A stretch of DNA of 64,000 nucleotides, from positions 1 to 64,000 of the forward strand of contig JAAEOK010000081.1 in assembly GCA_024244705.1 (NCBI GenBank), in the 5' to 3' direction. Numbering within the stretch: the stretch's first letter is position 1; every line of letters starts with the position of its first letter. A program made the translations under genes and the position numbers. Below, piece by piece: positions 1 to 64,000 of this stretch. The DNA is from Alphaproteobacteria bacterium. Lineage in GTDB: Bacteria; Pseudomonadota; Alphaproteobacteria; JAAEOK01. The notes under the pieces are model-generated. The model worked only from the letters and a program-made list of their open reading frames with translations. It searched no databases and was not told the DNA's origin.

Positions 1-1
1 C

Positions 2-196
2 AACTATAAAGTGAGCCGGTATATCGCCGAAGGCGACACGGTCGTCGCCGTGGGCTCGACGTCGTGGCGGGTCCGGGCAACCGGCAAGGACTTCGAGACG
101 CCGAAGGTCGATGTCGTGCGTTTCGAGGATGGCAAGATCGTGTCGTTCTTCGAGTATTACGACACCGCAAAGATCCTCGCCGCCACGACCCCATAA
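2..196 (+). CDS. SnoaL-like / NTF2-fold protein, C-terminal part
   Basis: The reading frame is open through the left edge of the window, so this is the last 64 codons of a gene that begins upstream. The visible residues (IAEGDTVVAVGS, then VDVVRFEDGKIVSFFEYYDT) match the two final strands of SnoaL-like/ketosteroid-isomerase-fold proteins, where the pattern 'GKI..F.EYYD' is characteristic. These proteins form small cone-shaped alpha+beta barrels and act as isomerases, hydratases or ligand-binding proteins; the substrate cannot be read from this piece. The internal GTG at position 11 is not taken as a start because the homologous fold needs the N-terminal half. Confidence 0.75.
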   Translation, partial: NYKVSRYIAEGDTVVAVGSTSWRVRATGKDFETPKVDVVRFEDGKIVSFFEYYDTAKILAATTP

Positions 197-313
197 TATT
201 CGATACTTGAAGCCGCCGTCGATAACCGGTGGGGTGGGATCGCCACGACCGCCGTCGCCTCTACCGCGATGGGCCCGGAATTCTTGGTGACGACACCGGC
301 CCGCCGCCCATCC

Positions 314-1162
314 TCACGGCGACCGCACGCATTGGATCGCGTAGTAGACTTTGACCCGAACGATGCCCGGATTGTTAGGACGGACTACCCCTTGGTTGTC
401 GGGCTGGGGCTCGCATGTCCACACCGTGTTGAGGGCGCGGAACGGCGCCTTGGCGCAGCCCGTCGCGCACGGCACGCTCTGGTCATGGAGCGTCGCCAGC
501 CGCACGGCGCGTTGCACGAAGGGCTGATAATTGACCCCCTGGCAGGTCGCCACGTTTTCCGAATATTCGAACTCCGAGTTGTCGGTAGCCGGGCAGGCGA
601 CCGCGGTTGCGTCGCCGATCTCCTCGACCACGATGATCGGGCCGCTGGCCGGTCCGTTCTCGTCGTTCGGCGCCCGGGTCAGGGCACCGGCGGCCGGTGC
701 CGCCAGACCGGCCGGCTTGGCGTCCTGGGGCCGCGGACAGATCGCTTTCGTCTCCACGGCCGCGTGTGCGATCATCGGCCGGAACAGGTCGACGCACGAC
801 CAATGGCGGAAATCGATCCAGTCGTGCCTCGGCGCACAGGCCTCGGGGCAGGTCACGCGCTGGGTCTGAAATCTGGCCGAGGCGAGCGCGCGATCGTAGA
901 GGTCGGTGTAGTCGTAGCCGGCGCAGGCAAAGACCTGTTGGCGCACCGTCGCCCGGCCGGAATAGGTCTGACCGCAAACCCCCACCGTCGGCGGCAGCCG
1001 CGACTGGTCGTAGGTGACGCCCCGCTTGACGTTCGTCGGCGTCGTCCCGCCGCTATTTCCGGGCTTGGTGTAGTCGACCGCACAGGCCGACAGAATCAAC
1101 GCAACGAATAAAACCGAAGCGATTCGATGCGTGGATGCGCGTTCATGGTGCCATTGTGTCAT
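314..1162 (-). CDS. Cysteine-rich lipoprotein with duplicated domain
   Basis: A 282-residue predicted outer-membrane or periplasmic lipoprotein. The N-terminus has a basic stretch, a hydrophobic segment and a lipobox (LSAC, Cys at about residue 27). The mature part contains two copies of one module, at about residues 62-122 and 188-250. Each has the order VC/AC, a second Cys about 17-20 residues later, G.(D/N)Y, a helix rich in Ala/Arg, a V(T/P)C...C pair, and a final 'W(S/T)C'. The regular cysteine spacing suggests disulfide-bonded repeats exposed to the periplasm. I do not recognise a family. A GAGG ribosome site lies about 9 bases before the ATG. It is divergent from the M24 gene. Confidence 0.65.
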   Translation of the reverse strand: MTQWHHERASTHRIASVLFVALILSACAVDYTKPGNSGGTTPTNVKRGVTYDQSRLPPTVGVCGQTYSGRATVRQQVFACAGYDYTDLYDRALASARFQTQRVTCPEACAPRHDWIDFRHWSCVDLFRPMIAHAAVETKAICPRPQDAKPAGLAAPAAGALTRAPNDENGPASGPIIVVEEIGDATAVACPATDNSEFEYSENVATCQGVNYQPFVQRAVRLATLHDQSVPCATGCAKAPFRALNTVWTCEPQPDNQGVVRPNNPGIVRVKVYYAIQCVRSP

Positions 1163-1418
1163 TGCCCAACCTCTTCGCGGTCGGCAATCGTCGACATCCG
1201 GAAATCAGTCTAGCACGCGGCGGCGGCGGTACAAAAGGACAGCCGCCGATTGGTGGCCGGTTGTCAAATCGCCACCGCCGTGATGGCCGGCGTGGCGAGG
1301 GCCTTGCCCCGCTGCGACATCCGAGCCTACGCTGCACCGCGGCCGGCCGCTTTGGAGCATCGGCCGGCGGCAAGGTTCTCGGTGGGGATTGACCAATGCT
1401 CATCACGTTCGTGACCCG

Positions 1419-2699
1419 ATGGCCTCGCGGTATGTCGCGGCGGCGGCCCGGAAAAGGCGATCACCGGTGAATTGGGCGTCCGCAGACCAAGCGTTTCTCG
1501 ACGGCGACTGGAGCGACCTGCGTCGCGACCGGGAGATCCCGGAAATCGATTTCGACCGGCTCCGCGCCTATCGCATGGCGCGAATCAAGACGTGCCTGCT
1601 TGATGCCGGGGCTGCGATGTGCGTGCTGGTAAATCCCATCAGCCTGCGTTATGCGGTCGACCATCGCACCTATGCGCTCTTTCAATCGCACATCCCGACG
1701 ACCTATTTGTTCGTGCCGGTCGAGGGCCCGGTCGTCATTCACGGCGCCTATGGCCCGTCACCCAATGCCGACGTGGCACGGCAGCCGCGACCCCTATCGT
1801 ATTTCGATGGCGGCGACGGGCTGGCCGAAGGGGCGCGGCTGCTGGCCGACGACATCGTGGCCTATCTCGACGAACTCGGCACCGACAACCGCCGGATCGC
1901 CGTGGAATATGTCAACCCGAGCCTTACCCAGGCGCTCCTGCAGCGCGGGCTGGAGGTCATCGACGGGGTCGCGGTGGCGGAACAGGCCCGGGTCATCAAA
2001 TCGGCAGACGAGATCGCCTGTATGCGGCTGGCCATTACGGTGGCGGAACGCGGCCTCGCCAGATTAAGCGAGGTTTTGAAACCGGGCATCACCGAGCTCG
2101 AGTTGTTGGCGCTGCTCAACCACATCAACATCGTCAGCAACGGGGACTGGCAGGATGGGCGCATGGTCGCCTCCGGTCCGCGCATCAACCCGTGGTGTCA
2201 GGAGGCCTCCGAGCGGCGCATCGAATCGGGCGATCTGGTCGGAGTCGACACCGATCTGATCGGCCCGTTCGGATATTTCGCCGATATATCGCGGACGTTT
2301 CACTGTGGGCCGGAGAAACCCACGTCGAGGCAGAAGCAGTTGTACCGGCTGGCGCTCGCCGAAATCGAACACAACCTGAAACTCGTCCGGCCCGGCATCG
2401 CGTTTAGCGAATTTCAGAAACGCGCCCTGGTCCAGCCCGAGGAGTTTCATCAAAACGCCTATACCTGCGTCATTCACGGCGCCGGCATGTGCGACGAGTA
2501 TCCGCGCGTCAATCCGGTCTTTCGCGGACCGACGCCGTATGACGGCACGATCGAAAAGGACATGGTGATCTGTGTCGAGAGCTATGTCGGCGCGGTCGGC
2601 GAGCGCGACGGCGTCAAGCTCGAGCAACAGGTGCTGGTGACCGAAGACGGTTACGAATTGCTGTCGACATTTCCGCTCGACGAGAGGTTGCTCGATTGA
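1419..2699 (+). CDS. M24-family (DddP-like) metalloenzyme, possible DMSP lyase
   Basis: A 426-residue pita-bread-fold protein of the M24 peptidase superfamily: an N-terminal creatinase-like domain (about residues 35-180) and a C-terminal catalytic domain. Counting from the ATG at 1419, the metal ligands are Asp277, Asp279, Asp289, His353, Glu387 and Glu402. The spacing matches what I recall for DddP dimethylsulfoniopropionate lyases (D295, D297, D307, H371, E406, E421). The DddP catalytic Asp and a nearby Tyr also have counterparts (Asp359 in HGAGMCDE, Tyr348). DddP cleaves DMSP to DMS and acrylate. Motifs GPRINPW and KLEQQVLVTEDGYE also fit. An in-frame TTG at 1389 is a less likely start. 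A different M24-like lyase or peptidase remains possible; no other DMSP gene is adjacent. Confidence 0.7.
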   Translation: MASRYVAAAARKRRSPVNWASADQAFLDGDWSDLRRDREIPEIDFDRLRAYRMARIKTCLLDAGAAMCVLVNPISLRYAVDHRTYALFQSHIPTTYLFVPVEGPVVIHGAYGPSPNADVARQPRPLSYFDGGDGLAEGARLLADDIVAYLDELGTDNRRIAVEYVNPSLTQALLQRGLEVIDGVAVAEQARVIKSADEIACMRLAITVAERGLARLSEVLKPGITELELLALLNHINIVSNGDWQDGRMVASGPRINPWCQEASERRIESGDLVGVDTDLIGPFGYFADISRTFHCGPEKPTSRQKQLYRLALAEIEHNLKLVRPGIAFSEFQKRALVQPEEFHQNAYTCVIHGAGMCDEYPRVNPVFRGPTPYDGTIEKDMVICVESYVGAVGERDGVKLEQQVLVTEDGYELLSTFPLDERLLD

Positions 2700-2878
2700 T
2701 GTGGGTCTGCACCCGCCGGCGCGTCTTGGAACAAGGACTGTGAATGACGGTTATCGAATTCGGCCCAGGTTCGAACTGGTCCACAGGGACACTATGTTGC
2801 GTGCTGCTGGAGAAATGCCGCTCGTCAACGCCTAAGAGGCCGCCTGAATGGAAAAACTCGCCAGCTTCCGGGGCGCGT

Positions 2879-3433
2879 CTATTCTTGCCCTTCGAGCTCG
2901 GTCAGAAAGCCTAATCGAGGTCGGAAATATGCAGTGTAATAAAGATCGAAATCGCCGACGTTCGAAAACATGAGCGGCCTGAATTGATAATAGATTTCGG
3001 CGATTATAACGCTTTCTCCGTCTCGGATGATCAGTCCGGAAGGCAACGTGGCTTCGTCATCGGGCGCCCCGATGTGACTGCTGGCCGTGAGCTGCCCGGC
3101 CCCGGATTGTTGCCAATTAACCATCGGAGCCCCGCCGCCGGTAGCTCCAACTGAACTCAGCAGCACAACCCCATCCCCACCCAATTCGAACGGCTGCATC
3201 ACGAACTGGACCGCGTTCATGAGATCGTTTACTTGGTCTACCGAGATTGTTTCGCCGACAGAAACGAGATCGGCCAACGTTACGACGGCCCTGTCGAGCT
3301 TTTGATTCAGCAAGACGAAGCGGGCGATCTCGACCACACCGAGAATCATTGTCATAAGGAGGATCATCACAAAGCCGGTCTCGACGAGTGCAACGCCGCG
3401 GCCGTCATTCGCGAACCGGCGAAATACGGTCAA
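2879..3433 (-). CDS. TadE-like minor pilin / pilus assembly protein
   Basis: A 184-residue protein with the TadE/TadG N-terminal layout: a short basic leader (about residues 1-13, FANDGRGV), then a conserved Glu in 'ALVETGFV' at the start of one long hydrophobic helix (about residues 14-44, including VVEIARFVLLNQ). The rest is extracytoplasmic with no recognised domain. Such proteins are inner-membrane pseudopilins or minor components of Flp/Tad pili. It overlaps the upstream TadE-like gene by four bases (ATGA at 3430-3433), so the two are probably translationally coupled. No Tad ATPase, secretin or flp pilin gene lies in the window. Confidence 0.75.
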   Translation of the reverse strand: MTVFRRFANDGRGVALVETGFVMILLMTMILGVVEIARFVLLNQKLDRAVVTLADLVSVGETISVDQVNDLMNAVQFVMQPFELGGDGVVLLSSVGATGGGAPMVNWQQSGAGQLTASSHIGAPDDEATLPSGLIIRDGESVIIAEIYYQFRPLMFSNVGDFDLYYTAYFRPRLGFLTELEGQE

Positions 3434-4029
3434 GCGCCTTCCTCCTCTACGGGTTCCGGATAAGGTTCATTGCGAACGGCGAGGCTGGCGCGTAATGGTA
3501 TCTTTCCGTTTTCTCCGGCGAAGAGCCCAAACAGGGGGGTCATGAACTCCCATTCCGCGTTGATCGTGTAGAGAACGATTGACCCGGGACCACCAAGACC
3601 CGCCGCGCCCATGTCCGCATCCCATTGACCATTGCCGTTGATGTCGATGTAGGACTCTTCCCCGTTCTGGATACCGTTGTCGTCGTCGTCTTCGAATGGC
3701 TCCGGTTTTCCGATATCGTCGAAACTCGGATACACGTAGGTCGTCAGATGCGCGTCATCGATTGTGATAAGCCCTCCGGCAGCCTCAGCGACGGTATCGA
3801 TCACCATCTCCTCACGCGTCGTGCCTTCAGGAAGATAGCCGGTGATGCCAAATCGCGATGCTTGGCGCAGCCCGCCTTCCATGAGGACGGTGACGAAGAG
3901 AATCAGGGATATTTCCATGATACCGATCATGGCAAGAAACAGCGCCGGTGCGACAAGTCCGAATTCAACCAGAGCGTGGCCCCGGCCGCATCGAGCGATC
4001 GCTCGCAAGCGATTTAGATGTCTACCCAT
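3430..4029 (-). CDS. TadE-family protein with Asp/Asn-rich calcium-like loops
   Basis: A 199-residue TadE-type protein. The leader 'CGRGHALVEFGLV' precedes a hydrophobic helix at about residues 20-50 (ALFLAMIGIMEISLILFVTVL), the standard TadE signature with Glu five residues into the hydrophobic stretch. The extracytoplasmic part carries an acidic insertion at residues 114-139 with two D/N/G-rich loops (DDDDNGIQNGEE and DINGNGQWDAD) that resemble the calcium-binding loops of EF-hand, dockerin or thrombospondin type 3 repeats. That is unusual for TadE. It is the first gene of a two-gene minus-strand operon and is divergent from the TadG/VWA gene across an AT-rich spacer. Confidence 0.75.
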   Translation of the reverse strand: MGRHLNRLRAIARCGRGHALVEFGLVAPALFLAMIGIMEISLILFVTVLMEGGLRQASRFGITGYLPEGTTREEMVIDTVAEAAGGLITIDDAHLTTYVYPSFDDIGKPEPFEDDDDNGIQNGEESYIDINGNGQWDADMGAAGLGGPGSIVLYTINAEWEFMTPLFGLFAGENGKIPLRASLAVRNEPYPEPVEEEGA

Positions 4030-4395
4030 TGTTAACTACACCCAACCCGTGCCGGTACTTGGCAACGTCATGAACCGGCGAATTACCGAACTGAACATCG
4101 AATACGACGCCGCTTCGAGCCAGTCCTCCCAAACTTGCCGGAATTGCGCCGGCAAATAAACAAAACCATAAAATACCCACGACGTTAATAACTACCTAAA
4201 ATTCATAAATATTTATACAACTTTTCTCTATTTTTTTGTTTATTATTTGAAATCATGTTCTCCTATACTCTCTTAATATATATTTTACATTCTACCGCTA
4301 TTCAAGGGCGAAGTCGTCAGCGAAGACCGGCGATTAACCTTGATTGTATTTGAGCTCGAAAAACATTAAGGGGCAATTAAATCGGGAAGAAAAAG
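4030..4395. promoter_or_regulatory. AT-rich divergent promoter region of the tad genes
   Basis: This 366-base spacer separates the two divergent TadE/TadG-like transcription units. Its central part is extremely AT-rich compared with the surroundings: positions 4201-4260 contain only 10 G or C in 60. It contains several TTAA-containing sequences and a TATACT-like hexamer near 4264, but no -35/-10 pair with good spacing was identified. No gene is seen. The composition suggests a promoter region that melts easily or binds a nucleoid-associated silencer; this is inference. Confidence 0.5.
4366..4380 (+). promoter_or_regulatory. CtrA-like box (TTAA-N7-TTAA)
   Basis: The sequence TTAAGGGGCAATTAA matches the CtrA full-site consensus TTAA-N7-TTAA exactly in spacing. 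It ends 15 bases before the ATG of the TadG-like gene. In Caulobacter, Flp pilin expression depends on CtrA, so the context fits. The site is close to the start codon, which would suit repression or a very short leader. A further TTAACC half site lies near 4334. Confidence 0.4.
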
Positions 4396-5859
4396 ATGAT
4401 TCGGACCTATAGGTGGCTAGTAGGGAAATCACACGAACTCGCAAGAGATCGCAGTGGTGTCTCCTTTCTTCTTCTTGCTCTCACCCTGGTTCCCTTGATC
4501 GGCTTGATGGGGTTGGCGATTGACCTTGGTCGGGGTTATTTGCTGAAATCACAGCTTTCAAGCGCCCTCGACGCGGCCGGTCTCGCCGGCGGCAAGGTCA
4601 TCTTTTCCGACACGCTCGGAGCGGACATCCAAATGTTCTTTGACGCTAACCTGCCGCCCGGCTACATGACAGCCAGTATCGATGGGCCATTTTTTGAGGT
4701 CTCCGAGGACAACGAAGTCATCCAATTGAACGCGACCGCGACGGTCAACACCACATTCATGCGTGTGCTCGGCATTCCGACGATGACCGTTGCCGCGTTT
4801 ACCGAGGTGACCCGTCGCACTCAACTGCTCGATCTGGTGCTCGCCGTCGACATGTCGACGTCGATGACCTGGGACGACGGCACCGGTACGGGCACGTCAC
4901 GAATTCAAGCCGCACGCTCGGCTGCGACCGAACTTGTCAATATCCTATTCGGCGATGACCCCGACAAGCCGTTCCTCAACATGGCTGTCGCACCCTGGGC
5001 GGGTAAAACCAATGTGACAATCGACGGTGTCGCTTTTACCGGTTCGACGTCGTCTGTCGTACCGGAGTTCACGAATCCGGTAACCGGGGCTGATCAGACC
5101 CTTGTCTATTACGCAAACAACTCGCCCGTTCCGTTTCTGAGCGCGCCGCCGGCCAACTGGCAGGGCTGTGTCTATGCGCGCTATCTCGATGACGGAGATG
5201 CTGACAACGATGCCGACCTCTACTACGGCCCGGTCGACCGGAACGGCACGGAATGGATGGCGTGGCAGCCGATCGGACCGGAGGGTGAACCCGTACCGGG
5301 ACCCTCCAACTGCACTGGACATGTTCCGGGCGACTGGACGGATTGCCGCGCGTGTATTGATCATGGCATCACGCCATTGGATAACACCAAGCAGACAATG
5401 CTCGATGCAGTCAGTGGATTGACCAGCCCAGTCGGCGTCACGAACATAGTTGGCGGACTTTTCTGGGCGTGGCATGTGCTGAAACCGGAGGCTCCGTTCA
5501 CCGAGGCCAACCCCGACCCGGATTTCCCGCGGCAGCAGGCGATCATCCTGCTTACGGACGGCGAACATCAGGGCGGTTCCGGCGATGCCTATAACGCCGT
5601 CTTTGGGCTTGGCACATCTGCCGGCGCCGGCGGAATGGATCCCCGACTTACCGAGCTCGCAACCCGAATCAAGGCCGAAGGTGTTCTGATCTATGTCGTT
5701 CAGTTCCGCTACAATAGCGGCACGTTGGCCACCCTTCTGCAGGGAGTTGCGACGAGCCCGGATTCGCCTTATTACAACTTTGCTCCCGATGGGGACGCCC
5801 TCGCCGAAATCTTCCAGGAAGTCGCGAACCACCTGTCCGAGCTGCGGCTATCACGGTAA
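4396..5859 (+). CDS. TadG-like pilus assembly protein with von Willebrand factor A domain
   Basis: A 487-residue protein. An N-terminal basic segment (RDRSGVS) precedes a hydrophobic helix at about residues 22-50 (LTLVPLIGLMGLAIDLGRGY), followed by 'SALDAAGLAGG', the TadE/TadG signature. A VWA domain starts at about residue 150, with the metal-ion-dependent adhesion motif DMSTSMT and a later 'ILLTDGEHQGG' strand. TadG proteins are envelope-anchored parts of the Flp/Tad pilus system, and the VWA domain probably binds a partner through Mg2+. The central region has several Cys residues (NWQGC, SNCTG, DCRACID) that may form disulfides. A GGGAAG ribosome site lies about 9 bases before the ATG. Confidence 0.85.
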   Translation: MIRTYRWLVGKSHELARDRSGVSFLLLALTLVPLIGLMGLAIDLGRGYLLKSQLSSALDAAGLAGGKVIFSDTLGADIQMFFDANLPPGYMTASIDGPFFEVSEDNEVIQLNATATVNTTFMRVLGIPTMTVAAFTEVTRRTQLLDLVLAVDMSTSMTWDDGTGTGTSRIQAARSAATELVNILFGDDPDKPFLNMAVAPWAGKTNVTIDGVAFTGSTSSVVPEFTNPVTGADQTLVYYANNSPVPFLSAPPANWQGCVYARYLDDGDADNDADLYYGPVDRNGTEWMAWQPIGPEGEPVPGPSNCTGHVPGDWTDCRACIDHGITPLDNTKQTMLDAVSGLTSPVGVTNIVGGLFWAWHVLKPEAPFTEANPDPDFPRQQAIILLTDGEHQGGSGDAYNAVFGLGTSAGAGGMDPRLTELATRIKAEGVLIYVVQFRYNSGTLATLLQGVATSPDSPYYNFAPDGDALAEIFQEVANHLSELRLSR

Positions 5860-5889
5860 ACCGGCTCCCGCGCCCGGGCGCGAACCGGT
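5860..5889 (+). terminator. GC-rich hairpin after the TadG gene
   Basis: Directly after the TAA, ACCGG and CCGGT arms enclose the self-complementary core CGCGCCCGGGCGCG. The stem is strong, but no clear T run follows (CGCACATTT), so intrinsic termination is only probable. From here to 6093 nothing else was identified. Confidence 0.4.
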
Positions 5890-6093
5890 CGCACATTTCA
5901 TCATTCAGGGGCGGGCAAAATCGACCCCGAGAAATAGATCTGTCACCGCTATCAGCCTGGCATCGAGATTGGCTGCCATTCTGATTTCGTGATGGCCGCC
6001 AACAGAATACTCGCATTGAGGCGCCATCCGTCGTCTGTGCGGTCTGTTCATATGGCGACTTCGACCACGCGCATCGTCACTTGGAAGCGGTGA

Positions 6094-6285
6094 ATTGGCG
6101 AGAATCGCCGCCGCGCCGATCCGGTCGCGGTGATCCTGGAGGTGCAAGCGGCGGGATTTCACTTGGTCGACTACGCCGACCTGTTCTTCCGCCCCGACGA
6201 CGAGTTGCGTTACGAGGTCGGGCGCAAGACCGTCACCAGCAACACCGACCGTTTTGCCCTGCTGTTCCGCAAGCCTCTCGAATAG
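6094..6285 (+). pseudogene. C-terminal remnant of a COG4798-like methyltransferase
   Basis: After an in-frame stop at 6091-6093, about 63 codons are open and end in a TAG at 6283. The translated piece (RADPVAVILEVQAAGF, then a short acidic segment FRPDD, then TDRFALLFRKPLE) matches the C-terminal pattern of predicted secreted S-adenosylmethionine methyltransferases of the COG4798 type: 'R.DP..V..EV.AAGF', 'R.P.D', and 'TD.F.L.FRKP'. The SAM-binding motifs that should precede it are absent from the upstream DNA, so only the last third of the domain remains. An in-frame GTG at 6130 exists but is unlikely to make a functional product. Confidence 0.55.
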
Positions 6286-6294
6286 GCACTGCCG

Positions 6295-7827
6295 TCAACG
6301 CGCCGCTACCAGGCGCTCGATCGGCCGGCCCTCGGCACCCGGATAGTCCGCACCGAGCAACCCCGCAATGGTCGCGCCGACGTCCTCGGTCGGGTGACGG
6401 CGGTTGCTGACATAGGCCGGCAGGCCGGGCGTCCGGGCCAGCAATTCGCAATTCATCGTGTGGTCGCCGCTGCGGAATTCGCGGAATTCGCCCGCGACCT
6501 CGCCGACCCGTTCCGAGGCAACGCGGGTCGCCGGCGTCGTCCGGTCCCACTGGGCCATCAGATCGGGCAGGATATCGAGGCGCGGGCCATGGAATTCGTC
6601 GATGGCACGGCGAAATTCCGTGAACACCGGCTTGCCGGTTTCGGCGTTGACCAGTTCTCCCAGCGCGGCTACTAATTCACCGCAGACCGCATCGTACTCC
6701 GCCCCCGGCGCGACCCGGCCCTCTGGGTCTCGCCCCGTGACGTTGATTCGTATGGCGGCGTGGCTGTGATTGCCCGGGATCATGAAGAAGCGGCGCTTGG
6801 CACGGTCTATTTCCTGGGACCGCTCGTCGACGTTCTCGGCCACGCGGCTGAACCTGCGGCGCATACCGACCGGCAATATGCGCCAGGCGGTCTTGGCCAG
6901 GGCGAGGTTTTTCCGCGCGGCGGGAAGGGGACACCCATCGAGCCGGCGCAATATCTCGTCCAAAGCGCGCTCGCCGTTGTAATTGGGCCCCATGCCGGGT
7001 CCCAGCAGCAGCATGACCACCGCATCCTCCGGCGCGGCGGCGAGGATTTCCGAGAGCGCGTGATCGAGCGCTCTGTATATGGTCAGGATGGGGTCGCCGA
7101 GGCGCGCCGCCGTGGCGGCGTCGTAATCGACAAAGTCGGGGTCGTGTAAATGCCAGCAGTGGTGGCCGATGCAATGCGACTCGGTGAACGAGGACGCCAT
7201 CAGATCCCACTGTTCCCCGGTCATCAAATCGAGCGTCAATGCCGTTTTCATCCGGATTCGGCGTTGCATCGCAGTTACGAACGGCTCGTATTCTTCCGGC
7301 GTCCGTCCGGTGATATCGCAAGGGCCCGTCGGATTGGCACCGAAGCGGCGGATGACGTCTTCGATCAATTCCGGCGGTTCGCTGACCGGTTGATCGTAGA
7401 TCTCACCGTGACCGAGCCAATCGCAGATCATCAGGCCGTTCAGGCCGCGCGACGGGCGCATCTTGGGGACGTCCACGACGATGGTGCGTCGGCCGCTCCG
7501 GCTCACCGCCTCCCAAAACGGCATGCCTGATATGTGGCTGTCGTCTATGGGTTTGGTGCGATAGGTCCCGGGCACCAGGTGGCGGAAAAAGAAGGTTCCA
7601 TTGCTTCCCGGATTAAGGCTGGTGACAATACTCGGCCACATGGCGCCGCTGCCAAGGCCCCAAGGCGGGTCCAAGGGAATCCTGGCCGACCGTTCCAACA
7701 TCGCCTCGAAGGTCGGCATATGCCCCGCATCGGCCCATTCTCTCACCAGATCCGGTTCGATGCCGTCGAATCCGACGAACAATACGCGGTCGGTCCCGGG
7801 CGCTCGGTTACCGCTTTGCTCGCCCAT
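6295..7827 (-). CDS. Alkaline phosphatase superfamily (type I phosphodiesterase-like) protein
   Basis: A 510-residue protein of the alkaline phosphatase superfamily, which hydrolyses phosphate or sulfate esters with two metals. Visible elements are Asp21 in VGFDGIEPD (first metal ligand), the nucleophile region SGAMWPSIVTS at residues 60-70, TESHCIGHH at 215-223 (Glu/His ligands) and a C-terminal SGDHT (His456). The second metal site is altered: the usual '(S/D)HGM' is LLGPGMGPN at residues 274-282, so the His is missing although the following GMGPN is kept. Activity may be reduced or metal use changed. It is divergent from a glycosyltransferase gene, which suggests work on a glycan or cell-surface substrate. 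Confidence 0.75.
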   Translation of the reverse strand: MGEQSGNRAPGTDRVLFVGFDGIEPDLVREWADAGHMPTFEAMLERSARIPLDPPWGLGSGAMWPSIVTSLNPGSNGTFFFRHLVPGTYRTKPIDDSHISGMPFWEAVSRSGRRTIVVDVPKMRPSRGLNGLMICDWLGHGEIYDQPVSEPPELIEDVIRRFGANPTGPCDITGRTPEEYEPFVTAMQRRIRMKTALTLDLMTGEQWDLMASSFTESHCIGHHCWHLHDPDFVDYDAATAARLGDPILTIYRALDHALSEILAAAPEDAVVMLLLGPGMGPNYNGERALDEILRRLDGCPLPAARKNLALAKTAWRILPVGMRRRFSRVAENVDERSQEIDRAKRRFFMIPGNHSHAAIRINVTGRDPEGRVAPGAEYDAVCGELVAALGELVNAETGKPVFTEFRRAIDEFHGPRLDILPDLMAQWDRTTPATRVASERVGEVAGEFREFRSGDHTMNCELLARTPGLPAYVSNRRHPTEDVGATIAGLLGADYPGAEGRPIERLVAAR

Positions 7828-7908
7828 GGTTCATCCCCACCAGGTCCCCTCAGGATGGTTCGGCCAGCCAGCGCGCTGGCGCGAGCCGAACCCACTGCCT
7901 ATAAAACC

Positions 7909-9006
7909 ATGGGGGACCAGCCTTCGAAAGTATTGATGTCTGCACCATTCTCAATTCCGCGCCCGGCGCTTGACCCCGACAACGACGTTGCCGCCGGCGA
8001 GGTCACATGCGTGCCGAGCCAATCGCCCGCATTCTCGATTGTGATGCCGGCCTATAACGTGGCCGACTATATCGCCGAAGCGATCGAAAGCGTCCTCGCG
8101 CAGACCGATCCGGATTGGGAACTCTTCATCATCGACGATGGATCCACGGATAACCTCGACGCGGTGCTGCGCGCGTTCACCGACGCGAGAATCCGGGTCG
8201 TGCCGCAGAGCCACCAGGGATTGAGTGCCGCTCGTCAAAACGGCTTGTCGCGGGTGCGTGGCGAATTTGTCGTTGTCCTCGATGGCGACGACCGCCTGCG
8301 CCCGGATGCGTTGGCGGCGTTTCGGCGATCGTTCGCGGCCGCCGTGGATATCGGGCTGGTCTTCGGCCGCCGCGCCTTGTGCGGCCAGGACGGCCAGGTG
8401 ATCGGGGCGCCATTACGTTGGCGGTGGCGGCGCAGTATGAACGGCAAAGTCTTGCGGCGCGTGCTTGCCGCTTGTCCGATCACGAGTTTCGGCCAGGCGG
8501 CGTTTCGGCGTTCGGTGCTCGCCCGCGTCGGCTACTATCCCAGCGGCGACCTTGGCGCCGGCGATTGGTATTTCTGCGTTCTGTTGGCGGCGGTGACCAC
8601 GTTTCGCGAGGTCGACGACATCGTGCTCGACTACCGCTTGCGGAGCGACAGCCTGGTACGGAATTGGGGTCGGCGGGCCGAGGCGTCGGGAACCGTGAAT
8701 ATCGACGAATTCGATCCCATGATACGGCGTATGTACGGGACGCCGGAAGTTCGCCGGACCTTCGGCGCCGGCGAGTTGCGCCGCCTCGAACGGCGATCGC
8801 GGTCGCAGGCCTATTGCGTCAAAGGTTACGAATGCCTCAGGACACGGTCCTGGGCGCCGGCACGCCGGTATCTTCGGAGGGGTTTGCGCGAATATCCGTT
8901 CAACATGACCGCGCTCATCTGCCTTGGCCTTGCGCACGCGCGCTGGCTGCCCCGGTTCCTTCGCTCCGCCATCGGGTGCGAAGAGCCGCCGGCACCGGGT
9001 TCCTGA
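7909..9006 (+). CDS. Family 2 glycosyltransferase
   Basis: A 365-residue GT-A-fold inverting glycosyltransferase. Residues 40-60 carry FSIVMPAYNVADYI, followed by IIDDGSTD (nucleotide-sugar binding Asp pair) and VVLDGDDRLRPDAL, the DXD-type metal site. The C-terminal part (about residues 290-365) is basic and helical. No membrane helix is obvious, so the enzyme is probably cytosolic or peripheral and makes surface polysaccharide. The start is either ATG 7909 or ATG 7936; the latter has a weak GAAAG ribosome site. It is divergent from the phosphatase-like gene and converges with a LysR gene 10 bases downstream. Confidence 0.85.
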   Translation: MGDQPSKVLMSAPFSIPRPALDPDNDVAAGEVTCVPSQSPAFSIVMPAYNVADYIAEAIESVLAQTDPDWELFIIDDGSTDNLDAVLRAFTDARIRVVPQSHQGLSAARQNGLSRVRGEFVVVLDGDDRLRPDALAAFRRSFAAAVDIGLVFGRRALCGQDGQVIGAPLRWRWRRSMNGKVLRRVLAACPITSFGQAAFRRSVLARVGYYPSGDLGAGDWYFCVLLAAVTTFREVDDIVLDYRLRSDSLVRNWGRRAEASGTVNIDEFDPMIRRMYGTPEVRRTFGAGELRRLERRSRSQAYCVKGYECLRTRSWAPARRYLRRGLREYPFNMTALICLGLAHARWLPRFLRSAIGCEEPPAPGS

Positions 9007-9015
9007 CCGCCCCGA

Positions 9016-9969
9016 TCAATTGGGATAGGGAAGCGCGGGAATGTAATCGCTGCTCTCGGACGGCGTCGTGCTGGCCGGGGCGTCGATTTCACCGGCCTCC
9101 TCGAAAAGCCAATTCCGGAACGCCGCGATCTTCGGCCGATTGATCCAACTTTTCGGGCAGGTTACCGAATAGATGACCTTGGGCTCCGTCTCGAACTCGA
9201 ACAGCTTTACCAAGACGCCCTGGGCGATTTCGTCGGCGACGAGCGCCTTGTAGGCGAGGGCGATGCCCTGTCCCTGCTCGGCCGCCCGCAGGCTGAGGTC
9301 GCAGTGCTCGAAATGTGGTCCTTGTGGCGGCTTCGCACAGTGAACGCCGGCGCGTTCGAACCAGTCATCCCAGCCATCGCCGACAACATCCCGCAACAAT
9401 GTATGGCGCAGAATGTCATCGGGGTCTTGGATCGGCGGCGCGCCTTCGAGCATTTTCGGGCTGCACACGGGTACGCGAGACGACGACAAGAAGGAGTCCA
9501 CCCGCAAACCCGAAGCCGACGCCTGTCCGTATTGGAGCAGGACATCGACGTCGTCCTTACGGAAGTCCGTCGTCGCGATGGTCGTCGTTATGCAGAGCTC
9601 GATATCGGGATAGGCGGAATTGAATCGGTTCAATTTCGGCACCAGCCAGCGCGCCGCGAACGCTGGCGTCGAGCGGACATTCAGCGGGCCGTCGGTTTCG
9701 CAGTCCCTTCTGCGACGGGTGCTGGCGTCCAGTTGGTCGAGGATCGAGGTGACATCATCAAAATACGCGCGTCCGGTGGGCGTCAGGCCGACCCCCTTGT
9801 TGCCGCGGTGAAACAGGGCAGAGCCCAGAAACTCTTCCAGCGCCTTGACCTGATGGCTGATGGCGGATTGGGTGACGTTGAGTTCTTCCGCCGCGTCCTT
9901 GAAGCTCGAATACCTGGCGGCAGATTCGAAGGCGCGGACGGCTGTGAACGGCGGTAACGTTCGTTTCAC
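9016..9969 (-). CDS. LysR-family regulator, GcvA-like
   Basis: A 317-residue transcription factor. The N-terminal winged helix-turn-helix (residues 1-65) starts 'LPPFTAVRAFESAARYSSFKDA' and includes NVTQSAISHQVKALEEFLG, typical of GcvA-type LysR proteins. The substrate-binding domain begins near residue 92 (PLNVRSTPAFAARWLVP). GcvA-like regulators usually control an adjacent divergent gene. Here the divergent neighbour is the small cupin gene starting at 10075, about 105 bases away, so that gene is the likely target. The effector is unknown. Confidence 0.88.
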   Translation of the reverse strand: MKRTLPPFTAVRAFESAARYSSFKDAAEELNVTQSAISHQVKALEEFLGSALFHRGNKGVGLTPTGRAYFDDVTSILDQLDASTRRRRDCETDGPLNVRSTPAFAARWLVPKLNRFNSAYPDIELCITTTIATTDFRKDDVDVLLQYGQASASGLRVDSFLSSSRVPVCSPKMLEGAPPIQDPDDILRHTLLRDVVGDGWDDWFERAGVHCAKPPQGPHFEHCDLSLRAAEQGQGIALAYKALVADEIAQGVLVKLFEFETEPKVIYSVTCPKSWINRPKIAAFRNWLFEEAGEIDAPASTTPSESSDYIPALPYPN

Positions 9970-10074
9970 CCGAAATGAATCCTGCTCATGTGGACATTAG
10001 ATAGGATCGTTTGCCAGTCCACCGATCGCGATTCTACCCTACTTCGCAACATCAACCAAGCGAGGGGCGTCAAG

Positions 10075-10530
10075 ATGGGTATCGCAAATGGTCACAAGCG
10101 TCGATTCGGCTATTGCATGGTCGTCGTTTTCTCCGTCGCTACGGGAATCGCTTTGGGCGTCGCCGGCACTCAGAGCATCGCCGAAATGGCTGCTCCCAGC
10201 GAGCACAAGGGGCTTCAGGTCGATGCCCTCGGTGTCATACCCGAGACCTCCATGGACGCGCAGATCGGGTTAACCGGGTACAAGTTGCAACTACGCGAAA
10301 TCACGATCGAGCCCGGCGGGCAAATCGCCAAGCACGGTCATGAGACGCGGCCCGGCCTGGTCAAGGTGATCGACGGGACCTGGGTCGAGGGCCGTCCCTC
10401 CGGTGAAACCGCGTACAAGGCTTCCGATCCAAACGGCATCCTTGAAGACGAGGTGACAATCCATTGGTTTTGGAACCGTGGCGACACGCCGGCGACCGCG
10501 ATCGTTTGCGACATCGTGCCGGCAAGCTAA
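10075..10530 (+). CDS. Exported or anchored cupin-domain protein
   Basis: A 151-residue protein with an N-terminal basic segment and a hydrophobic helix (residues 11-32, YCMVVVFSVATGIALGVAG) that acts as signal or anchor. The rest is a single cupin barrel: LREITIEPGGQIAKHGHETRPG contains the metal-binding His pair of cupin motif 1 (G..KHGH) and IHWFWNRGDTPATAIVCDI corresponds to motif 2. The ATG at 10075 is chosen because a GAGGGG ribosome site lies just upstream; the in-frame ATG at 9988 would add a non-signal extension. It is divergent from the GcvA-like regulator, which may control it. Enzymatic role unknown. Confidence 0.75.
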   Translation: MGIANGHKRRFGYCMVVVFSVATGIALGVAGTQSIAEMAAPSEHKGLQVDALGVIPETSMDAQIGLTGYKLQLREITIEPGGQIAKHGHETRPGLVKVIDGTWVEGRPSGETAYKASDPNGILEDEVTIHWFWNRGDTPATAIVCDIVPAS

Positions 10531-10771
10531 GCCGGTGGCCTGATCGAGCTCATATCGCTCGACCACACGTGTGCCGCTCTGAAACGCAATTGCGCGCATT
10601 CCAGAAACCTCCGTTGCCACGGCTTTGACTGCGGCGTCGTTGTCTCGTGCTCGTGCGGCGAGCATCACTTGATATCGACCGTCTCCGCTATGACGTATCG
10701 CGCGGTCCCGCAGTACCCCATCCTTTGTCAAATCGACATGTGTAATCTAGGGTGGCGGGCCGGGGTTGCGA

Positions 10772-11872
10772 ATGCCCGCAGAGCCAATAGCTGCCCCGGT
10801 TGCTTGGCATTGTCACGGGTCGAAGGTGGGATCTCGGGTTCATCGAATACGCGTCGGGTTGTTGCTTGTTTCCGTCGCTCTTGTTATCGCGGTCATGGCT
10901 TTCGATTTTTGGGCCTATGCCCGTCTGCCGTGGGACAAGTGGCCGGTGATATCTTCCGGCTCGACGCTAGTACGCTCCGTGGTCATTGCGATGGCCGCGG
11001 CCGGTGCCGTCGTGGCGGTCAGGCCGGACCGGCTGCGCCATGATCGGCGGCCGCTTGCGACCTTTTTTCCCTATTACGCGGCTCTGAGCGCCGCGAGTCT
11101 GGTGATGATCGGAGGCGCGGCCTGCTTGCTGGTGCTCGATCCCGGGGTTCTTTTCTTAATGGCCCGGGAAGACGAGCTCATCGAGGACGTCTCCGCATTC
11201 GCTCTTGTGGTCGCCGGGCTCACATTGATCTTCATAGGGTGGACCGGGCGCGGTCGATTCATGGTCCTGGGGTGGCCGATTAGCGCTCGGCTGCCCTATT
11301 TCCTGATCGGCGCGGTACTCATGCTGATATTCCTCGAGGAAGTATCATGGGGTCAACGCCTGTTGGGATTCGATACGCCCGAATTCATGGACGAGAACCG
11401 ACAGGGCGAGTTCAATATCCACAATTTCTTCACCTTCCCCGCCGAGCAAGCCTACTATTCCTCGATGTTGCTTGCGTTCGTGCTGCTGCCGTACGCAACG
11501 ATCGGTCCCAGATCCGACTGGCCGCCGTTGGCCGCTGCCCTGGTACCGGTACCGGCATTCGCCATCGTCGCCGCACCGTTGGCCTTCTTGCAGTCCGAGA
11601 TGTGGACCACGGTTCCGATGCAGTTCGCCGCCTGGGGCACTCTTATTATTGTGATCGACTTGGCACGCGTCGCCGAGACCGGGCTGCGGTACTGGTGCGT
11701 GCTGGTGGCGGCGGTGTGCGCCGCCGCCCAGGTCGTGTTCTTGACTCACAGCGGCTCCTTGGTCCGGGCCTGGGAATTAACCGAGTACCGGGAGACTCTC
11801 ATCGCATTGCTGGTCGCCGCCTATGCCGTCTCGGCACTGCAAAACGCTCGGCGTCGGACCGCCGACACCTAG
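10772..11872 (+). CDS. Polytopic membrane protein, uncharacterised (EEVSWGQR family)
   Basis: A 366-residue protein with about nine hydrophobic segments. In the centre it has the motif FLEEVSWGQRLLGF, then DTPEF and GEFNIHNFFTF, which I recognise as the hallmark of a widespread family of uncharacterised bacterial inner-membrane proteins ('EE.SWGQR..G..TP......GE.N.HN'). The conserved charged and His residues on the predicted membrane surface suggest a catalytic or ligand site, but no function is known. The ATG at 10772 is preferred over the TTG two codons upstream. It stands alone, with 241 bases of non-coding sequence before it. Confidence 0.7.
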   Translation: MPAEPIAAPVAWHCHGSKVGSRVHRIRVGLLLVSVALVIAVMAFDFWAYARLPWDKWPVISSGSTLVRSVVIAMAAAGAVVAVRPDRLRHDRRPLATFFPYYAALSAASLVMIGGAACLLVLDPGVLFLMAREDELIEDVSAFALVVAGLTLIFIGWTGRGRFMVLGWPISARLPYFLIGAVLMLIFLEEVSWGQRLLGFDTPEFMDENRQGEFNIHNFFTFPAEQAYYSSMLLAFVLLPYATIGPRSDWPPLAAALVPVPAFAIVAAPLAFLQSEMWTTVPMQFAAWGTLIIVIDLARVAETGLRYWCVLVAAVCAAAQVVFLTHSGSLVRAWELTEYRETLIALLVAAYAVSALQNARRRTADT

Positions 11873-11950
11873 CCCCCGGCCGACCGCGCACTCCGGAAGA
11901 TTGGGAAGGCCTTTTGGCCGGATCGGACTTGTTCGTTAACACATCGTGCT

Positions 11951-13117
11951 CTAGGTGGGCAGAACCTCCTTGCTCGCTGAGCGACCCAACAAGGCGACGC
12001 CGGTGATGACGAGGGCGATGCTGGTCAACACCAGCGCAAGCGAGAAGCTTTGGGTCAGGTCGAAGATCGAGCTGGCGAACAGCGGCCCGATCATTTGCCC
12101 GCTCGCGAATGCCGCCGTCATGACCGAGATATGGCGCATGACGTCGTGAACGGGCGCAATGCGATGCGCTTCCTTCATTCCCATCATGGTGATGATCATG
12201 AATGTGCCGCCAACGCAGATGCCGGCAATGATGATCGTGAGGATGTGCGGATAGATGACCGGCAACAACAACCCGACCGCCATGACGATCTGGCTCGCGG
12301 CCCAGACCTGCCGGTTGGAATGGCGCCGTTGAATTCCTGCCGCGAAAAGCGTCGACAGGAATGCGGCCGCGCCAAAGACCGGCCAAGCCCAGCCGAACAA
12401 GAGCGGGTCGGATATGATGTCGCGTGCCATGACCGGCAAATAGGTCGCCGGAATTATGTAGCCGATACCGGCCGCGCCGTAGGCAATGACGATACTCCAG
12501 ACCAATGGGCTCCGTTGTGATTTCTGTTGTTGCGCGTCGAAGCGGGAATCGGCGAGCTCGGGACCGAGGCGCAGACAGATTACGATCGCCGCAACCAACG
12601 ACGCGACTCCAAATATTTGCCAGCTGACCGCGCTGTCGATCCGGCCGACCATGATCAGTAGGGTGCCCAAACCGGCGACGACGATACCGGCCCCGACACC
12701 GGAGAAGACCCATCCCTGTTTCTCCGCATAACCGATGTTAGCCAAATGCTTGATGTAATAGTTGCTGACCAGCACCAGGGTGAAGGCGCTGCAGACGCCG
12801 CACAGCCAGCGTAGAATCGACCAGGCAATAAAGTTGTCCGTCAAACCCATCCCCAGCGTGCCGAGGCCGATGGCGATCAGCGAAAACCGAAGGCCGGTCT
12901 TTGGCGAACAGGGGAGTTTGACGGCGAAGACGGCGCCGAGCCAGTAGCCCACGAAATGAATCGACGCCAACAGGCCGCCGTCAGAGATGCTCACCAATCC
13001 GTCGTCCTGCATCAGGGGCAACAGCGGAGTAAAGAGGAAGCGGCCGATTCCCATGGCGATCGCCAACGAACTCAGGCCGACGAGGACGATCCGAAAGGTT
13101 GGCGTTTGCGGTGACAT
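11951..13117 (-). CDS. YbfB/YjiJ-type MFS transporter
   Basis: A 388-residue major facilitator protein with about 12 hydrophobic segments. The first helix contains GIGRFLFTPLLPLM, the motif that marks the YbfB/YjiJ branch (G.GRF.YTP.LP.M). Members are probably exporters or organic-solute transporters of unknown substrate. It is divergent from a LysR gene starting at 13226, the standard arrangement in which the regulator controls the transporter. The spacer contains a short inverted repeat, CATTT-AAAA-AAATG, near 13174, which is a plausible LysR half-site region. Confidence 0.85.
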   Translation of the reverse strand: MSPQTPTFRIVLVGLSSLAIAMGIGRFLFTPLLPLMQDDGLVSISDGGLLASIHFVGYWLGAVFAVKLPCSPKTGLRFSLIAIGLGTLGMGLTDNFIAWSILRWLCGVCSAFTLVLVSNYYIKHLANIGYAEKQGWVFSGVGAGIVVAGLGTLLIMVGRIDSAVSWQIFGVASLVAAIVICLRLGPELADSRFDAQQQKSQRSPLVWSIVIAYGAAGIGYIIPATYLPVMARDIISDPLLFGWAWPVFGAAAFLSTLFAAGIQRRHSNRQVWAASQIVMAVGLLLPVIYPHILTIIIAGICVGGTFMIITMMGMKEAHRIAPVHDVMRHISVMTAAFASGQMIGPLFASSIFDLTQSFSLALVLTSIALVITGVALLGRSASKEVLPT

Positions 13118-13225
13118 CTTGCCCCCTGGGGCCTGTCGTTTCAGGGCTTGCCTCCACTATAGCTGCCGCGATACATTTAAAAAAATGAATAAAATGGAAT
13201 TTTGGTTTCTCAATTGGAGATATCT

Positions 13226-14161
13226 ATGCACGGCCTGAGCCTGCGCGCCCTTGAGATCTTTCGAACCGTCGCAATCGAGGGCAGCATTTCCAAGGCGGCG
13301 ATAAAGCTGAACCGGGTGCAGTCCAATATCAGCACCCGCATCAAACAGTTGGAACAGCAATTGGAGAAAACCCTCTTTCTACGTCAGAACAGGGGCCTCA
13401 CGTTGACGCCCGATGGGCAACTGTTGTTGGCCTACTCGGAGCGGTTTCTTCAATTGTCGATGGAGGTTTCCGAAGCCTTGAAAGTGGGCAAGCCGAGCGG
13501 CGTGTTTCGGATCGGCGCCATGGAAAGCACGGCCGCCGCCCGGCTGCCCGATATACTCTCACGCTACAATGAACTCTATCCAGACGTCCAGATCGAACTG
13601 GTGACCGATACCGCCGGCGGGCTGATGGACCGTCTGCTCAATTACGACATCGAAATCGCATTCGCCGCCGAGCCTGTCTCCTTCGACTGGGTGCAGACAC
13701 AACCGGTGTTCGAGGAACGGCTGATCCTGGTGGCTCCGCACGCCTTTCCGCCGCTGGAGAACACTGGCGAAATCAGCGGCAAGACGGTCATTGCCTTCGA
13801 AGCGGGCTGTGCCTATCGCCGTTATCTCGAGCGCTGGCTGCTGGAAACCGGCATCGTTCCGGGCAGCATCATGGCGGTGAGTTCCTATCTTGCCATTCTC
13901 GCCTGCGTTTCCGCCGGGACAGGCTACGCCGTGGTCCCGCAATCCGTTCTCGATATCGTATCCACCAAGGGCCAGTTCCAGCGTTACGCGCTGCCGGACA
14001 CGGTATCCCAAATCAAGACATTGCTGGCGTGGCGCAAGGAATACACGTCGGCCAAACTGGACGCACTCCGGGAACTCCTGCCGACGTTTCGAAGTTCAAA
14101 AGCTGCGCCCGCCGCGACCGCACCGACAGAGGCGAAATTGCCGCAGGCGGTTGCGACCTGA
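13226..14161 (+). CDS. LysR-family regulator
   Basis: A 311-residue LysR protein with an N-terminal helix-turn-helix (residues 1-60, 'GSISKAAIKLNRVQSNISTR') and a linker helix, then a two-lobed effector domain from about residue 90 (GVFRIGAMESTAAARLP). The ATG at 13226 is preferred to the TTG at 13202 because GGAG lies 7-10 bases before it and the LysR fold starts there. It faces the YbfB-type transporter gene and is probably its activator. The C-terminus ends in an Ala/Pro-rich tail, common and probably disordered. Confidence 0.88.
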   Translation: MHGLSLRALEIFRTVAIEGSISKAAIKLNRVQSNISTRIKQLEQQLEKTLFLRQNRGLTLTPDGQLLLAYSERFLQLSMEVSEALKVGKPSGVFRIGAMESTAAARLPDILSRYNELYPDVQIELVTDTAGGLMDRLLNYDIEIAFAAEPVSFDWVQTQPVFEERLILVAPHAFPPLENTGEISGKTVIAFEAGCAYRRYLERWLLETGIVPGSIMAVSSYLAILACVSAGTGYAVVPQSVLDIVSTKGQFQRYALPDTVSQIKTLLAWRKEYTSAKLDALRELLPTFRSSKAAPAATAPTEAKLPQAVAT

Positions 14162-14204
14162 CCTCCCGAACCGATAGTTTGAGTTGTCGAAAGGAGTGGA
14201 CACC

Positions 14205-14717
14205 ATGCGAGCGGAACATTCATTCCTACTCGCCATTCTTTGCTTCGTATGCGTGCTGTGTGCCGGTCAATCGCCGGCGGGAGAATTGCCGAAACAGGGA
14301 AAGTTCGAAGTCACAATCGAACAGGACGGGTCGTGGGAAGGGTTTCCCGTCGCGCATAGCTACTGGGTCTGGATCGCGCGCCGCGAAGGCATCTTTGTCG
14401 GGACCGGACTTCTCAATGGCATGACATCGAAATGCGTCTCCAAGGGTAAGACGTCGCATGGCATCAGCATCGCCGAGATCCATTGCGAGAACACCGATAG
14501 CGACGGCGACAAGATTTTCGAAGTATCGCAAGAGGAATGCGCTTGCGCGCCCGACGGCGAAGGAGGCACGGGCACCGGCGAATTTCTCGGCGGCACCGGA
14601 AAATATGTCGGTATTAGAGGATCGTTCGATATCGAGCGAAGAGTCGGGCCGAGGAATCAAGCCGCCCGCACCTGGACCGACCATGTGACGATTGTCGGGA
14701 GCTGGAACCGACCCTGA
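14205..14717 (+). CDS. Secreted protein with allene-oxide-cyclase-like barrel motif
   Basis: A 170-residue protein with a clear signal peptide (hydrophobic residues 7-22, cleavage near AGQS/PAG). The ATG at 14205 has a good AAGGAG ribosome site eight bases upstream. The C-terminal half contains GTGTGEFLGGTGKYVGIRGSF, the 'GGTGKY.GI.G' pattern seen in allene-oxide-cyclase-like and related small periplasmic beta-barrels. Four Cys residues (CVSKG, HCENT, ECAC) could form two disulfides. Function is unknown. It lies between the LysR gene and a DHA2-type exporter and may be independent of both. Confidence 0.6.
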   Translation: MRAEHSFLLAILCFVCVLCAGQSPAGELPKQGKFEVTIEQDGSWEGFPVAHSYWVWIARREGIFVGTGLLNGMTSKCVSKGKTSHGISIAEIHCENTDSDGDKIFEVSQEECACAPDGEGGTGTGEFLGGTGKYVGIRGSFDIERRVGPRNQAARTWTDHVTIVGSWNRP

Positions 14718-14866
14718 TAGATTATTGACGGAGGCTGGCCCGATCACGTCGCGGTCATCCATTCCGTGGAGAATTCATTCGGGCTTAGCGGACGAGGGAA
14801 GTGCTGCAATAACCAGATCGTGTTCCCGTGATCGGTCCGTCGACGTCCTGGAGTTGATGTAAAACG

Positions 14867-16231
14867 ATGCTTCGAATCACCGACGAAAGCCGCAAGTGGT
14901 GGATATTGATCGCCATGGGGGCGGTCGCCGGTTTGATCATGTTGGACGAGACCGTGGTCGGCGTCGCGCTGCCGACCGTGCGGCGGGATCTCGGCATGTC
15001 CGAGGTCGCCTCTCACTGGGTGATCAGCGCCTATATGCTCGTCTTTGCCGGGGCCGCCGCAGCCGGCGGCAAGATGGGCGACATCATCGGTTTCAAGAAA
15101 CTGCTGATTGTCGGGGTGGCAATCTTCGGCTTCGCCTCGCTGGCGTCGGGGTTTGCCACCGACGGTGCGTTCCTTATTGCGGCTCGCGCCATCCAGGGCG
15201 TGGGCGCGGCGGTGATCTTCCCGTCTACCGTTGCCATGATCATGATCGTCTTCCCCAAGGAGCAGCGCGGTATGGCGATGGGTGTCCTGGCCGCGATCGG
15301 CACCACGTTCCTGGCGGCGGGCCCATTGGTTGGCGGTTTCCTGACCGAAATCGTCTCGTGGCGCTGGATCTTCTGGATCAACGTCCCGATCGTGATGCTG
15401 ATCGCGCTGATCGTATTGACGCTGTGGGTCGACCCGCCCCGGAAGAGTACACGCCCGAGCTTCGATTTCGGCGGGTTGGTGACGCTGGTGGCCGGACTCG
15501 GCATGTTGATCTTTGCCATCATGCAAGGCGCCGCGTGGGGTTGGACGCAAAGCATCATCCTTGCGCTTCTTGCCGGCGGCATAATCGTCCTCGCGCTCTT
15601 CACCGTCATCGAGCGCCGGCGGGACGCGCCGTTGATCGAGGTCGATCTGTTCCGCGTTGCCTCGTTCGGCGCCTGCAATTTCGTGCTCTTCGTCGGCCAA
15701 TTCAGCAAGATCACGATCGTCGTGTTCGGCGCTCTCTACCTTCAGGACGCGCTCGCGATGAGCCCGCTGGAGACCGGGCTCGCCCTCTTGGTTTCGGTGG
15801 TGGCCTTTCCGGTCATGTCGGCGCCGGTCGGTCGGGTCGCCGACAAATTCGGCTCCCGCCTGCCCGTGGTCGGCGGCATGGTCGTGGCCACTTCGGCGAT
15901 GTTTTGGCTCGGCCTCGCCGCGGCATGGGACAGCTACATCGCGTTGGTACCGGGCTTGGTCCTGTGGGGCGTAGGGATGGTCTTTTGCTATGCACCGACC
16001 CTGCGAGCGATGGCAAATGTCGTTCCGGTAGAGAAGCAAGGCCAGACCAGCGGTATCGGCGTGACCGCCCGGCTTCTCGGCGGCGCCGTCGGGATGGCGG
16101 TCGGCAGCACGCTGCTCGTCATGACCGGGTTTTTCCAAGTCGTGTTTCTGGCCACCGCGGGGATCATGGGCGCGGCCTTGGCGTTGGCCTATTTCACGAT
16201 CGAGCGCTCGGGCCAAGACCAGGCTCTCTAA
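14867..16231 (+). CDS. DHA2-type (EmrB/QacA-like) MFS exporter
   Basis: A 454-residue drug:H+ antiporter-2 type transporter. Helix 1 carries LDETVVGVALPTVRRDLG (DHA2 motif D1), helix 2 GDIIGFKK (motif A), and helix 5 GPLVGGFLTEIVSWRWIFWI (motif C/antiporter). About 14 hydrophobic segments are expected. It probably exports lipophilic compounds using the proton gradient. A second gene in this window (54679-56043) has the same length and clear similarity along its whole length, so the two are paralogues. No membrane-fusion (EmrA-like) partner is adjacent. Confidence 0.85.
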   Translation: MLRITDESRKWWILIAMGAVAGLIMLDETVVGVALPTVRRDLGMSEVASHWVISAYMLVFAGAAAAGGKMGDIIGFKKLLIVGVAIFGFASLASGFATDGAFLIAARAIQGVGAAVIFPSTVAMIMIVFPKEQRGMAMGVLAAIGTTFLAAGPLVGGFLTEIVSWRWIFWINVPIVMLIALIVLTLWVDPPRKSTRPSFDFGGLVTLVAGLGMLIFAIMQGAAWGWTQSIILALLAGGIIVLALFTVIERRRDAPLIEVDLFRVASFGACNFVLFVGQFSKITIVVFGALYLQDALAMSPLETGLALLVSVVAFPVMSAPVGRVADKFGSRLPVVGGMVVATSAMFWLGLAAAWDSYIALVPGLVLWGVGMVFCYAPTLRAMANVVPVEKQGQTSGIGVTARLLGGAVGMAVGSTLLVMTGFFQVVFLATAGIMGAALALAYFTIERSGQDQAL

Positions 16232-16330
16232 ACGCCTCGCCGCCGGCGTCGGTGGGGTATAGGCCCGAGCTTAACCCTCGACTAGGATCGCGGCTTGAGT
16301 CTCAATCAGACCTGACAGGGGAGGGGCGCC

Positions 16331-16369
16331 ATGGATCGGCTGCCCAAGCGACCGGGTGGACCAAGGTGA
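16331..16369 (+). other. 12-codon leader frame overlapping the next MFS start
   Basis: A strong ribosome site (GGGGAGGGG) precedes an ATG at 16331, but this frame stops at 16367-16369 after 12 codons (MDRLPKRPGGPR). The stop overlaps the GTG at 16366 in the +1-shifted frame (sequence GTGA). It could be a coupled leader peptide. Alternatively the ATG is the true start and one base is missing, because the transporter frame just upstream of the GTG (SAAQATGWTK) looks coding. Confidence 0.35.
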
Positions 16370-17607
16370 AAATCGCCGGCTTTGCGCTGCTGATGGTGGT
16401 CGCCCTGGATGTCATGAGCCAGGGCCTAGTCATTCCCATCCTCAACACGATCATCATGGACCCGGCCCAGGACCTGTTGCCGGCCGATACGACGGTGGCC
16501 GTTCGCCAGTTCGACTTCGGCCTCGCCATGGGGATCTTCTTCTTGTGCTGGTTCCTCGGTGCCGCCTATATCTCGAAGATCTCGGATTTCATTGGCCGCA
16601 AGGAAGGCATCCTGATCTGCCTTTCGGGCAACCTGCTGGGCTATATCCTGACCATCGCGGCCCTCGAGGTGGACAGCCTCGCGTTGTTGCTGGTCGCGCG
16701 CGCGGTCACCGGCTTTACCGCCGGGAACCAGCCGATCGCCCAGGCCGCCCTCGTCGACATCAGCGAAAACGAACAACAAAAGGCACGTTTCATGGGCCTC
16801 GTGGTCATGGCCATAAGCGTCGGTCTGGTCGCGGGGCCGCTGATCGGCGGTTTGCTGTCGGACGCGGACCTGCTCGGCGAGTTCGCCTCGCTCGAACTGC
16901 CGTTCTATTGTGCCGCCCTGTTGGTGGTCGTCAATATGACCCTGATCATCGTTTTCTTTCACAACCAGAAGAGAGAGCGGCGGCCCTTCAAAATCCGGCC
17001 CCTGGAGGTCTTTCTGACGCTGTGGACCGCCGCCAAGCGGCCGACGGTTCTCAAGCTTTCCCTTGTCTTCTTCTTTGCCCAACTCGCGTTGAACAGCTTC
17101 TACGTGTTCATGGACAATTACTTCTACAGCCGGTTTCAGTTCGACACCCTGCAGAACGCCCTCTCCTTGATCGTCATGGGTGCCGGTCTCGGCCTGGCCA
17201 GCGCCTTTCTGGTCGCGCCGATCAATGCGCGCTTCGACAAGACGCAAACTATCATCGTCAGTCTCGCGGTCATGGCGGTTGCGGCGGCGCTTTCGATCGT
17301 CAATCCGTCGCCCTTCTTGGCCTATGTCCTGATCATCTTGTTCATCGTCCCCTTCGCGGTCTACTACCCGACCGCGCTGACGATGTTCTCGGCCGCCGTC
17401 GACGACAGCGAGCAGGGCTGGGTCATGGGCGTGACGGTGGCGCTTTACACCCTTGGTGCCGGCATCGTCTCCGTGATCGGCGGCGAAATGATGTCGATCG
17501 ATATCCACTTGCCGTTCGTCATTTCGATGGCCAGCTTGATCCTCGCCCTGGTCCTGGTCTTCACCCTGTGGCGCGGCGGCGATATCCGCGCCCTGGATCA
17601 GCGGTGA
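16366..17607 (+). CDS. MFS transporter (DHA1-like)
   Basis: A 413-residue major facilitator protein with about 12 hydrophobic segments. It shows VMSQGLVIPILNTII in helix 1, 'ISDFIGRKEG' (motif A, D..GR) after helix 2, TGFTAGNQPIAQAALVD in helix 4 and VGLVAGPLIGGLLSD in helix 5. Substrate unknown; the 'G..P.AQA..VD' pattern is usual for exporters. The start given is the first available start codon in the frame, a GTG. The better ribosome site belongs to an ATG at 16331 in another frame, so the N-terminus is uncertain by about 12 residues. It is 134 bases downstream of the DHA2-type gene and converges with an SDR gene. Confidence 0.8.
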   Translation: MKIAGFALLMVVALDVMSQGLVIPILNTIIMDPAQDLLPADTTVAVRQFDFGLAMGIFFLCWFLGAAYISKISDFIGRKEGILICLSGNLLGYILTIAALEVDSLALLLVARAVTGFTAGNQPIAQAALVDISENEQQKARFMGLVVMAISVGLVAGPLIGGLLSDADLLGEFASLELPFYCAALLVVVNMTLIIVFFHNQKRERRPFKIRPLEVFLTLWTAAKRPTVLKLSLVFFFAQLALNSFYVFMDNYFYSRFQFDTLQNALSLIVMGAGLGLASAFLVAPINARFDKTQTIIVSLAVMAVAAALSIVNPSPFLAYVLIILFIVPFAVYYPTALTMFSAAVDDSEQGWVMGVTVALYTLGAGIVSVIGGEMMSIDIHLPFVISMASLILALVLVFTLWRGGDIRALDQR

Positions 17608-17660
17608 ACCACCGGATTGGGGTCTCGAATCGGGGTGCCGAATCGGCCTTCGAATAGCGC

Positions 17661-18446
17661 TTATTCGAGACCGTGCTCGCGGCACAGAATGTGCGATGCC
17701 ATGCCGCCGTCGGCGGTCAGGTTGGCGCCGCGTAGCCATGCCGCGCCGTCGGATTGCAGGAAGGCCACGATCGGCGCGATGTCGGCCGGGCGGCCGGGCC
17801 GATCCATCAGCGCCATGACGCGCGCCGCCCGATCGCCGAGGGAGTCGAGGAAATCGGCCAGGATCGGCGTCTCCACCGGACCCGGGCTGATTGCATTCAT
17901 GCGAATGCCGCGGTCGCGCCACGTCCACCTATGCCGCATCGTCCACACGACGATCGCTTCCTTCGAGAGAAAATAGCTGCGCGCGCCGGTGACATCGTGG
18001 GTCGCGCAAAAGGCGGCGAGGGCATCGAAATCATCCACCGCTTCGAGGGCGTCGATGGTTTCGATGGAATCGGCCCAGCCGCTGCCGGCGAGTGACGCCA
18101 GGTTGGTGATCGCGGCGCCGTCGGCGAACTTTTCGACGAGGCCATAGGTCAGCCTTTTGAGGCCGAGCACGTTGACCCTCAGCACCTGTTCGGGAGGGAA
18201 GGTGGGCGGCAGTCCGGCAATGTTGCACAGGCCGTCGAGCGCGGTTGGCAGCGCGGCGGCAAGTTCGTCGATCGATTCCGGGTCGGAGAGGTCGGCGAGG
18301 AAGAACTCATCGACGGCCTCCGCTTGAGTGAGATCGACACCGATCACGGCGGCGCCCTGGCGCTTGAGTTCCGCCGCCGTTGCGGCGCCGATGCCCGACG
18401 CGGCGCCGGTCACGACAATGGTCTTTCCGGCCAACATGTCTGTCAT
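17661..18446 (-). CDS. SDR oxidoreductase, coniferyl-alcohol / 3-alpha-hydroxysteroid dehydrogenase-like
   Basis: A 261-residue short-chain dehydrogenase. The Rossmann motif TGAASGIG lies at residues 13-20, the conserved NIAG-like segment near residue 75, Ser118 in NLASLAG, and the catalytic Tyr158/Lys162 in SYFLSK. The short strand with Asp at about residue 38 (GVDL) favours NAD over NADP. The long insertion between the catalytic Ser and Tyr (residues 119-155, with IETIDALEAVDDFDALAAF) is typical of coniferyl-alcohol dehydrogenase and 3-alpha-hydroxysteroid dehydrogenase/carbonyl reductase SDRs. The exact substrate is not determined. It stands alone and converges with the MFS gene. Confidence 0.8.
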   Translation of the reverse strand: MTDMLAGKTIVVTGAASGIGAATAAELKRQGAAVIGVDLTQAEAVDEFFLADLSDPESIDELAAALPTALDGLCNIAGLPPTFPPEQVLRVNVLGLKRLTYGLVEKFADGAAITNLASLAGSGWADSIETIDALEAVDDFDALAAFCATHDVTGARSYFLSKEAIVVWTMRHRWTWRDRGIRMNAISPGPVETPILADFLDSLGDRAARVMALMDRPGRPADIAPIVAFLQSDGAAWLRGANLTADGGMASHILCREHGLE

Positions 18447-18617
18447 GGGTTTCGGCTTCGTTCCGGTCCCGGCATCTTATAGCAACAGACCGGGCCGGTC
18501 GGCGGGGGATTTGGGGCGGCGGCGCGTCGGCCTCCTCCATTCGCGTTCTGTCCAAGAATTGGACCTATTTCGCAGCCCGGAAGGGAAGCGAGAACGGCTG
18601 TTTTCTGCCGTTTTCAA

Positions 18618-18649
18618 TTTTCCACAGACTTATCCCCACTTGTGGGTAA
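18618..18649. promoter_or_regulatory. Cluster of three DnaA-box-like 9-mers
   Basis: Three sequences close to the DnaA box TTATCCACA occur in 32 bases: TTTTCCACA (18618-18626), TTATCCCCA (18630-18638) and, on the other strand, TTACCCACA (18641-18649). Each differs at one position. They lie in the 363-base spacer between the SDR gene and the YbjN gene. They may bind DnaA as a regulatory or replication-linked site, or be chance; origin status is not established. Confidence 0.35.
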
Positions 18650-18661
18650 CTGGTCATACTT

Positions 18662-18753
18662 CCTACTATATGTTGTGATTTAGGCCTTGCGGCGGAGTCG
18701 CCATTTTGGCAGGCTACATTTTGTAGTAGGTCATTCGTGTGAATCTACTACAT
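18662..18753. repeat. CTACTA-type repeats upstream of the YbjN gene
   Basis: The spacer holds CCTACTATATG (18662-18672), TTGTAGTAG (18721-18729) and CTACTACAT (18745-18753). The last two form an inverted repeat with eight of nine paired positions around a 15-base loop, about 57 bases before the ATG at 18810. This looks like an operator or a hairpin in the leader. No regulator gene is adjacent. Confidence 0.35.
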
Positions 18754-18809
18754 GCTGATTCGGAGACGATGGGGGTCGAGCCGAATCGGTGCCAAGAGGG
18801 GGATACTCC

Positions 18810-19310
18810 ATGTCGTTGGCAAGCTCCACCTACACCGTAGCCGCCAACCCGCTGGACATCATCGAGGAAATCGTCAGTGCGAACGAGTGGACCTTCGACC
18901 GCACGAGCGAAGACGAAATGGTTGTCGACTTCCCCGGGCAGTGGTGCGGCTACAATCTCCATTTCTCGTGGCACAGTGAATTCGGCGCCATGCATTTTTC
19001 GTGCGTGCTCGATATGAAGGTGCCGAAAAATAGGATGCCCGCCGTGTTCGAACTGCTGTGCCTTATCAACGGGCGCATGTGGCTGGGGCATTTTGACCTG
19101 TCGACCCAGGAGCGCCTGCCGATCTTTCGTCACACGGCGCTTTACCGCGGTTCGAACGGCGCCAGCGTCGAACAGCTCGAGGACCTTGTCGATATCGCTC
19201 TCACCGAATGCGAGCGCTTCTACCCCGCATTCCAGTTCGTGATCTGGGGCGGCAAGGGTTCCATGGAGGCGATCGCGGCGGCAATGTTGGACACCGTCGG
19301 CGAGGCCTGA
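18810..19310 (+). CDS. YbjN-domain protein
   Basis: A 166-residue cytosolic protein matching the YbjN family: ANPLDIIEEIVSANEWTFDR at residues 12-31 (the 'P...LE.I....W.F.R' opening), then alternating strands (NLHFSWHSEFGAMHFSCVLDM), and a helix FELLCLINGRMWLGHFDL typical of the type III chaperone-like fold. YbjN proteins are linked in E. coli to motility and stress responses; the molecular role is unclear. The ATG at 18810 is chosen because AAGAGGGGG lies 6-14 bases upstream; an earlier GTG (18789) overlaps that ribosome site. It is followed directly by a hairpin-like repeat. Confidence 0.85.
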   Translation: MSLASSTYTVAANPLDIIEEIVSANEWTFDRTSEDEMVVDFPGQWCGYNLHFSWHSEFGAMHFSCVLDMKVPKNRMPAVFELLCLINGRMWLGHFDLSTQERLPIFRHTALYRGSNGASVEQLEDLVDIALTECERFYPAFQFVIWGGKGSMEAIAAAMLDTVGEA

Positions 19311-19312
19311 GC

Positions 19313-19584
19313 TAGAGCCCTTTCTATGAACTCCGAGTCAATTCTGTTTCGCATCTGGCGCGCCGGTCCACCAGGAAGCGCGCGCAGCGCGATGCCGAGG
19401 CATCGGGCAAGCGTGCTGACGCCGTGGTCGGCCGCCGGATGGAAACCCAACGGGACGGGCGGTTTTGGCCGCCGGGGGCGTCGCTCGTCGCTCGATATGT
19501 TTCGGCATGTCGTCGCTCTTCGCTCCTGCCCGACGGCCAAAACCGCTCCGTCAGAATGGCTCCGAGTTCACAGAAAGGGCTCTA
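19313..19584. repeat. 272-bp palindromic repeat element (MITE-like) before proC
   Basis: The ends are inverted repeats of about 33 bases: the left begins TAGAGCCCTTTCT (19313) and the right ends AGAAAGGGCTCTA (19584), with only a few mismatches (left 19313-19346, right 19552-19584). A second inverted pair lies inside: 19454-19471 (GACGGGCGGTTTTGGCCG) against 19534-19552. On the right the outer and inner arms touch; on the left about 107 bases separate them. So the element is a long hairpin with an insertion in one arm. The loop has GTCGCTC repeats. No transposase is encoded. It resembles a miniature inverted-repeat or REP-type element. Confidence 0.6.
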
Positions 19585-19606
19585 AAGCATCTAGGGAGGT
19601 CCGAGC

Positions 19607-20425
19607 GTGAAGGACACGTCGCTGCTTCTGGTCGGGTGCGGCAAGATGGGCGGCGCCATGCTTGCCGGATGGCTCGCCGAGGGTCTGTCGCCCAAGCGCG
19701 TGGGCATTGTCGAACCCGCATTCGCCGCCGGCACCGTGGCTCTGCCCCACAGGGATTTCGTCGCCGTCGCCGAGCCGCAATCGCTGCCCGCGGATTTTCG
19801 GCCCGATGTCATCGTCCTCGCCGTCAAGCCGCAGGTGATGGCGTGGGTTGCCCCTGACTACCGCCGTTATGCGGTGCCGGAGACGGTGTTTCTGTCGATC
19901 GCCGCGGGACAGACGCTGGCCGGTCTCGCCGCCCATCTCGGCGACGGGGCGGCGATCGTGCGCATCATGCCCAATACGCCGGCAGCCGTCGGCCGCGGCA
20001 TCACCGTCGGCTGCGCCAATCCGAATGTGAGCGAAGCCCAAAGGCAGCTGTGCGAACAATTGATGTCGGCGGTGGGCGAGGTCGACTGGGTCGAGGACGA
20101 AGGGCTTCTCGATGCGGTGACCGGCGTCTCCGGTAGCGGTCCGGCCTATGTCTTCGCGTTGATCGAATGCCTGGCCGTCGCCGGGATCGAAGCGGGCCTG
20201 CCCGAGGATCTCGCCATGAAATTGGCACGGGCCACGGTGACGGGTGCCGGCGAATTGGTCCACGTCACCGGCGAACACCCGGCGGTGCTGCGTCAGAACG
20301 TGACCAGCCCCATGGGCACCACGGCGGCGGCGCTCGATGTGCTGCTGGCCGAAGACGCGTTGCAGCCGTTGATCACCCGCACCGTCGCCGCCGCCACCCG
20401 GCGTTCGCGCGAACTCGCCGAATGA
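19607..20425 (+). CDS. proC: Pyrroline-5-carboxylate reductase
   Basis: A 272-residue NAD(P)H-dependent enzyme that reduces 1-pyrroline-5-carboxylate to L-proline, the last step of proline synthesis in the cytosol. The N-terminal Rossmann fold begins LLLVGCGKMGGAML (residues 6-19). The conserved 'VAAGQTLAGL' and 'RIMPNTPAAVGRGITVG' follow, and the dimerisation domain carries AVTGVSGSGPAYVFALIE and VTSPMGTTAAAL. Length is normal for ProC. The start is GTG with GGGAGG upstream. It overlaps the YbaK-type gene by four bases (ATGA), so the two are coupled. Confidence 0.95.
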   Translation: MKDTSLLLVGCGKMGGAMLAGWLAEGLSPKRVGIVEPAFAAGTVALPHRDFVAVAEPQSLPADFRPDVIVLAVKPQVMAWVAPDYRRYAVPETVFLSIAAGQTLAGLAAHLGDGAAIVRIMPNTPAAVGRGITVGCANPNVSEAQRQLCEQLMSAVGEVDWVEDEGLLDAVTGVSGSGPAYVFALIECLAVAGIEAGLPEDLAMKLARATVTGAGELVHVTGEHPAVLRQNVTSPMGTTAAALDVLLAEDALQPLITRTVAAATRRSRELAE

Positions 20426-20904
20426 GCGACGGGAAACTTCCGTCGAGCGCGCAGCGGGTCCAGGACGCGCTCGCGGAGAAGGGTTTCGCCAACCGGGTGG
20501 TGGTCATGCCGGCGACGACCCGAACCGCGGCCGAGGCCGCGTCGGCCTGCGGCTGCTCGGTCGCCCAAATCGCCAAATCGCTGATCTTTCGCGCCAAGTC
20601 ATCGGACCGCCCGGTCCTCGTCATCACCAGCGGCGCCAACCGCGTCAACGAGAAACGGGTCGCCGAAGCGCTCGGCGAGAAACTCGGGCGCGCCGACGCC
20701 GATTTTGTTCGCGAACGGACCGGATTTGCCATCGGCGGTGTCGCGCCGATCGGGCATGGCGGGCCGGTCGTCGTCTTCATCGACCGCGACCTTATGGCCT
20801 TCGACGAGATCTGGGCCGCCGCCGGCACGCCCTCGGCGGTGTTCAAGCTGACCCCCGACGACCTCGTCGCCATGACCGGCGGCGCAATCATCGACATCAC
20901 CTAG
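20422..20904 (+). CDS. YbaK/ProX-type aminoacyl-tRNA deacylase
   Basis: A 160-residue single-domain trans-editing protein of the YbaK/EbsC/ProX family. These free-standing deacylases remove mischarged amino acids (Ala or Cys) from tRNA(Pro) and similar tRNAs. Visible features are SAQRVQDALAEKGF, the segment 'CGCSVAQIAKSLIFRA' containing the conserved Lys of the active site, and the C-terminal 'GIGGVAP.GH' equivalent (FAIGGVAPIGHGGP). It shares a four-base start/stop overlap with proC, a biologically sensible link between proline synthesis and prolyl-tRNA quality control. Which mischarged tRNA it clears cannot be decided from sequence alone. Confidence 0.88.
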   Translation: MSDGKLPSSAQRVQDALAEKGFANRVVVMPATTRTAAEAASACGCSVAQIAKSLIFRAKSSDRPVLVITSGANRVNEKRVAEALGEKLGRADADFVRERTGFAIGGVAPIGHGGPVVVFIDRDLMAFDEIWAAAGTPSAVFKLTPDDLVAMTGGAIIDIT

Positions 20905-20970
20905 CGCGGCTCCTGCGCCGAAGGCAAAAATCGGCTATAATGGTGCCCGATTGGCTCGGGAGGGACCGCT

Positions 20971-21624
20971 ATGGCACAGAAGAAGGCGCCGAAGAAGAAA
21001 TCGACCGCCCGCAAGGCGGGCCCCGGTCCACGGGAGCGCGCTATTGGGGCGGCCATGGTCCTGGCCGAAACCCAGGGCTGGAGCCGGGTCACCCTGGCCG
21101 ATATCGCCGATGAAGCGGGGATGTCTCTGGCCGAGATATATGTGGTGTTTCCGTCGAAGGCGGCGATTCTGGCCGGCCTCTCGCATCATATCGATGAAAT
21201 CGTGCTGGCCTCGGATTCCGGCGATCTGGCGTCGGAATCGGCCCGCGACCGGTTGTTCGACGTGCTCATGAGGCGTCTCGACGCGCTCGATGCCTACAAA
21301 CCGGCGCTGGCCAATGTCTTGCGCGATTGTTGCACCGATCCGGTGTCGCTGGCCTGCGCCGGCTGCGGCGTCCGGCGTTCGATGGCCTGGATGCTGGAAG
21401 CGGCCGGCCTGTCGAGCGCCGGTTTGCGGGGCCGGCTTCGGGTCAAGGGGCTTTCGGTGCTGTGGCTTTTGACCCTCCGCACCTGGTTCCGCGACGACAG
21501 TCCGGACATGGCGAAGACGATGGCGGTGCTCGACCGCAACTTGGGCCGGGTCGACGCGGCGATCGGCCGTTGTCGCCGCCGGCGGAGTGACGACGAGGCG
21601 GCGACCGCCGCCACCGCCACCTAG
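20971..21624 (+). CDS. TetR-family transcriptional regulator
   Basis: A 217-residue regulator with a Lys-rich N-terminus (AQKKAPKKKSTARK), then a TetR helix-turn-helix at about residues 22-68 (VTLADIADEAGMSLAEIYVVFPSKAAILAGL). The ligand domain has an unusual Cys cluster, RDCCTDPVSLACAGCGVRR, that might bind metal or sense thiols; this is inference. A perfect TATAAT hexamer lies at 20936-20941, 30 bases before the ATG, but with no good -35. The phasin gene follows on the same strand after 144 bases, though the operators found there look like PhaR rather than TetR sites. Confidence 0.85.
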   Translation: MAQKKAPKKKSTARKAGPGPRERAIGAAMVLAETQGWSRVTLADIADEAGMSLAEIYVVFPSKAAILAGLSHHIDEIVLASDSGDLASESARDRLFDVLMRRLDALDAYKPALANVLRDCCTDPVSLACAGCGVRRSMAWMLEAAGLSSAGLRGRLRVKGLSVLWLLTLRTWFRDDSPDMAKTMAVLDRNLGRVDAAIGRCRRRRSDDEAATAATAT

Positions 21625-21668
21625 ATCACCGACTGGCAGCAATTCACGCCTGCGACAACCTGTCGCAT

Positions 21669-21745
21669 ATTGTGCACTGCAACATTTTATTGACGATCGG
21701 TCCTCCAGGGGGCATATTCGCTGTAGAAATTGTGCACTGCAACAT
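21669..21745 (+). promoter_or_regulatory. Two identical PhaR-like operators flanking a phasin promoter
   Basis: The 17-mer ATTGTGCACTGCAACAT occurs twice, at 21669-21685 and 21729-21745, exactly 60 bases apart. TTGCAGTGCA-type sequences are the known targets of PhaR, the polyhydroxyalkanoate-responsive repressor of phasin genes in alphaproteobacteria. Between the copies is a plausible promoter: TTGACG at 21690-21695, 17 bases, then CATATT at 21713-21718. One operator abuts the -35 and the other lies in the leader. Confidence 0.65.
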
Positions 21746-21768
21746 AGTTGCAATACTGGAGATTTGAA

Positions 21769-22218
21769 ATGGCAAAAACCACGAATGGCGCGTTTGGCGA
21801 ATTCCCCTTCGCAACCGCCGATTTCACCAAAGTTTGGGGCGACTTCAAGGTCCCCAGCTTTGACATTGACGTGTTCCTGGTAGCGCAGAAAAAGAATTTC
21901 GAAGCTGTCAGCGCGGCCAATAAGCTCGCGGCCGAGGGCCTGCAGACCGTCGCCCGGCGCCAGGCCGAGTTGGTTCAGGAGTCGGTCGACGCCTTCCAGA
22001 AGGCGTCACAGGAACTGATGGCGATCACCGAGGTTAACGACCGTGCCGCCAAGCAGGCCGAACTGACCAAGGTTGCGTTCGAGAAGAGCCTGGCCAACGC
22101 CAAGGAGCTTACCGACCTGGTCTCGAAGTCGACCCACGAGACCTTCGATGTCGTCAACAAGCGCGTTGTCGAGGGCATCGATGAGGTCAAGACCGCGATC
22201 AATGACCTCCACGCCTAA
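21769..22218 (+). CDS. Phasin (polyhydroxyalkanoate granule protein)
   Basis: A 149-residue phasin. The N-terminus (FGEFPFATADFTKVWGDFKVP) and the following long amphipathic helix (NFEAVSAANKLAAEGLQTVARRQAEL...) match phasin 2-type proteins, with heptad-like Ala/Glu/Val patterning through residue 140 and no membrane segment. Phasins coat PHA granules and control their size and number. The ATG at 21769 follows a GGAG site. Two identical PhaR-like operators upstream support the assignment. An intrinsic terminator closes the gene at 22243. PHA synthase genes are not in the window. Confidence 0.9.
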   Translation: MAKTTNGAFGEFPFATADFTKVWGDFKVPSFDIDVFLVAQKKNFEAVSAANKLAAEGLQTVARRQAELVQESVDAFQKASQELMAITEVNDRAAKQAELTKVAFEKSLANAKELTDLVSKSTHETFDVVNKRVVEGIDEVKTAINDLHA

Positions 22219-22242
22219 ACTCACGCTCAGGTGAGAAATTCG

Positions 22243-22268
22243 GGGCCGACCTTTGGGTCGGCCCTTTT
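22243..22268 (+). terminator. Intrinsic terminator after the phasin gene
   Basis: GGGCCGACC (22243-22251) pairs perfectly with GGTCGGCCC (22256-22264) around a 4-base loop and is followed by TTTT. It lies 25 bases after the phasin stop codon. This is the clearest Rho-independent terminator in the window. Confidence 0.85.
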
Positions 22269-22323
22269 GTTTGCGGCCGGTCGGCTGGTGGGATATCGTC
22301 CGCCGCCGCAACGGGAGGCCGGC

Positions 22324-22662
22324 ATGCCCGAGATAACGTTCGACGATTTTCTCAAGGTCGACATCCGGGTCGGCACCATCATCAATGCCAGGCCGTTTCC
22401 CGAGGCGCGCAAACCCGCTTTCATTCTGGAGGTCGATTTCGGATCCGAGATCGGCGTCAAGAAATCGTCGGCTCAGATCACCGCGCATTACCGCCTGGAG
22501 ACCCTGGTCGGCCGGCAGGTCGCCGCCGTGGTCAACTTCCCGCCGCGGCAAATTGGCAAGATGATGTCGGAGGTCTTGGTCCTCGGATTTCCCGACGCCG
22601 ACGGCGAGGTCTGCATGGTCAGCGTCGACCCAGCGGTTCCCAACGGTGGCCGTCTCTACTGA
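22324..22662 (+). CDS. csaA: CsaA-type tRNA-binding domain protein
   Basis: A 112-residue protein formed by one OB-fold tRNA-binding domain: DFLKVDIRVGTI (the 'D..KVDIRVG.I' opening), then VDFGSEIGVKKSSAQIT, VVNFPPRQIGKMMSEVLVLG and a C-terminal V.P......G...Y. CsaA proteins are dimers with export-chaperone activity described in Bacillus and bind tRNA in vitro. The length and the terminal 'PNGGRLY' fit. The ATG at 22324 has GGGAGG nine bases upstream. It lies after a strong terminator, so it has its own promoter, not clearly visible. Confidence 0.9.
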   Translation: MPEITFDDFLKVDIRVGTIINARPFPEARKPAFILEVDFGSEIGVKKSSAQITAHYRLETLVGRQVAAVVNFPPRQIGKMMSEVLVLGFPDADGEVCMVSVDPAVPNGGRLY

Positions 22663-22784
22663 AAATCGCGACCGGGCAATGCTTACCCGCGACCGCCCAT
22701 CGCCGTGCCGTGAATGCGCCGAGCCGGCGGCGGCCGCGGTGGCCGGCGGGTCGCAGTCCTCGACCCGCACCGACCGGTCCACGG

Positions 22785-23420
22785 TTAATTCATGCGCCCC
22801 GTATTCGACAGGTGGATGTCCGCCAATTGGGTGTAGGACTTGTCGAGCGCGAGCTCGATCCCGGCGTCGGCACCGGTTCGCGTTGTACCGCTGGCCATCT
22901 CGGCAACATGGTACTCGAAGCCATGAGGCAGCTCGATGCGGGCCCGGTGCTCGGCGCCGGAGACCGGATTACGGATCGGCTCGGCGGTAATCTCGACCAC
23001 GCCCGGAATGCTCAGCTTGCCGGTCCGGCCATCGATATCGAGGTCGAAGCTGATCGGCGCCACGATCGGGTCGAGGAAGGTCGTGGTCATGGCCGAAAAC
23101 ACCGACCACATTGTCGTCATCGGTTCCGTGTTCTCGCCGCGCATGATCTTGAGCATGGCCTCGCGCTGGGCTTCGCTCGCGGTCTCGTCGACGATATGTT
23201 GGATGGTGCCGTCGCCCTCGTGGATGGCCTTGGGCCAGGACGCAATCATGGCGGCTCGCATGCCGTTGAGCGAGACGTCGCCGTATTGACCCTCATCGAT
23301 CCGGTAGCCGACCGCGGCGCGGCAATCGCCATAGGTCGGCAGGGCATTGAATTGGCACGGGCAGCCGTAGTCGCAATTGCAGTTGGCCAGCTCCTGACCC
23401 TTCACATACCACTCCGTCAT
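22785..23420 (-). CDS. DUF1326 protein
   Basis: A 211-residue protein of the DUF1326 family. Its hallmark is the N-terminal Cys cluster ELANCNCDYGCPCQF (Cys14, 16, 20, 22), which looks suited to metal or cluster binding; the family function is unknown. The rest is mixed alpha/beta, ending in a beta segment (RIELPHGFEYHVAEMASGTT) common to the family. The start is well supported: the transcript has GGAGG just before AAUAAG-AUG. It is adjacent to, and on the same strand as, the MocR regulator gene that ends 73 bases upstream of its start, so cotranscription is possible. Confidence 0.85.
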   Translation of the reverse strand: MTEWYVKGQELANCNCDYGCPCQFNALPTYGDCRAAVGYRIDEGQYGDVSLNGMRAAMIASWPKAIHEGDGTIQHIVDETASEAQREAMLKIMRGENTEPMTTMWSVFSAMTTTFLDPIVAPISFDLDIDGRTGKLSIPGVVEITAEPIRNPVSGAEHRARIELPHGFEYHVAEMASGTTRTGADAGIELALDKSYTQLADIHLSNTGRMN

Positions 23421-23493
23421 CTTATTCCTCCATTTTTCTCTTGTTAGAGGCCCACTCGCGACGTTGGAAGATTAGCCCAACGGCGTCACCGAC

Positions 23494-24957
23494 TCAATTC
23501 GGTCGGCCGGCCGCGGCCAAAACGCCGGCGAGGCGCCGGGTGGCGTCACCGAGAGCATCGGGAGAGGCGCAGGCAAAGCCGAGCAGCAAGCCCTGTCGAG
23601 GGGGGCTCTCGGCGTAATGGCGGGAAAGGGCCGGCGCCATGATCCCGGCGCCGGCGGCGCGTGCCGCCGCCTCGACGTCGCTCATTCGTGCAGCGAGCTC
23701 GTCCGTCAGATAAGCGACCAAATGCATGCCGCCGTCCTGCGGCGGCGCCGTGAGCCGACCTTCGAGCTCGCGCCCGACCGACGCGACCAGCGCCTGTTGG
23801 CGTTCGGCGTAGAGGCGGCGCATGCGGCGGATATGGGACGCGAACCGGCCGTCGGCGATGAACGCGGCGAGCGCCGGCTGCGCCACGGTCGAGGCCTGGG
23901 CGCCGAGGCTTCGCCTGGCCGCCAGCACGCGTTCGGCGAGCCGTGGCGGCGCGACCAAGTAGCCGAGCCGCAGGGCACGGAACATGACCTTCGAAAAGCT
24001 GCCGACATAGACCACCCGCTCACCGTCGTCGAGGCTCATGAGCGCGGCCTGGGGCCGTCCGGCATAGCGGTACTCGCTGTCGTAGTCGTCCTCGACGATC
24101 CAGCCGCTCTCGCCCCGCGCCCAGTCGAGCAAGGCCAGGCGGCGGCTCAGGCTCATGGTTGTGCCGAGCGGGAATTGTCGCGACGGTGTCACCACCGCGA
24201 GGCCGGCGCCGGGCCGGAGACGCCGGGCCAAATCGACGTCGAAACCGTCGTCGTCGACCAGTATCGGGGCCGCCTCGAGCCCGGCGCTGCCGAGGGCATC
24301 GCGGACCGCGCGGTATCCCGGGTCCTCGACCCAGGCCAGTCGCGAATCAAGGCCGAGCGCTCGGCCGAGCAATGCGATCGCTTCGCCGACGCCGGCTGTG
24401 ACGATGACCTGGTCGGCGCCGCATTCGATGCCGCGCATCGCACGCAGGTGGCCGGCGATCGCAGCCCGCAACGCCGGCAGACCGCCCTGGCCGCGATCGT
24501 GGAGCAAATGCGAATCGGGACGCCGCCATGTCCGCGCCAAGAGACGCGCCCATTCCGCCGCGGGAAAGCGATCGGCATCCGGGGCGCCGGGGTCGAACGG
24601 CCGACCGCTAAGCGACGGCACCCCCTCGGCGGGCGGCGTCTCCGGGGCGGGTCCCCCGCTGCGATGCGGCAGCTTCCGGTTCAACAACGCCTCCGGCAGG
24701 GCCGGTGGCACGAACATGCCCGACCCCGCGTGGGCGTCGAGATAACCCTCCGATCGCAGATGGTCGTAGGCGGCGAGCGTCGTCGTCCGCGATACTCCGA
24801 TGTCGGCCGCCAGACCGCGCGAGGACGGCAGGCGCGCACCGGGCGCAAGGCGTCCGTTCAGGATCAGATCCCGGAATTGCCGGTAAAGCTGCAGATACGC
24901 CGGTTCCGCCGCGGTGCGGTCAATGGCGACGGTCAAGAGAGCCGGGTCCGCATCCAT
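23494..24957 (-). CDS. pdxR: MocR/PdxR-type regulator (GntR HTH plus aminotransferase fold)
   Basis: A 487-residue fusion: GntR winged helix-turn-helix at residues 15-85 (AYLQLYRQFRDLILNGRLAPGARLPSSR, with SRTTTLAAYDHLRSEGY) and a fold-type I aminotransferase domain from about residue 120. The PLP-binding Lys is Lys323 in VGSFSKVMFRALRLGYL, preceded by the Asp/Tyr site IVEDDYDSEYRY. MocR proteins sense PLP or amino compounds; those next to PNPOx-fold genes are often PdxR-like activators of vitamin B6 metabolism. The divergent PNPOx-like gene at 25076 fits this. The symbol is assigned from family and context and is not certain. Confidence 0.85.
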   Translation of the reverse strand: MDADPALLTVAIDRTAAEPAYLQLYRQFRDLILNGRLAPGARLPSSRGLAADIGVSRTTTLAAYDHLRSEGYLDAHAGSGMFVPPALPEALLNRKLPHRSGGPAPETPPAEGVPSLSGRPFDPGAPDADRFPAAEWARLLARTWRRPDSHLLHDRGQGGLPALRAAIAGHLRAMRGIECGADQVIVTAGVGEAIALLGRALGLDSRLAWVEDPGYRAVRDALGSAGLEAAPILVDDDGFDVDLARRLRPGAGLAVVTPSRQFPLGTTMSLSRRLALLDWARGESGWIVEDDYDSEYRYAGRPQAALMSLDDGERVVYVGSFSKVMFRALRLGYLVAPPRLAERVLAARRSLGAQASTVAQPALAAFIADGRFASHIRRMRRLYAERQQALVASVGRELEGRLTAPPQDGGMHLVAYLTDELAARMSDVEAAARAAGAGIMAPALSRHYAESPPRQGLLLGFACASPDALGDATRRLAGVLAAAGRPN

Positions 24958-24975
24958 CGAATCACGGTGTTCACA

Positions 24976-25024
24976 AACTGGTATTAAGAGATTATCAGAA
25001 ATTGGCTATTTCGATAATGCCAAT
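24976..25024. promoter_or_regulatory. Candidate MocR operators between pdxR and the PNPOx gene
   Basis: The divergent spacer has a direct repeat, AACTGGTATTA (24976-24986) and AATTGGCTATT (25000-25010), 24 bases apart. MocR regulators typically bind direct repeats containing CTGG-like cores. The second repeat is also the left arm of an inverted repeat ATTGGC-N12-GCCAAT (25001-25024). The area is AT-rich against its surroundings. Confidence 0.5.
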
Positions 25025-25075
25025 CAGGCTTTAGCAGTAGGCCGATCCAACCCCGCTGCGAAAGGGAGTACCGCC

Positions 25076-25726
25076 ATGAGCCAGCAACCGCCTTCCGATC
25101 GCGTCCGGTTGCGCCGGGTCCACGAACGGGCACGTTACGATCGCGACGCCATCGACGCCGTGCTCGATGCCGGCATGTTGTGCCATGTCGGTTATGTCTT
25201 CGACGGCGCCCCCTATGTCACACCAACACTGTATTGGCGCGAAGGCGATCGCGTCTACTGGCACGGTTCTTCGGCCAGCCGCATGCTGCGGGCGGTCGAC
25301 GGCGTCGAGGTCTGCCTGACGGTCAGCCACAATGACGGGCTGGTGCTGGCTCGCTCGGCGTTCCACCATTCGGTCAACTACCGCTCGGTGATGCTGCTCG
25401 GTCGTGCCGACAAGGAAACCGACAGCGCGCGCATGATGGCCCATCTCGAGACCTTCATGGAGCGGATCCTGCCCGGGCGCTGGGCCGAGCTGCGGCCGCC
25501 GCTCGACAAGGAGATCAAGGCGACGACCATGCTGTCGATGGCCATCGACGAGGTGTCGGCAAAAATCCGCAGCGGGCCGCCGGTCGACGACGACGAGGAT
25601 TACGACTGGCCGGTCTGGGCCGGAGTAGTACCCTTTCACGCCATCGCCGGCCCGCCCGAGCCGGACCCACGGCTGCTGCCGGACGTGCCGTTGCCGGCAT
25701 ATATCGGCGCCGTCAAGCCAGGATAG
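25076..25726 (+). CDS. PNPOx-fold (pyridoxamine 5'-phosphate oxidase / NimA-like) flavoprotein
   Basis: A 216-residue FMN-binding split-barrel protein. VHERARYDRDAIDAVLDAGMLCHVGYVFDGAPYVTPT is the classical opening of the NimA-like branch, with GDRVYWHGSSASRML for the phosphate-binding strand and a SVMLLGRA strand near residue 105. Members bind FMN or heme as dimers; several reduce nitro compounds or act in B6 metabolism. The ATG at 25076 is preceded by AAAGGGAG. It is divergent from the PdxR-like regulator, which very likely controls it. Confidence 0.88.
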   Translation: MSQQPPSDRVRLRRVHERARYDRDAIDAVLDAGMLCHVGYVFDGAPYVTPTLYWREGDRVYWHGSSASRMLRAVDGVEVCLTVSHNDGLVLARSAFHHSVNYRSVMLLGRADKETDSARMMAHLETFMERILPGRWAELRPPLDKEIKATTMLSMAIDEVSAKIRSGPPVDDDEDYDWPVWAGVVPFHAIAGPPEPDPRLLPDVPLPAYIGAVKPG

Positions 25727-25976
25727 CGCGTACCACAGCGGTCCGCAGCGCCGGGTCCGTTTGCCGATAATCGCCGGTCACCGGCCACGAAGGCGGGCTG
25801 ACCGATCCGCGAATAGCCTCGTCGGCGCGGCCGTCAGTCGCCATCGCCGCCGTTCCACGGGCGCGCCGCGAAAATCCCGACCAGAGGTCGCTATTCGTGC
25901 ATAAAGGGTCGCTACACAAGACATTGGCCTTCGAAGCCTGTGTTGGCATATGATCTCCTAAGGGAGCCTGTGCGCT

Positions 25977-27668
25977 ATGCCGCGCACGCACGAGCAGGGG
26001 ATGATGGCGATGGCAGAGAAGAAATCGGGACATGTGGCGGAGCGCGGCATTTGGAAGGGTCTTCACCCGGCCATGGGGCTTGCGTCCAAGGGAATGGTTG
26101 CGGCGTTTGTCGTCTTCACCGCCCTCAACGTCGAATTCGCCAATTCCATCTACTCCGCGATCCGCGGTTGGATCGAGTCGGCGCTGAACTGGTACTACAT
26201 CAGCGCCGTGGTCGTCATGCTATTCGTGTGCTTCTACCTGATGTTCAGCCGCCACGGTAAGGTCAGGCTCGGCGACGACGACAGCAGACCCGAATTCAGC
26301 AACTTCTCCTGGTTCGCCATGCTGTTTTCGGCCGGCGTCGGAATCGGGTTGCTGTTCTTCAGCATCGCCGAGCCGATGTTCTATTTCGACAACACGCAGC
26401 CTTGGGGCTATCCCAACAATCCCTTCGCCGACCACGCGCTGGTAACCGAGATGACCGCGGACCGCGCGGTCTATGCGATGCGGGTGACATACTTCCACTG
26501 GGGATTCCATGGCTGGGCCGTCTACACGGTGATTGGCCTCTGTCTGGCCTATTTCGGCTTCCGCAAGAAGCTGCCGCTGACCCTGCGCTCGGCGCTCTAT
26601 CCGGTCATCGGCGACAGGATCTACGGGCCGGTCGGCCATGCGGTCGATCTGCTGGCAGTCTTCGGCACGGTGTTCGGTGTCGCCACCTCGCTCGGCCTCG
26701 GTGTCAGCCAGATGGCGACCGGGCTCAATGTCCTGTTCGGCGTCGATCCCGGCACGACGACACAAGTCATACTGATCGCCATCATCTCCATCGTCGCGAC
26801 AATGTCGGCCGTGTCCGGTGTCGGCAACGGCATTCGAATCATTTCCGAATGGAACATTTGGTTGAGTGTCGTGTTGCTCGCTTTTTTCCTGTTTGGCGGT
26901 CCGACCAAGTGGCTGTTGGGCTTCTTCATAACCACGGTCGGCGACTATCTGTGGAACGTTATTCCGATGGGTTTCCAGACTTTCAACTCGCCGGGTGACG
27001 CGGCGTGGCAGGGCGGCTGGACCATCTTCTATTGGGGCTGGTGGATCTCCTGGGCGCCGTTTGTCGGCATGTTCATCGCGCGGATCAGCCGCGGCCGCAC
27101 GATTCGCGAGTTTATGGTCGGTGTGATGTTCGTACCGACGACGCTCGCCTTCTTCTGGCTCTGCATCTTCGGCGGCAACGCGATATACTTGGAGTTGAAC
27201 GCGGACGGCGGCGTCGGAACGGCGGGTATCGCGCAATTGATCCGCGATTGGAACCTGCCCGCGGCGCTCTACGGCACCATCGAACGGGTGACCGACCTAG
27301 CCTGGTTGAATTGGGCGATGGCGGCGTTGGCGACCTTCCTGCTGGCGACTTGGTTCATCACCTCATCGGATTCGGGCACCCTCGTCATCACCACCATGCT
27401 CAGCATGGGTGACGACAATCCGCCGCAGAGGTTCCGCATCATATGGGGGGTCGGCGAAGGCTTCGTGGCGGCCGTCCTACTACTTGCCGGCGGCTTGAAA
27501 GCGCTGCAGACCGCCTCCATCGCGGCGGCATTGCCGATCAGCGTGATCATGCTCCTCATGAGCTGGGGCATCGTCAAGTCGCTGAACGAGGATTCGAGTG
27601 CGGTCGCCGCGCCGACCAAGAAGGAAGCGCCCGACGGCACGAGCCTCAGCGGGGAACTGCACGCCTGA
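25977..27668 (+). CDS. BCCT-family betaine/carnitine/choline-type transporter
   Basis: A 563-residue inner-membrane secondary transporter with about 12 hydrophobic helices. Characteristic stretches are WFAMLFSAGVGIGLLFFSIAEP, the substrate-site region FHWGFHGWAVYTVIGLCLAYF, and the family signature YWGWWISWAPFVGMFIARIS. BCCT proteins carry quaternary ammonium compounds; some (DddT, BetT-like) carry DMSP. The GVGIG motif in helix 3, with Gly rather than Met, is usual for Na+-coupled betaine types. A GGGAG ribosome site lies 13 bases before the ATG. A solute-binding protein gene follows after 46 bases on the same strand, probably in one operon. Confidence 0.92.
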   Translation: MPRTHEQGMMAMAEKKSGHVAERGIWKGLHPAMGLASKGMVAAFVVFTALNVEFANSIYSAIRGWIESALNWYYISAVVVMLFVCFYLMFSRHGKVRLGDDDSRPEFSNFSWFAMLFSAGVGIGLLFFSIAEPMFYFDNTQPWGYPNNPFADHALVTEMTADRAVYAMRVTYFHWGFHGWAVYTVIGLCLAYFGFRKKLPLTLRSALYPVIGDRIYGPVGHAVDLLAVFGTVFGVATSLGLGVSQMATGLNVLFGVDPGTTTQVILIAIISIVATMSAVSGVGNGIRIISEWNIWLSVVLLAFFLFGGPTKWLLGFFITTVGDYLWNVIPMGFQTFNSPGDAAWQGGWTIFYWGWWISWAPFVGMFIARISRGRTIREFMVGVMFVPTTLAFFWLCIFGGNAIYLELNADGGVGTAGIAQLIRDWNLPAALYGTIERVTDLAWLNWAMAALATFLLATWFITSSDSGTLVITTMLSMGDDNPPQRFRIIWGVGEGFVAAVLLLAGGLKALQTASIAAALPISVIMLLMSWGIVKSLNEDSSAVAAPTKKEAPDGTSLSGELHA

Positions 27669-27714
27669 TCGCGCCGGGCGGCGAATGGTCGTGATCGAAT
27701 TGGAGGGATAAGAG

Positions 27715-28827
27715 ATGCGTTGGTATTCCTTGGCCGTGGCCTTTGGCCTGTCCGTTCTGCTCTTGCTGCCCAATCCGTCTGTCGCGCAGACCGGGCCCAG
27801 CAAGGATCTGACCGTCGTCTCCTGGGGCGGCAGTTACACCAGGAGCCAGATGCTGGCCTACGTTCAGCCGTTCCGCCAACGCATCGGCGAATGGGTGTCG
27901 ATGGAAACCTACAACGGCGGACTCGATGGGATCCGGGAACAGGTCGAAACCGCCAACGTGACCTGGGATGTGGTGGATTTCGTGCTGTCCGATCTCATCC
28001 GGGCATGCCGCGATGGCCTGGTCGAGAAAATAAACCACAACACCCTGCCGCCCGGTATCGACGGCGTGTCGGCGGCCGAGGATTTCATACCCGGCGCGTT
28101 CACCGAATGCGGAGTCGGTCAAACGATCTGGTCCAACGTCATCGGCTATGACAACAAGATTTTCGGCAACGATCCCCCGACCCAGCTGGCGGATTTTTTC
28201 AACGTCACGAAATTTCCTGGCAACCGCGGCATCAGACGCGAACCGCAGGTGATCATGGAGTGGGCGCTGATGGCCGACGGCGTGGCGCCGGACCAGGTCT
28301 ACCAGACGCTGGAATCGGAAGAAGGCCAAGCGCGCGCGTTTGCCGTCATGGACAAGATCAAGTCGAGCGTCGTGTGGTGGGAATCGGGATCGCAACCAGT
28401 CGCATTGCTCGAATCCGGCGCGGTCGTCATGACCTCGGTCTGGAACGGGCGCATGTATCGCCCCATCGTCGAGGAAGGCAAGGACTATTCGGTGTTGTGG
28501 GACGGCCAGATCTGGGACATCGATTCGTGGGGAATTCTCAAGGGAACGGTGAATCGCAGCAAGGCGATGGACTTCATTCGCTTTGCCACCAGCTCCCGCC
28601 AGCTCGCGGAACAGACCAAATACATTTCCTACGGGCCGGCGCGGAAATCGTCGATGGCGCTGATCGGGGATAAGGTCAAGGCGATGCTGCCGACCGCCCC
28701 CGAGCACCTGACCAACGCGCTGCAGACCGACGCCGCGTGGTGGGCGACCCACCAGGACGATCTGTCGGCAAAGTTCGAAGACTGGTTGGCCGGCGGCGGC
28801 CGAGGCCTGTCCGGAACCGCGCGCTGA
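27715..28827 (+). CDS. Periplasmic extracellular solute-binding protein (PotD-like)
   Basis: A 370-residue periplasmic binding protein. A signal peptide spans residues 1-25 (LAVAFGLSVLLLLPNPSVAQ). The mature part starts DLTVVSWGGSYTRSQ, the opening of the polyamine/iron-type group (PotD, cluster D), with IWSNVIGYD and the later DGQIWDIDSWGILKGT. Trp and Asp residues suit an ammonium-containing ligand. It follows the BCCT gene closely with its own GGAGGG site. No ATP-binding or permease gene follows; the next genes are on the other strand. It may therefore serve the BCCT carrier, a distant ABC transporter, or sensing. Confidence 0.88.
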   Translation: MRWYSLAVAFGLSVLLLLPNPSVAQTGPSKDLTVVSWGGSYTRSQMLAYVQPFRQRIGEWVSMETYNGGLDGIREQVETANVTWDVVDFVLSDLIRACRDGLVEKINHNTLPPGIDGVSAAEDFIPGAFTECGVGQTIWSNVIGYDNKIFGNDPPTQLADFFNVTKFPGNRGIRREPQVIMEWALMADGVAPDQVYQTLESEEGQARAFAVMDKIKSSVVWWESGSQPVALLESGAVVMTSVWNGRMYRPIVEEGKDYSVLWDGQIWDIDSWGILKGTVNRSKAMDFIRFATSSRQLAEQTKYISYGPARKSSMALIGDKVKAMLPTAPEHLTNALQTDAAWWATHQDDLSAKFEDWLAGGGRGLSGTAR

Positions 28828-28971
28828 ACGGCGCACCCATTCGCTGCCGCGCGAAGCCGTCCCGACCACTACGGGTTGGTGGCGATCTCAAGCCGGGTTT
28901 CTAAGGCCGACCGACTTCGTCTGTCTATGCCATCGCTCGCACCGCCGGCGCGGCGCGGCGGCTGAGAGTTC

Positions 28972-30288
28972 CTACAACGGCAATGTAAGTTGGGCACGCA
29001 GGCCGCCGAGCGGCGATTTGCCGAGGCGGATGTCGCCGCCGTGACCTCGGATCACGTCGCGAGCGATGGTCAACCCCAGCCCGGTGCCGCCGGTTTCCCG
29101 ATTGCGCGACGGTTCGAGCCGGTAAAAGGGTTTGAACACACCCTCGTACTCCTCTTCCGGAATGCCCGGACCGTCGTCGTCGATGGTGATCTCGACCGCG
29201 CCGTTGTGGCGGCCGGCTTCGATCTCGACGTGCTTGGCGTGGCGCTGGGCGTTGGTGACCAGATTGGTGACACTGCGCTTGATCGCCACCGGCCGCACCG
29301 GCAGGACAATGCTTGAATCGGTGACCAGCCGGATCTGGCTGCCTTCGCGCCGCGCGTCATTGACGACCTCGCGCAGAATTTCGGCGAGGTCGGTATCCTC
29401 GGACGCCTCGGCGCCTTCGCCGCGGGCGAAGGCGAGATAGCCCTCGAGCATGGTCTCCATCTCGTCGACGTCATGCTTGAGGGCCTCGACCTCCGGCGAC
29501 TGGCTGAGCATGGCGAGCTGCAGCTTGAGCCGGGTCAGCGGCGTGCGCAGATCATGCGAGACACCGGCCAACATTTCCACGCGCTGGCTCATCTGGCGCC
29601 GGATGCGTTCCCGCATGGTGAGGAAGGCGGCCGCGGCCTGGCGCACCTCGGCGGCGCCGGACGGCGTGAATCCGGGCACGTCGCGGCCTTTGCCGAAGGC
29701 GTCGGCGGCGCGGGCGAGGCGGCGGATGGGGCGGGTTTGGGTGCCCATGAACGCGGTCGCGACAAGGAACAGGATCAGCGATGTGGCGCCCATCCAAAGC
29801 ACGAAGATGTAGGTGTTCGACGTTGCGAAGCGGGTTTCGGGGACGACGATTCGGATCGTCCCCGCCGGCGCCTGGACATCGACAAAGACCTCGCGCGGAT
29901 AGCGCTGACCGTCGATCCGATAGGGCGGTGGCAGCAGCTTGTCGAGGGCGGCGGTGAGGAAGTAGGGGGCGGACCATTTGGAGACGAAGGCGGGTTCGTC
30001 GGAAATCGTCTCGCCGTCGCGGTAGAGCACCTGCATGCCCATGCGTTCCTGCGACTGGGTCATCATCCAGGCCTGGTTTTCACCGCCGGGAAAGTCGCTG
30101 AACTGCTGAGCGATGACCGCGATGTCGCCGGCAATCGCCTCCGCGATTCGCGTATTCACCAGGTACCAGTGCGCATTGTAGAAGAAGAACGCCATCACTA
30201 CCTGGATCACGATCAACGGCATGACGATGATCAGCAGCGATCGGGCAAGCAGCGTTTTCGGCAGCAGGCGTTTTACGTGTCGCCACAT
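28972..30288 (-). CDS. EnvZ-type sensor histidine kinase
   Basis: A 438-residue membrane kinase. Hydrophobic segments lie at about residues 13-36 and 157-181, flanking a periplasmic sensor loop of about 120 residues. A HAMP linker follows, then the phosphoacceptor His245 in AGVSHDLRTPLTRLKLQ, the N box NLVTNAQRHA and the G boxes DDGPGIP and GGTGLGLTI. This is the EnvZ arrangement. It is downstream of the OmpR-like regulator gene with a 26-base gap, so they form one operon. The signal is unknown. Confidence 0.93.
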   Translation of the reverse strand: MWRHVKRLLPKTLLARSLLIIVMPLIVIQVVMAFFFYNAHWYLVNTRIAEAIAGDIAVIAQQFSDFPGGENQAWMMTQSQERMGMQVLYRDGETISDEPAFVSKWSAPYFLTAALDKLLPPPYRIDGQRYPREVFVDVQAPAGTIRIVVPETRFATSNTYIFVLWMGATSLILFLVATAFMGTQTRPIRRLARAADAFGKGRDVPGFTPSGAAEVRQAAAAFLTMRERIRRQMSQRVEMLAGVSHDLRTPLTRLKLQLAMLSQSPEVEALKHDVDEMETMLEGYLAFARGEGAEASEDTDLAEILREVVNDARREGSQIRLVTDSSIVLPVRPVAIKRSVTNLVTNAQRHAKHVEIEAGRHNGAVEITIDDDGPGIPEEEYEGVFKPFYRLEPSRNRETGGTGLGLTIARDVIRGHGGDIRLGKSPLGGLRAQLTLPL

Positions 30289-30314
30289 CGCTTGGGCGCC
30301 GATTCCGTAGCGAT

Positions 30315-31001
30315 CTAATCCGGACGCAGGATGTAACCGCTGCCGCGCAGCGTTCGCAGATAGCGCGGCACCTTGGGATTGCTCTCGATCTTGCGCCGCA
30401 ACCGCGCGATATGGACGTCGATGGTCCGCGTGTTACCGTGGATCTGGCTGCGGTGGGTCAACTCCTCGCGCGAGACCGCCCGGCCGGCGTTCTCCGCCAG
30501 GACACGCAGCAGCCGGATCTCGGCATCGGTCAGGCGGATGACGTTGTTGCCCTCGCGCAACTCGTCGCGGTCGAGGTCGAAGCGCAGCTCGCCCAAATTG
30601 ACTTGGGTCTGAATCGCGGTCTGGGGCGGCGCCCGGCGCAGGATCGTGCGGATACGAAGCAACAGCTCGCGCGGCTCGAACGGCTTGGCGAGATAGTCGT
30701 CGGCACCGGCCTCAAGTCCGGCGATGCGGTCCTCCGCCTCGCCCATCGCGGTCAGCAACAGGACCGGCACCGCGTTCTCCGCGGTGCGCAAGGTACGGGT
30801 AAGCTCCAGTCCGTTTTCCCCCGGCATCATGACGTCGACGACAATGAGATCGAATTGCAGGGCCTCGATCTGAACCTTCGCCGCCGCCGCATCGGCCGCG
30901 GTCGACACGCGGAACCCATTTTCAGTCAGATATTTACTGAGCAGTTCCCGCAACCGGCGATCGTCGTCGACGACAAGAATGTGGGACGTTTCCTGGGTCA
31001 C
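30315..31001 (-). CDS. OmpR-family response regulator
   Basis: A 228-residue response regulator. The receiver domain has VVDDDRRLREL, the phosphorylated Asp56 in VVDVMMPGENG, the Thr of LLLTAMGEAEDR and Lys in DDYLAKPFEPREL. The C-terminal winged helix (about residues 135-228) ends RTIDVHIARLRRKIESNPKVPRYLRTLRGSGYIL, the OmpR/PhoB pattern. The GTG at 31001 is used because the receiver fold begins there; the frame is open to 31139 and a longer protein cannot be excluded. It precedes the EnvZ-type kinase in a two-gene operon. Confidence 0.92.
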   Translation of the reverse strand: MTQETSHILVVDDDRRLRELLSKYLTENGFRVSTAADAAAAKVQIEALQFDLIVVDVMMPGENGLELTRTLRTAENAVPVLLLTAMGEAEDRIAGLEAGADDYLAKPFEPRELLLRIRTILRRAPPQTAIQTQVNLGELRFDLDRDELREGNNVIRLTDAEIRLLRVLAENAGRAVSREELTHRSQIHGNTRTIDVHIARLRRKIESNPKVPRYLRTLRGSGYILRPD

Positions 31002-31107
31002 GAAATCAGCATACGGAAACAAGGAGTTATTGGCTAGGGGGGACTCGCGTTTGACACAATTCGCCGAGGTTCGGAGAGAAACCGAACGCAACCAAGGCGC
31101 GGTATCG

Positions 31108-31587
31108 CTAGCGCGTGAACCGGGGCCGGTCGTCGGCATTGATCAGGCCGAGCAGCACCTTGCGAAAGCCGTCGACCGCCTCCGCCCCGGCACCGCGATA
31201 GGCGCCCGCAATCAGGTCACGCTGGCCGCGCGACAGCCGTTCCTCGAAGGCGACGCCTTTTTCGGTCAATTCGAGCAGCCGCTGGCGGCGGTCGGTCGGT
31301 CCCGGGCGCTGAAGGATGTAGCCCTGGCCGATGAGCTGCCCGAGCACCCGTGACAGGCTCTGCTTGGTGATCCTCAGTATGGCGAGCAGCTCCGAGACGC
31401 TGATCGCCGGGTTGCGGCCGACGAAGTGGATCACCCGGTGGTGGGCGCGGCCAAATCCGTACTCCTTGAGGATCGCGTCGGGCTCGGCGGTGAAGTCGCG
31501 GTAGGCGAAGAACAGGAGCTCCATCGCTTGCCGCAAATCCTCGTCGCGCAGGAACAGAGGATTGAATCCGGATTTTATGTCAGTCAT
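31108..31587 (-). CDS. MarR-family transcriptional regulator
   Basis: A 159-residue winged-helix regulator. Helices include FGRAHHRVIHFVGRNPAISVSELLAILRITKQSLSRVL, with DNA recognition in the 'ITKQSLSRVLGQLIGQGYI' part, and a wing RPGPTDRRQRLLELTEKG, both typical of MarR. The protein lies divergently to ilvE. A perfect palindrome covers the ATG at 31587, which suggests autorepression. The ATG at 31587 is preferred to the one at 31623 because the palindrome and the conserved helix 1 fall there. Ligand unknown. Confidence 0.9.
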   Translation of the reverse strand: MTDIKSGFNPLFLRDEDLRQAMELLFFAYRDFTAEPDAILKEYGFGRAHHRVIHFVGRNPAISVSELLAILRITKQSLSRVLGQLIGQGYILQRPGPTDRRQRLLELTEKGVAFEERLSRGQRDLIAGAYRGAGAEAVDGFRKVLLGLINADDRPRFTR

Positions 31588-31595
31588 GTTGACAT
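31577..31595. promoter_or_regulatory. Palindromic operator over the MarR start codon
   Basis: ATGTCA (31577-31582), seven bases, then TGACAT (31590-31595) form a perfect inverted repeat. The start codon of the MarR gene sits in its centre. The size fits a MarR dimer site. It could also affect ilvE, which starts 116 bases away on the other strand. Confidence 0.6.
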
Positions 31596-31710
31596 ATATG
31601 CCGTGGCCTGCTACCGATGGCAAGCATTTAACGAAAACACGGTCATATGCGATATAAAATTTCGTTACGGCTGGCGTTGTTGTAATAACCTTAACGGCAG
31701 GATCGAGAAT

Positions 31711-32622
31711 ATGTCACTCATACCCTTCGACGACCGCGACGGCGTGGTTTGGTTCAATGGCAAGATCACGCCCTGGCGCGATGCCAAAGTTCACGTCCTG
31801 ACGCACGCGCTGCACTATGCCAGCGCCGTATTCGAGGGCGAGCGGGTCTACAGCGGTCGCATATTCAAGCTTGCCGAGCATAGCCAACGCCTGCTCAATT
31901 CGGCGCGGATCCTCGATTTCGAGATCCCCTATAGCCGCCAGGAGATCGACGATGCCTGCCGTCTCATCGTCGCCGAGCAGAACATCCACAACGGCTATGT
32001 CCGTCCGGTCGCATGGCGGGGCGCCGAAATGATGGGGGTCTCGGCCCAGCACACGCAGATCAACCTGGCCATCGCGGCGTGGGACTGGCCCGCCTATTTC
32101 ACGCCCGAAGCGCGCCTCGAGGGCATCCGTATGACCTTCGGAAAGTGGCGGCGGCCGGCGCCGGAAACCGCGCCCACGGCAAGCAAGGCCGCCGGTCTTT
32201 ATATGATCTGCACCTTGTCCAAGCACGCCGCCGAGGCCGAGGGCTACAACGACGCGTTGATGCTCGACTACCGCGGCCGGATCGCCGAGGCCACCGGGGC
32301 CAATTTCTTCATGGTGGTCGACGGCGTCATTCATACGCCGACGCCGGATTGTTTCCTCAACGGTATCACCCGGCGCACGGTGATCGATTTGGCCCGGCGG
32401 CGCGGCTACGAGATCGTCGAGCGGGCCATCATGCCGGACGAATTGGAGACCGCGAGCGAGGCGTTCATCACCGGCACGGCGGTCGAGGTGACGCCAATCC
32501 GCGAGATCGGTCCTTATACGTTCGAGGTCGGAGAAATCACCCGTCAGCTGATGGCCGACTACGACACCGAGGTGTTGCGCGACGACGATTCGACGGCGGC
32601 GGCAAGCGCGTCGGCGGCTTAG
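31711..32622 (+). CDS. ilvE: Branched-chain amino acid aminotransferase
   Basis: A 303-residue fold-type IV PLP enzyme that transaminates Leu, Ile and Val with 2-oxoglutarate. Lys159 (TASKAAGLYM) is the PLP lysine, at the position found in E. coli IlvE. The opening 'VWFNGKITPWRDAKVHVLTHALHYASAVFEGERVY' and the Glu of the AEATGANFFMV segment are standard. The ATG at 31711 follows a GGATCGAG site and matches the normal length. The C-terminal Ala/Ser-rich tail is not conserved. It is divergent from the MarR gene. Confidence 0.93.
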   Translation: MSLIPFDDRDGVVWFNGKITPWRDAKVHVLTHALHYASAVFEGERVYSGRIFKLAEHSQRLLNSARILDFEIPYSRQEIDDACRLIVAEQNIHNGYVRPVAWRGAEMMGVSAQHTQINLAIAAWDWPAYFTPEARLEGIRMTFGKWRRPAPETAPTASKAAGLYMICTLSKHAAEAEGYNDALMLDYRGRIAEATGANFFMVVDGVIHTPTPDCFLNGITRRTVIDLARRRGYEIVERAIMPDELETASEAFITGTAVEVTPIREIGPYTFEVGEITRQLMADYDTEVLRDDDSTAAASASAA

Positions 32623-32968
32623 GCGTCACGACGCCGAACGACACCGGTCCGGATTGAAATCGACCGGCGGCCGGACGGTCGCTGACTGGATACGGATCGG
32701 CATGAACAGAACGATCCCGATTTCGATCTGTCGACGCCTCCGGTCGGCCGCTGAAATGTCACACCGCAAGCCATTCTTGTATCTCGGAAAACGCTTGCCT
32801 TGAACGTCCGGTGACTTCATAGTTCGCCGCGTGACTGCCACAATTCGTGCCTTTGGATTGGCTTGGCCGTACTCGGTCTAAGCGTTTTCCTGCCGAACCC
32901 GTGGCACCACCTACGAGCGCCGGAACCGTCGTTCCGGCGTATGTCCCTGGGTTAGAAAGAAGCAGGAA
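32623..32968. promoter_or_regulatory. Long leader of the cold-shock gene with a hairpin
   Basis: The 346-base spacer before the cold-shock gene has no gene. Near its 3' end, CGCCGGAAC (32918-32926) pairs perfectly with GTTCCGGCG (32931-32939) around CGTC, 30 bases before the ATG. There is no T run, so this looks like leader structure rather than a terminator. Cold-shock genes often have long, structured leaders that adjust translation to temperature. The promoter itself was not identified. Confidence 0.45.
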
Positions 32969-33178
32969 ATGGCGACTGGAACTGTAAAATTCTTCAACAC
33001 CACGCGTGGCTTCGGATTCATCACCCCCGACGATGGCTCGAAGGACGTTTTCGTTCACATCTCGGCGGTCGAGAAATCCGGGCTGGGCTATTTGTCGGAG
33101 GGCCAAAAGGTCAGCTTCGACGTTCAGCCGGACGCACGGGGCCCAAAAGCCGTCAATCTACAGAACGTCGAAGGGTAA
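32969..33178 (+). CDS. Cold-shock protein (CspA family)
   Basis: A 69-residue single cold-shock domain. It opens [23 protein letters not shown], with RNP1 (GFGFI) and RNP2 (VFVHIS). It binds single-stranded RNA or DNA as an RNA chaperone. The family member with 'TTRGFGFI' is usual in alphaproteobacteria. An AGAAAGAAGCAGGAA ribosome region lies directly upstream, and a long leader precedes it. The protein is likely cytosolic, with expression regulated through the leader. Confidence 0.95.
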
Positions 33179-33200
33179 ACCTTCGGCAGGGCCAAGCGCG

Positions 33201-33226
33201 CGCCGCCTGGCGGCGAGTTTAGCTTT
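33201..33226 (+). terminator. Putative terminator after the cold-shock gene
   Basis: CGCCGCC and GGCGGCG meet around one base (33201-33215), which will fold with a slightly larger loop, and the run GTTTAGCTTT follows. It is a moderate intrinsic terminator candidate 23 bases after the stop. Confidence 0.5.
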
Positions 33227-33325
33227 CCCACCTGTAAACTGAACCGGTAATTCGCCGTCGCGTCGCAGCGGCGGCGTGGCGCGTGTGCGTGTCGCGGCAG
33301 GCTTGGTCCGACACCGATTTACGCT

Positions 33326-33778
33326 TCAGTCTTCGCGCCAGCGGGCGGCGGCGGTGTCGTCTTCATGGCGGGCGTCGACCCACTTCGGACCGTCCGGCGT
33401 CTCCTCGAGCTTCCAGAACGGCGCCTTGGTCTTCAGCCAATCCATCAGGAAGGCGCAGGCTTCGAACGCGGCGCGGCGGTGGGCCGAAGCGGTAACCACG
33501 AGGACGATCTGGTCGCCGGGTTCGAGACGTCCGAAGCGATGAATGATCAGGCACGCCGACAGCGGCCAGCGCTCGCGGGCCTCGCGTTCGATGGCGGCCA
33601 ATTGCTTTTCGGTCATTTCCGGATAGTGCTCGAGGGTCATCGCGCCGACCGCGGCGCCGTCGGCGCTATCGCGAACCAATCCGCTGAACGAGACGATCGC
33701 GCCGATATCGGGTCGCCCGGCGCTCAGCGCCTTGATCTCGGCGCCGACGTCGAAATCCTCTTGCTGAACGCGAATCAT
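33326..33778 (-). CDS. moaE: Molybdopterin synthase catalytic subunit MoaE
   Basis: A 150-residue protein that, with MoaD, inserts sulfur into precursor Z (cPMP) to make molybdopterin. Features: IGAIVSFSGLVRD near residue 25, then LEHYPEMTEKQL, and the conserved 'HRFGRLEPGDQIVLV' and 'AHRRAAFEACAFLMDWLKTKAPFWK' with the catalytic Lys cluster. It is the last gene of uvrC-pgsA-mobB-moeA-moaD-moaE; moaD ends nine bases before it starts. Confidence 0.95.
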   Translation of the reverse strand: MIRVQQEDFDVGAEIKALSAGRPDIGAIVSFSGLVRDSADGAAVGAMTLEHYPEMTEKQLAAIEREARERWPLSACLIIHRFGRLEPGDQIVLVVTASAHRRAAFEACAFLMDWLKTKAPFWKLEETPDGPKWVDARHEDDTAAARWRED

Positions 33779-33787
33779 GACGCGCGA

Positions 33788-34039
33788 CTAACCGCCGGTC
33801 ACCGGCGGGAAGAACGCCACCTCATCGCCGCTCTTGACCGGGTGATCGAAGTCGGCGAATTCGTGATTGACGGCAACACGGATAATCTTGGTGTTGGCCA
33901 GGGCCTCGCCGTGGCCTTCGCTTTGCGTTTTCAACCAGTCGATCAAGGTTCCGACGGTCGTGACCTCGGCGGGCGGCGCCACCTCTTCGGCGGCGATTCC
34001 GGCGCGCGTCTTGAGCCAGGCGAAATAGAGCACCTTCAT
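33788..34039 (-). CDS. moaD: Molybdopterin synthase sulfur carrier MoaD
   Basis: An 83-residue ubiquitin-like protein. It ends in VAFFPPVTGG, the Gly-Gly tail that MoeB activates and thiocarboxylates before sulfur transfer in the MoaE-MoaD complex. The beta-grasp fold starts MKVLYFAWLKTRAGIAAEEV. It overlaps moeA by four bases (ATGA at 34036-34039), so translation is coupled. Confidence 0.95.
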   Translation of the reverse strand: MKVLYFAWLKTRAGIAAEEVAPPAEVTTVGTLIDWLKTQSEGHGEALANTKIIRVAVNHEFADFDHPVKSGDEVAFFPPVTGG

Positions 34040-35292
34040 AGGCGAAACTCGCTAAACGGCAGATAGTCCACCATCGTCCCCGCCTTTAACTGGGTCAAGT
34101 CCTCAGGCAATTCAATGAGCCCATCGGCTTCGACCATCGACGACAGGATGCCGGCGCCGGCGCGGGGGAATTTGGCCGCGACCCAACCGCCGGCACCATC
34201 GTCTTCGAGCCGCACCCGGACCCATTCGCGCCGTTTGGTCTTCTTGCGATGGTCGAACCCGGCGGTGACCTTGAAGAGGTGCGGCGAAATATCGCCGGCG
34301 CCGGCCAGGCGGAGAATCGCCGGGCGCGCGAAACGGAGGAATGTCACCATCATCGCCACCGGATTGCCGGGCAGGCCGACGAACGGCACCCGGTCGACCT
34401 GACCGAGGGCCATGGGCCGGCCCGGCTTGATCGCCAGCCGCCAGAAATGCAGCGCGCCGAGCGCCTCGACCGCGGCCTTGACGTGGTCCTCCTCGCCGAC
34501 CGACATGCCGCCCGAGGTCATGATGAGATCACTCGACCGCGCCGCCAGGTCGAGGGCATCGCGGATGGCTGCGAACTCATCGGGGAGTATGCCGAGGTCG
34601 ATGACGCGGCAGCCGAGGTTGTCGAGGAGCGCGGTCAGCGTGTGACGATTGGAATCGTAGACGTACCCGGGCGGCAATTCCTCTCCCGGTTCGCGGATCT
34701 CGTCCCCGGTCGAGAACAGGGCCACCGTCAAGGGCCGGTAGACTTTGAGTGCCGTCCGACCGACCGAGGCGGCCAAGCCGAGATCCTGCGGCCGCAGGCG
34801 CTGGCCGACATGCAGAATCGTATCGCCCTCGGCAATATCTTCGCCCGCGTTGCGTAGATTGGCGCCGCGCTTGATGCCGGGAGCGATCTCGACATCACCG
34901 TTGGTCTCGCGGCAGTCCTCCTGCATCAGGATGGTGTCGGGGCCCTCGGGGACGGGCGCACCGGTAAAAATACGGATCGCTTGGCCACGCCCGACGGTGC
35001 CGTCGAACGGATGACCCGCCGCCGCGCGCCCGACCACCGGCAGACGGGTATCGGTCTCGCCGCCGAGGTCGTCGAAATGGACGGCGTAGCCGTCGACCGC
35101 CGAATTGCGGTGCGGCGGAACCGAGATTTCGGCGACAATGTCTTCGGCCAGAACCCGACCCAGCGCTTCCCGCAGCATTACCGTTTCCACCTCGCAGACG
35201 GTGGTCAACCGCTCCTCAAGTAGGGCCAGCGCCTCGTCGGTCGGCATCAATTCGCCGCCACCGGCAAAGCAGTCATCCGAGAGTTGCGCCAT
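34036..35292 (-). CDS. moeA: Molybdopterin molybdotransferase MoeA
   Basis: A 418-residue enzyme that ligates molybdate to adenylylated molybdopterin. The opening region shows LMPTDEALALLEERL, 'EDIVAEISVPPHRNSAVDGYAV' (the S.MDGYA-type motif, here SAVDGYA), the conserved GAPVPEGPDTILMQED, and in the MoCF-like domain TSGGMSVGEEDHVKAA and VGLPGNPVAMMVTFLRFARP. It sits between mobB and moaD, nine bases after mobB. Length is normal for MoeA. Confidence 0.95.
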   Translation of the reverse strand: MAQLSDDCFAGGGELMPTDEALALLEERLTTVCEVETVMLREALGRVLAEDIVAEISVPPHRNSAVDGYAVHFDDLGGETDTRLPVVGRAAAGHPFDGTVGRGQAIRIFTGAPVPEGPDTILMQEDCRETNGDVEIAPGIKRGANLRNAGEDIAEGDTILHVGQRLRPQDLGLAASVGRTALKVYRPLTVALFSTGDEIREPGEELPPGYVYDSNRHTLTALLDNLGCRVIDLGILPDEFAAIRDALDLAARSSDLIMTSGGMSVGEEDHVKAAVEALGALHFWRLAIKPGRPMALGQVDRVPFVGLPGNPVAMMVTFLRFARPAILRLAGAGDISPHLFKVTAGFDHRKKTKRREWVRVRLEDDGAGGWVAAKFPRAGAGILSSMVEADGLIELPEDLTQLKAGTMVDYLPFSEFRL

Positions 35293-35301
35293 TGATCGTC
35301 C

Positions 35302-35799
35302 CTATTTGAGATCGCAGTGGGCGATCACGAAATCTGCGACGGCACTAATATCATTGAGATCGATGACCGGGATATCAAGCCCCGGCACGGGCGCGTCCGA
35401 CGCCACCGCGACGACCTTGGGGTCATGATGGCACAGCAACGGCTTGCCGACCGCCGGACGGTGGACCTCGAGCTTATCGTAATCGTCTTGCTTGAAGCCT
35501 TCGACCAGGACCAGGTCGACCGGCGCCAGATTGCCGATCAATTCCGCGCTCGTCGGTTCGATTTCGCCGCGAATCTCGTGCATCAGCGCCCACCGTCGCG
35601 GCGACGAGACCAGGACTTCGGTGGCGCCGGCCCGGCGGTGCTCATAGCTGTCCTTGCCCGGCTGGTCGACGTCAAAGCCACGATGGGCATGTTTCAGGGT
35701 AGACACCGACAGGCCGCGTCCGACCAACGCAGGCAGCAGGTTGACGACAAGCCTCGTCTTGCCGCTACCGCTCCATCCGGCAAGGCCGAAAATCTTCAC
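35302..35799 (-). CDS. mobB: Molybdopterin-guanine dinucleotide biosynthesis adaptor MobB
   Basis: A 165-residue P-loop GTPase. The Walker A motif is GWSGSGKTRL (residues 8-17) and the sequence STLKHAHRGFDVDQPGKDSYEHRRAG is the MobB-specific signature. It binds GTP and is thought to help MobA attach GMP to molybdopterin. The pattern VEGFK (residues 103-107) also fits. It is part of the molybdenum cofactor cluster; no mobA is in the window. Confidence 0.93.
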   Translation of the reverse strand: MKIFGLAGWSGSGKTRLVVNLLPALVGRGLSVSTLKHAHRGFDVDQPGKDSYEHRRAGATEVLVSSPRRWALMHEIRGEIEPTSAELIGNLAPVDLVLVEGFKQDDYDKLEVHRPAVGKPLLCHHDPKVVAVASDAPVPGLDIPVIDLNDISAVADFVIAHCDLK

Positions 35800-35837
35800 G
35801 TTCGAAAAGTCTCCGGCTGCTGGTTCGTATTAGCGCT

Positions 35838-36455
35838 CTAGCGCGTGACGCCGGCCGACTTGGCGCCGTTGCCACGGTCAGCGGAAGGGCGCCCCTTCTT
35901 GTCGTCCACCATATAGGGTGCGCTGGCGCGGAGGTAGTCGTATCCGGTCACGAACGTCAACAGAGCCGCGAGCCACAGCCCCAACTCGCCGATGAACTGA
36001 ACCGGGATGAAACCGGGGCCGGCATCGCCGACGATGAGGAAGCCCAGCGCGACCATCTGAATTCCGGTTTTCCACTTCGATAACGTGGTTACCGGCAGGC
36101 CGACCTGCAGGCTGGCCAAGAACTCGCGCAGACCCGAAACGATGATTTCACGGCATAGGATGATGACCGCCGGCAGCACGGTGATCAGCGACATGCGGTC
36201 GAAGGCGACCAACATCAGTATCACTGTTACCACCAGGAGCTTGTCGGCAACCGGATCGAGGAAGCGTCCCAGGTTCGATACCAGCTGGCGGCTGCGGGCG
36301 ATGTAGCCGTCGAAATAGTCGGTGATGGCGGCCATCGTGAACAGAGCGCAACAGGCCCATCGCGCCGCGTCGCCGTCGACAAAGAACAGCGCCACGATCA
36401 TCGGAATGACCGCAATCCGCGACAGCGTCAGCATATTCGGCAATGACGTAATCAT
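35838..36455 (-). CDS. pgsA: CDP-diacylglycerol-glycerol-3-phosphate phosphatidyltransferase
   Basis: A 205-residue inner-membrane enzyme making phosphatidylglycerol phosphate. The CDP-alcohol phosphotransferase motif is DYFDGYIARSRQLVSNLG, completed by RFLDPVADK (D-G-x2-A-R-x8-G-x3-D-x3-D). N-terminal segment SLPNMLTLSRIAVIPMI and later hydrophobic helices are as expected. The C-terminus carries an additional basic tail. It lies 51 bases after uvrC, an arrangement often seen in alphaproteobacteria. Confidence 0.95.
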   Translation of the reverse strand: MITSLPNMLTLSRIAVIPMIVALFFVDGDAARWACCALFTMAAITDYFDGYIARSRQLVSNLGRFLDPVADKLLVVTVILMLVAFDRMSLITVLPAVIILCREIIVSGLREFLASLQVGLPVTTLSKWKTGIQMVALGFLIVGDAGPGFIPVQFIGELGLWLAALLTFVTGYDYLRASAPYMVDDKKGRPSADRGNGAKSAGVTR

Positions 36456-36506
36456 TGCACCCCGTCTTTCGACACCTCGTTCGGCTCCACGCCGGCAGGC
36501 TCCATA

Positions 36507-38408
36507 CTACCCATCCGCATGAAAATGATCATAAACTTTTTTTGCTACCGATTTGCTAATCCCGGCGACCGCTTCGAGATCGCCGAGTCCGGCCTTGGCG
36601 ACTCCGGCCGCCGAACCGAAATGATTGAGCAGTGCGCGTTTGCGGCGTGCGCCGATACCGTCGACCTGATCGAGAATCGATGTTCCGATCGCTTTCGAGC
36701 GGCGGCCGCGGTGGCTGCCGATGGCGAATCGGTGGGCTTCGTCCCGGAGCCGCTGAAGAAAATACAGAACCGGGTCCTTGGGCGGTAACGAAAAGCTCCT
36801 CCGGTCCGGCATATGAAAGGATTCGCGGCCGGCATCGCGGTCGGCCCCTTTTGCGATGGCGACCAACGCGAGGTCCTCGATGCCGAGATCGGCGAGGACC
36901 GCAAGCGCGGCATTGAGCTGACCCCGTCCGCCATCGATCAGCACCAGGTCCGGCCAGTGCTCGGCGCTGCGTTCCGGATCCTCTTTCAGCGCGCGGGCGA
37001 ACCGCCGCCGCAACACCTCTCGCATCATGCCGTAATCGTCTCCGGGCGCGATCGTGCCCGGCCCGCCGTCACGTGCCGCGGACTTGATGTTGAACTTGCG
37101 ATAGGCGTTCTTGATGAAGCCGTCCGGCCCGGCCACGACCATGCCGCCGACCGCATGGGTACCGCCGACATGGGAGTTGTCGTAGATTTCGATGCGCTGC
37201 GGCCGGCCGTCGAGACCGAACACCTCGGTGACACCATCGAGCAGCCGCTGTTGCGACGATTTTTCCGCCAGGTGCCGCGCCAGCGCCTCTTCGGCATTGG
37301 CCAGTGCGTGGTCGACCAGCTTCCGTTTGGCGCCGCGCTGCGGCGTCCGGATATCGACGGCGTGGCCGCTGTGGGCGCGCAGGGCTTTTTCGATCAGGGT
37401 CAGTTCCGTCGGCACGAGGCTCAGCAGAACGGTCCGCGGCACCGGCTTGTTGTCGTAGAACTGGCCCAAGAAAGCCGCCAATACGCGGTCGACCAGCTCG
37501 TCGGGGTCGTGGCGCGGAAAGTAGGCGCGGTTGCCGTAATTGCGACCGGCGCGAAAGAAGAAGACCTGAATACACGTGCGGCCGCCGGTCTGATGAATGG
37601 CGATGACGTCGGCGTCGCCGACCCCGGCCAGGTTGATGTCCTGCTTGGCCTGAATCTGGGTCAGCGCCCGGATGCGGTCGCGGTAGGCGGCGGCCGCTTC
37701 GTAGCGCAACTCGGCACTCGCCGCTTCCATCCGGGTCGCCAGCTTGCGCTGGATCTGCTGGCTGCGACCGGAAAGGAACTGTCGCGCCTCTTCGACCAGC
37801 GCGGCGTATTCGGGCTCCGAGATGTGTCCGACACAGGGGGCGGCGCACCGCTTGATCTGATAGAGCAGGCACGGCCGGCTGCGGCTCTTGAACACCGAAT
37901 CCGAGCACGAGCGCAGCAGGAAGGCGCGCTGCAGCGAGGCCAGGGTGCGATTGACGGCGCCGGCGGAGGCGAAGGGGCCGAAATACTCACCGGGCGCCGA
38001 ACGGCTGCCGCGATATTTGACAACCTGGGGCCACTCGCCGTCGGCGGTGAGAAGAATATAGGGAAACGATTTGTCGTCGCGGAGGAGAACGTTATAGCGC
38101 GGTTTCAGTTTCTTGATCAGGTTGCTCTCGAGCAGCAATGCCTCGACTTCGGTATGGGTCACGACAACTTCCACCGACTGGGTCTCGGCGATCATGCGGC
38201 GGAGACGAACCGGCAGCTTGCCGACATGGGCGTAGGTCACCACCCGCTTGCGCAGGTTCTTGGCCTTGCCGACATAGACCGCGTCGCCCTTTCGGTCGAG
38301 CATGCGATAGACGCCGGGCCGCGACGGCATCGTCTCCACGGCGGCCCGGACGACGGCGCCGCCGCGGTCGAGTTGAGTGGTCAAATCGGTCGATGCGGTT
38401 TCATTCAT
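36507..38408 (-). CDS. uvrC: Excinuclease ABC subunit C
   Basis: A 633-residue nuclease that makes both incisions in nucleotide excision repair after UvrB loading. Residues 28-100 form the GIY-YIG domain (PGVYRMLDRKGDAVYVGKAKNLRKRV). The UvrB-binding UVR motif is near residue 220, the RNase H-like C-terminal endonuclease domain has IEIYDNSHVGGTHAVG and LVLIDGGRGQLNAA, and helix-hairpin-helix motifs end the protein (LDQVDGIGARRKRALLNHFG). It heads the minus-strand operon with pgsA and the Mo-cofactor genes. Confidence 0.97.
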   Translation of the reverse strand: MNETASTDLTTQLDRGGAVVRAAVETMPSRPGVYRMLDRKGDAVYVGKAKNLRKRVVTYAHVGKLPVRLRRMIAETQSVEVVVTHTEVEALLLESNLIKKLKPRYNVLLRDDKSFPYILLTADGEWPQVVKYRGSRSAPGEYFGPFASAGAVNRTLASLQRAFLLRSCSDSVFKSRSRPCLLYQIKRCAAPCVGHISEPEYAALVEEARQFLSGRSQQIQRKLATRMEAASAELRYEAAAAYRDRIRALTQIQAKQDINLAGVGDADVIAIHQTGGRTCIQVFFFRAGRNYGNRAYFPRHDPDELVDRVLAAFLGQFYDNKPVPRTVLLSLVPTELTLIEKALRAHSGHAVDIRTPQRGAKRKLVDHALANAEEALARHLAEKSSQQRLLDGVTEVFGLDGRPQRIEIYDNSHVGGTHAVGGMVVAGPDGFIKNAYRKFNIKSAARDGGPGTIAPGDDYGMMREVLRRRFARALKEDPERSAEHWPDLVLIDGGRGQLNAALAVLADLGIEDLALVAIAKGADRDAGRESFHMPDRRSFSLPPKDPVLYFLQRLRDEAHRFAIGSHRGRRSKAIGTSILDQVDGIGARRKRALLNHFGSAAGVAKAGLGDLEAVAGISKSVAKKVYDHFHADG

Positions 38409-38853
38409 GGCGTAGGCCCGATTGTCCGATTTGCCGGCCGACGGTCAATGGCGGCTTCGCGTGCGGCCTCGAGAACTCGATCGTAGCGTCGTTAACTTTT
38501 TGTTAACCATAACGGAAAATCGGCGCCAATCACGCCCCGGCAATCGGCTAAGCGACTGAAATCGGCGGACTTTGATCGGCGCCAGATAGATATCCACGAT
38601 TTCTGTGGGTAAGTTTGTGGGAAATGGCCCCGCGCGGGAAGCAGGTCAAGCATCCGCCTCATATTCTCCTCATTGCCTAATTTTTAGGCACATATTCTAA
38701 CTAAGTGAAATATAATGATAAATTCTGCCGATATGGCCATGAATCTGTCACAATCCGGCGAGTTTCAGATTCGTTCGCGACCGATTGGAGGCGCAATTGG
38801 CACTGTGTACAAATGACTGATTTTGGTAACGGTTTTTGCCGCCTCGCGATCGC
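38409..38853. other. 445-base intergenic region with clustered regulatory-type sequences
   Basis: No gene is supported here. Besides a CtrA-like box it has TGTGGGTAA (38604-38612) and TGTGGGAAA (38616-38624), both close to the DnaA-box complement, and TATCCACGA nearby (38591-38599). At 38674-38690 is a perfect palindrome, TGCCTAA-TTT-TTAGGCA, flanked on both sides by CATATTCT (38660 and 38691, 31 bases apart). An AT-rich stretch with TATAAT (38711-38716) follows. It lies upstream of uvrC, and downstream of folB, which is read toward it. It may be a replication-linked, attachment or small-RNA region; I cannot tell which. Confidence 0.45.
38492..38507. promoter_or_regulatory. CtrA-like box upstream of uvrC
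   Basis: TTAACTTTTTGTTAAC contains TTAA-N7-TTAA and is followed by CAT, giving TTAACCAT, which is also a frequent CtrA half site. It lies 84 bases upstream of the uvrC start codon. CtrA controls cell-cycle genes in alphaproteobacteria and also binds replication origins. Confidence 0.45.
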
Positions 38854-39267
38854 TTAGGCGCCACCGTTGAACCGTTCTATTTCGACACCGACGCTTTCGG
38901 CATCGGACAGCGCCTCGAGCTTTTCGATACGCACCCGCGCGATCGCGACGCGATGGTCGGCGAGGCACATGTCGGCGATGCGCTCGGCCAATGTCTCGAC
39001 CAATCGAACATGGCCCTCGGCGACGATGAGGCGGACCCGGTCGGCGATCCGCTCGTAGCAGACGACATTGGCCAAGTCATCGTCGGCCGAGGCATTTCCC
39101 TCGTGAACCGACAGGTCCAAATTGATCCGTACCTGCTGCTGGCGCCCGTGCTCGTGATGATGCACGCCGATATCGGCGGGAAGAACGAGGTCGCGTACGA
39201 ATACGTGACGTGTTCCGGCGCGCCCGTCGGCGAGGGGAAAGGGTTGTACGACATTGGACCGGCTCAT
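38854..39267 (-). CDS. folB: Dihydroneopterin aldolase
   Basis: A 137-residue enzyme of folate synthesis that cleaves 7,8-dihydroneopterin to 6-hydroxymethyl-dihydropterin and glycolaldehyde. The family elements are VRDLVLPADIGVHHHEHGRQQQVRINL (with the conserved Glu), a Tyr in VVCYERIADRV and Lys in RVRIEKLEALSDAESVGVEIER. Length is close to the 120-residue norm, with an N-terminal extension of about 20 residues. The SDR upstream (39314-40090, same strand) is likely in the same operon. Confidence 0.92.
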   Translation of the reverse strand: MSRSNVVQPFPLADGRAGTRHVFVRDLVLPADIGVHHHEHGRQQQVRINLDLSVHEGNASADDDLANVVCYERIADRVRLIVAEGHVRLVETLAERIADMCLADHRVAIARVRIEKLEALSDAESVGVEIERFNGGA

Positions 39268-39313
39268 CTCGTACCTCGTCGCGTCTCGGCCGCTCTTGCC
39301 GGCGGCCCGTCGG

Positions 39314-40090
39314 TCAACCGTCGGCGGCGACGATCTCCTGGGGTTGTGCCCAGCCGAGATGTTGGCCGCCGTCGAGGGCTATCATTTGCCCGGTCATCGA
39401 AGGTGTCGCAAGGATAAAGCGTACCGCACCGCAAATTTCCCCGGGCGTGGCGCCGCGCCGCAGGGGCATGGCAAGCGCCTGCCGTTCGAACTGGTCTGCA
39501 CTCTGGTGCTTGCTCGGCAGGGTCGGTCCCGGTCCGATCCCGTTGACCCGGATCCGCGGGGCCAACGCCAGCGCGAGCGTCCGGGTCAGCGTCCATAGAC
39601 CGGATTTGCTCACGGTATAGGACATGAAATAGGGCGTCAGGCTCCACACCCGTTGGTCCAGAAGATTGATGATGTTGCCATCGCCTTCCGCCGGAAGCTG
39701 CCGCGCGAAGTTCTGCGACAGCACGAAAGGGGCCCTGAGATTGACGTCCAAATGCCGATCCCACGACTCGCGCGTCGCCGTGTGATGAAGGTCCATTTCG
39801 AAGGTCGAAGCGCAATTGACGAGACAGGTCAACGGGCCCAAGGCGTCGGCCGCCTTTTCGACCAGGGGCTGGACTTCGGCCTCGTTCGACAAGTCGGCGC
39901 CGATGGCAACCGCCCGGCCGCCACCGGCGGTGATCTCGGCGACCGTGTTCTCGGCGTCCTCCTTGGAGGCGCCGTAATGCACGACCACCGCCCAGCCGGC
40001 GGCGGCAAGATCGAGCGCGATGCTGCGGCCGATCCGCTTGGCGGCGCCGGTCACCAACGCGGTGCGAGGGTCAGATTTGTTCGTGGTCAT
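39314..40090 (-). CDS. SDR oxidoreductase, pteridine-reductase (FolM)-like
   Basis: A 258-residue short-chain dehydrogenase. The cofactor motif is TGAAKRIGRSIA (residues 15-26), with NCASTFEMD in place of the usual NNAG and the catalytic Tyr-Lys in SYTVSKSGLW. The variations 'TGAAKRIG' and 'NCAS.F..D' are those of FolM/PTR1-type pteridine reductases, which reduce dihydromonapterin or dihydrofolate using NADPH. Location directly upstream of folB supports a pterin role. The gap to folB is 46 bases. Confidence 0.85.
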   Translation of the reverse strand: MTTNKSDPRTALVTGAAKRIGRSIALDLAAAGWAVVVHYGASKEDAENTVAEITAGGGRAVAIGADLSNEAEVQPLVEKAADALGPLTCLVNCASTFEMDLHHTATRESWDRHLDVNLRAPFVLSQNFARQLPAEGDGNIINLLDQRVWSLTPYFMSYTVSKSGLWTLTRTLALALAPRIRVNGIGPGPTLPSKHQSADQFERQALAMPLRRGATPGEICGAVRFILATPSMTGQMIALDGGQHLGWAQPQEIVAADG

Positions 40091-40120
40091 GGCTCCGAAC
40101 TATGACGACGGTCAACGCCT

Positions 40121-41089
40121 TCAGACATGGTTGGGCATCCCCGAAAACCCCAAGAATTGCGCGGCGACGAAACCGACATAGACGATCACGAAAACGGTTC
40201 CCGTGACGCGGCCCAGTTTCCGTCCGGAAATCATGTAGGGCAGTAAGACGAGGACGGCGCCCAGCATGATCCAGAAATCGAAGGTCAGCATAGCCGGGAC
40301 GACGGGCACCGGGGCGGTGATTGCCGCCGCCCCGAGCACGCCGAGGATATTGAACAGATTGCTGCCGAGCACATTGCCGGCGGCGATATCATCGTGCCCC
40401 CGCGCGACCGCCACCAGAACCGTCGCCAGCTCCGGCAGCGACGTGCCGAACGCGATCAGCGTCAAACCGATGGCCGACTCCGAAACGCCGAAGAACCGGG
40501 CGATGTCGATGGCGCCCATCACCAGAAGCTCGGATCCCACAACGACGGCGATAAGACCACCGAAAAGCAGGCCGGCCGCATAAGCCGTCGTCGACGGAAC
40601 GCCGCTCACCTCATCGACTTCGCTGGCGTGGGTCGCCCGGGCCGGCGCGCGCCGCTCGGTGTGATAGCAATAGTAGAGGAATAGCGCCAACAGGGTCAGG
40701 AACAGAACACCGTGAACCGCCGTGTATTCGCCCAGGGCGCCGATTACGATCATCAGGACGGTGGCGGCCAGGACACTGATCCCGTCGCGCACCAGCCAGG
40801 GGGTCGTGCAGACGATCGGACGGACGATCGCCGCCGCGCCGAGAACCATCATGATATTGCAGACGTTGCTGCCGACGACATTGCCGAGGGCGATTTCCGA
40901 CGCGCCGCGGAGCGAGGCCGTCACGCTGACCACCAATTCCGGCGCCGAGGTTCCGAATGCGACCACGGTCAGCCCGATGACCAGCTTCGACACGCCCAAC
41001 CGGCTGGCCAACCCGACCGCACCGCGGACCAGGAACTCGGCGCCAACGAGCAGGATCACGAGCCCCACGACGACTAGGACGAACATCAT
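40121..41089 (-). CDS. YrbG-type calcium/sodium exchanger
   Basis: A 322-residue CaCA-family antiporter. Two inverted-topology repeats are visible: VAFGTSAPELVVSVTASLRG near residue 50 and IAFGTSLPELATVLVAVARG near residue 212, each with the ion-binding Glu and Gly-Thr-Ser. About ten hydrophobic helices. It sits in the inner membrane and probably exports Ca2+ in exchange for Na+ or H+. A Glu/Asp/Arg-rich loop lies between the halves (residues 140-160). On the minus strand between the pteridine-reductase-like SDR and uvrB. Confidence 0.9.
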   Translation of the reverse strand: MMFVLVVVGLVILLVGAEFLVRGAVGLASRLGVSKLVIGLTVVAFGTSAPELVVSVTASLRGASEIALGNVVGSNVCNIMMVLGAAAIVRPIVCTTPWLVRDGISVLAATVLMIVIGALGEYTAVHGVLFLTLLALFLYYCYHTERRAPARATHASEVDEVSGVPSTTAYAAGLLFGGLIAVVVGSELLVMGAIDIARFFGVSESAIGLTLIAFGTSLPELATVLVAVARGHDDIAAGNVLGSNLFNILGVLGAAAITAPVPVVPAMLTFDFWIMLGAVLVLLPYMISGRKLGRVTGTVFVIVYVGFVAAQFLGFSGMPNHV

Positions 41090-41230
41090 GGGCTTGTGCA
41101 GCCTCGAATTGGATTACCCCTCACCGCGTGCGACGACTTGGCCCCACCATCGCGGCCCGAGCGACCGGCGACCCCGGGAGATAGGGGACAGGCGGATGCC
41201 ACGTCAAGCGGCGTATGACCCGTTATCCGA

Positions 41231-43357
41231 TCAGCGCCGCCGCCCACGGCGTCCTCTGCCTTTGTTCGGCCTGCTGCCGGGGTCGGCGTAACGCGACGCG
41301 ACAACGCCAAGATCTTCGGTTTCGAGGCGGCGGATCTCGTCACGCAGGCGCGCCGCTTCCTCGAACTCGAGGTCGGCGGCGGCGGCCCGCATTCGGGTCT
41401 CGAGATCGGCCACGTAGTCGGTCAGGTCCTTGCCGACCAAATGCTTCATTTCGCCGTCGCCGGTCGGCACGGTGACATGGTCGCGTTCGTAGACGCTCTC
41501 GAGGATGTCGCCGATTTGTTTCTTGATGGAGGCCGGGGTGATGCCGTTTTCGGCGTTGAACTTCTGCTGTTTTTCACGCCGCCGGTTGGTCTCCGAGATG
41601 GCCGTCTTCATCGATTCGGTCATCTCGTCGGCGTAGAGGATGGCGCGGCCTTCGATATTGCGGGCGGCGCGGCCGATGGTTTGGATCAATGACGTCTGCG
41701 ACCGCAGATAGCCGGCCTTGTCGGCGTCGAGGATCGCGACCAGCGTGCATTCGGGAATATCCAGGCCCTCGCGCAGCAGGTTGATCCCGACCAGTACATC
41801 GAACACGCCGAGGCGCAGGTCACGGATAATTTCGATGCGCTCCAGCGTGTCGACATCGGAATGCACGTAACGCACCTTGAGCCCGGCTTCGTGCATATAG
41901 TCGGTCAGGTCCTCCGCCATACGCTTGGTCAGCGTCGTGACCAGCGCGCGCTGCCCCTTACGCGCCAGCTCGGTGCACTCGCCAAGCAGATCGTCGACCT
42001 GGTTGGCGGCCGGGCGGATTATGACCACGGGGTCGATGAGCCCGGTCGGCCGGATGACCTGATCGATGAAGACGCCGCCGGTGCGGCGCAATTCCCATTC
42101 GCCCGGCGTCGCCGACACGAATACGGTCTGCGGCCGCATCTTCTCCCACTCCTCGAACTTGAGCGGGCGGTTGTCGATGCACGAAGGCAGGCGGAAGCCG
42201 AACTCGGCGAGGGTCGACTTGCGGGCGAAGTCGCCGCGGTACATGCCGCCCAATTGGGGAACCGTGATGTGGCTCTCGTCGACGAACAGCAGGGCATCCT
42301 GGGGCAGGTATTCGAACAGGGTCGGCGGCGGTTCGCCCGGCTTGCGCCCGGTCAGGTAGCGCGAATAATTCTCGATCCCGGCGCAGGAACCGGTCGTCTC
42401 CATCATCTCGAGATCGAACGTAGTGCGTTGCTCCAAGCGCTGGGCCTCGAGCAGCTTGCCGTCGCGGTTGAGCTCCTCGAGATGCGCCTTGAGCTCGATC
42501 TTGATTTGGCCGGCGGCCTGTTGGAGCGTCGGTTTCGGCGTCACGTAGTGGCTGTTGGGATAGACCTTGATCTGGTCGAGCGACTGTCCCTTCTCACCGG
42601 TCAGCGGGTCGAATTCGGCGATCGACTCGATCTCGTCGCCGAACAGGGACATTCGCCACGCGCGGTCCTCCAAATGGGCCGGGAACAGCTCGACAGTATC
42701 GCCGCGGGCACGGAACGTGCCACGATGGAAGTTGCCGTCGTTGCGGCGGTATTGCAATTCGACGAGGCGCCGCAGCAGCGTCGTCCGGTCGACCCGTCGG
42801 CCAGCGGCGATCGTGAACGCCATGTCGGAATAGGTTTCGACGGCGCCGATGCCGTAAATACACGAGACGCTGGCGACGATGATCACGTCCCGCCGCTCGA
42901 GCAGCGCCCGCGTCGCACTGTGGCGCATGCGGTCGATCTGCTCGTTGATCTGCGCTTCCTTCTCGACATAGGTGTCGGTCCGCGGGACATAGGCCTCGGG
43001 CTGGTAGTAGTCGTAATAGGAGACGAAATACTCGACCGCGTTGTCGGGGAAGAAGCTCTTCATTTCGCCGTAGAGCTGGGCGGCGAGCGTCTTGTTGGGC
43101 GCCAGGATCAGGGCCGGCCGTGCCATATGGGCGATGACGTGAGCGGCGGTGAAGGTCTTGCCCGAGCCGGTGACGCCGAGCAGGACCTGATCGAGTTCAG
43201 CGTTCTCGAGACCGGCAATGAGCTCCTTGATCGCCTGCGGCTGGTCGCCGGACGGCCGGTAGTCGGAGACCAGCTCGAACGGCGCAGCGGCATCGTCCGC
43301 TGTCATCAATGGCGGCAGCGGGCCTTCGCGGAGCAGTGGCGGCGTGGCGGTCCCCAT
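41231..43357 (-). CDS. uvrB: Excinuclease ABC subunit B
   Basis: A 708-residue DNA-damage recognition helicase. The Walker A motif is [17 protein letters not shown], followed by the beta-hairpin region [24 protein letters not shown], which threads damaged DNA, a DESH box [13 protein letters not shown], and a C-terminal UVR domain [13 protein letters not shown] that binds UvrC. The ATG at 43357 is taken because earlier in-frame codons run into the neighbouring methyltransferase gene; an ATG at 43306 is an alternative. The C-terminus is extended with a basic tail (GRGRRGRRR). uvrC lies 2.8 kb downstream on the same strand. Confidence 0.96.
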
Positions 43358-43460
43358 CGCCCTTATATGTCGATACGGACGGGAAATTGCCAGTCCCTTG
43401 GACCGCCGTCGGGATGCCCGGGGCGGCGCGGGCCGCGGGCATCCCGCTTGGAGGCCAGGA

Positions 43461-44519
43461 TTACGGCCGTGCTTCGAGGATGAGATTGAACGGCGTCTCT
43501 TTGGCGCGCCGCAACTTGGACAATCCGGCCTTGCCGCAGACCTCGGCGAGCCGCGCCTCACCGGCCTGGGCACCAAGCGCTAGGGGGCCGCCCTCGGACA
43601 GGGCGTGGGCGCAGTAGATCGTCGTCGACGCCGCGTAATAGAGGCGGCCGACCGGATTGACGTTGTCCTCGACCCGGTCGTTGGCGAACGGCTCGACCAG
43701 CATCACGGTGCCGCCGGAGGCCAGCGCGGCGGCGGCATGACGGAGCGCGCGCGCCGGATCGCCCATGTCGTGCAGGCAATCGAAGAAGCAGACCAGATCA
43801 TAGCCCTCCGCCGGGTAGCCGCCGGCATCGGCCTGGGCGAAGGTGACGCGGTCGGCGACCCCGGCCTCGGCGGCGTTTTCGCGGGCCGCCGCGATCGATC
43901 CGTCGTGGGCGTCGAAGCCCCAGAACCGCGAGCGTGGAAAGGCCTCGGCCATGATGATCGTCGAATGGCCGTGACCGCAGCCGACATCGGCGACCCTGGC
44001 GCCCGCCTCGAGCTTTTCGGTGACGCCGTCGAGGGCCGGCAGCCACTCCGCGACCAGGCTGCCGCGATAGGCGTTGCGGTAGAACGCGGCGACACCGCAA
44101 TAGAGACGCCCGTCGTGGTCGCCCCAGGCCACACCCTCGCCGGTGCGGAACGAATCGAGCGCCTTGTCCTCGTCGAACCACATCGACGCCGGCACCTGCC
44201 ACGCCGGCGGGATGAACACCGGGCTGGTATCGTCGGCGAAGACCATCGCCTGCTCCGCGGTCAGTTCGTAAGTGCTGCTGGACGGGTGATAGGCGACATA
44301 GCCGCCGGCGACCTGGGCGTTGAGCCACTCGCGCACGTAACGCTCGGCGCAGCCGCTGCGCCGAGCGACCTCGCCGGGGGTCAGCGGGCCGGCGCCGTCC
44401 ATCGCCTTGTAGAGCCCGAGCTTGTCGCCCAGACTGACCATGATTCCGGCATAGCCGGCGGACAGGTCGCCGACGACGGTGGCGAGCAGGCCGTCGAGTT
44501 TGGTTTGGTCGATAGTCAT
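43461..44519 (-). CDS. Class I SAM-dependent methyltransferase with winged-helix N-terminus
   Basis: A 352-residue enzyme. An N-terminal winged-helix dimerisation domain (residues 1-90, [27 protein letters not shown]) resembles those of plant and bacterial O-methyltransferase-like proteins. The SAM-binding domain starts [22 protein letters not shown] with a GxGxG-like motif I, then [15 protein letters not shown] (motif IV with Asp). The start is the ATG at 44519 with GGAG upstream. It is divergent from the GlxA-type regulator, which may regulate it. Substrate unknown. Confidence 0.85.
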
Positions 44520-44651
44520 GTCCAGATTCTCCGTGTTGGGGACATCGGCGCCCATGCGGCGCCAGGGGAGGGCGACCATGGCAGTTGACGCCCCCGGTTG
44601 TGAGAGCGAGAATCGTCAATATCGGTTCATTTATGCCAATTCGGGTGCGCC

Positions 44652-45677
44652 ATGACCGAAACCTCCCAGCATGTCAGCCTGATCGCCGTCCCCGATGCCT
44701 CGGTATCGACGTTGAGCGGCATCTACGATGTCATGAGCTTGTCGGCGCTGCTGAAGCCCTACGGCGCCGGCGCCCTGCCCGAGGTCACGCCGTTCGAGGT
44801 CGAGATCGTCGGCCGGCGGAAGGGGCCGGTCGTTTTGGCCAGTGGCCTCGTGCTCGAAACCCATCGCGGCATCGACGACATCGCTGCGACCGACATCGTC
44901 ATCGTGCCGTCCTTCATCCTGTCGCCGGCCGGCTGGCAGAAGGGCCGATACCCGGAATTGGTCGCCTGGTTGGCGGCGATGCACGATCGCGGTGCGGTCC
45001 TGTGCTCCGCCTGCTCCGGCATCTTCCTGTTGGCCGAAACCGGGCTGTTCGACGGCAAGGATGCGACCATCCACTGGACCTATGCGCAGACCTTCGGCGA
45101 GACCTTTCCCGCGGTGTCGCTACGCCCCGAACGAGTCCTGGTCGTCGCCGGCGACCGTGGGCAATATATCTCGTCGGGCGCGTCGACGTCGTGGCACGAT
45201 CTGGTGCTGTACCTGGTCGCCCGCCATCTCGGCCCCGCCGCGGCGCAACTGGCGGCCAAGTTCTTCGCCTTGCAATGGCACCGCGACGGGTTGGCGCCCT
45301 ATATCATTTTCGACGCACCGACCGACCACGGCGACGGCGTCGTCGGCGACGCTCAGGCTTGGCTGGCCGCCAACTTTTCAGTGGCCAGCCCGGTCGAGGA
45401 GATGGTGCGCCGGTCGGGCGTCGCCGAGCGGACCTTCAAGCGCCGCTTCACCAAGGCCACCGGTTATCCGCCGATCGGCTATGTCCAACGGCTCCGGGTC
45501 GAGGAGGCCAAGCGGAGGCTCGAACGCACCGACGCCCCGATCGACGAGATCGGCTGGCAAGTCGGCTACCAGGAGCCGGCCTTCTTCCGCCGCCTGTTCA
45601 AGCGCATCACCGGGGTCACGCCGGGCGTCTACCGGCGCAAGTTCAAGGTTCCCGATTACGGCGACAGCGCGGCTTGA
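44652..45677 (+). CDS. GlxA-type AraC-family regulator with DJ-1/PfpI domain
   Basis: A 341-residue fusion: an N-terminal DJ-1/PfpI-like amidotransferase fold (residues 1-200, with LCSACSGIFLLAETGLFDGKDATIHW containing the nucleophile-elbow Cys) and two AraC helix-turn-helix motifs at about 230-330 (SVASPVEEMVRRSGVAERTFKRRFTKATG and the later IDEIGWQVGYQEPAFFRRLFKRITGVTPGVYR). Members are sensors of small nitrogen compounds (for example glycine betaine or arginine regulators). It is divergent from the methyltransferase gene across 132 bases. Confidence 0.9.
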   Translation: MTETSQHVSLIAVPDASVSTLSGIYDVMSLSALLKPYGAGALPEVTPFEVEIVGRRKGPVVLASGLVLETHRGIDDIAATDIVIVPSFILSPAGWQKGRYPELVAWLAAMHDRGAVLCSACSGIFLLAETGLFDGKDATIHWTYAQTFGETFPAVSLRPERVLVVAGDRGQYISSGASTSWHDLVLYLVARHLGPAAAQLAAKFFALQWHRDGLAPYIIFDAPTDHGDGVVGDAQAWLAANFSVASPVEEMVRRSGVAERTFKRRFTKATGYPPIGYVQRLRVEEAKRRLERTDAPIDEIGWQVGYQEPAFFRRLFKRITGVTPGVYRRKFKVPDYGDSAA

Positions 45678-45735
45678 TGGCGGCGGCGTTCGGTTGGCTA
45701 TAAGATTTTTCTCAATTTGGGAAAACCCGGACTTG

Positions 45736-45750
45736 TTCCCGAATTGGGAA
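45736..45750. promoter_or_regulatory. Inverted-repeat operator before higBA
   Basis: TTCCC-GAATT-GGGAA is an inverted repeat 17 bases before the higB ATG, and TATATT (45756-45761) next to it is a likely -10. A similar half site, TTTGGGAA, lies at 45715-45722. HigBA operons are autoregulated through such palindromes. Confidence 0.55.
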
Positions 45751-45767
45751 TGTTCTATATTCTCTCC

Positions 45768-46061
45768 ATGAGGATCATCGCTCGCAGGACCCTCAGGGCG
45801 TTCTGGGACCTCTACCCGGACAGCGAAGAGCCTCTGAAAGCGTGGTTCAAGGAAGCCGAGGGCGCCGATTGGGCCACGCCGGCGGCGGTGAAAGCGATGT
45901 ACGGCAACGCCAGCATTCTCAAAGACAGCCGGGTGGTGTTCAACATCGGTGGCAACAAGTACCGGCTGATCGTGAAGTTCAATTTCGACTACCGGATCGG
46001 CTATATCCGGTTTGTCGGAAGCCACAAGGAGTATGACGAGATCGACGCCAATTCCGTCTAG
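45768..46061 (+). CDS. higB: HigB-type toxin (RelE-like mRNA interferase)
   Basis: A 97-residue protein opening MRIIARRTLRAFWDLYPDSEEPLKAWF, the standard start of HigB toxins (type II system). It keeps the C-terminal elements YRLIVKFNFDYRIGYIRFVGSHKEYDEID, with the conserved basic residues and His needed for ribosome-dependent mRNA cleavage. The ATG at 45768 is chosen because homologues begin there; no strong ribosome site is visible. The antitoxin gene follows after 26 bases. The toxin-first order is the HigBA hallmark. Confidence 0.9.
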   Translation: MRIIARRTLRAFWDLYPDSEEPLKAWFKEAEGADWATPAAVKAMYGNASILKDSRVVFNIGGNKYRLIVKFNFDYRIGYIRFVGSHKEYDEIDANSV

Positions 46062-46087
46062 CGGCAGCCAAGGAGCGCAGCGGCAAA

Positions 46088-46465
46088 ATGAAGATCACGC
46101 CTATCAAGACCGAAGCCGACTACGCGGCCGCGCTTGCCCGTATCGAGCGCCTTATGGACGCCGCGCCCGATACCAAGAAGGGCGACGAGCTCGATATCCT
46201 GACGACTCTCGTCGTCGCCTACGAGGAAAAGAACCACTCAATCGAGGCCCCCGACCCGGTTGCGGCGATTCGCTTCCGCATGGAGCAGCAGGGGTTCAAA
46301 CAGGCCGACCTCGCGGCGGTGTTGAAATCCGCGCCGAGGGCGTCGGAGGTCCTGAACCGCAAGCGTGCCCTCAGCATGGACATGGTGCGCGCCCTCCACC
46401 AGCAATGGCAGATCCCGGCGGAGGTGCTCATTGCCGACTATGCGCTCGACCGCGACGGCGCCTAG
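46088..46465 (+). CDS. higA: HigA-type antitoxin
   Basis: A 125-residue antitoxin. Its C-terminal half is a Cro/C1-type helix-turn-helix (PVAAIRFRMEQQGFKQADLAAVLKSAPRASEVLNRKR), which binds operator DNA. The N-terminal part is helical and acidic (IKTEADYAAALARIERLMDA), as in HigA proteins annotated near HigB. It neutralises the toxin and represses the operon, probably through the palindrome at 45736-45750. The gene order and spacing (26 bases) support the assignment. Confidence 0.9.
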   Translation: MKITPIKTEADYAAALARIERLMDAAPDTKKGDELDILTTLVVAYEEKNHSIEAPDPVAAIRFRMEQQGFKQADLAAVLKSAPRASEVLNRKRALSMDMVRALHQQWQIPAEVLIADYALDRDGA

Positions 46466-46497
46466 AGCAAAATCGGAACAACGCCGCCTGAGCGGTG

Positions 46498-47133
46498 TCA
46501 ATCGAGGACGAGGTCGATGGCGGCGCCGTGCGTCCCCGGCTCGAGGTCGGGACGCGGCGTCAGGTCCATGGTCACCGCGGCGCGCTGCCGGGGATCGCTG
46601 ATCCAATTGTAGATCCCGTCGCGGGCATTGCCCGGATCGCCAGCGATATAGAGCTGGCTGACCAGATCGGGACGGCCGCCGGCGGCAACCTTGACGTGGA
46701 TGTGCGGCGCCCGTGACCCGTAGGCCACCGGCTTTATGGTGCGGAACCGATAGCCGCCGTCGCCGTCGCTGACGGTGCGGCCGAAGCCCTGGAAATTGGG
46801 ATCGCTACGGCCGCGCTCGGCGTCGCGGCTGTGGATGTAGCGGCCGAACGCGTCGACCTGCCAAATCTCGATTTGGGCGCCGGGCAGGGGTTGGCCACCG
46901 GTGTCGACGACGCGGCCGAAAACATGGATCACCTCGCCCCGAGCCTGGCCGCCACCGGCGATCGAGACCAGATCGTTGTCGACGTCGAGCGGCAGGCGGT
47001 CGGGGTAGAACGGGCCCGCGGTCTGGCGCAGGGTGGCGATGAGGGCGCCGCCGGCGGCGCTCAATGCACCCCACCCGGCAATCGCCAGGCCGGCGGTGAC
47101 GATACGGCGGCGGGACGGCAGGATCATGCTCAT
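46498..47133 (-). CDS. Tat-exported intradiol ring-cleavage dioxygenase
   Basis: A 211-residue protein of the protocatechuate 3,4-dioxygenase/intradiol family. The N-terminus PSRRRIVTAGLAIAGWGAL is a twin-arginine signal with hydrophobic core. The mature part has TAGPFYPDRLPLD, GRVVDTGGQPLPGAQIEIWQVDAFGRY (Tyr ligand), 'GYRFRTIKPVAYG' and APHIHVKV (His ligands), the non-heme Fe(III) site made of two Tyr and two His. Exported members oxidise catechol-type compounds in the periplasm. The true substrate is unknown. It converges with higA and is separated from the sortase gene by 45 bases. Confidence 0.85.
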   Translation of the reverse strand: MSMILPSRRRIVTAGLAIAGWGALSAAGGALIATLRQTAGPFYPDRLPLDVDNDLVSIAGGGQARGEVIHVFGRVVDTGGQPLPGAQIEIWQVDAFGRYIHSRDAERGRSDPNFQGFGRTVSDGDGGYRFRTIKPVAYGSRAPHIHVKVAAGGRPDLVSQLYIAGDPGNARDGIYNWISDPRQRAAVTMDLTPRPDLEPGTHGAAIDLVLD

Positions 47134-47178
47134 GCCCCGACTCTGCGCCGATCCCCGTGCCGGTCAAGCATTGCGATT

Positions 47179-47778
47179 TCACATTCCCGCGAGGCGGCGG
47201 TCCGTATTGTCGGCCCGCGCGGTCACGACGTAGCGCAGCGGGCCGCCCGGAACCACCGCGTCGAAGGGATAGCAGGTCGACAGCACGAGCACCGGCGCAC
47301 CGTCGCCCGCCGGCATGCGGGCGGCGTCCTTGTGGACGATCCGCACGTCTTCGACGCTATAGCGGCGGACGGCGCCGTCGGCACGCTCGACCTCGATCGC
47401 GTCGCCGGTGGCGACCTTCTCGAGGAAGCGGAAGTGAGTGTCGCGGTGGCCGCCGATGATGCTGGTTCCCGCCATGCCGGGCAGCGCCGTGCCGTCGACG
47501 TGGCCGGGCCCGAAGGCCAGGGTGCGGCCGCTGCCGCCGGCGAGCACGATATGGTCGATACCGAGGCGCGGTACCGACAGCCGCGCGACCGGCCAGGTAT
47601 CGGCCCACGACCATGGCTTGACCCCCTCCGCTCCGTCGAGAGTGTCGGCCCAGGCCCCGGCCAGCAGGTGCTGCGCCAGCACCGCCTTGGCGCGGATATA
47701 GAGGCCGTCACCGACCAGCCACAGCCCGGCCGCCGCCATCACGGCGGCGGCCACGGCCAGGGAGGCGCGACGCGTCAT
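47179..47778 (-). CDS. Class GN sortase
   Basis: A 199-residue sortase. It has an N-terminal membrane anchor (residues 5-24), then a beta-barrel with the catalytic triad His111 (SIIGGHRDTHF), Cys169 (VLSTCYPF) and Arg182 (GGPLRYVV). It belongs to the single-target 'GN' class of Gram-negative sortases. The start overlaps the stop of the VIT/VWA gene by four bases (ATGA at 47775-47778). The order target then sortase is the known pair. It would attach its partner through the LPQGA motif, though the acceptor nucleophile in a Gram-negative cell is not known. Confidence 0.9.
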   Translation of the reverse strand: MTRRASLAVAAAVMAAAGLWLVGDGLYIRAKAVLAQHLLAGAWADTLDGAEGVKPWSWADTWPVARLSVPRLGIDHIVLAGGSGRTLAFGPGHVDGTALPGMAGTSIIGGHRDTHFRFLEKVATGDAIEVERADGAVRRYSVEDVRIVHKDAARMPAGDGAPVLVLSTCYPFDAVVPGGPLRYVVTARADNTDRRLAGM

Positions 47779-50006
47779 GCCGCGCCGTGGGGGCGCCGCA
47801 CCCGCCACGCCAGCGCCAGCGCCAGCAGCAACATGAGCAGCCCCACCAACAGATGAAGCTCGGCCGCGGTCGCGCCCTGCGGCAGCGGCATCGCCGCCAG
47901 CTGCGTGCCCGCTGCCGAGGGGTCGGTCAGGCTGGCCTTGCGCAGGGCCGGGGTGATGCCGCGGCGGCGCTCGTCGTGGGTGCCGAAGACGGCGTCGAAA
48001 TCCCAGCCCGCGGGCAGATTGGTGGCGATCGTGCGGGTGTCGGCGGTCTCGCCGTCGGGCCGCCGCGGCGTCACGTCGATGGCGACCAGGCTGGTATGGG
48101 CGCTGACCAGATGGTGGTCGAGGGCGACATCGACGATTGCTTTGCGCACCTCTGTGGGGTCGGCGCCGCCGTGGACGCTGTCGTCGAGTTCGTCGATCTT
48201 CGCTCGTGCCCATAGCGCGGCGATGCCGTCATGGTCGGCGCCGCTGGTCAGCGGCACGGTCAGGATCCAATCGTCCTGCTCGCGCCGCCCGCGCAGGCCG
48301 AGGTTGTCGCGCAGCGCGCCGATCCTGGCGGTCACCACCACCGGCTCGCCCTGGTAGAGGTCGGGGAGGCGGCGCGGCATCGCCTCGACCTCGACCCCGT
48401 CGGGCCAGGCGATCGACATGTCGGTCACCACTGGCTGCTCGAGCTTGACGAACAGCGCGGCCATCTCCGCCGCGACCTCTTCGAGATCGTCGATGTGGGT
48501 GAAGGTGCCGCGGCCGTATTCCGCCGCCTTGCGCATGAAATAGCTGTTCGGCGCCGAGCCGATGCCGATGGTGAACAGGCGGCGGTCGCCGAGCCGCTTG
48601 TTGATGGTCTCGAACAGCTCGCTCTCGTTGCCGATCGCGCCGTCGGTGAGGAAGATGACCTGGCGCAGGCGGCCGTCGCCGTCGCCGTCGCCGCCGCCGA
48701 GCGCCGCCTTCATCGCCGACAACATCTCGGTGCCGCCGTCGGCATGGAGCCGGGCGACATAGCGCTTGGCCGCCATTACCGCGCCAGGCGTGGCCGCGAC
48801 GACCTCGGGGAACAGGCTGCTGGTGTCGCTGTTGAACTGGATGATGTTGAAACGGTCCTCGGGGCGCAGGCGGTTGAGCGCCAGGCCGAGCGCCGCCCGC
48901 ACCTGGACGATGCTGGTCCCGGACATCGAGCCCGAGGTGTCGATGACGTAGGTGATCTCGCGCGGCGGCGGGACATAGCCGGGCAGGATCTCGGTCGGCG
49001 GCATGATCATCAGCAGCAGGTAATTGCCGTCGGCGCGGCGCTCGACGAACAGCCCGGCGCCGGGGGCGGCGCCCACCGCCGGCGTCCAGCTCAGCGCGAA
49101 ATCGCGATCGGCGGGCACCTCGGCGGCGTCGAGGGTGACGGCGACGCGGTCGTCCTCGAGTTCCTGGACCGCGATGTCATGGGTCGCGCTGACGATCTCG
49201 GCGAGCGGAAACCCGGCATCGAGGACGACCTCCAGGCTCACCGGGTTGATCTTGCCGAGCGCCGGATGCAGCACCGGCGGCGTGATCCGCGCCGCGTCGG
49301 GCACCCGCGCCGTGTTATCCGCCCAGCCGCTGCCGCCGAAACCGGCGACCTGAACCTCGCCCGGGATGTAGCGCGGCCCGACCACCATCGGGAAGCGCAG
49401 CGAAAAGGTGCCGCCGTCATAGGCCAGGGTCTCCTGGTACTCGATCTCGATGACGATCTCCTCGCGAGGGCCGATATTGGCCACCGAGGTGGTGAAGATG
49501 TTGGGCCGCTCCTGCTCCAGCAGCGAGGCAGTCTTGCCTTCGGCTTTAGCCTGCTCGTAATCGCGCCGCGCCTGTTCGCGTTCGCGGATGAGGCCGTCGA
49601 TGAAACGGTCGCCGACCTGCATGCGCAAATGGTCGACCGCCGCCGTCTCCGGCAACGGAAAGACATAGATGCCTTCGACCCAGGCGTTGTCCGGGTTGGC
49701 GAAGCGCTGGCGCACGGTGACCCGGTTGACCATGCCGCTGACATTCATCATCACGTCGGTCGTCAGTTGCGGCGCCACCGTGAAGATGCCTTCGCGGTCG
49801 CCGCGGAACAGCAATTCACCGCGCCCAGCCTCGGCGAGCCGCATTTCCGGGCGGGGTGGGGCCTCGGTCGCCGGTTCGGCGCCGGCGCGGGCCATGGGTA
49901 AAGCAGTGAGAATCAGCGCCGCCACCATCAGGCGGGCGATGAGAAAGTCGCGCGCCGCCGCCGTCGGCGCCGCGGTAAGGGTCTTGCGACCGGTGCGGTA
50001 ATTCAT
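47775..50006 (-). CDS. Marine-type sortase target protein with VIT and VWA domains
   Basis: A 743-residue envelope protein. A signal peptide spans about residues 1-43. A VIT domain follows (residues 70-200, with NRVTVRQRFANPDNAWVEGIYVFPLPE), then a VWA domain with the metal site YVIDTSGSMSGTS near residue 360 and FLTDGAIGNESE. The C-terminus is a sortase signal: LPQGA (residues 708-712), a hydrophobic helix, and a basic tail WRVRRPHG. This layout matches the family named 'marine proteobacterial sortase target protein'. The ATG at 50006 has GGGGAG upstream. It is coupled to the sortase gene. Confidence 0.9.
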   Translation of the reverse strand: MNYRTGRKTLTAAPTAAARDFLIARLMVAALILTALPMARAGAEPATEAPPRPEMRLAEAGRGELLFRGDREGIFTVAPQLTTDVMMNVSGMVNRVTVRQRFANPDNAWVEGIYVFPLPETAAVDHLRMQVGDRFIDGLIREREQARRDYEQAKAEGKTASLLEQERPNIFTTSVANIGPREEIVIEIEYQETLAYDGGTFSLRFPMVVGPRYIPGEVQVAGFGGSGWADNTARVPDAARITPPVLHPALGKINPVSLEVVLDAGFPLAEIVSATHDIAVQELEDDRVAVTLDAAEVPADRDFALSWTPAVGAAPGAGLFVERRADGNYLLLMIMPPTEILPGYVPPPREITYVIDTSGSMSGTSIVQVRAALGLALNRLRPEDRFNIIQFNSDTSSLFPEVVAATPGAVMAAKRYVARLHADGGTEMLSAMKAALGGGDGDGDGRLRQVIFLTDGAIGNESELFETINKRLGDRRLFTIGIGSAPNSYFMRKAAEYGRGTFTHIDDLEEVAAEMAALFVKLEQPVVTDMSIAWPDGVEVEAMPRRLPDLYQGEPVVVTARIGALRDNLGLRGRREQDDWILTVPLTSGADHDGIAALWARAKIDELDDSVHGGADPTEVRKAIVDVALDHHLVSAHTSLVAIDVTPRRPDGETADTRTIATNLPAGWDFDAVFGTHDERRRGITPALRKASLTDPSAAGTQLAAMPLPQGATAAELHLLVGLLMLLLALALAWRVRRPHGAA

Positions 50007-50404
50007 TGTCGTCTCCCCGTTCACGGCGCCCGTACTGGCACGCCGGAGCGTCAAGGGGACGGCGGAGATGTGGCGTCAATGGCGTCCGAATGGGGCGGCA
50101 ATGGGATCAATTGCGGCGATAAATTGGCGGAGAGGGGGAGGAGACGGGTATCGGGCATCCGTTCGATCGGCGACGGCGGCCATTCGACTTCATGCACGAC
50201 GTCGCTGCCACTCCTCGGAACCGACCGGTCGCCAACGAGCCTCGTGCCCGATGCCTATGACAGCATCATTGTCCCGACCTTCCCGGATTCGCTGCGAACG
50301 AGCCTGCCGCGCGACTCGAAATTTAGAGCGACGCGTTCACGATTGGCAATCGCCTCACCCTAACCCCTTCACGTCAGCGGCCAAATGCTGCTACGCTCCC
50401 CGCC
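50007..50404. other. Intergenic region before cyoA
   Basis: A 398-base spacer between the divergent sortase-target gene and cyoA. I saw no convincing gene, hairpin or repeat, and no promoter with good -35/-10 spacing. Short open frames here do not resemble known proteins. Confidence 0.5.
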
Positions 50405-51295
50405 ATGGGGAGACCGCCGTTCCATAGCCGTGCCTGGCGAGCGATGGCCGCGCTGGCGGCCGTGCTGCTTACCGCCGGGTGCGGGCTCGCCGACGCCCCG
50501 ATCATCAACCCCAAGGGGCCGATCGGGCAGGCCGAGAGCGACCTGTTGTTCACCGCCTTTAAGGTGATGCTGATCGTCGTCATCCCGGTCTTCGTCCTCG
50601 CCTTCGGCTTCGTGCTGCGCTATCGCGCCGGTAACGAGAAGGCAGCCTATCGGCCCGACTGGGATTACTCGGCGCCGCTCGACGCGGTCGTTTGGCTGGT
50701 GCCGGCGTTGATCGTGATCTCGCTGGGCGTCCTGGTATGGATCAATACCCACAAGCTCGACCCGTACCGGCCGCTCGCCTCGTCCGTCCCGCCGCTCGAG
50801 GTTGAGGTCGTGGCGCAGGACTGGAAGTGGCTGTTTATCTATCCCGAGCAGGACATCGCCGTCGTCAACGAGCTGGTGTTTCCGAGCGAAACGCCGCTGA
50901 GCCTGAAGATCACCTCGGATACGGTGATGAACTCCTTCTTCATCCCCGCTCTGGGCGGGCAGATCTACGCCATGGCCGGGATGCGGACGGAAATGCACCT
51001 GCTGGCCGACGCGCCGGGCCGGTTTACCGGCAAGAACACGCAATACAGCGGCGACGGCTTCGCCGACCAGCATTTCGAGGCGATCGCCGCCTCGCGCGCC
51101 GACTTCGAGGCCTGGGTGGCGAAGGTCAAGCAATCGCCCGAACGGCTCGATCCCAGCGCTTACGACGCCCTCGCCGCGCCCAGCATCAAGCATCCAGTGA
51201 CCTACTACTCCGCCGTCGAGCCGAACCTGTTCGACGCCATCCTCGCCAAATATGCGGCCAACCGGACGGAGGCCGAGCATGACGAAGCCAACTAG
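50405..51295 (+). CDS. cyoA: Quinol oxidase subunit II (bo3-type)
   Basis: A 296-residue lipoprotein (lipobox LLTAGC, Cys near residue 26). Two transmembrane helices follow (about residues 48-70 and 94-116), then a cupredoxin domain that lacks the Cu-A ligands C-x3-C and Met/His, as in quinol rather than cytochrome c oxidases. Residues [14 protein letters not shown] and [17 protein letters not shown] agree with CyoA. It anchors the quinol site to subunit I. The first gene of cyoABCD; subunit I begins 11 bases downstream. Confidence 0.93.
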
Positions 51296-51306
51296 GGGAC
51301 ACCGCG

Positions 51307-53346
51307 ATGTTCGGTAAGCTGACCGTCGACGCTTTGCCGCTTTACAGCTGGGTCGCCATGAGCGGGGCGGCGATTACCGTCGGCGCCGCCCTCGCCGTCA
51401 TCGCCGGTATCACCTATTTCGGCAAGTGGCGCTATCTATGGGTCGAATGGCTGACCAGCGTCGACCACAAGCGGATCGGCATCATGTATATCACGATGGC
51501 GCTGGTCATGCTGGTGCGCGGCTTCATCGACGCCATCATGATGCGGAGCCAACAGGCGGTCGCGCTCAATTCCGACGGCTATCTGCCGCCGGACCATTTC
51601 GACCAGATCTTCAGTTCCCACGGCACCATCATGATCTTCTTCGTGGCGATGCCGTTCATGAGCGGCTTGTTCAACATCGTCGTGCCGCAGCAGATCGGTA
51701 CCCGCGACGTCGCCTTCCCGTTCCTCAACTCGGTCAGTCTGTGGCTGACCACGGCGGGCGCTGGGCTGGTCATGATCTCGCTGGTCATCGGCAAGTTCTC
51801 GACCGCCGGCTGGACCGGCTACCCGCCCTATTCGGGGATTGAGTATTCACCCGACGTCGGCGTCGATTACTGGCTGTGGGCGGTGCTCATCAGCGGCGCC
51901 GGATCGACCCTGACCGGTATCAATTTCATCGTCACCATTATCAAGCGGCGGGCGCCGGGGATGACCCTGATGCGGATGCCGATGTTCACCTGGACCGTGT
52001 TCTGCAGCAGCATCGTGATTACCTTCGCGTTCCCCGCCCTGACCGTTGCCTGCGCCATGCTCGGCCTCGACCGGATCTTCGGCATGCACTTCTTCACCAA
52101 CGAGGCCGGCGGCAACTTTATGAATTACATCAACCTGTTCTGGATCTGGGGCCACCCGGAGGTCTACGTCCTCGTCCTGCCCGCCTTCGGTGTCTATTCC
52201 GAAGTGGTGGCGACCTTCTCCAGCAAGCGGCTGTTCGGCTACAAATCGCTGGTCTACGCCACGATGGCGATCGCCCTGATGTCGTTCGCGGTCTGGCTAC
52301 ATCACTTCTTCACCATGGGCGCGAGCGCCAACGTCAACACTTTCTTCGGCATCGCGACGATGATCATCGCGATCCCGACCGGGGTGAAGGTCTTCGACTG
52401 GCTGTTCACACTCTATCGCGGCCGCATCCGCTTCCACCCGTCGATGCTGTGGACCATCGGCTTCATCGTGACCTTCGTCATTGGCGGCATGACGGGTGTT
52501 CTGCACGCGATACCGCCGGCCGACTACCTGATGCACAACACGACGTTCCTGGTCGCCCATTTCCACAACATGATCATCCCCGGCGTGCTGTTCGGCTATC
52601 TGGCCGGCTTCATGTACTGGTTCCCCAAGGTGATCGGCTTCACGCTCGACGAACAATGGGGCCGGCGCGCCTTCTGGCTGTGGCTGGTCGGCTTCTATCT
52701 CGCCTTCATGCCGCTCTATGCGCTCGGGTTCCTCGGCATGCCGCGGCGCATGGAGCACTACAACGTCGCCGAATGGCAGCCCTACCTGATCGCCGCCGCC
52801 GCAGGGGCGGTCCTCATTTTGTGCGGCATCGCCTGCCAGCTCATTCAACTGGCGGTCAGCGTGCGAGACTGGCGCGAGCGGCGCGACCTCAGCGGCGACC
52901 CCTGGAACGGGCGCACCCTGGAGTGGCTCACCTCGTCGCCGCCGGCGCCCTACAATTTCGCCGTGCTGCCCGAAGTCGGGAGCCTCGATGCCTTCCACGA
53001 GATGAAGAAAGGCGGCGTCGCCTACCGGCGGCCGGAGCGCTATGAGGACATCTACATCCCCAAGAACACCGGCGCCGGGCCGATCCTTGGCGGCATGGCC
53101 TTCGTCCTCGGCTTCGCCGTGATATGGCATATCTGGTGGCTGGTCGCCGCCGCGGCGCTCGTCATGCTGGCGACGATCGTCGTCCGCACCTTCGATGACG
53201 ATCCCGACTATTGCCTGACCGCCCGCGAGGTCGAGGAGATCGAGAACGAGCGCTACAAGACCCTGGCCATCGCCGAGGCGCCGCGCGAAGAAGCCGAACG
53301 CGACCCCGCCTTCGCCGCCCAAATGCTACCGGGGAACGTGACATGA
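51307..53346 (+). CDS. cyoB: Quinol oxidase subunit I (bo3-type)
   Basis: A 679-residue integral membrane subunit carrying heme b, heme o and Cu-B. The helix VI segment [15 protein letters not shown] has the His-Tyr cross-link pair, helix VII has LHHFFTMG (the two Cu-B His), and helix X has HFHNMIIPG for the two hemes. It reduces O2 to water and pumps protons. Length matches CyoB (about 660 residues). It overlaps cyoC by four bases (ATGA). Confidence 0.96.
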
Positions 53347-53948
53347 CCGATATCGCCGCGCCGTCCGCCGCCCGCGATCGGGAAACCTCAGAGATCGTGG
53401 AACAGCGGGCGTTCGGTTTCTGGCTCTACCTGATGAGCGACGCCATCATCTTCGCGCTGCTGTTCATGACCTTCGTCGTGATGTCCCATGGCACCGCCGA
53501 CGGGCCAACCGCGAAGGAGCTGTTCAGCCTGCCGCGGACCTTCGCCGAGACCATGCTGCTGCTGGTCAGCAGCCTCACCTTCGGCTTCGCCTCGCTGGCC
53601 GCCGGCGACCGTCACAAGGCCGGCGTGCTCGGCTGGCTGGCGGTCACCTTCGTGCTCGGCCTCGGCTTCGTCGCCCTCGAAATCGGCGAGTTTGCCGGCA
53701 TGGTGGCAATCGGTGCCGGCCCCGACCGCAGCGGTTTCCTGTCCGCCTTCTTCACCCTGGTCGGCACCCACGGCCTGCATGTCAGCTTCGGCCTGATTTT
53801 CATCGTCATCATGGCGGCGCAGATCGCGGTCCGCGGCCTGACCGTGCCGGCGACGTCGCGGCTGTTCCGCCTCGGCCTGTTCTGGCACTTCCTCGATATC
53901 GTCTGGATCGGCATCTTTTCGGTCGTCTATTTGCCGGGAGTGATGTGA
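53343..53948 (+). CDS. cyoC: Quinol oxidase subunit III
   Basis: A 201-residue membrane protein with about five helices. The features [24 protein letters not shown] and [21 protein letters not shown] with [14 protein letters not shown] are those of heme-copper oxidase subunit III. It stabilises proton pumping by subunit I. The start ATG overlaps the cyoB stop, and cyoD begins directly at the base after its own stop codon. Confidence 0.95.
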
Positions 53949-54266
53949 ATGAAGGTCTGGATCGCCAATCTCGAACCCGGCGTGAAGGTCTACCTGACCG
54001 GTTTCGTCCTCGCCCTGGCGCTGACCGTGATCCCGTTCGCGCTGGTCGCCATCGACGTGGTGCCGCGACTGCCGGCGCTGATCGTCATCGCCGTCCTGGC
54101 GCTGATCCAGGTGCTGGTCCATCTGCGCTGTTTCCTCCATCTCGACCTGGAGACGACGCCGCGCGAGAACATCGTGGCGATCGCCTTCGCCGCCGTTCTG
54201 ATCTTCCTTTTGATCGGCGGCAGCCTGTGGATCATGCTCGACCTGCACAACCGCATGATCGTGTGA
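53949..54266 (+). CDS. cyoD: Quinol oxidase subunit IV
   Basis: A 105-residue protein with three hydrophobic helices (residues 14-38, 43-62 and 75-98). VYLTGFVLALALTVIPFALV and ALIQVLVHLRCFLHLDLE are typical of CyoD, an assembly and stability subunit. It is the last gene of the operon. No heme O synthase gene (cyoE/ctaB) follows in the window, so heme O must be made by a gene elsewhere. Confidence 0.93.
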   Translation: MKVWIANLEPGVKVYLTGFVLALALTVIPFALVAIDVVPRLPALIVIAVLALIQVLVHLRCFLHLDLETTPRENIVAIAFAAVLIFLLIGGSLWIMLDLHNRMIV

Positions 54267-54369
54267 GCGCGGGGCGACGGCGGGCCGGTTGTCTGGCTTG
54301 CGCGTCGTTGAAGCGTCCGCCTCTCCGTGCCACCCTCGCCGGCGATGCAACCGGTCGACGGAGGACACG

Positions 54370-54441
54370 ATGAAACTGAGCGGGCGCAACCTTCTGGACG
54401 GCAGGGCGGTCGTACCGCTGATCGGCGCGATGAGGGCATAA
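54370..54441 (+). pseudogene. Truncated Mop-like (TOBE) gene
   Basis: A 23-codon frame, MKLSGRNLLDGRAVVPLIG..., stops at 54439-54441. Its first 13 residues nearly match the intact Mop-like protein at 57871 ([14 protein letters not shown]), then the similarity ends. About 75 bases upstream are also shared (GTTGAAGCG.CCGCC..TCCGTGCCAC in both). It is a broken copy of the 57.9-kb gene. The shared upstream part may be a conserved regulatory sequence or simply part of the duplication. Confidence 0.65.
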
Positions 54442-54641
54442 CCCCCCCCGGTTCACGCTTGATAGCGACCGCCAAATGCCCGCTCAGAACGCCACTGGGA
54501 GATCACAAGCTCGACCCTTAACCTCAGATCTCGCAACGCCCAAACACTGTCCGGGCCGACCACCGAATTGCTCACGTCAGGCTCGGGCCAGCGTTTCCAC
54601 ACAACCGGGACCCCATACGGACATTGAATGATCAAGGTTTG

Positions 54642-54657
54642 TATAGACTGTCTGATA
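54642..54657. promoter_or_regulatory. Palindromic operator before the second DHA2-type MFS gene
   Basis: TATAGACTGTCTGATA has a perfect AGAC-T-GTCT core with matching TAT/ATA flanks, the type of site bound by TetR/AcrR repressors of efflux genes. It ends 21 bases before the GTG at 54679. No TetR gene lies next to it. Confidence 0.45.
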
Positions 54658-54678
54658 GTTCCTTCCGATTGATGGAGC

Positions 54679-56043
54679 GTGGTGGAAGTTATCGACGATC
54701 AGAGCCGACAGCGTTGGATTCTGGTCGCCATGGGCGGCGTGGTCGGTCTCATTCTGCTCGACGAGACCGTTGTCGGCGTTGCGCTGCCGACTATTCGCCA
54801 TGACCTCGGCTTGTCGCTTGTCGCCTCTCATTGGGTCGTCAACGCCTACTTGCTCGTCTTCGCCGGCTTTGCGGCGGCGGGCGGAAAGCTCGGCGATATC
54901 GTCGGGCACAGGGTGCTCTTCACGGTTAGCGTCATCATCTTCGGACTGGCCTCGCTGGCTTGCGGGTTTGCCCAAGACGGCGTCTGGCTGATCGCCGCCC
55001 GTGCGGTTCAAGGTATCGGGGCTGCGGTCATTTTCCCGGCCTCCATGGCGATGATAACCATCGTCTTTCCACCAGAAGGTCGCGGTGTGGCGCTCGGCAT
55101 TTATGGCGCCATCGGCACGGTTTTCCTCGCCTTGGGTCCGCTGGTCGGCGGTTTTTTTACCGAGGTGATTTCCTGGCGTTGGATCTTCTGGATCAACCCC
55201 GTGATCGTCGTTGCAATTGCAGTCATTGTGCTCATCGTGTGGCGAGACCCCGCGCGCGAGGGCTCAGAGCCCAAGCTTGATGTCACCGGGCTGTCGACGC
55301 TGGTCGGCGGATTAACCATGTTGGTTTTTGCCATCATGCAGGGGCCAGACTGGGGCTGGTCCAGCCCCGCGATCCTCATCCCGCTGGTTGGCGGCATCAC
55401 TGTCCTGGGTTATTTTGTCCTTCTGGAACGACGTCTCGAAGCACCGCTCGTCGAGGTGGCATTGTTTGCCAGCGCGAGCTTCACGGCATGCAATCTGGTC
55501 GTCTTTGCCGCCCAGTTCAGCAAGATTGCCATCATCATCTTTGGTGCGCTTTACCTTCAGCACAGTATCGGCATGAGTCCCTTGGTTGCCGGATTGGCAT
55601 TGGTGGTCGCGGTAGTCGGTAGTCCGATGACGGCAGCCGCCTCGGGAAAATTTGCTGATCGCTATGGCTCGCGCCGGCCAGCGCTTGGCGGGCTCGCTTG
55701 CGCCGTTGCGAGCGTGTTGTGGATCGGCATGGCATCCCCATGGGACGACTATCTCGTGCTGGTGCCTGCCTTGGTTATCTGGGGTGCGGCGATGCCGTTC
55801 TGTTTCATGCCGCCCCAGCGCGCGATCATGAACGCCGTAACGCTAGATGAACAGGGTCAGGCCGGTGGCATCGTCATGACCGCCCAGCTCCTGGGCGGCA
55901 CCATCGGCATGGCGGTGTGCAGTACAATCTATTTGATAACACAGGACTATCAGGCCGTCTTTCTGGCGACGGGGGGATTCTTGACAGTTGTCCTGGTGAT
56001 CGGTTACGTCGCAATCGAACGCGATACCGGTTCCGCAAGGTAA
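54679..56043 (+). CDS. DHA2-type (EmrB/QacA-like) MFS exporter, paralogue
   Basis: A 454-residue transporter of the same length and clear overall similarity to the gene at 14867. Helix 1 has LDETVVGVALPTIRHDLG, helix 2 GDIVGHRV, and helix 5 GPLVGGFFTEVISWRWIFWI. It is probably a proton-coupled exporter of hydrophobic compounds. The start is GTG. Base composition is slightly less GC-rich at codon third positions than in the cyo genes, compatible with a different history. It follows the truncated mop gene and a palindromic operator. Confidence 0.85.
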   Translation: MVEVIDDQSRQRWILVAMGGVVGLILLDETVVGVALPTIRHDLGLSLVASHWVVNAYLLVFAGFAAAGGKLGDIVGHRVLFTVSVIIFGLASLACGFAQDGVWLIAARAVQGIGAAVIFPASMAMITIVFPPEGRGVALGIYGAIGTVFLALGPLVGGFFTEVISWRWIFWINPVIVVAIAVIVLIVWRDPAREGSEPKLDVTGLSTLVGGLTMLVFAIMQGPDWGWSSPAILIPLVGGITVLGYFVLLERRLEAPLVEVALFASASFTACNLVVFAAQFSKIAIIIFGALYLQHSIGMSPLVAGLALVVAVVGSPMTAAASGKFADRYGSRRPALGGLACAVASVLWIGMASPWDDYLVLVPALVIWGAAMPFCFMPPQRAIMNAVTLDEQGQAGGIVMTAQLLGGTIGMAVCSTIYLITQDYQAVFLATGGFLTVVLVIGYVAIERDTGSAR

Positions 56044-56245
56044 TAATCGAGAGACGGCGGTGCGGTCCCTGACTACGAGGCGAGATCGGGCGAACGGGTC
56101 TTTGCATTGACTTGGTGCCCGTTAGGCGATCCTAACAGCGAGGGGCGCTCGACGTCCGATTTCGGGCGGTAAGCCGACACAATGACCGAATGCGAGCCAC
56201 CGGTATGCGCTCAATCTTCCTGCCGCGGGCTCCCCTAATGTGTCC

Positions 56246-56710
56246 TTATTCGGTGAAGTCTATCCGACCGTCCGGAAGCAAATAGAGAACGAGCGCCCGG
56301 CCGCCTGTAACTTCCGGGTAATGGTCGGAACCTGGCTCGAAAACGCACCAACCGCGACCGTGACCGCAGAAAGTTGCCGCTTCCGCGACTGGCATCACCA
56401 TGCAAATTTCGCCCGTTGGATGACGGTGGTGAGGGCCGCGAAAATCGGTGATGTCGACAACATCTACGCTGAACCCGTCGCTTGTCGGGCTAGGCTCGAT
56501 GACGCGCCCGAAGCGCCGCCCCTTACCGCCCTCTTGGCACATCCAACCGGCGCCGATCGCGGCGTGGCAGGCCCGCTCGATGGCGTGGTATTGCTCGCCG
56601 TCGGCGGGAAAGAGCCGGTTCAAGTCTTCGGCCAAACCAGCATCGATCGACGCTCCCCGAACAGCTCGCGTCACCGGGCGAATCAAGGTCTCGAAGTCCG
56701 CTAGGCCCAT
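56246..56710 (-). CDS. DUF4863 / 4-hydroxylaminobenzoate lyase-like protein
   Basis: A 154-residue protein. IEPSPTSDGFSVDVVDITDFRGPHHRHPTGEICMVMP carries a His/Glu cluster of the cupin type (HHRHPTGEI), and a later GRGWCVFEPGSDHYPEVTGGRALVLYLLPDGRI completes the barrel. This is the DUF4863 pattern, which includes PnbB 4-hydroxylaminobenzoate lyase of nitrobenzoate degradation. The catalytic assignment here is by family only. It is isolated on the minus strand inside the accessory segment. Confidence 0.7.
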   Translation of the reverse strand: MGLADFETLIRPVTRAVRGASIDAGLAEDLNRLFPADGEQYHAIERACHAAIGAGWMCQEGGKGRRFGRVIEPSPTSDGFSVDVVDITDFRGPHHRHPTGEICMVMPVAEAATFCGHGRGWCVFEPGSDHYPEVTGGRALVLYLLPDGRIDFTE

Positions 56711-56968
56711 GCTACGCTTCCTCTCTCGCGCGTTGAAATCTCAACCGGCCGAAGATCGCGAATTGATCCGCCGTATGTTCGCTTTGCGCCGGAAGGTGCT
56801 GCAAAACTCACCGAGTCGCGATGGCGGCGAAACAATCGAAACGTCGTCAGGCCCGGCCTGAATAATCGAAACGAACTTGTCATGGATCAATGCACCCCTG
56901 GCATTTCAAAGGTAACCGGTTGGGCGCCACGCTGGCGTGGCGATCATGGCCATTGAGGAGAACAAAGA

Positions 56969-57391
56969 ATGCCCCGTCGGATCATCCCCGATGTTATACG
57001 CGGACAGACAATTGTGCACCTTGGGGCAAAGGCCCTGGCGCGGCGGGCCGCAAAACTGATGCGAAATAACAACGTTGGGGCGGTGCTGATCATGGAGGGT
57101 AAAGCCTTGAAAGGCATCCTTACGGTAAATGACATGACCTGCCGCATAATTGCCGAGGGACTGGATCCGAACAAGACGCACGTAGGAGAGATTATGACCC
57201 CCAACCCGGACACGGTCAGCTCCGAAACGACGGCCATCGAGGCGTTGCGTCTCATGCACGACGGTGATTACCGGCATCTGCCGGTCGTCGATGACGGACA
57301 GGTCATGGGTCTCGTGTCGCGCCGGGACTTCCACGGTCTTGAGAAAGCAAGGCTCGATGATGAAACGGCGCTATGGGAGCGTATCGCTTAG
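56969..57391 (+). CDS. CBS-domain pair protein
   Basis: A 140-residue protein with two CBS domains: the first at residues 8-60 (LMRNNNVGAVLIMEGKALKGILTVNDMTCRII), the second at 75-125 (IMTPNPDTVSSETTAIEALRLMHDGDYRHLPVVDDGQVMGLVSRRD). Such proteins bind adenine nucleotides and modulate partner enzymes or channels; the partner cannot be inferred here. A GAGGAG site lies 9-14 bases before the ATG. It is a stand-alone gene in the accessory segment. Confidence 0.88.
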   Translation: MPRRIIPDVIRGQTIVHLGAKALARRAAKLMRNNNVGAVLIMEGKALKGILTVNDMTCRIIAEGLDPNKTHVGEIMTPNPDTVSSETTAIEALRLMHDGDYRHLPVVDDGQVMGLVSRRDFHGLEKARLDDETALWERIA

Positions 57392-57443
57392 ATTGTGGGT
57401 TGGAGACCGTGCAACGCACGCTCACCTCTCACGCATTTTATAG

Positions 57444-57503
57444 ATGGGGGAAATCCCGAAGAAATACACCTGCGAAGGTGAGGATGTCTCACCGCCGTGG
57501 AAA
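57444..57503 (+). pseudogene. Fragment of a YbhB/YbcL (PEBP-like) gene
   Basis: Twenty codons read MGEIPKKYTCEGEDVSPPWK, which is the conserved 'IPK.YTC.GE..SPPL.W' motif of PEBP/Raf-kinase-inhibitor-like proteins (YbhB/YbcL). The frame continues open to 57680 but loses similarity immediately, and the domain should be about 150 residues. It is thus a broken gene remnant. It lies in the 479-base spacer between the CBS gene and the Mop-like gene, where no other gene is seen. Confidence 0.6.
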
Positions 57504-57870
57504 GTGACAGAGACTTATGAGAACACACCCTGGCTCGGTATACGTGCACAGCAACCTGGGTCGTGGGGTTCTGTGTGGCGAGAACTTCAACCGCTCGTGA
57601 TTCTAGTTCTATTGTCTGGTCTTGTTGTATTGCCGAGGGGTAGGCGGGCCTGTGCCGGACGAAATTTGAAAGATCGTTAGGGACGAAACGCAACGGGCGA
57701 TCCTCGCGGGCGAGCCCTCTAATCGAGGCGATGAGCTTTACAGGCCGATCTATCATGAAATGTGCCGAGATTGCAGCCGCCTGGCAGCCGCACAGCCAAC
57801 CTCGCGCCGTTGAAGCGCCCGCCGTTCCGTGCCACGGTGCCGCCAGCCGTATCGAATTACGGAGGCATCG

Positions 57871-58080
57871 ATGAAGCTGAGCGCGCGCAACATATTGGAC
57901 GGCAAGGTGGTCGCGGTGAAGACGGGCACGGTGGCGGCCCAGGTCACCGTCGACATCGGCGGCGGCACCCTGATTACGTCGACGGTGACGGTCGACGCCG
58001 TCGAGGACCTCGGTCTCGCCGAGGGCTCGCCGGTGAGGGCGGTGATCAAGGCGTCCGAAGTCATCCTCGCCACCGACTAG
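57871..58080 (+). CDS. Mop-like molybdate-binding (TOBE domain) protein
   Basis: A 69-residue single TOBE/Mop domain: [32 protein letters not shown] followed by [33 protein letters not shown]. Molbindins of this kind form hexamers storing molybdate. A GGAGG site lies 5-9 bases before the ATG. A truncated copy is found at 54370, so the DNA between may have been inserted by duplication. The Mo-cofactor genes are at 33-36 kb, not adjacent. It precedes a YnfA-like gene by 40 bases. Confidence 0.9.
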
Positions 58081-58120
58081 AGTATCGCGACGGCCCGCCC
58101 GCGAGCTCTCCGACCGCGCC

Positions 58121-58438
58121 ATGACCTCGATCCTCGCCTATATCGGCGCCGCGATCGCCGGCTGCTTCGCGTTCTGGGCCTGGCTCCGCCTCGACAAGCC
58201 GGTGTGGTGGGTCGTTCCCGGCGTGCTGGCGCTGGCGCTATTCGCCTATCTGCTGACCCTCGTCGACAGCCCCTTCGCCGGCCGCGCCTATGCCGCCTAT
58301 GGCGGGATCTACATCGCCGCCTCGCTGGTCTGGTTGTGGATCGTCGAGGGCGCCCGTCCCGACCGCTGGGACGCCATCGGCGCCGCGATCTGTCTCGTCG
58401 GCATGGCGGTAATCCTGTTCGGCCCGCGCGCCGCTTGA
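58121..58438 (+). CDS. YnfA/UPF0060 family membrane protein
   Basis: A 105-residue protein with four hydrophobic helices. It keeps the YnfA pattern: '[24 protein letters not shown]', [22 protein letters not shown] and '[24 protein letters not shown]'. YnfA proteins resemble small multidrug efflux units, but transport has not been proven for this group. It is close to the Mop-like gene (40 bases) and may be cotranscribed. Confidence 0.9.
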
Positions 58439-59704
<1,266 letters not shown>

Positions 59705-59711
59705 GCACGGA

Positions 59712-60998
59712 CTACGCCGGGTCAGGCATGCGCCGCAGGGCGCGAATCGGCGACAGCGCGAGGACCAGCGGTGCCGTCAGGCCGCCGATCACACCGATCC
59801 ATACCGCGGTGCGGACATCGAGCTCGGTCGCCAGCCAGCCGGCGAGCAGGGCGCCGGTCGGCACCAGCACGCCGGTCAGGACGTGCAGGGTTGCGTTGGC
59901 GCGGCCGAGGACGGCGAGCGGCAGCACGGTCTGGCGCAGGCTGACCGCCTGCACCGCATAGGCCACTATCAAGCCGTCGCCGATCAGCTGGTGGGTGACG
60001 AGGAAACCGAGCATCAGCCAGAGCGGGCCCTGGGCCAGCGGGATCAGCAGCGCGGCGGCCTGGCCGGCCGCGAGCATCGCGATCATCGCCGGGCCCAACC
60101 GCCACCGCGTGGTGACGTGGCGGGCGAGCACGGCGCCGAGCAAGGCGCCGATCCCGCCGATGCCGATCAGCACGCCGACCGTCCCCGGCGACAGGCCGAG
60201 GGTGTCGATGGTGAAGATCATGTAGAGGGCATAGAAGAACCCGCCGGACAGGGCGCCGAGGCTCTCGACCACGAACAACGGCCGCACCAGCGGGTGGCCG
60301 AACGCGGCGCGCAGGCCGACCGCCAAATCGCGGGCCATGGTCGGGCGCTCGGTCTCGGGTTTGGCCGGCGGCTCGGGTTTGCGGATGCGATGAAGGAACG
60401 CCGCCGACACCAGGTAGGTGAACGCATCGACAAGGATCGTCGCCGGCGCCGAGATCAGCTCGATGAGGATACCGGCGACGCTCGGCCCACCGATCTCGGC
60501 GACGGCGTCGGTCGATTCCAGCTTGGCATTGCCCTCGACCAGATCCGGCTTTCCGATCAGTGCCGGCAGGTAGGCGTTGTCGGCGATTTGGAACAGGGTC
60601 GTCGCCGCGCCGACACCGGCGGCGACCAGATAGAGCTGAGCCATCGCCAGCAGATCGAGCCAAGCGGCCAGCGGCACGGTCAGCAACAGGGCGGCGCGAA
60701 CCAGGTCGGCGCCGATCAGCAACGGGCGCTTGGCCGAGCGGTCGACCCGCCCACCCATGACCAGGCCGACAACCACGCCGGGGGCGACCGACAACGCCGA
60801 CAGGATGCCGATTTCGGCCGGGCTGGCGCCGATTGTCAGCAGTGCGAGGATGGGCAGCGCAGTGCGGCTGATGCGGCTGCCGAAGGCGCTGACCGCCTGC
60901 GCCGCCCATAGCTTGAGGAAGTCGGGGTGGCGCCACAATCCCCGTGTCGGCCAAATCATCGCTGCACCCATCGTTCCAACGCCGGTTTTTCCTTGCAT
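59712..60998 (-). CDS. MFS exporter (DHA3/MefA-like)
   Basis: A 428-residue transporter with about 12 hydrophobic segments. HPDFLKLWAAQAVSAFGSRISRTALPILALLTIGAS is the opening of DHA3 (TMR, macrolide/enterobactin-type) exporters, with GGRVDRSAKRPLL as motif A. A segment of basic and Pro-rich residues joins the two halves (KPEPPAKPETERP). It probably exports a small lipophilic or siderophore-like compound. The start could also be a Met ten or fourteen codons further in. Confidence 0.8.
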   Translation of the reverse strand: MQGKTGVGTMGAAMIWPTRGLWRHPDFLKLWAAQAVSAFGSRISRTALPILALLTIGASPAEIGILSALSVAPGVVVGLVMGGRVDRSAKRPLLIGADLVRAALLLTVPLAAWLDLLAMAQLYLVAAGVGAATTLFQIADNAYLPALIGKPDLVEGNAKLESTDAVAEIGGPSVAGILIELISAPATILVDAFTYLVSAAFLHRIRKPEPPAKPETERPTMARDLAVGLRAAFGHPLVRPLFVVESLGALSGGFFYALYMIFTIDTLGLSPGTVGVLIGIGGIGALLGAVLARHVTTRWRLGPAMIAMLAAGQAAALLIPLAQGPLWLMLGFLVTHQLIGDGLIVAYAVQAVSLRQTVLPLAVLGRANATLHVLTGVLVPTGALLAGWLATELDVRTAVWIGVIGGLTAPLVLALSPIRALRRMPDPA

Positions 60999-61119
60999 CG
61001 CCGCCGCCGGATTGGAAGATTAGCGGCAACGGACCGTCGGTCTCGTTCCTGCAGCCGGGCCTGCCCGTCTCATTCCCCGGGACCGAACGCCACGAACATA
61101 ACCTTCAGGGAGGCGTCAG

Positions 61120-63153
61120 GTGAGTGAATCTGCGTCGGGGCCGCGTTGCGCGGCATTCGTCGGACCCTATCTCAGCGGCAAGACCACATTGTTGGAAAGC
61201 GTTCTCTTCGCCACCGGGGCGACGAATCGCAAGGGCTCGGTCAAGGAAGGCAACACGGTCGGTGATTCGTCGGACGAGGCGCGGGCGCGGCAGATGAGTG
61301 TCGAGGTCAACATCGCCTGCACCGCCTATCTCGGCGACGAGTGGACGATCCTCGACTGTCCGGGGTCGGTCGAGCTGGGTCAGGAAGGTCACAACGCCCT
61401 GCTGGCGGCCGATATCGCGGTCGTCGTCGTCGAGCCCGACGTCACCAAGGCGCCGATCGCCGCGCCGCTGCTCAAGTTCCTCGACGACAACGACATCCCG
61501 CACATGGTGTTCATCAACAAGATGGATATCGCCAACAGCACCGTGCGCGAAGTCATCGAGGCGCTGCAGGCGGCATCCGAGCGGCCGCTGGTCCTGCGCC
61601 AGGTGCCAATCCGCAACGGCGAGGAGGTGACCGGCTACGTCGACCTGATCAGCGAGCGCGCTTATGAGTACCGCGCCGGCGAGGAATCGAAGCTGATCGA
61701 GATTCCCGACGACTTGCAGGACCGCGGCCAGGAGGCGCGCCAGGAGCTGCTGGAATCGCTGGCCGATTTCGATGATACCTTGCTTGAGCAGTTGCTCGAG
61801 GACACGGTGCCGCCGAAGGAGGAGGTCTACACCTATCTCAAGGCGAACCTGCAGCAGGACCGGGTGGTGCCGGTTCTCCTCGGCTCGGCGGAGAACGACG
61901 GCGGCGTGTGGCGGCTGTTGAAGGCGCTGCGCCACGACACGCCGGAGGTCGACGCCTTGGCCGCCCGTCTCGGGGTCGGCGACGGCGAGCCGGTCGCCCA
62001 GGTGTTCAAGACCTATAACCTGCCCCGTGCCGGGAAGCTGTCGATGGCCCGTGTCCTGGCGGGTGAAATCGCCGACGGCATGACGCTCAATGGGACCCGT
62101 GTCGGCGGCATGTTCAAGATGCTGGGACTGGGCCAGGAGAAGATAGCCAAGGCGGCACCCGGGGCGGTCGTCGCCCTCGGCCGCATGGAAGACGTCAAGA
62201 CCGGCGATACGCTGACTCCATCGGGTACGCGGCCCGCCGACATGTCGCCGTGGCCCGACCCGCTGGATGCCCTGTTCAACATGGCCATCGTCGCCGAGGA
62301 CCGTGGCGACGAGGTCAAGATGTCGACCGGCATCGCCAAGCTGATCGAGGAGGACCCCTCGGTCACCGTCGAGCACAATCAGGACACCGGCGAACACCTG
62401 TTGTGGGGGCAGGGCGAGATCCATCTTCAGATCGCCGCCGACAAGCTGAAATCGAAATACAATATCGGCGTCTCGGCGCGGCGCCCGCAGGTCCCCTACA
62501 AGGAAACGATCCGCAAGAGGATCGAACAGCATGCGCGCCACAAGAAGCAATCGGGCGGGCATGGCCAGTTCGGTGACGTCGTCGTCGAAATCAAGCCGCA
62601 GCCGCGCGGTGCCGGCTTCGAATTCACCAACAAGGTGGTCGGCGGAGCGATCCCGCGCCAGTTCATTCCGTCGGTCGAAAACGGCGTAAAGGAGCATCTC
62701 GGCCGCGGCCCCCTCGGTTTCCCCGTGGTCGACGTCGCGGTCGAGCTCAATGACGGCCAGCACCATTCGGTCGACAGCTCGGACCAGGCCTTCCGCATGG
62801 CCGGCCGGCAGGCGATGAACGAGGGGCTGCCGAAATGCGATCCGGTACTACTCGAGCCGATCCTCGACGTCGCCGTTTCGGTGCCCAGCGATTTCACGTC
62901 GAACGTGCAGCGCATCGTCAGCGGCCGCCGCGGCCAGATCCTCGGCTTCGATGCCAAGCCCGGCTGGACCGGTTGGGACGAGGTCAAGGCGCAGATCCCG
63001 CAGGCCGAGATGCACGACCTGATCATCGAACTGCGGTCGGCGACCATGGGCATCGGATTCTTCAGCTGGGAATTCGACCGTCTGCAGGAATTGACCGGCC
63101 GGCTCGCCGAACAGGTCGTCGCCGCCCGCGCCGAGGCGCTGGCCAAGAACTGA
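61120..63153 (+). CDS. Elongation factor G paralogue (EF-G2-like)
   Basis: A 677-residue translational GTPase with the full EF-G layout. The P-loop GPYLSGKT is residues 15-22 and NKMD is at 133-136, followed by domain II, domain III, domain IV with GGHGQFGDVVVEIKPQ and domain V. The G3 motif is D79-C-P-G-S83-V instead of D-T-P-G-H-V, so the catalytic His is replaced by Ser. The switch I region is also altered (ARARQMSVEV rather than ERGITI). Paralogues of this type occur in alphaproteobacteria; they may bind ribosomes in recycling or stress rather than elongate. The start is GTG with GGGAGG upstream. Confidence 0.88.
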   Translation: MSESASGPRCAAFVGPYLSGKTTLLESVLFATGATNRKGSVKEGNTVGDSSDEARARQMSVEVNIACTAYLGDEWTILDCPGSVELGQEGHNALLAADIAVVVVEPDVTKAPIAAPLLKFLDDNDIPHMVFINKMDIANSTVREVIEALQAASERPLVLRQVPIRNGEEVTGYVDLISERAYEYRAGEESKLIEIPDDLQDRGQEARQELLESLADFDDTLLEQLLEDTVPPKEEVYTYLKANLQQDRVVPVLLGSAENDGGVWRLLKALRHDTPEVDALAARLGVGDGEPVAQVFKTYNLPRAGKLSMARVLAGEIADGMTLNGTRVGGMFKMLGLGQEKIAKAAPGAVVALGRMEDVKTGDTLTPSGTRPADMSPWPDPLDALFNMAIVAEDRGDEVKMSTGIAKLIEEDPSVTVEHNQDTGEHLLWGQGEIHLQIAADKLKSKYNIGVSARRPQVPYKETIRKRIEQHARHKKQSGGHGQFGDVVVEIKPQPRGAGFEFTNKVVGGAIPRQFIPSVENGVKEHLGRGPLGFPVVDVAVELNDGQHHSVDSSDQAFRMAGRQAMNEGLPKCDPVLLEPILDVAVSVPSDFTSNVQRIVSGRRGQILGFDAKPGWTGWDEVKAQIPQAEMHDLIIELRSATMGIGFFSWEFDRLQELTGRLAEQVVAARAEALAKN

Positions 63154-63249
63154 TCGCGATGGCGCCGATCCCCGCCGTCGCAATCGTTACCCGTTGCCGG
63201 GTCTGGCGGGCCGGAGTCGCGGCGTCACCGTCGGGCAGAGGATATTAGG

Positions 63250-63873
63250 ATGGATTTCAGTGTCTGGCTCGCGTTCTTCGCCGCCGCCGCCATCGTCATC
63301 GTGGCGCCGGGGCCGAGTACGCTGCTCGTCGTCGCCCACGGGCTCAGCTTCGGTCGCCGTCCGACGATGGCGACCATCCTCGGCGTCATTTCCGCCGACA
63401 GTACCCATGTCGTGGTCGCCGCTTTCGGCTTGACCGCGCTGCTGGCGATCTCGGCGCAGGTTTTCACGGTCATGAAATGGGTCGGCGTCGCCTATCTGAT
63501 CTACCTCGGTATTCGCTACTGGCGAGCCGGGCCGATCGATCTCGGCGGCGGCGCCCAAAACGGGCAGGGGTCGACGCGCAAACGCTTCCTGCAGGGCTAT
63601 TTGGTGACGCTCACCAATCCCAAGCCGATATTGTTCTATGTCGCGTTCTTCCCCCAATTCCTCGATCCGGCAGCGGCCCAGGGACCGCAATTCGCCATCA
63701 TGGGAGCGACCTTCGTCGCGATCGCCTTCGCCGTGATGTCGTTGTACGCCACCTTCGCCGGCCGGGTCAGGCGCTGGTTCAATACCTCGCGGCGCCAGCT
63801 GCTGCTCAATCGCGGCGCGGGCACTGTCTTAATCGGCGCCGGCCTAATTCTGGCCGGCCTGCGACGCTCCTAG
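63250..63873 (+). CDS. LysE-family translocator
   Basis: A 207-residue inner-membrane exporter with about six hydrophobic helices. It opens WLAFFAAAAIVIVAPGPSTLLVVAHGLSFGRR, the LysE/RhtB signature, with the conserved TLTNPKPILFYVAFFPQFLDP. Members export amino acids or homoserine lactones. A GAGG site lies 7-10 bases before the ATG. It lies between the EF-G paralogue and the start of the following gene with only six bases between. Confidence 0.92.
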   Translation: MDFSVWLAFFAAAAIVIVAPGPSTLLVVAHGLSFGRRPTMATILGVISADSTHVVVAAFGLTALLAISAQVFTVMKWVGVAYLIYLGIRYWRAGPIDLGGGAQNGQGSTRKRFLQGYLVTLTNPKPILFYVAFFPQFLDPAAAQGPQFAIMGATFVAIAFAVMSLYATFAGRVRRWFNTSRRQLLLNRGAGTVLIGAGLILAGLRRS

Positions 63874-63879
63874 GATCCG

Positions 63880-64000
63880 ATGGCGCTGTCCGACGTGGCG
63901 GTGGAACAAGCGGTGCGGCTGCTGTTGGCGGCGCGCGGCGATCACCGCCGGATCGAGTCGTTTCCGGCCGAATGCCGCCCGGCGACGATGGCCGACGGCT
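63880..64000 (+). CDS. 2-keto-4-pentenoate hydratase-like protein, N-terminal part
   Basis: The gene runs off the right edge; 40 codons are visible. The sequence ALSDVAVEQAVRLLLAARG, then FPAECRPATMADG, matches the N-terminal helix and 'RP.T.ADGYA.Q' motif of 2-keto-4-pentenoate hydratases (fumarylacetoacetate hydrolase fold) from aromatic meta-cleavage pathways. The start ATG is six bases after the LysE gene, which suggests an operon. The active site is outside the window, so function is tentative. Confidence 0.6.
   Translation, partial: MALSDVAVEQAVRLLLAARGDHRRIESFPAECRPATMADG

Follow-up and report, generated by a model that had tools for sequence, protein, structure and literature searches.

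DddP is a DMSP lyase with the "pita-bread" M24 fold, and because dddP reportedly accounts for about 65% of the ddd genes in ocean surveys, its recognition matters (PMC10686828). For RdDddP, roles have been assigned to Tyr366 and to Asp377, the latter being the catalytic Asp, and the metal site includes a sixth ligand, of the Asp297 type, that is not found in methionine aminopeptidases (PMC4108388) and that M24 peptidases are said to lack (PMC4108388; PMC5395565). According to a review, the DMSP sulfur is bound by a tryptophan and a tyrosine (PMC5395565). One field study accepts DddP homologs at 40% identity or more (PMC6309047). The dddP primer motifs FYF and GEWI are reported to be shared by every known DddP group (PMC4304780). 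Active DMSP lyases have also been described that are distinct from classical DddP, namely Oceanimonas DddP2 and the scallop symbiont DddP (PMC10989825).

Here, we analyze a stretch of 64,000 nucleotides from the genome of an alphaproteobacterium (contig JAAEOK010000081.1), hereafter the window, which carries an M24 gene close to its left end. A first-pass annotation had noted in the product of this gene the complete set of DddP-type metal ligands and catalytic residues and had read this set as a sign that the cell can cleave DMSP to DMS.

The window gene and its surroundings

The M24-fold protein is full-length and is encoded on the plus strand in a frame that is open over positions 1284–2699 of the window. 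Translation from ATG 1419 yields 426 aa, and no ribosome-binding site is visible upstream of this codon. A start at GTG 1467 yields a product of 410 aa and is favored both by this length, which matches that of the orthologs (408–414 aa, with 408 aa in Nitratireductor), and by the presence of GGAAAAGG at 1450–1457. The gene probably starts at GTG 1467 instead of ATG 1419 and would then span 1467–2699. Residue numbers given here count from ATG 1419, and each drops by 16 if the start is moved. The features of the region are as follows.

1467–2699, plus strand: DddP-like M24 gene, 410 aa from the probable GTG start; alternative starts at ATG 1419 and, further upstream, TTG 1389
1450–1457, plus strand: putative ribosome-binding site GGAAAAGG, located 9 bases upstream of GTG 1467, as read from the sequence
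1680–1682, plus strand: codon of Phe88, in the place of RlDddP Trp95 (motif LFQSHIP, versus LWNTHNP in RlDddP)
2247–2255, plus strand: codons of Asp277 and Asp279, equivalent to RlDddP Asp295 and Asp297, with Asp297 being the sixth ligand
2283–2285, plus strand: codon of the metal ligand Asp289, equivalent to RlDddP Asp307
2460–2495, plus strand: codons of Tyr348 (2460–2462), His353 (2475–2477), and Asp359 (2493–2495)
2577–2579, plus strand: codon of the metal ligand Glu387, equivalent to RlDddP Glu406
2622–2624, plus strand: codon of the metal ligand Glu402, equivalent to RlDddP Glu421
314–1162, minus strand: divergent neighbor, a secreted-protein-like ORF (family by sequence judgement only)
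2879–4029, minus strand: two convergent TadE-like ORFs (family assigned in the same way)

Since the ORF at 314–1162 is divergent, the M24 gene shares no operon with its left side, and with the convergent TadE-like ORFs on its right, it is probably transcribed alone, as a single-gene transcription unit. The window begins at the end of the contig (C81), and thus, the view further upstream stops there. To the right, the two TadE-like ORFs on the minus strand and a TadG/von Willebrand-like ORF on the plus strand (together 2879–5859) resemble pilus-type proteins, while at 9016–10530, a GcvA-like LysR regulator and a small secreted cupin-like ORF are arranged divergently; these names, too, come from the sequence by itself.

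Active site of the window protein

The window protein scores 104.6 bits against Pfam Peptidase_M24, and its best PDB match by sequence is RlDddP (4rzy; phmmer E 1.1e-67). In the alignment to this structure, Asp277/Asp279/Asp289/His353/Glu387/Glu402 correspond to Asp295/Asp297/Asp307/His371/Glu406/Glu421, whereas Tyr348 corresponds to Tyr366 and Asp359 to the catalytic Asp377. The residues that the first-pass annotation had given for DddP are the same as the published RdDddP set (PMC4108388), and all eight positions that it had listed (six ligands, one Tyr, and the catalytic Asp) are confirmed under its own numbering.

A structural model points the same way. When an AlphaFold model of the monomer (pLDDT 85, pTM 0.85) was used for a structure search, the DddP crystal structures 4s01/4s00/4rzy/4b28 came first (E about 1e-43, TM 0.85–0.86), with prolidases far behind (E about 1e-23, TM about 0.65) and creatinase and DoeA also at a TM of about 0.65. 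In the overlay on DddP that had been suggested as a check, the best TM is 0.86. The window protein has the M24 fold, a complete metal and catalytic set, and an active site of the DddP type rather than the prolidase type, and the match to DddP in residues and fold is not due to chance. With DddP (RlDddP 4rzy/4s01, RdDddP 4b28; NF043017), it has in common the "pita-bread" fold, the six ligands, the Asp, the Tyr, and the N-terminal domain.

Distribution of the residue set among DddP-like proteins

Our sample of 112 DddP-like proteins was drawn from the genome that carries the window, from its class, and from named genomes. The six metal ligands are kept in 105 of the 112, and the ligands together with the Tyr and the Asp are kept in 89, which are found across many paralogous branches; Trp95 is missing in 33 of these 89. 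The M24 outgroup rows, which are creatinase/DoeA-like, aligned poorly at the ligand columns and were left out of the judgement on the sixth ligand. The full residue set is a hallmark of the entire DddP-like superfamily and not of DddP, and with 89/112 relatives having it, the combination of six metals, Asp, and Tyr is ruled out as proof of DddP. On metal and catalytic residues alone, DddP is not separable from its many relatives, and five genes of this kind can coexist in one genome, with one of them resembling DddP. A simple sorting rule is obtained by combining Trp95 with the model cut-off and gene context.

Departures from the set also occur. In five DddP-like proteins (L125, L140, L122, the second copy of L062, and L031), the Asp377 equivalent is replaced by Asn, Gly, Val, or Phe, and one of the five also lacks Tyr366; these proteins probably perform other chemistry or are inactive. 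Tandem DddP-like M24 pairs in which both copies are of the Trp95 type are found at G034:C10:140061-142615 and G260:C1:1598724-1601139.

Placement of the window protein relative to DddP

When compared to DddP itself, the window protein falls short on several measures. It scores 269 bits against the NCBIfam DddP model NF043017, versus an equivalog cut-off of 600, and its identity to RlDddP, the sole ratified DddP row in our alignment, is 34.2% over 383 columns, which does not reach the 40% rule (PMC6309047). Both primer motifs are absent from it, with SYF in place of FYF and GDWQ in place of GEWI. A further difference is at site 95, where all DddP-core proteins (15/15) and all above-cut-off DddPs (33/33) have Trp, whereas the window protein has Phe88 and its clade has Phe throughout (18/18). 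Wang et al. 2015 reportedly assign the binding of the DMSP sulfur to Trp95. Among the other DddP-conserved Trp positions, 248 and 312 are replaced by Leu230 and Phe294, respectively, while 262 and 277 are kept.

In our main phylogeny, a maximum-likelihood tree of 116 rows in which Oceanimonas DddP2 and the fungal DddPs are not among the rows, the window protein is found in an 18-row clade (SH-aLRT 99) with members that are 58–72% identical. This clade is nested in groups of 19 (98), 22 (99), and 35 rows (98), none of which contains a sequence with Trp95. RlDddP, by contrast, is found in a 15-row DddP core (98) that is nested among Trp95 proteins. A FastTree inference with 164 rows agrees, as the 36 rows around the window protein (0.999) contain no above-cut-off DddP. 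In an AU test performed with IQ-TREE on 54 rows, a topology in which the window protein joins the DddP core is rejected (delta lnL 341, p-AU 5.6e-61), and moving its whole clade to the core costs 188 lnL units (p-AU 8.7e-96). A first AU test, which used a short held-tree search, gave p 0.088 at a delta lnL of 328; because a loss of 328 units does not fit such a marginal p, we prefer the IQ-TREE test.

The first-pass annotation had named a position outside DddP, with prolidases or creatinases, as the outcome that would speak against it. The window protein is indeed outside DddP, but it is not with prolidases or creatinases, a placement that is ruled out by both the tree and the fold. It belongs to an uncharacterized group of DddP-like M24 enzymes that carry the label "Xaa-Pro peptidase family protein" (Nitratireductor, Mesorhizobium plasmids, Leucothrix, Acidiferrobacteraceae, Arenicellales MAGs), which are 58–71% identical to it, are found in the same clade, and have Phe at site 95. 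The window protein thus probably represents an orthologous group distinct from DddP, and the earlier step from a complete set to DddP is not supported, given the shared residue set, the low model score and identity, the lack of Trp95, and the position in the tree.

Gene neighborhoods of the orthologs

A genome scan recovered orthologs in Nitratireductor, Leucothrix, and gammaproteobacterial MAGs at 60–71% identity (71% for Nitratireductor), and a plasmid search recovered Mesorhizobium orthologs at 59% identity. The Nitratireductor locus includes a Dpp-type transporter, a Rieske oxygenase with GbcA (glycine betaine monooxygenase) as its nearest model, a sarcosine-oxidase/GcvT-type FAD enzyme, and an MR_MLE enzyme that is near the cis-3-hydroxyproline dehydratase model (435 bits, cut-off 500), while the Mesorhizobium plasmid locus includes ProX and a betaine ABC transporter, an MttB-family methyltransferase, GlxA regulators, and SDRs. 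In the gammaproteobacterial loci, which are mostly close kin and count as few independent cases, there is a conserved run consisting of MR_MLE genes, a PIG3-type Zn-dehydrogenase, MTTB in some, and a pipecolate-oxidase-like enzyme, together with the M24 gene, an APS kinase, an SDR, a DoeA-like M24 gene, and a Dpp transporter. The PIG3-type dehydrogenase of this run is not acuI (49 bits versus a 440-bit cut-off), and acrylate genes were not seen in any of the ortholog loci, in which respect the group differs from DddP. The setting of the orthologs is of a betaine or N-methyl-amino-acid type, and it recurs in two bacterial classes with different arrangements.

Although many members of the group are found in such betaine-type loci, the window copy stands alone. 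None of 15 betaine-operon proteins has a match in the window at E 1e-8, and the matches in its own genome to the Nitratireductor MR_MLE and Rieske genes are distant only (32–49% identical) and lie elsewhere in the genome.

DMSP lyase candidates in the same genome

The window's genome contains five DddP-like genes, i.e., the window gene and four paralogs. The paralog at C52:31586-32878 scores 570 bits against the DddP model, is 50.5% identical to RlDddP, keeps Trp95 and FYF, and is found in the DddP core clade. It belongs to the same superfamily as the window protein and has the same residue set, yet the two are only 41.3% identical. An acuI-like gene (C52:40402-41373; 410 bits, cut-off 440) is located 8 kb from this paralog (loci L001, L088, L095 for the two), and the interval holds an acyl-CoA ligase and an acyl-CoA dehydrogenase; the region is a likely DMSP cleavage cluster. 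On model score and residues, the C52 paralog is a better DddP candidate than the window gene. The genome also encodes a 218-aa cupin at C73:127260-127751 (locus L106, 1438-2094 minus) that scores 92.9 bits against Pfam DMSP_lyase (cut-off 27) and may be a further DMSP lyase, in this case a cupin-type one. As for the claim that the cell can cleave DMSP, it is not supported by the window gene but may hold by way of the C52 paralog.

Possible reactions of the window protein

We favor, as reasonably likely, the view that the window protein is a functional-looking DddP-like M24 enzyme of a separate, non-DddP group and that its substrate would most likely be a betaine-type zwitterion, i.e., a quaternary ammonium acid and not DMSP. 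By analogy with DddP, the two-metal site would hold the substrate carboxylate (PMC4108388; PMC5395565), and Asp359 would act as the base that takes the alpha proton from the alpha carbon, and the onium group would be expelled in a pocket that has Phe88 at the position of the DddP Trp. This Phe, together with the betaine-type context of the orthologs, suggests that the leaving group would be a quaternary amine. The lone window copy would then perform the same reaction as the copies in operons.

That the protein is instead a true DMSP lyase, a divergent DddP or a DddP2-type enzyme in which Asp359 would take the DMSP alpha proton and DMS would leave, we consider unlikely. Every metal and catalytic residue is kept, DddPs are the closest solved structures by sequence and by fold, there is a ratified lyase, FgDddP, with 32% identity to RdDddP (PMC4108388), and Oceanimonas DddP2 reportedly differs from most of the DddPs known so far (PMC10989825). 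Nevertheless, the score is far under the DddP model cut-off, the protein is placed outside the DddP clade, Trp95 is replaced by Phe, acrylate genes were not seen in the ortholog loci, and a better candidate exists in the same genome. It is rather unlikely that the protein is a hydrolase, not a lyase, of a betaine-pathway intermediate, although creatinase and the ectoine hydrolase DoeA are M24-fold hydrolases of C-N bonds that share with the window group both the fold and a link to osmolyte breakdown. A hydrolase would suit the betaine-type neighborhoods of the orthologs, and the DoeA-like M24 gene in the gammaproteobacterial operon can be read either way, as a sign of such chemistry or as the gene that already provides it. 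The window protein, however, keeps the Asp377/Tyr366 equivalents and the six-ligand site as in DddP. Creatinase and DoeA are remote from it (TM about 0.65, 16–19% identity) and fall far outside the DddP-like clade.

The automatic label "Xaa-Pro peptidase family protein" would make the window protein an ordinary M24B peptidase of the prolidase or aminopeptidase P type, which we regard as very unlikely. The M24 fold and the public annotation of its relatives agree with this label, but the sixth ligand Asp279 is present and the five-ligand peptidase site (PMC5395565, PMC4108388) is not matched, the TM is 0.86 to DddP versus about 0.65 to prolidases, and RlDddP has no measurable activity on Val-Pro (PMC5395565).

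The favored reading, cleavage of a betaine-type zwitterion, points to an uncharacterized betaine-linked enzyme group. A tentative and on balance doubtful extension is that the clade represents an undescribed family of betaine lyases, in which an amine would be eliminated from a quaternary-ammonium acid and the unsaturated acid would go on to the operon's own PIG3-like dehydrogenase. If true, marine gammaproteobacteria, Nitratireductor, and rhizobial plasmids would have in this family a nitrogen equivalent of the route by which DMSP is cleaved.

Two observations concern the wider setting of these genes. In nine gammaproteobacterial loci, the M24 gene is followed by an APS kinase fused to a CysN C-terminal domain, and in four, a sulfotransferase-family gene is found upstream; the loci concerned are L012:806-10287 and L011, L013, L014, L016, L018, L020, L021, L029, L032. 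It is odd to find sulfate activation combined with a betaine-type pathway in one operon. Finally, the window's genome contains ten MttB-family methyltransferase matches, which suggests a broad use of methylated amines or betaines by this organism.
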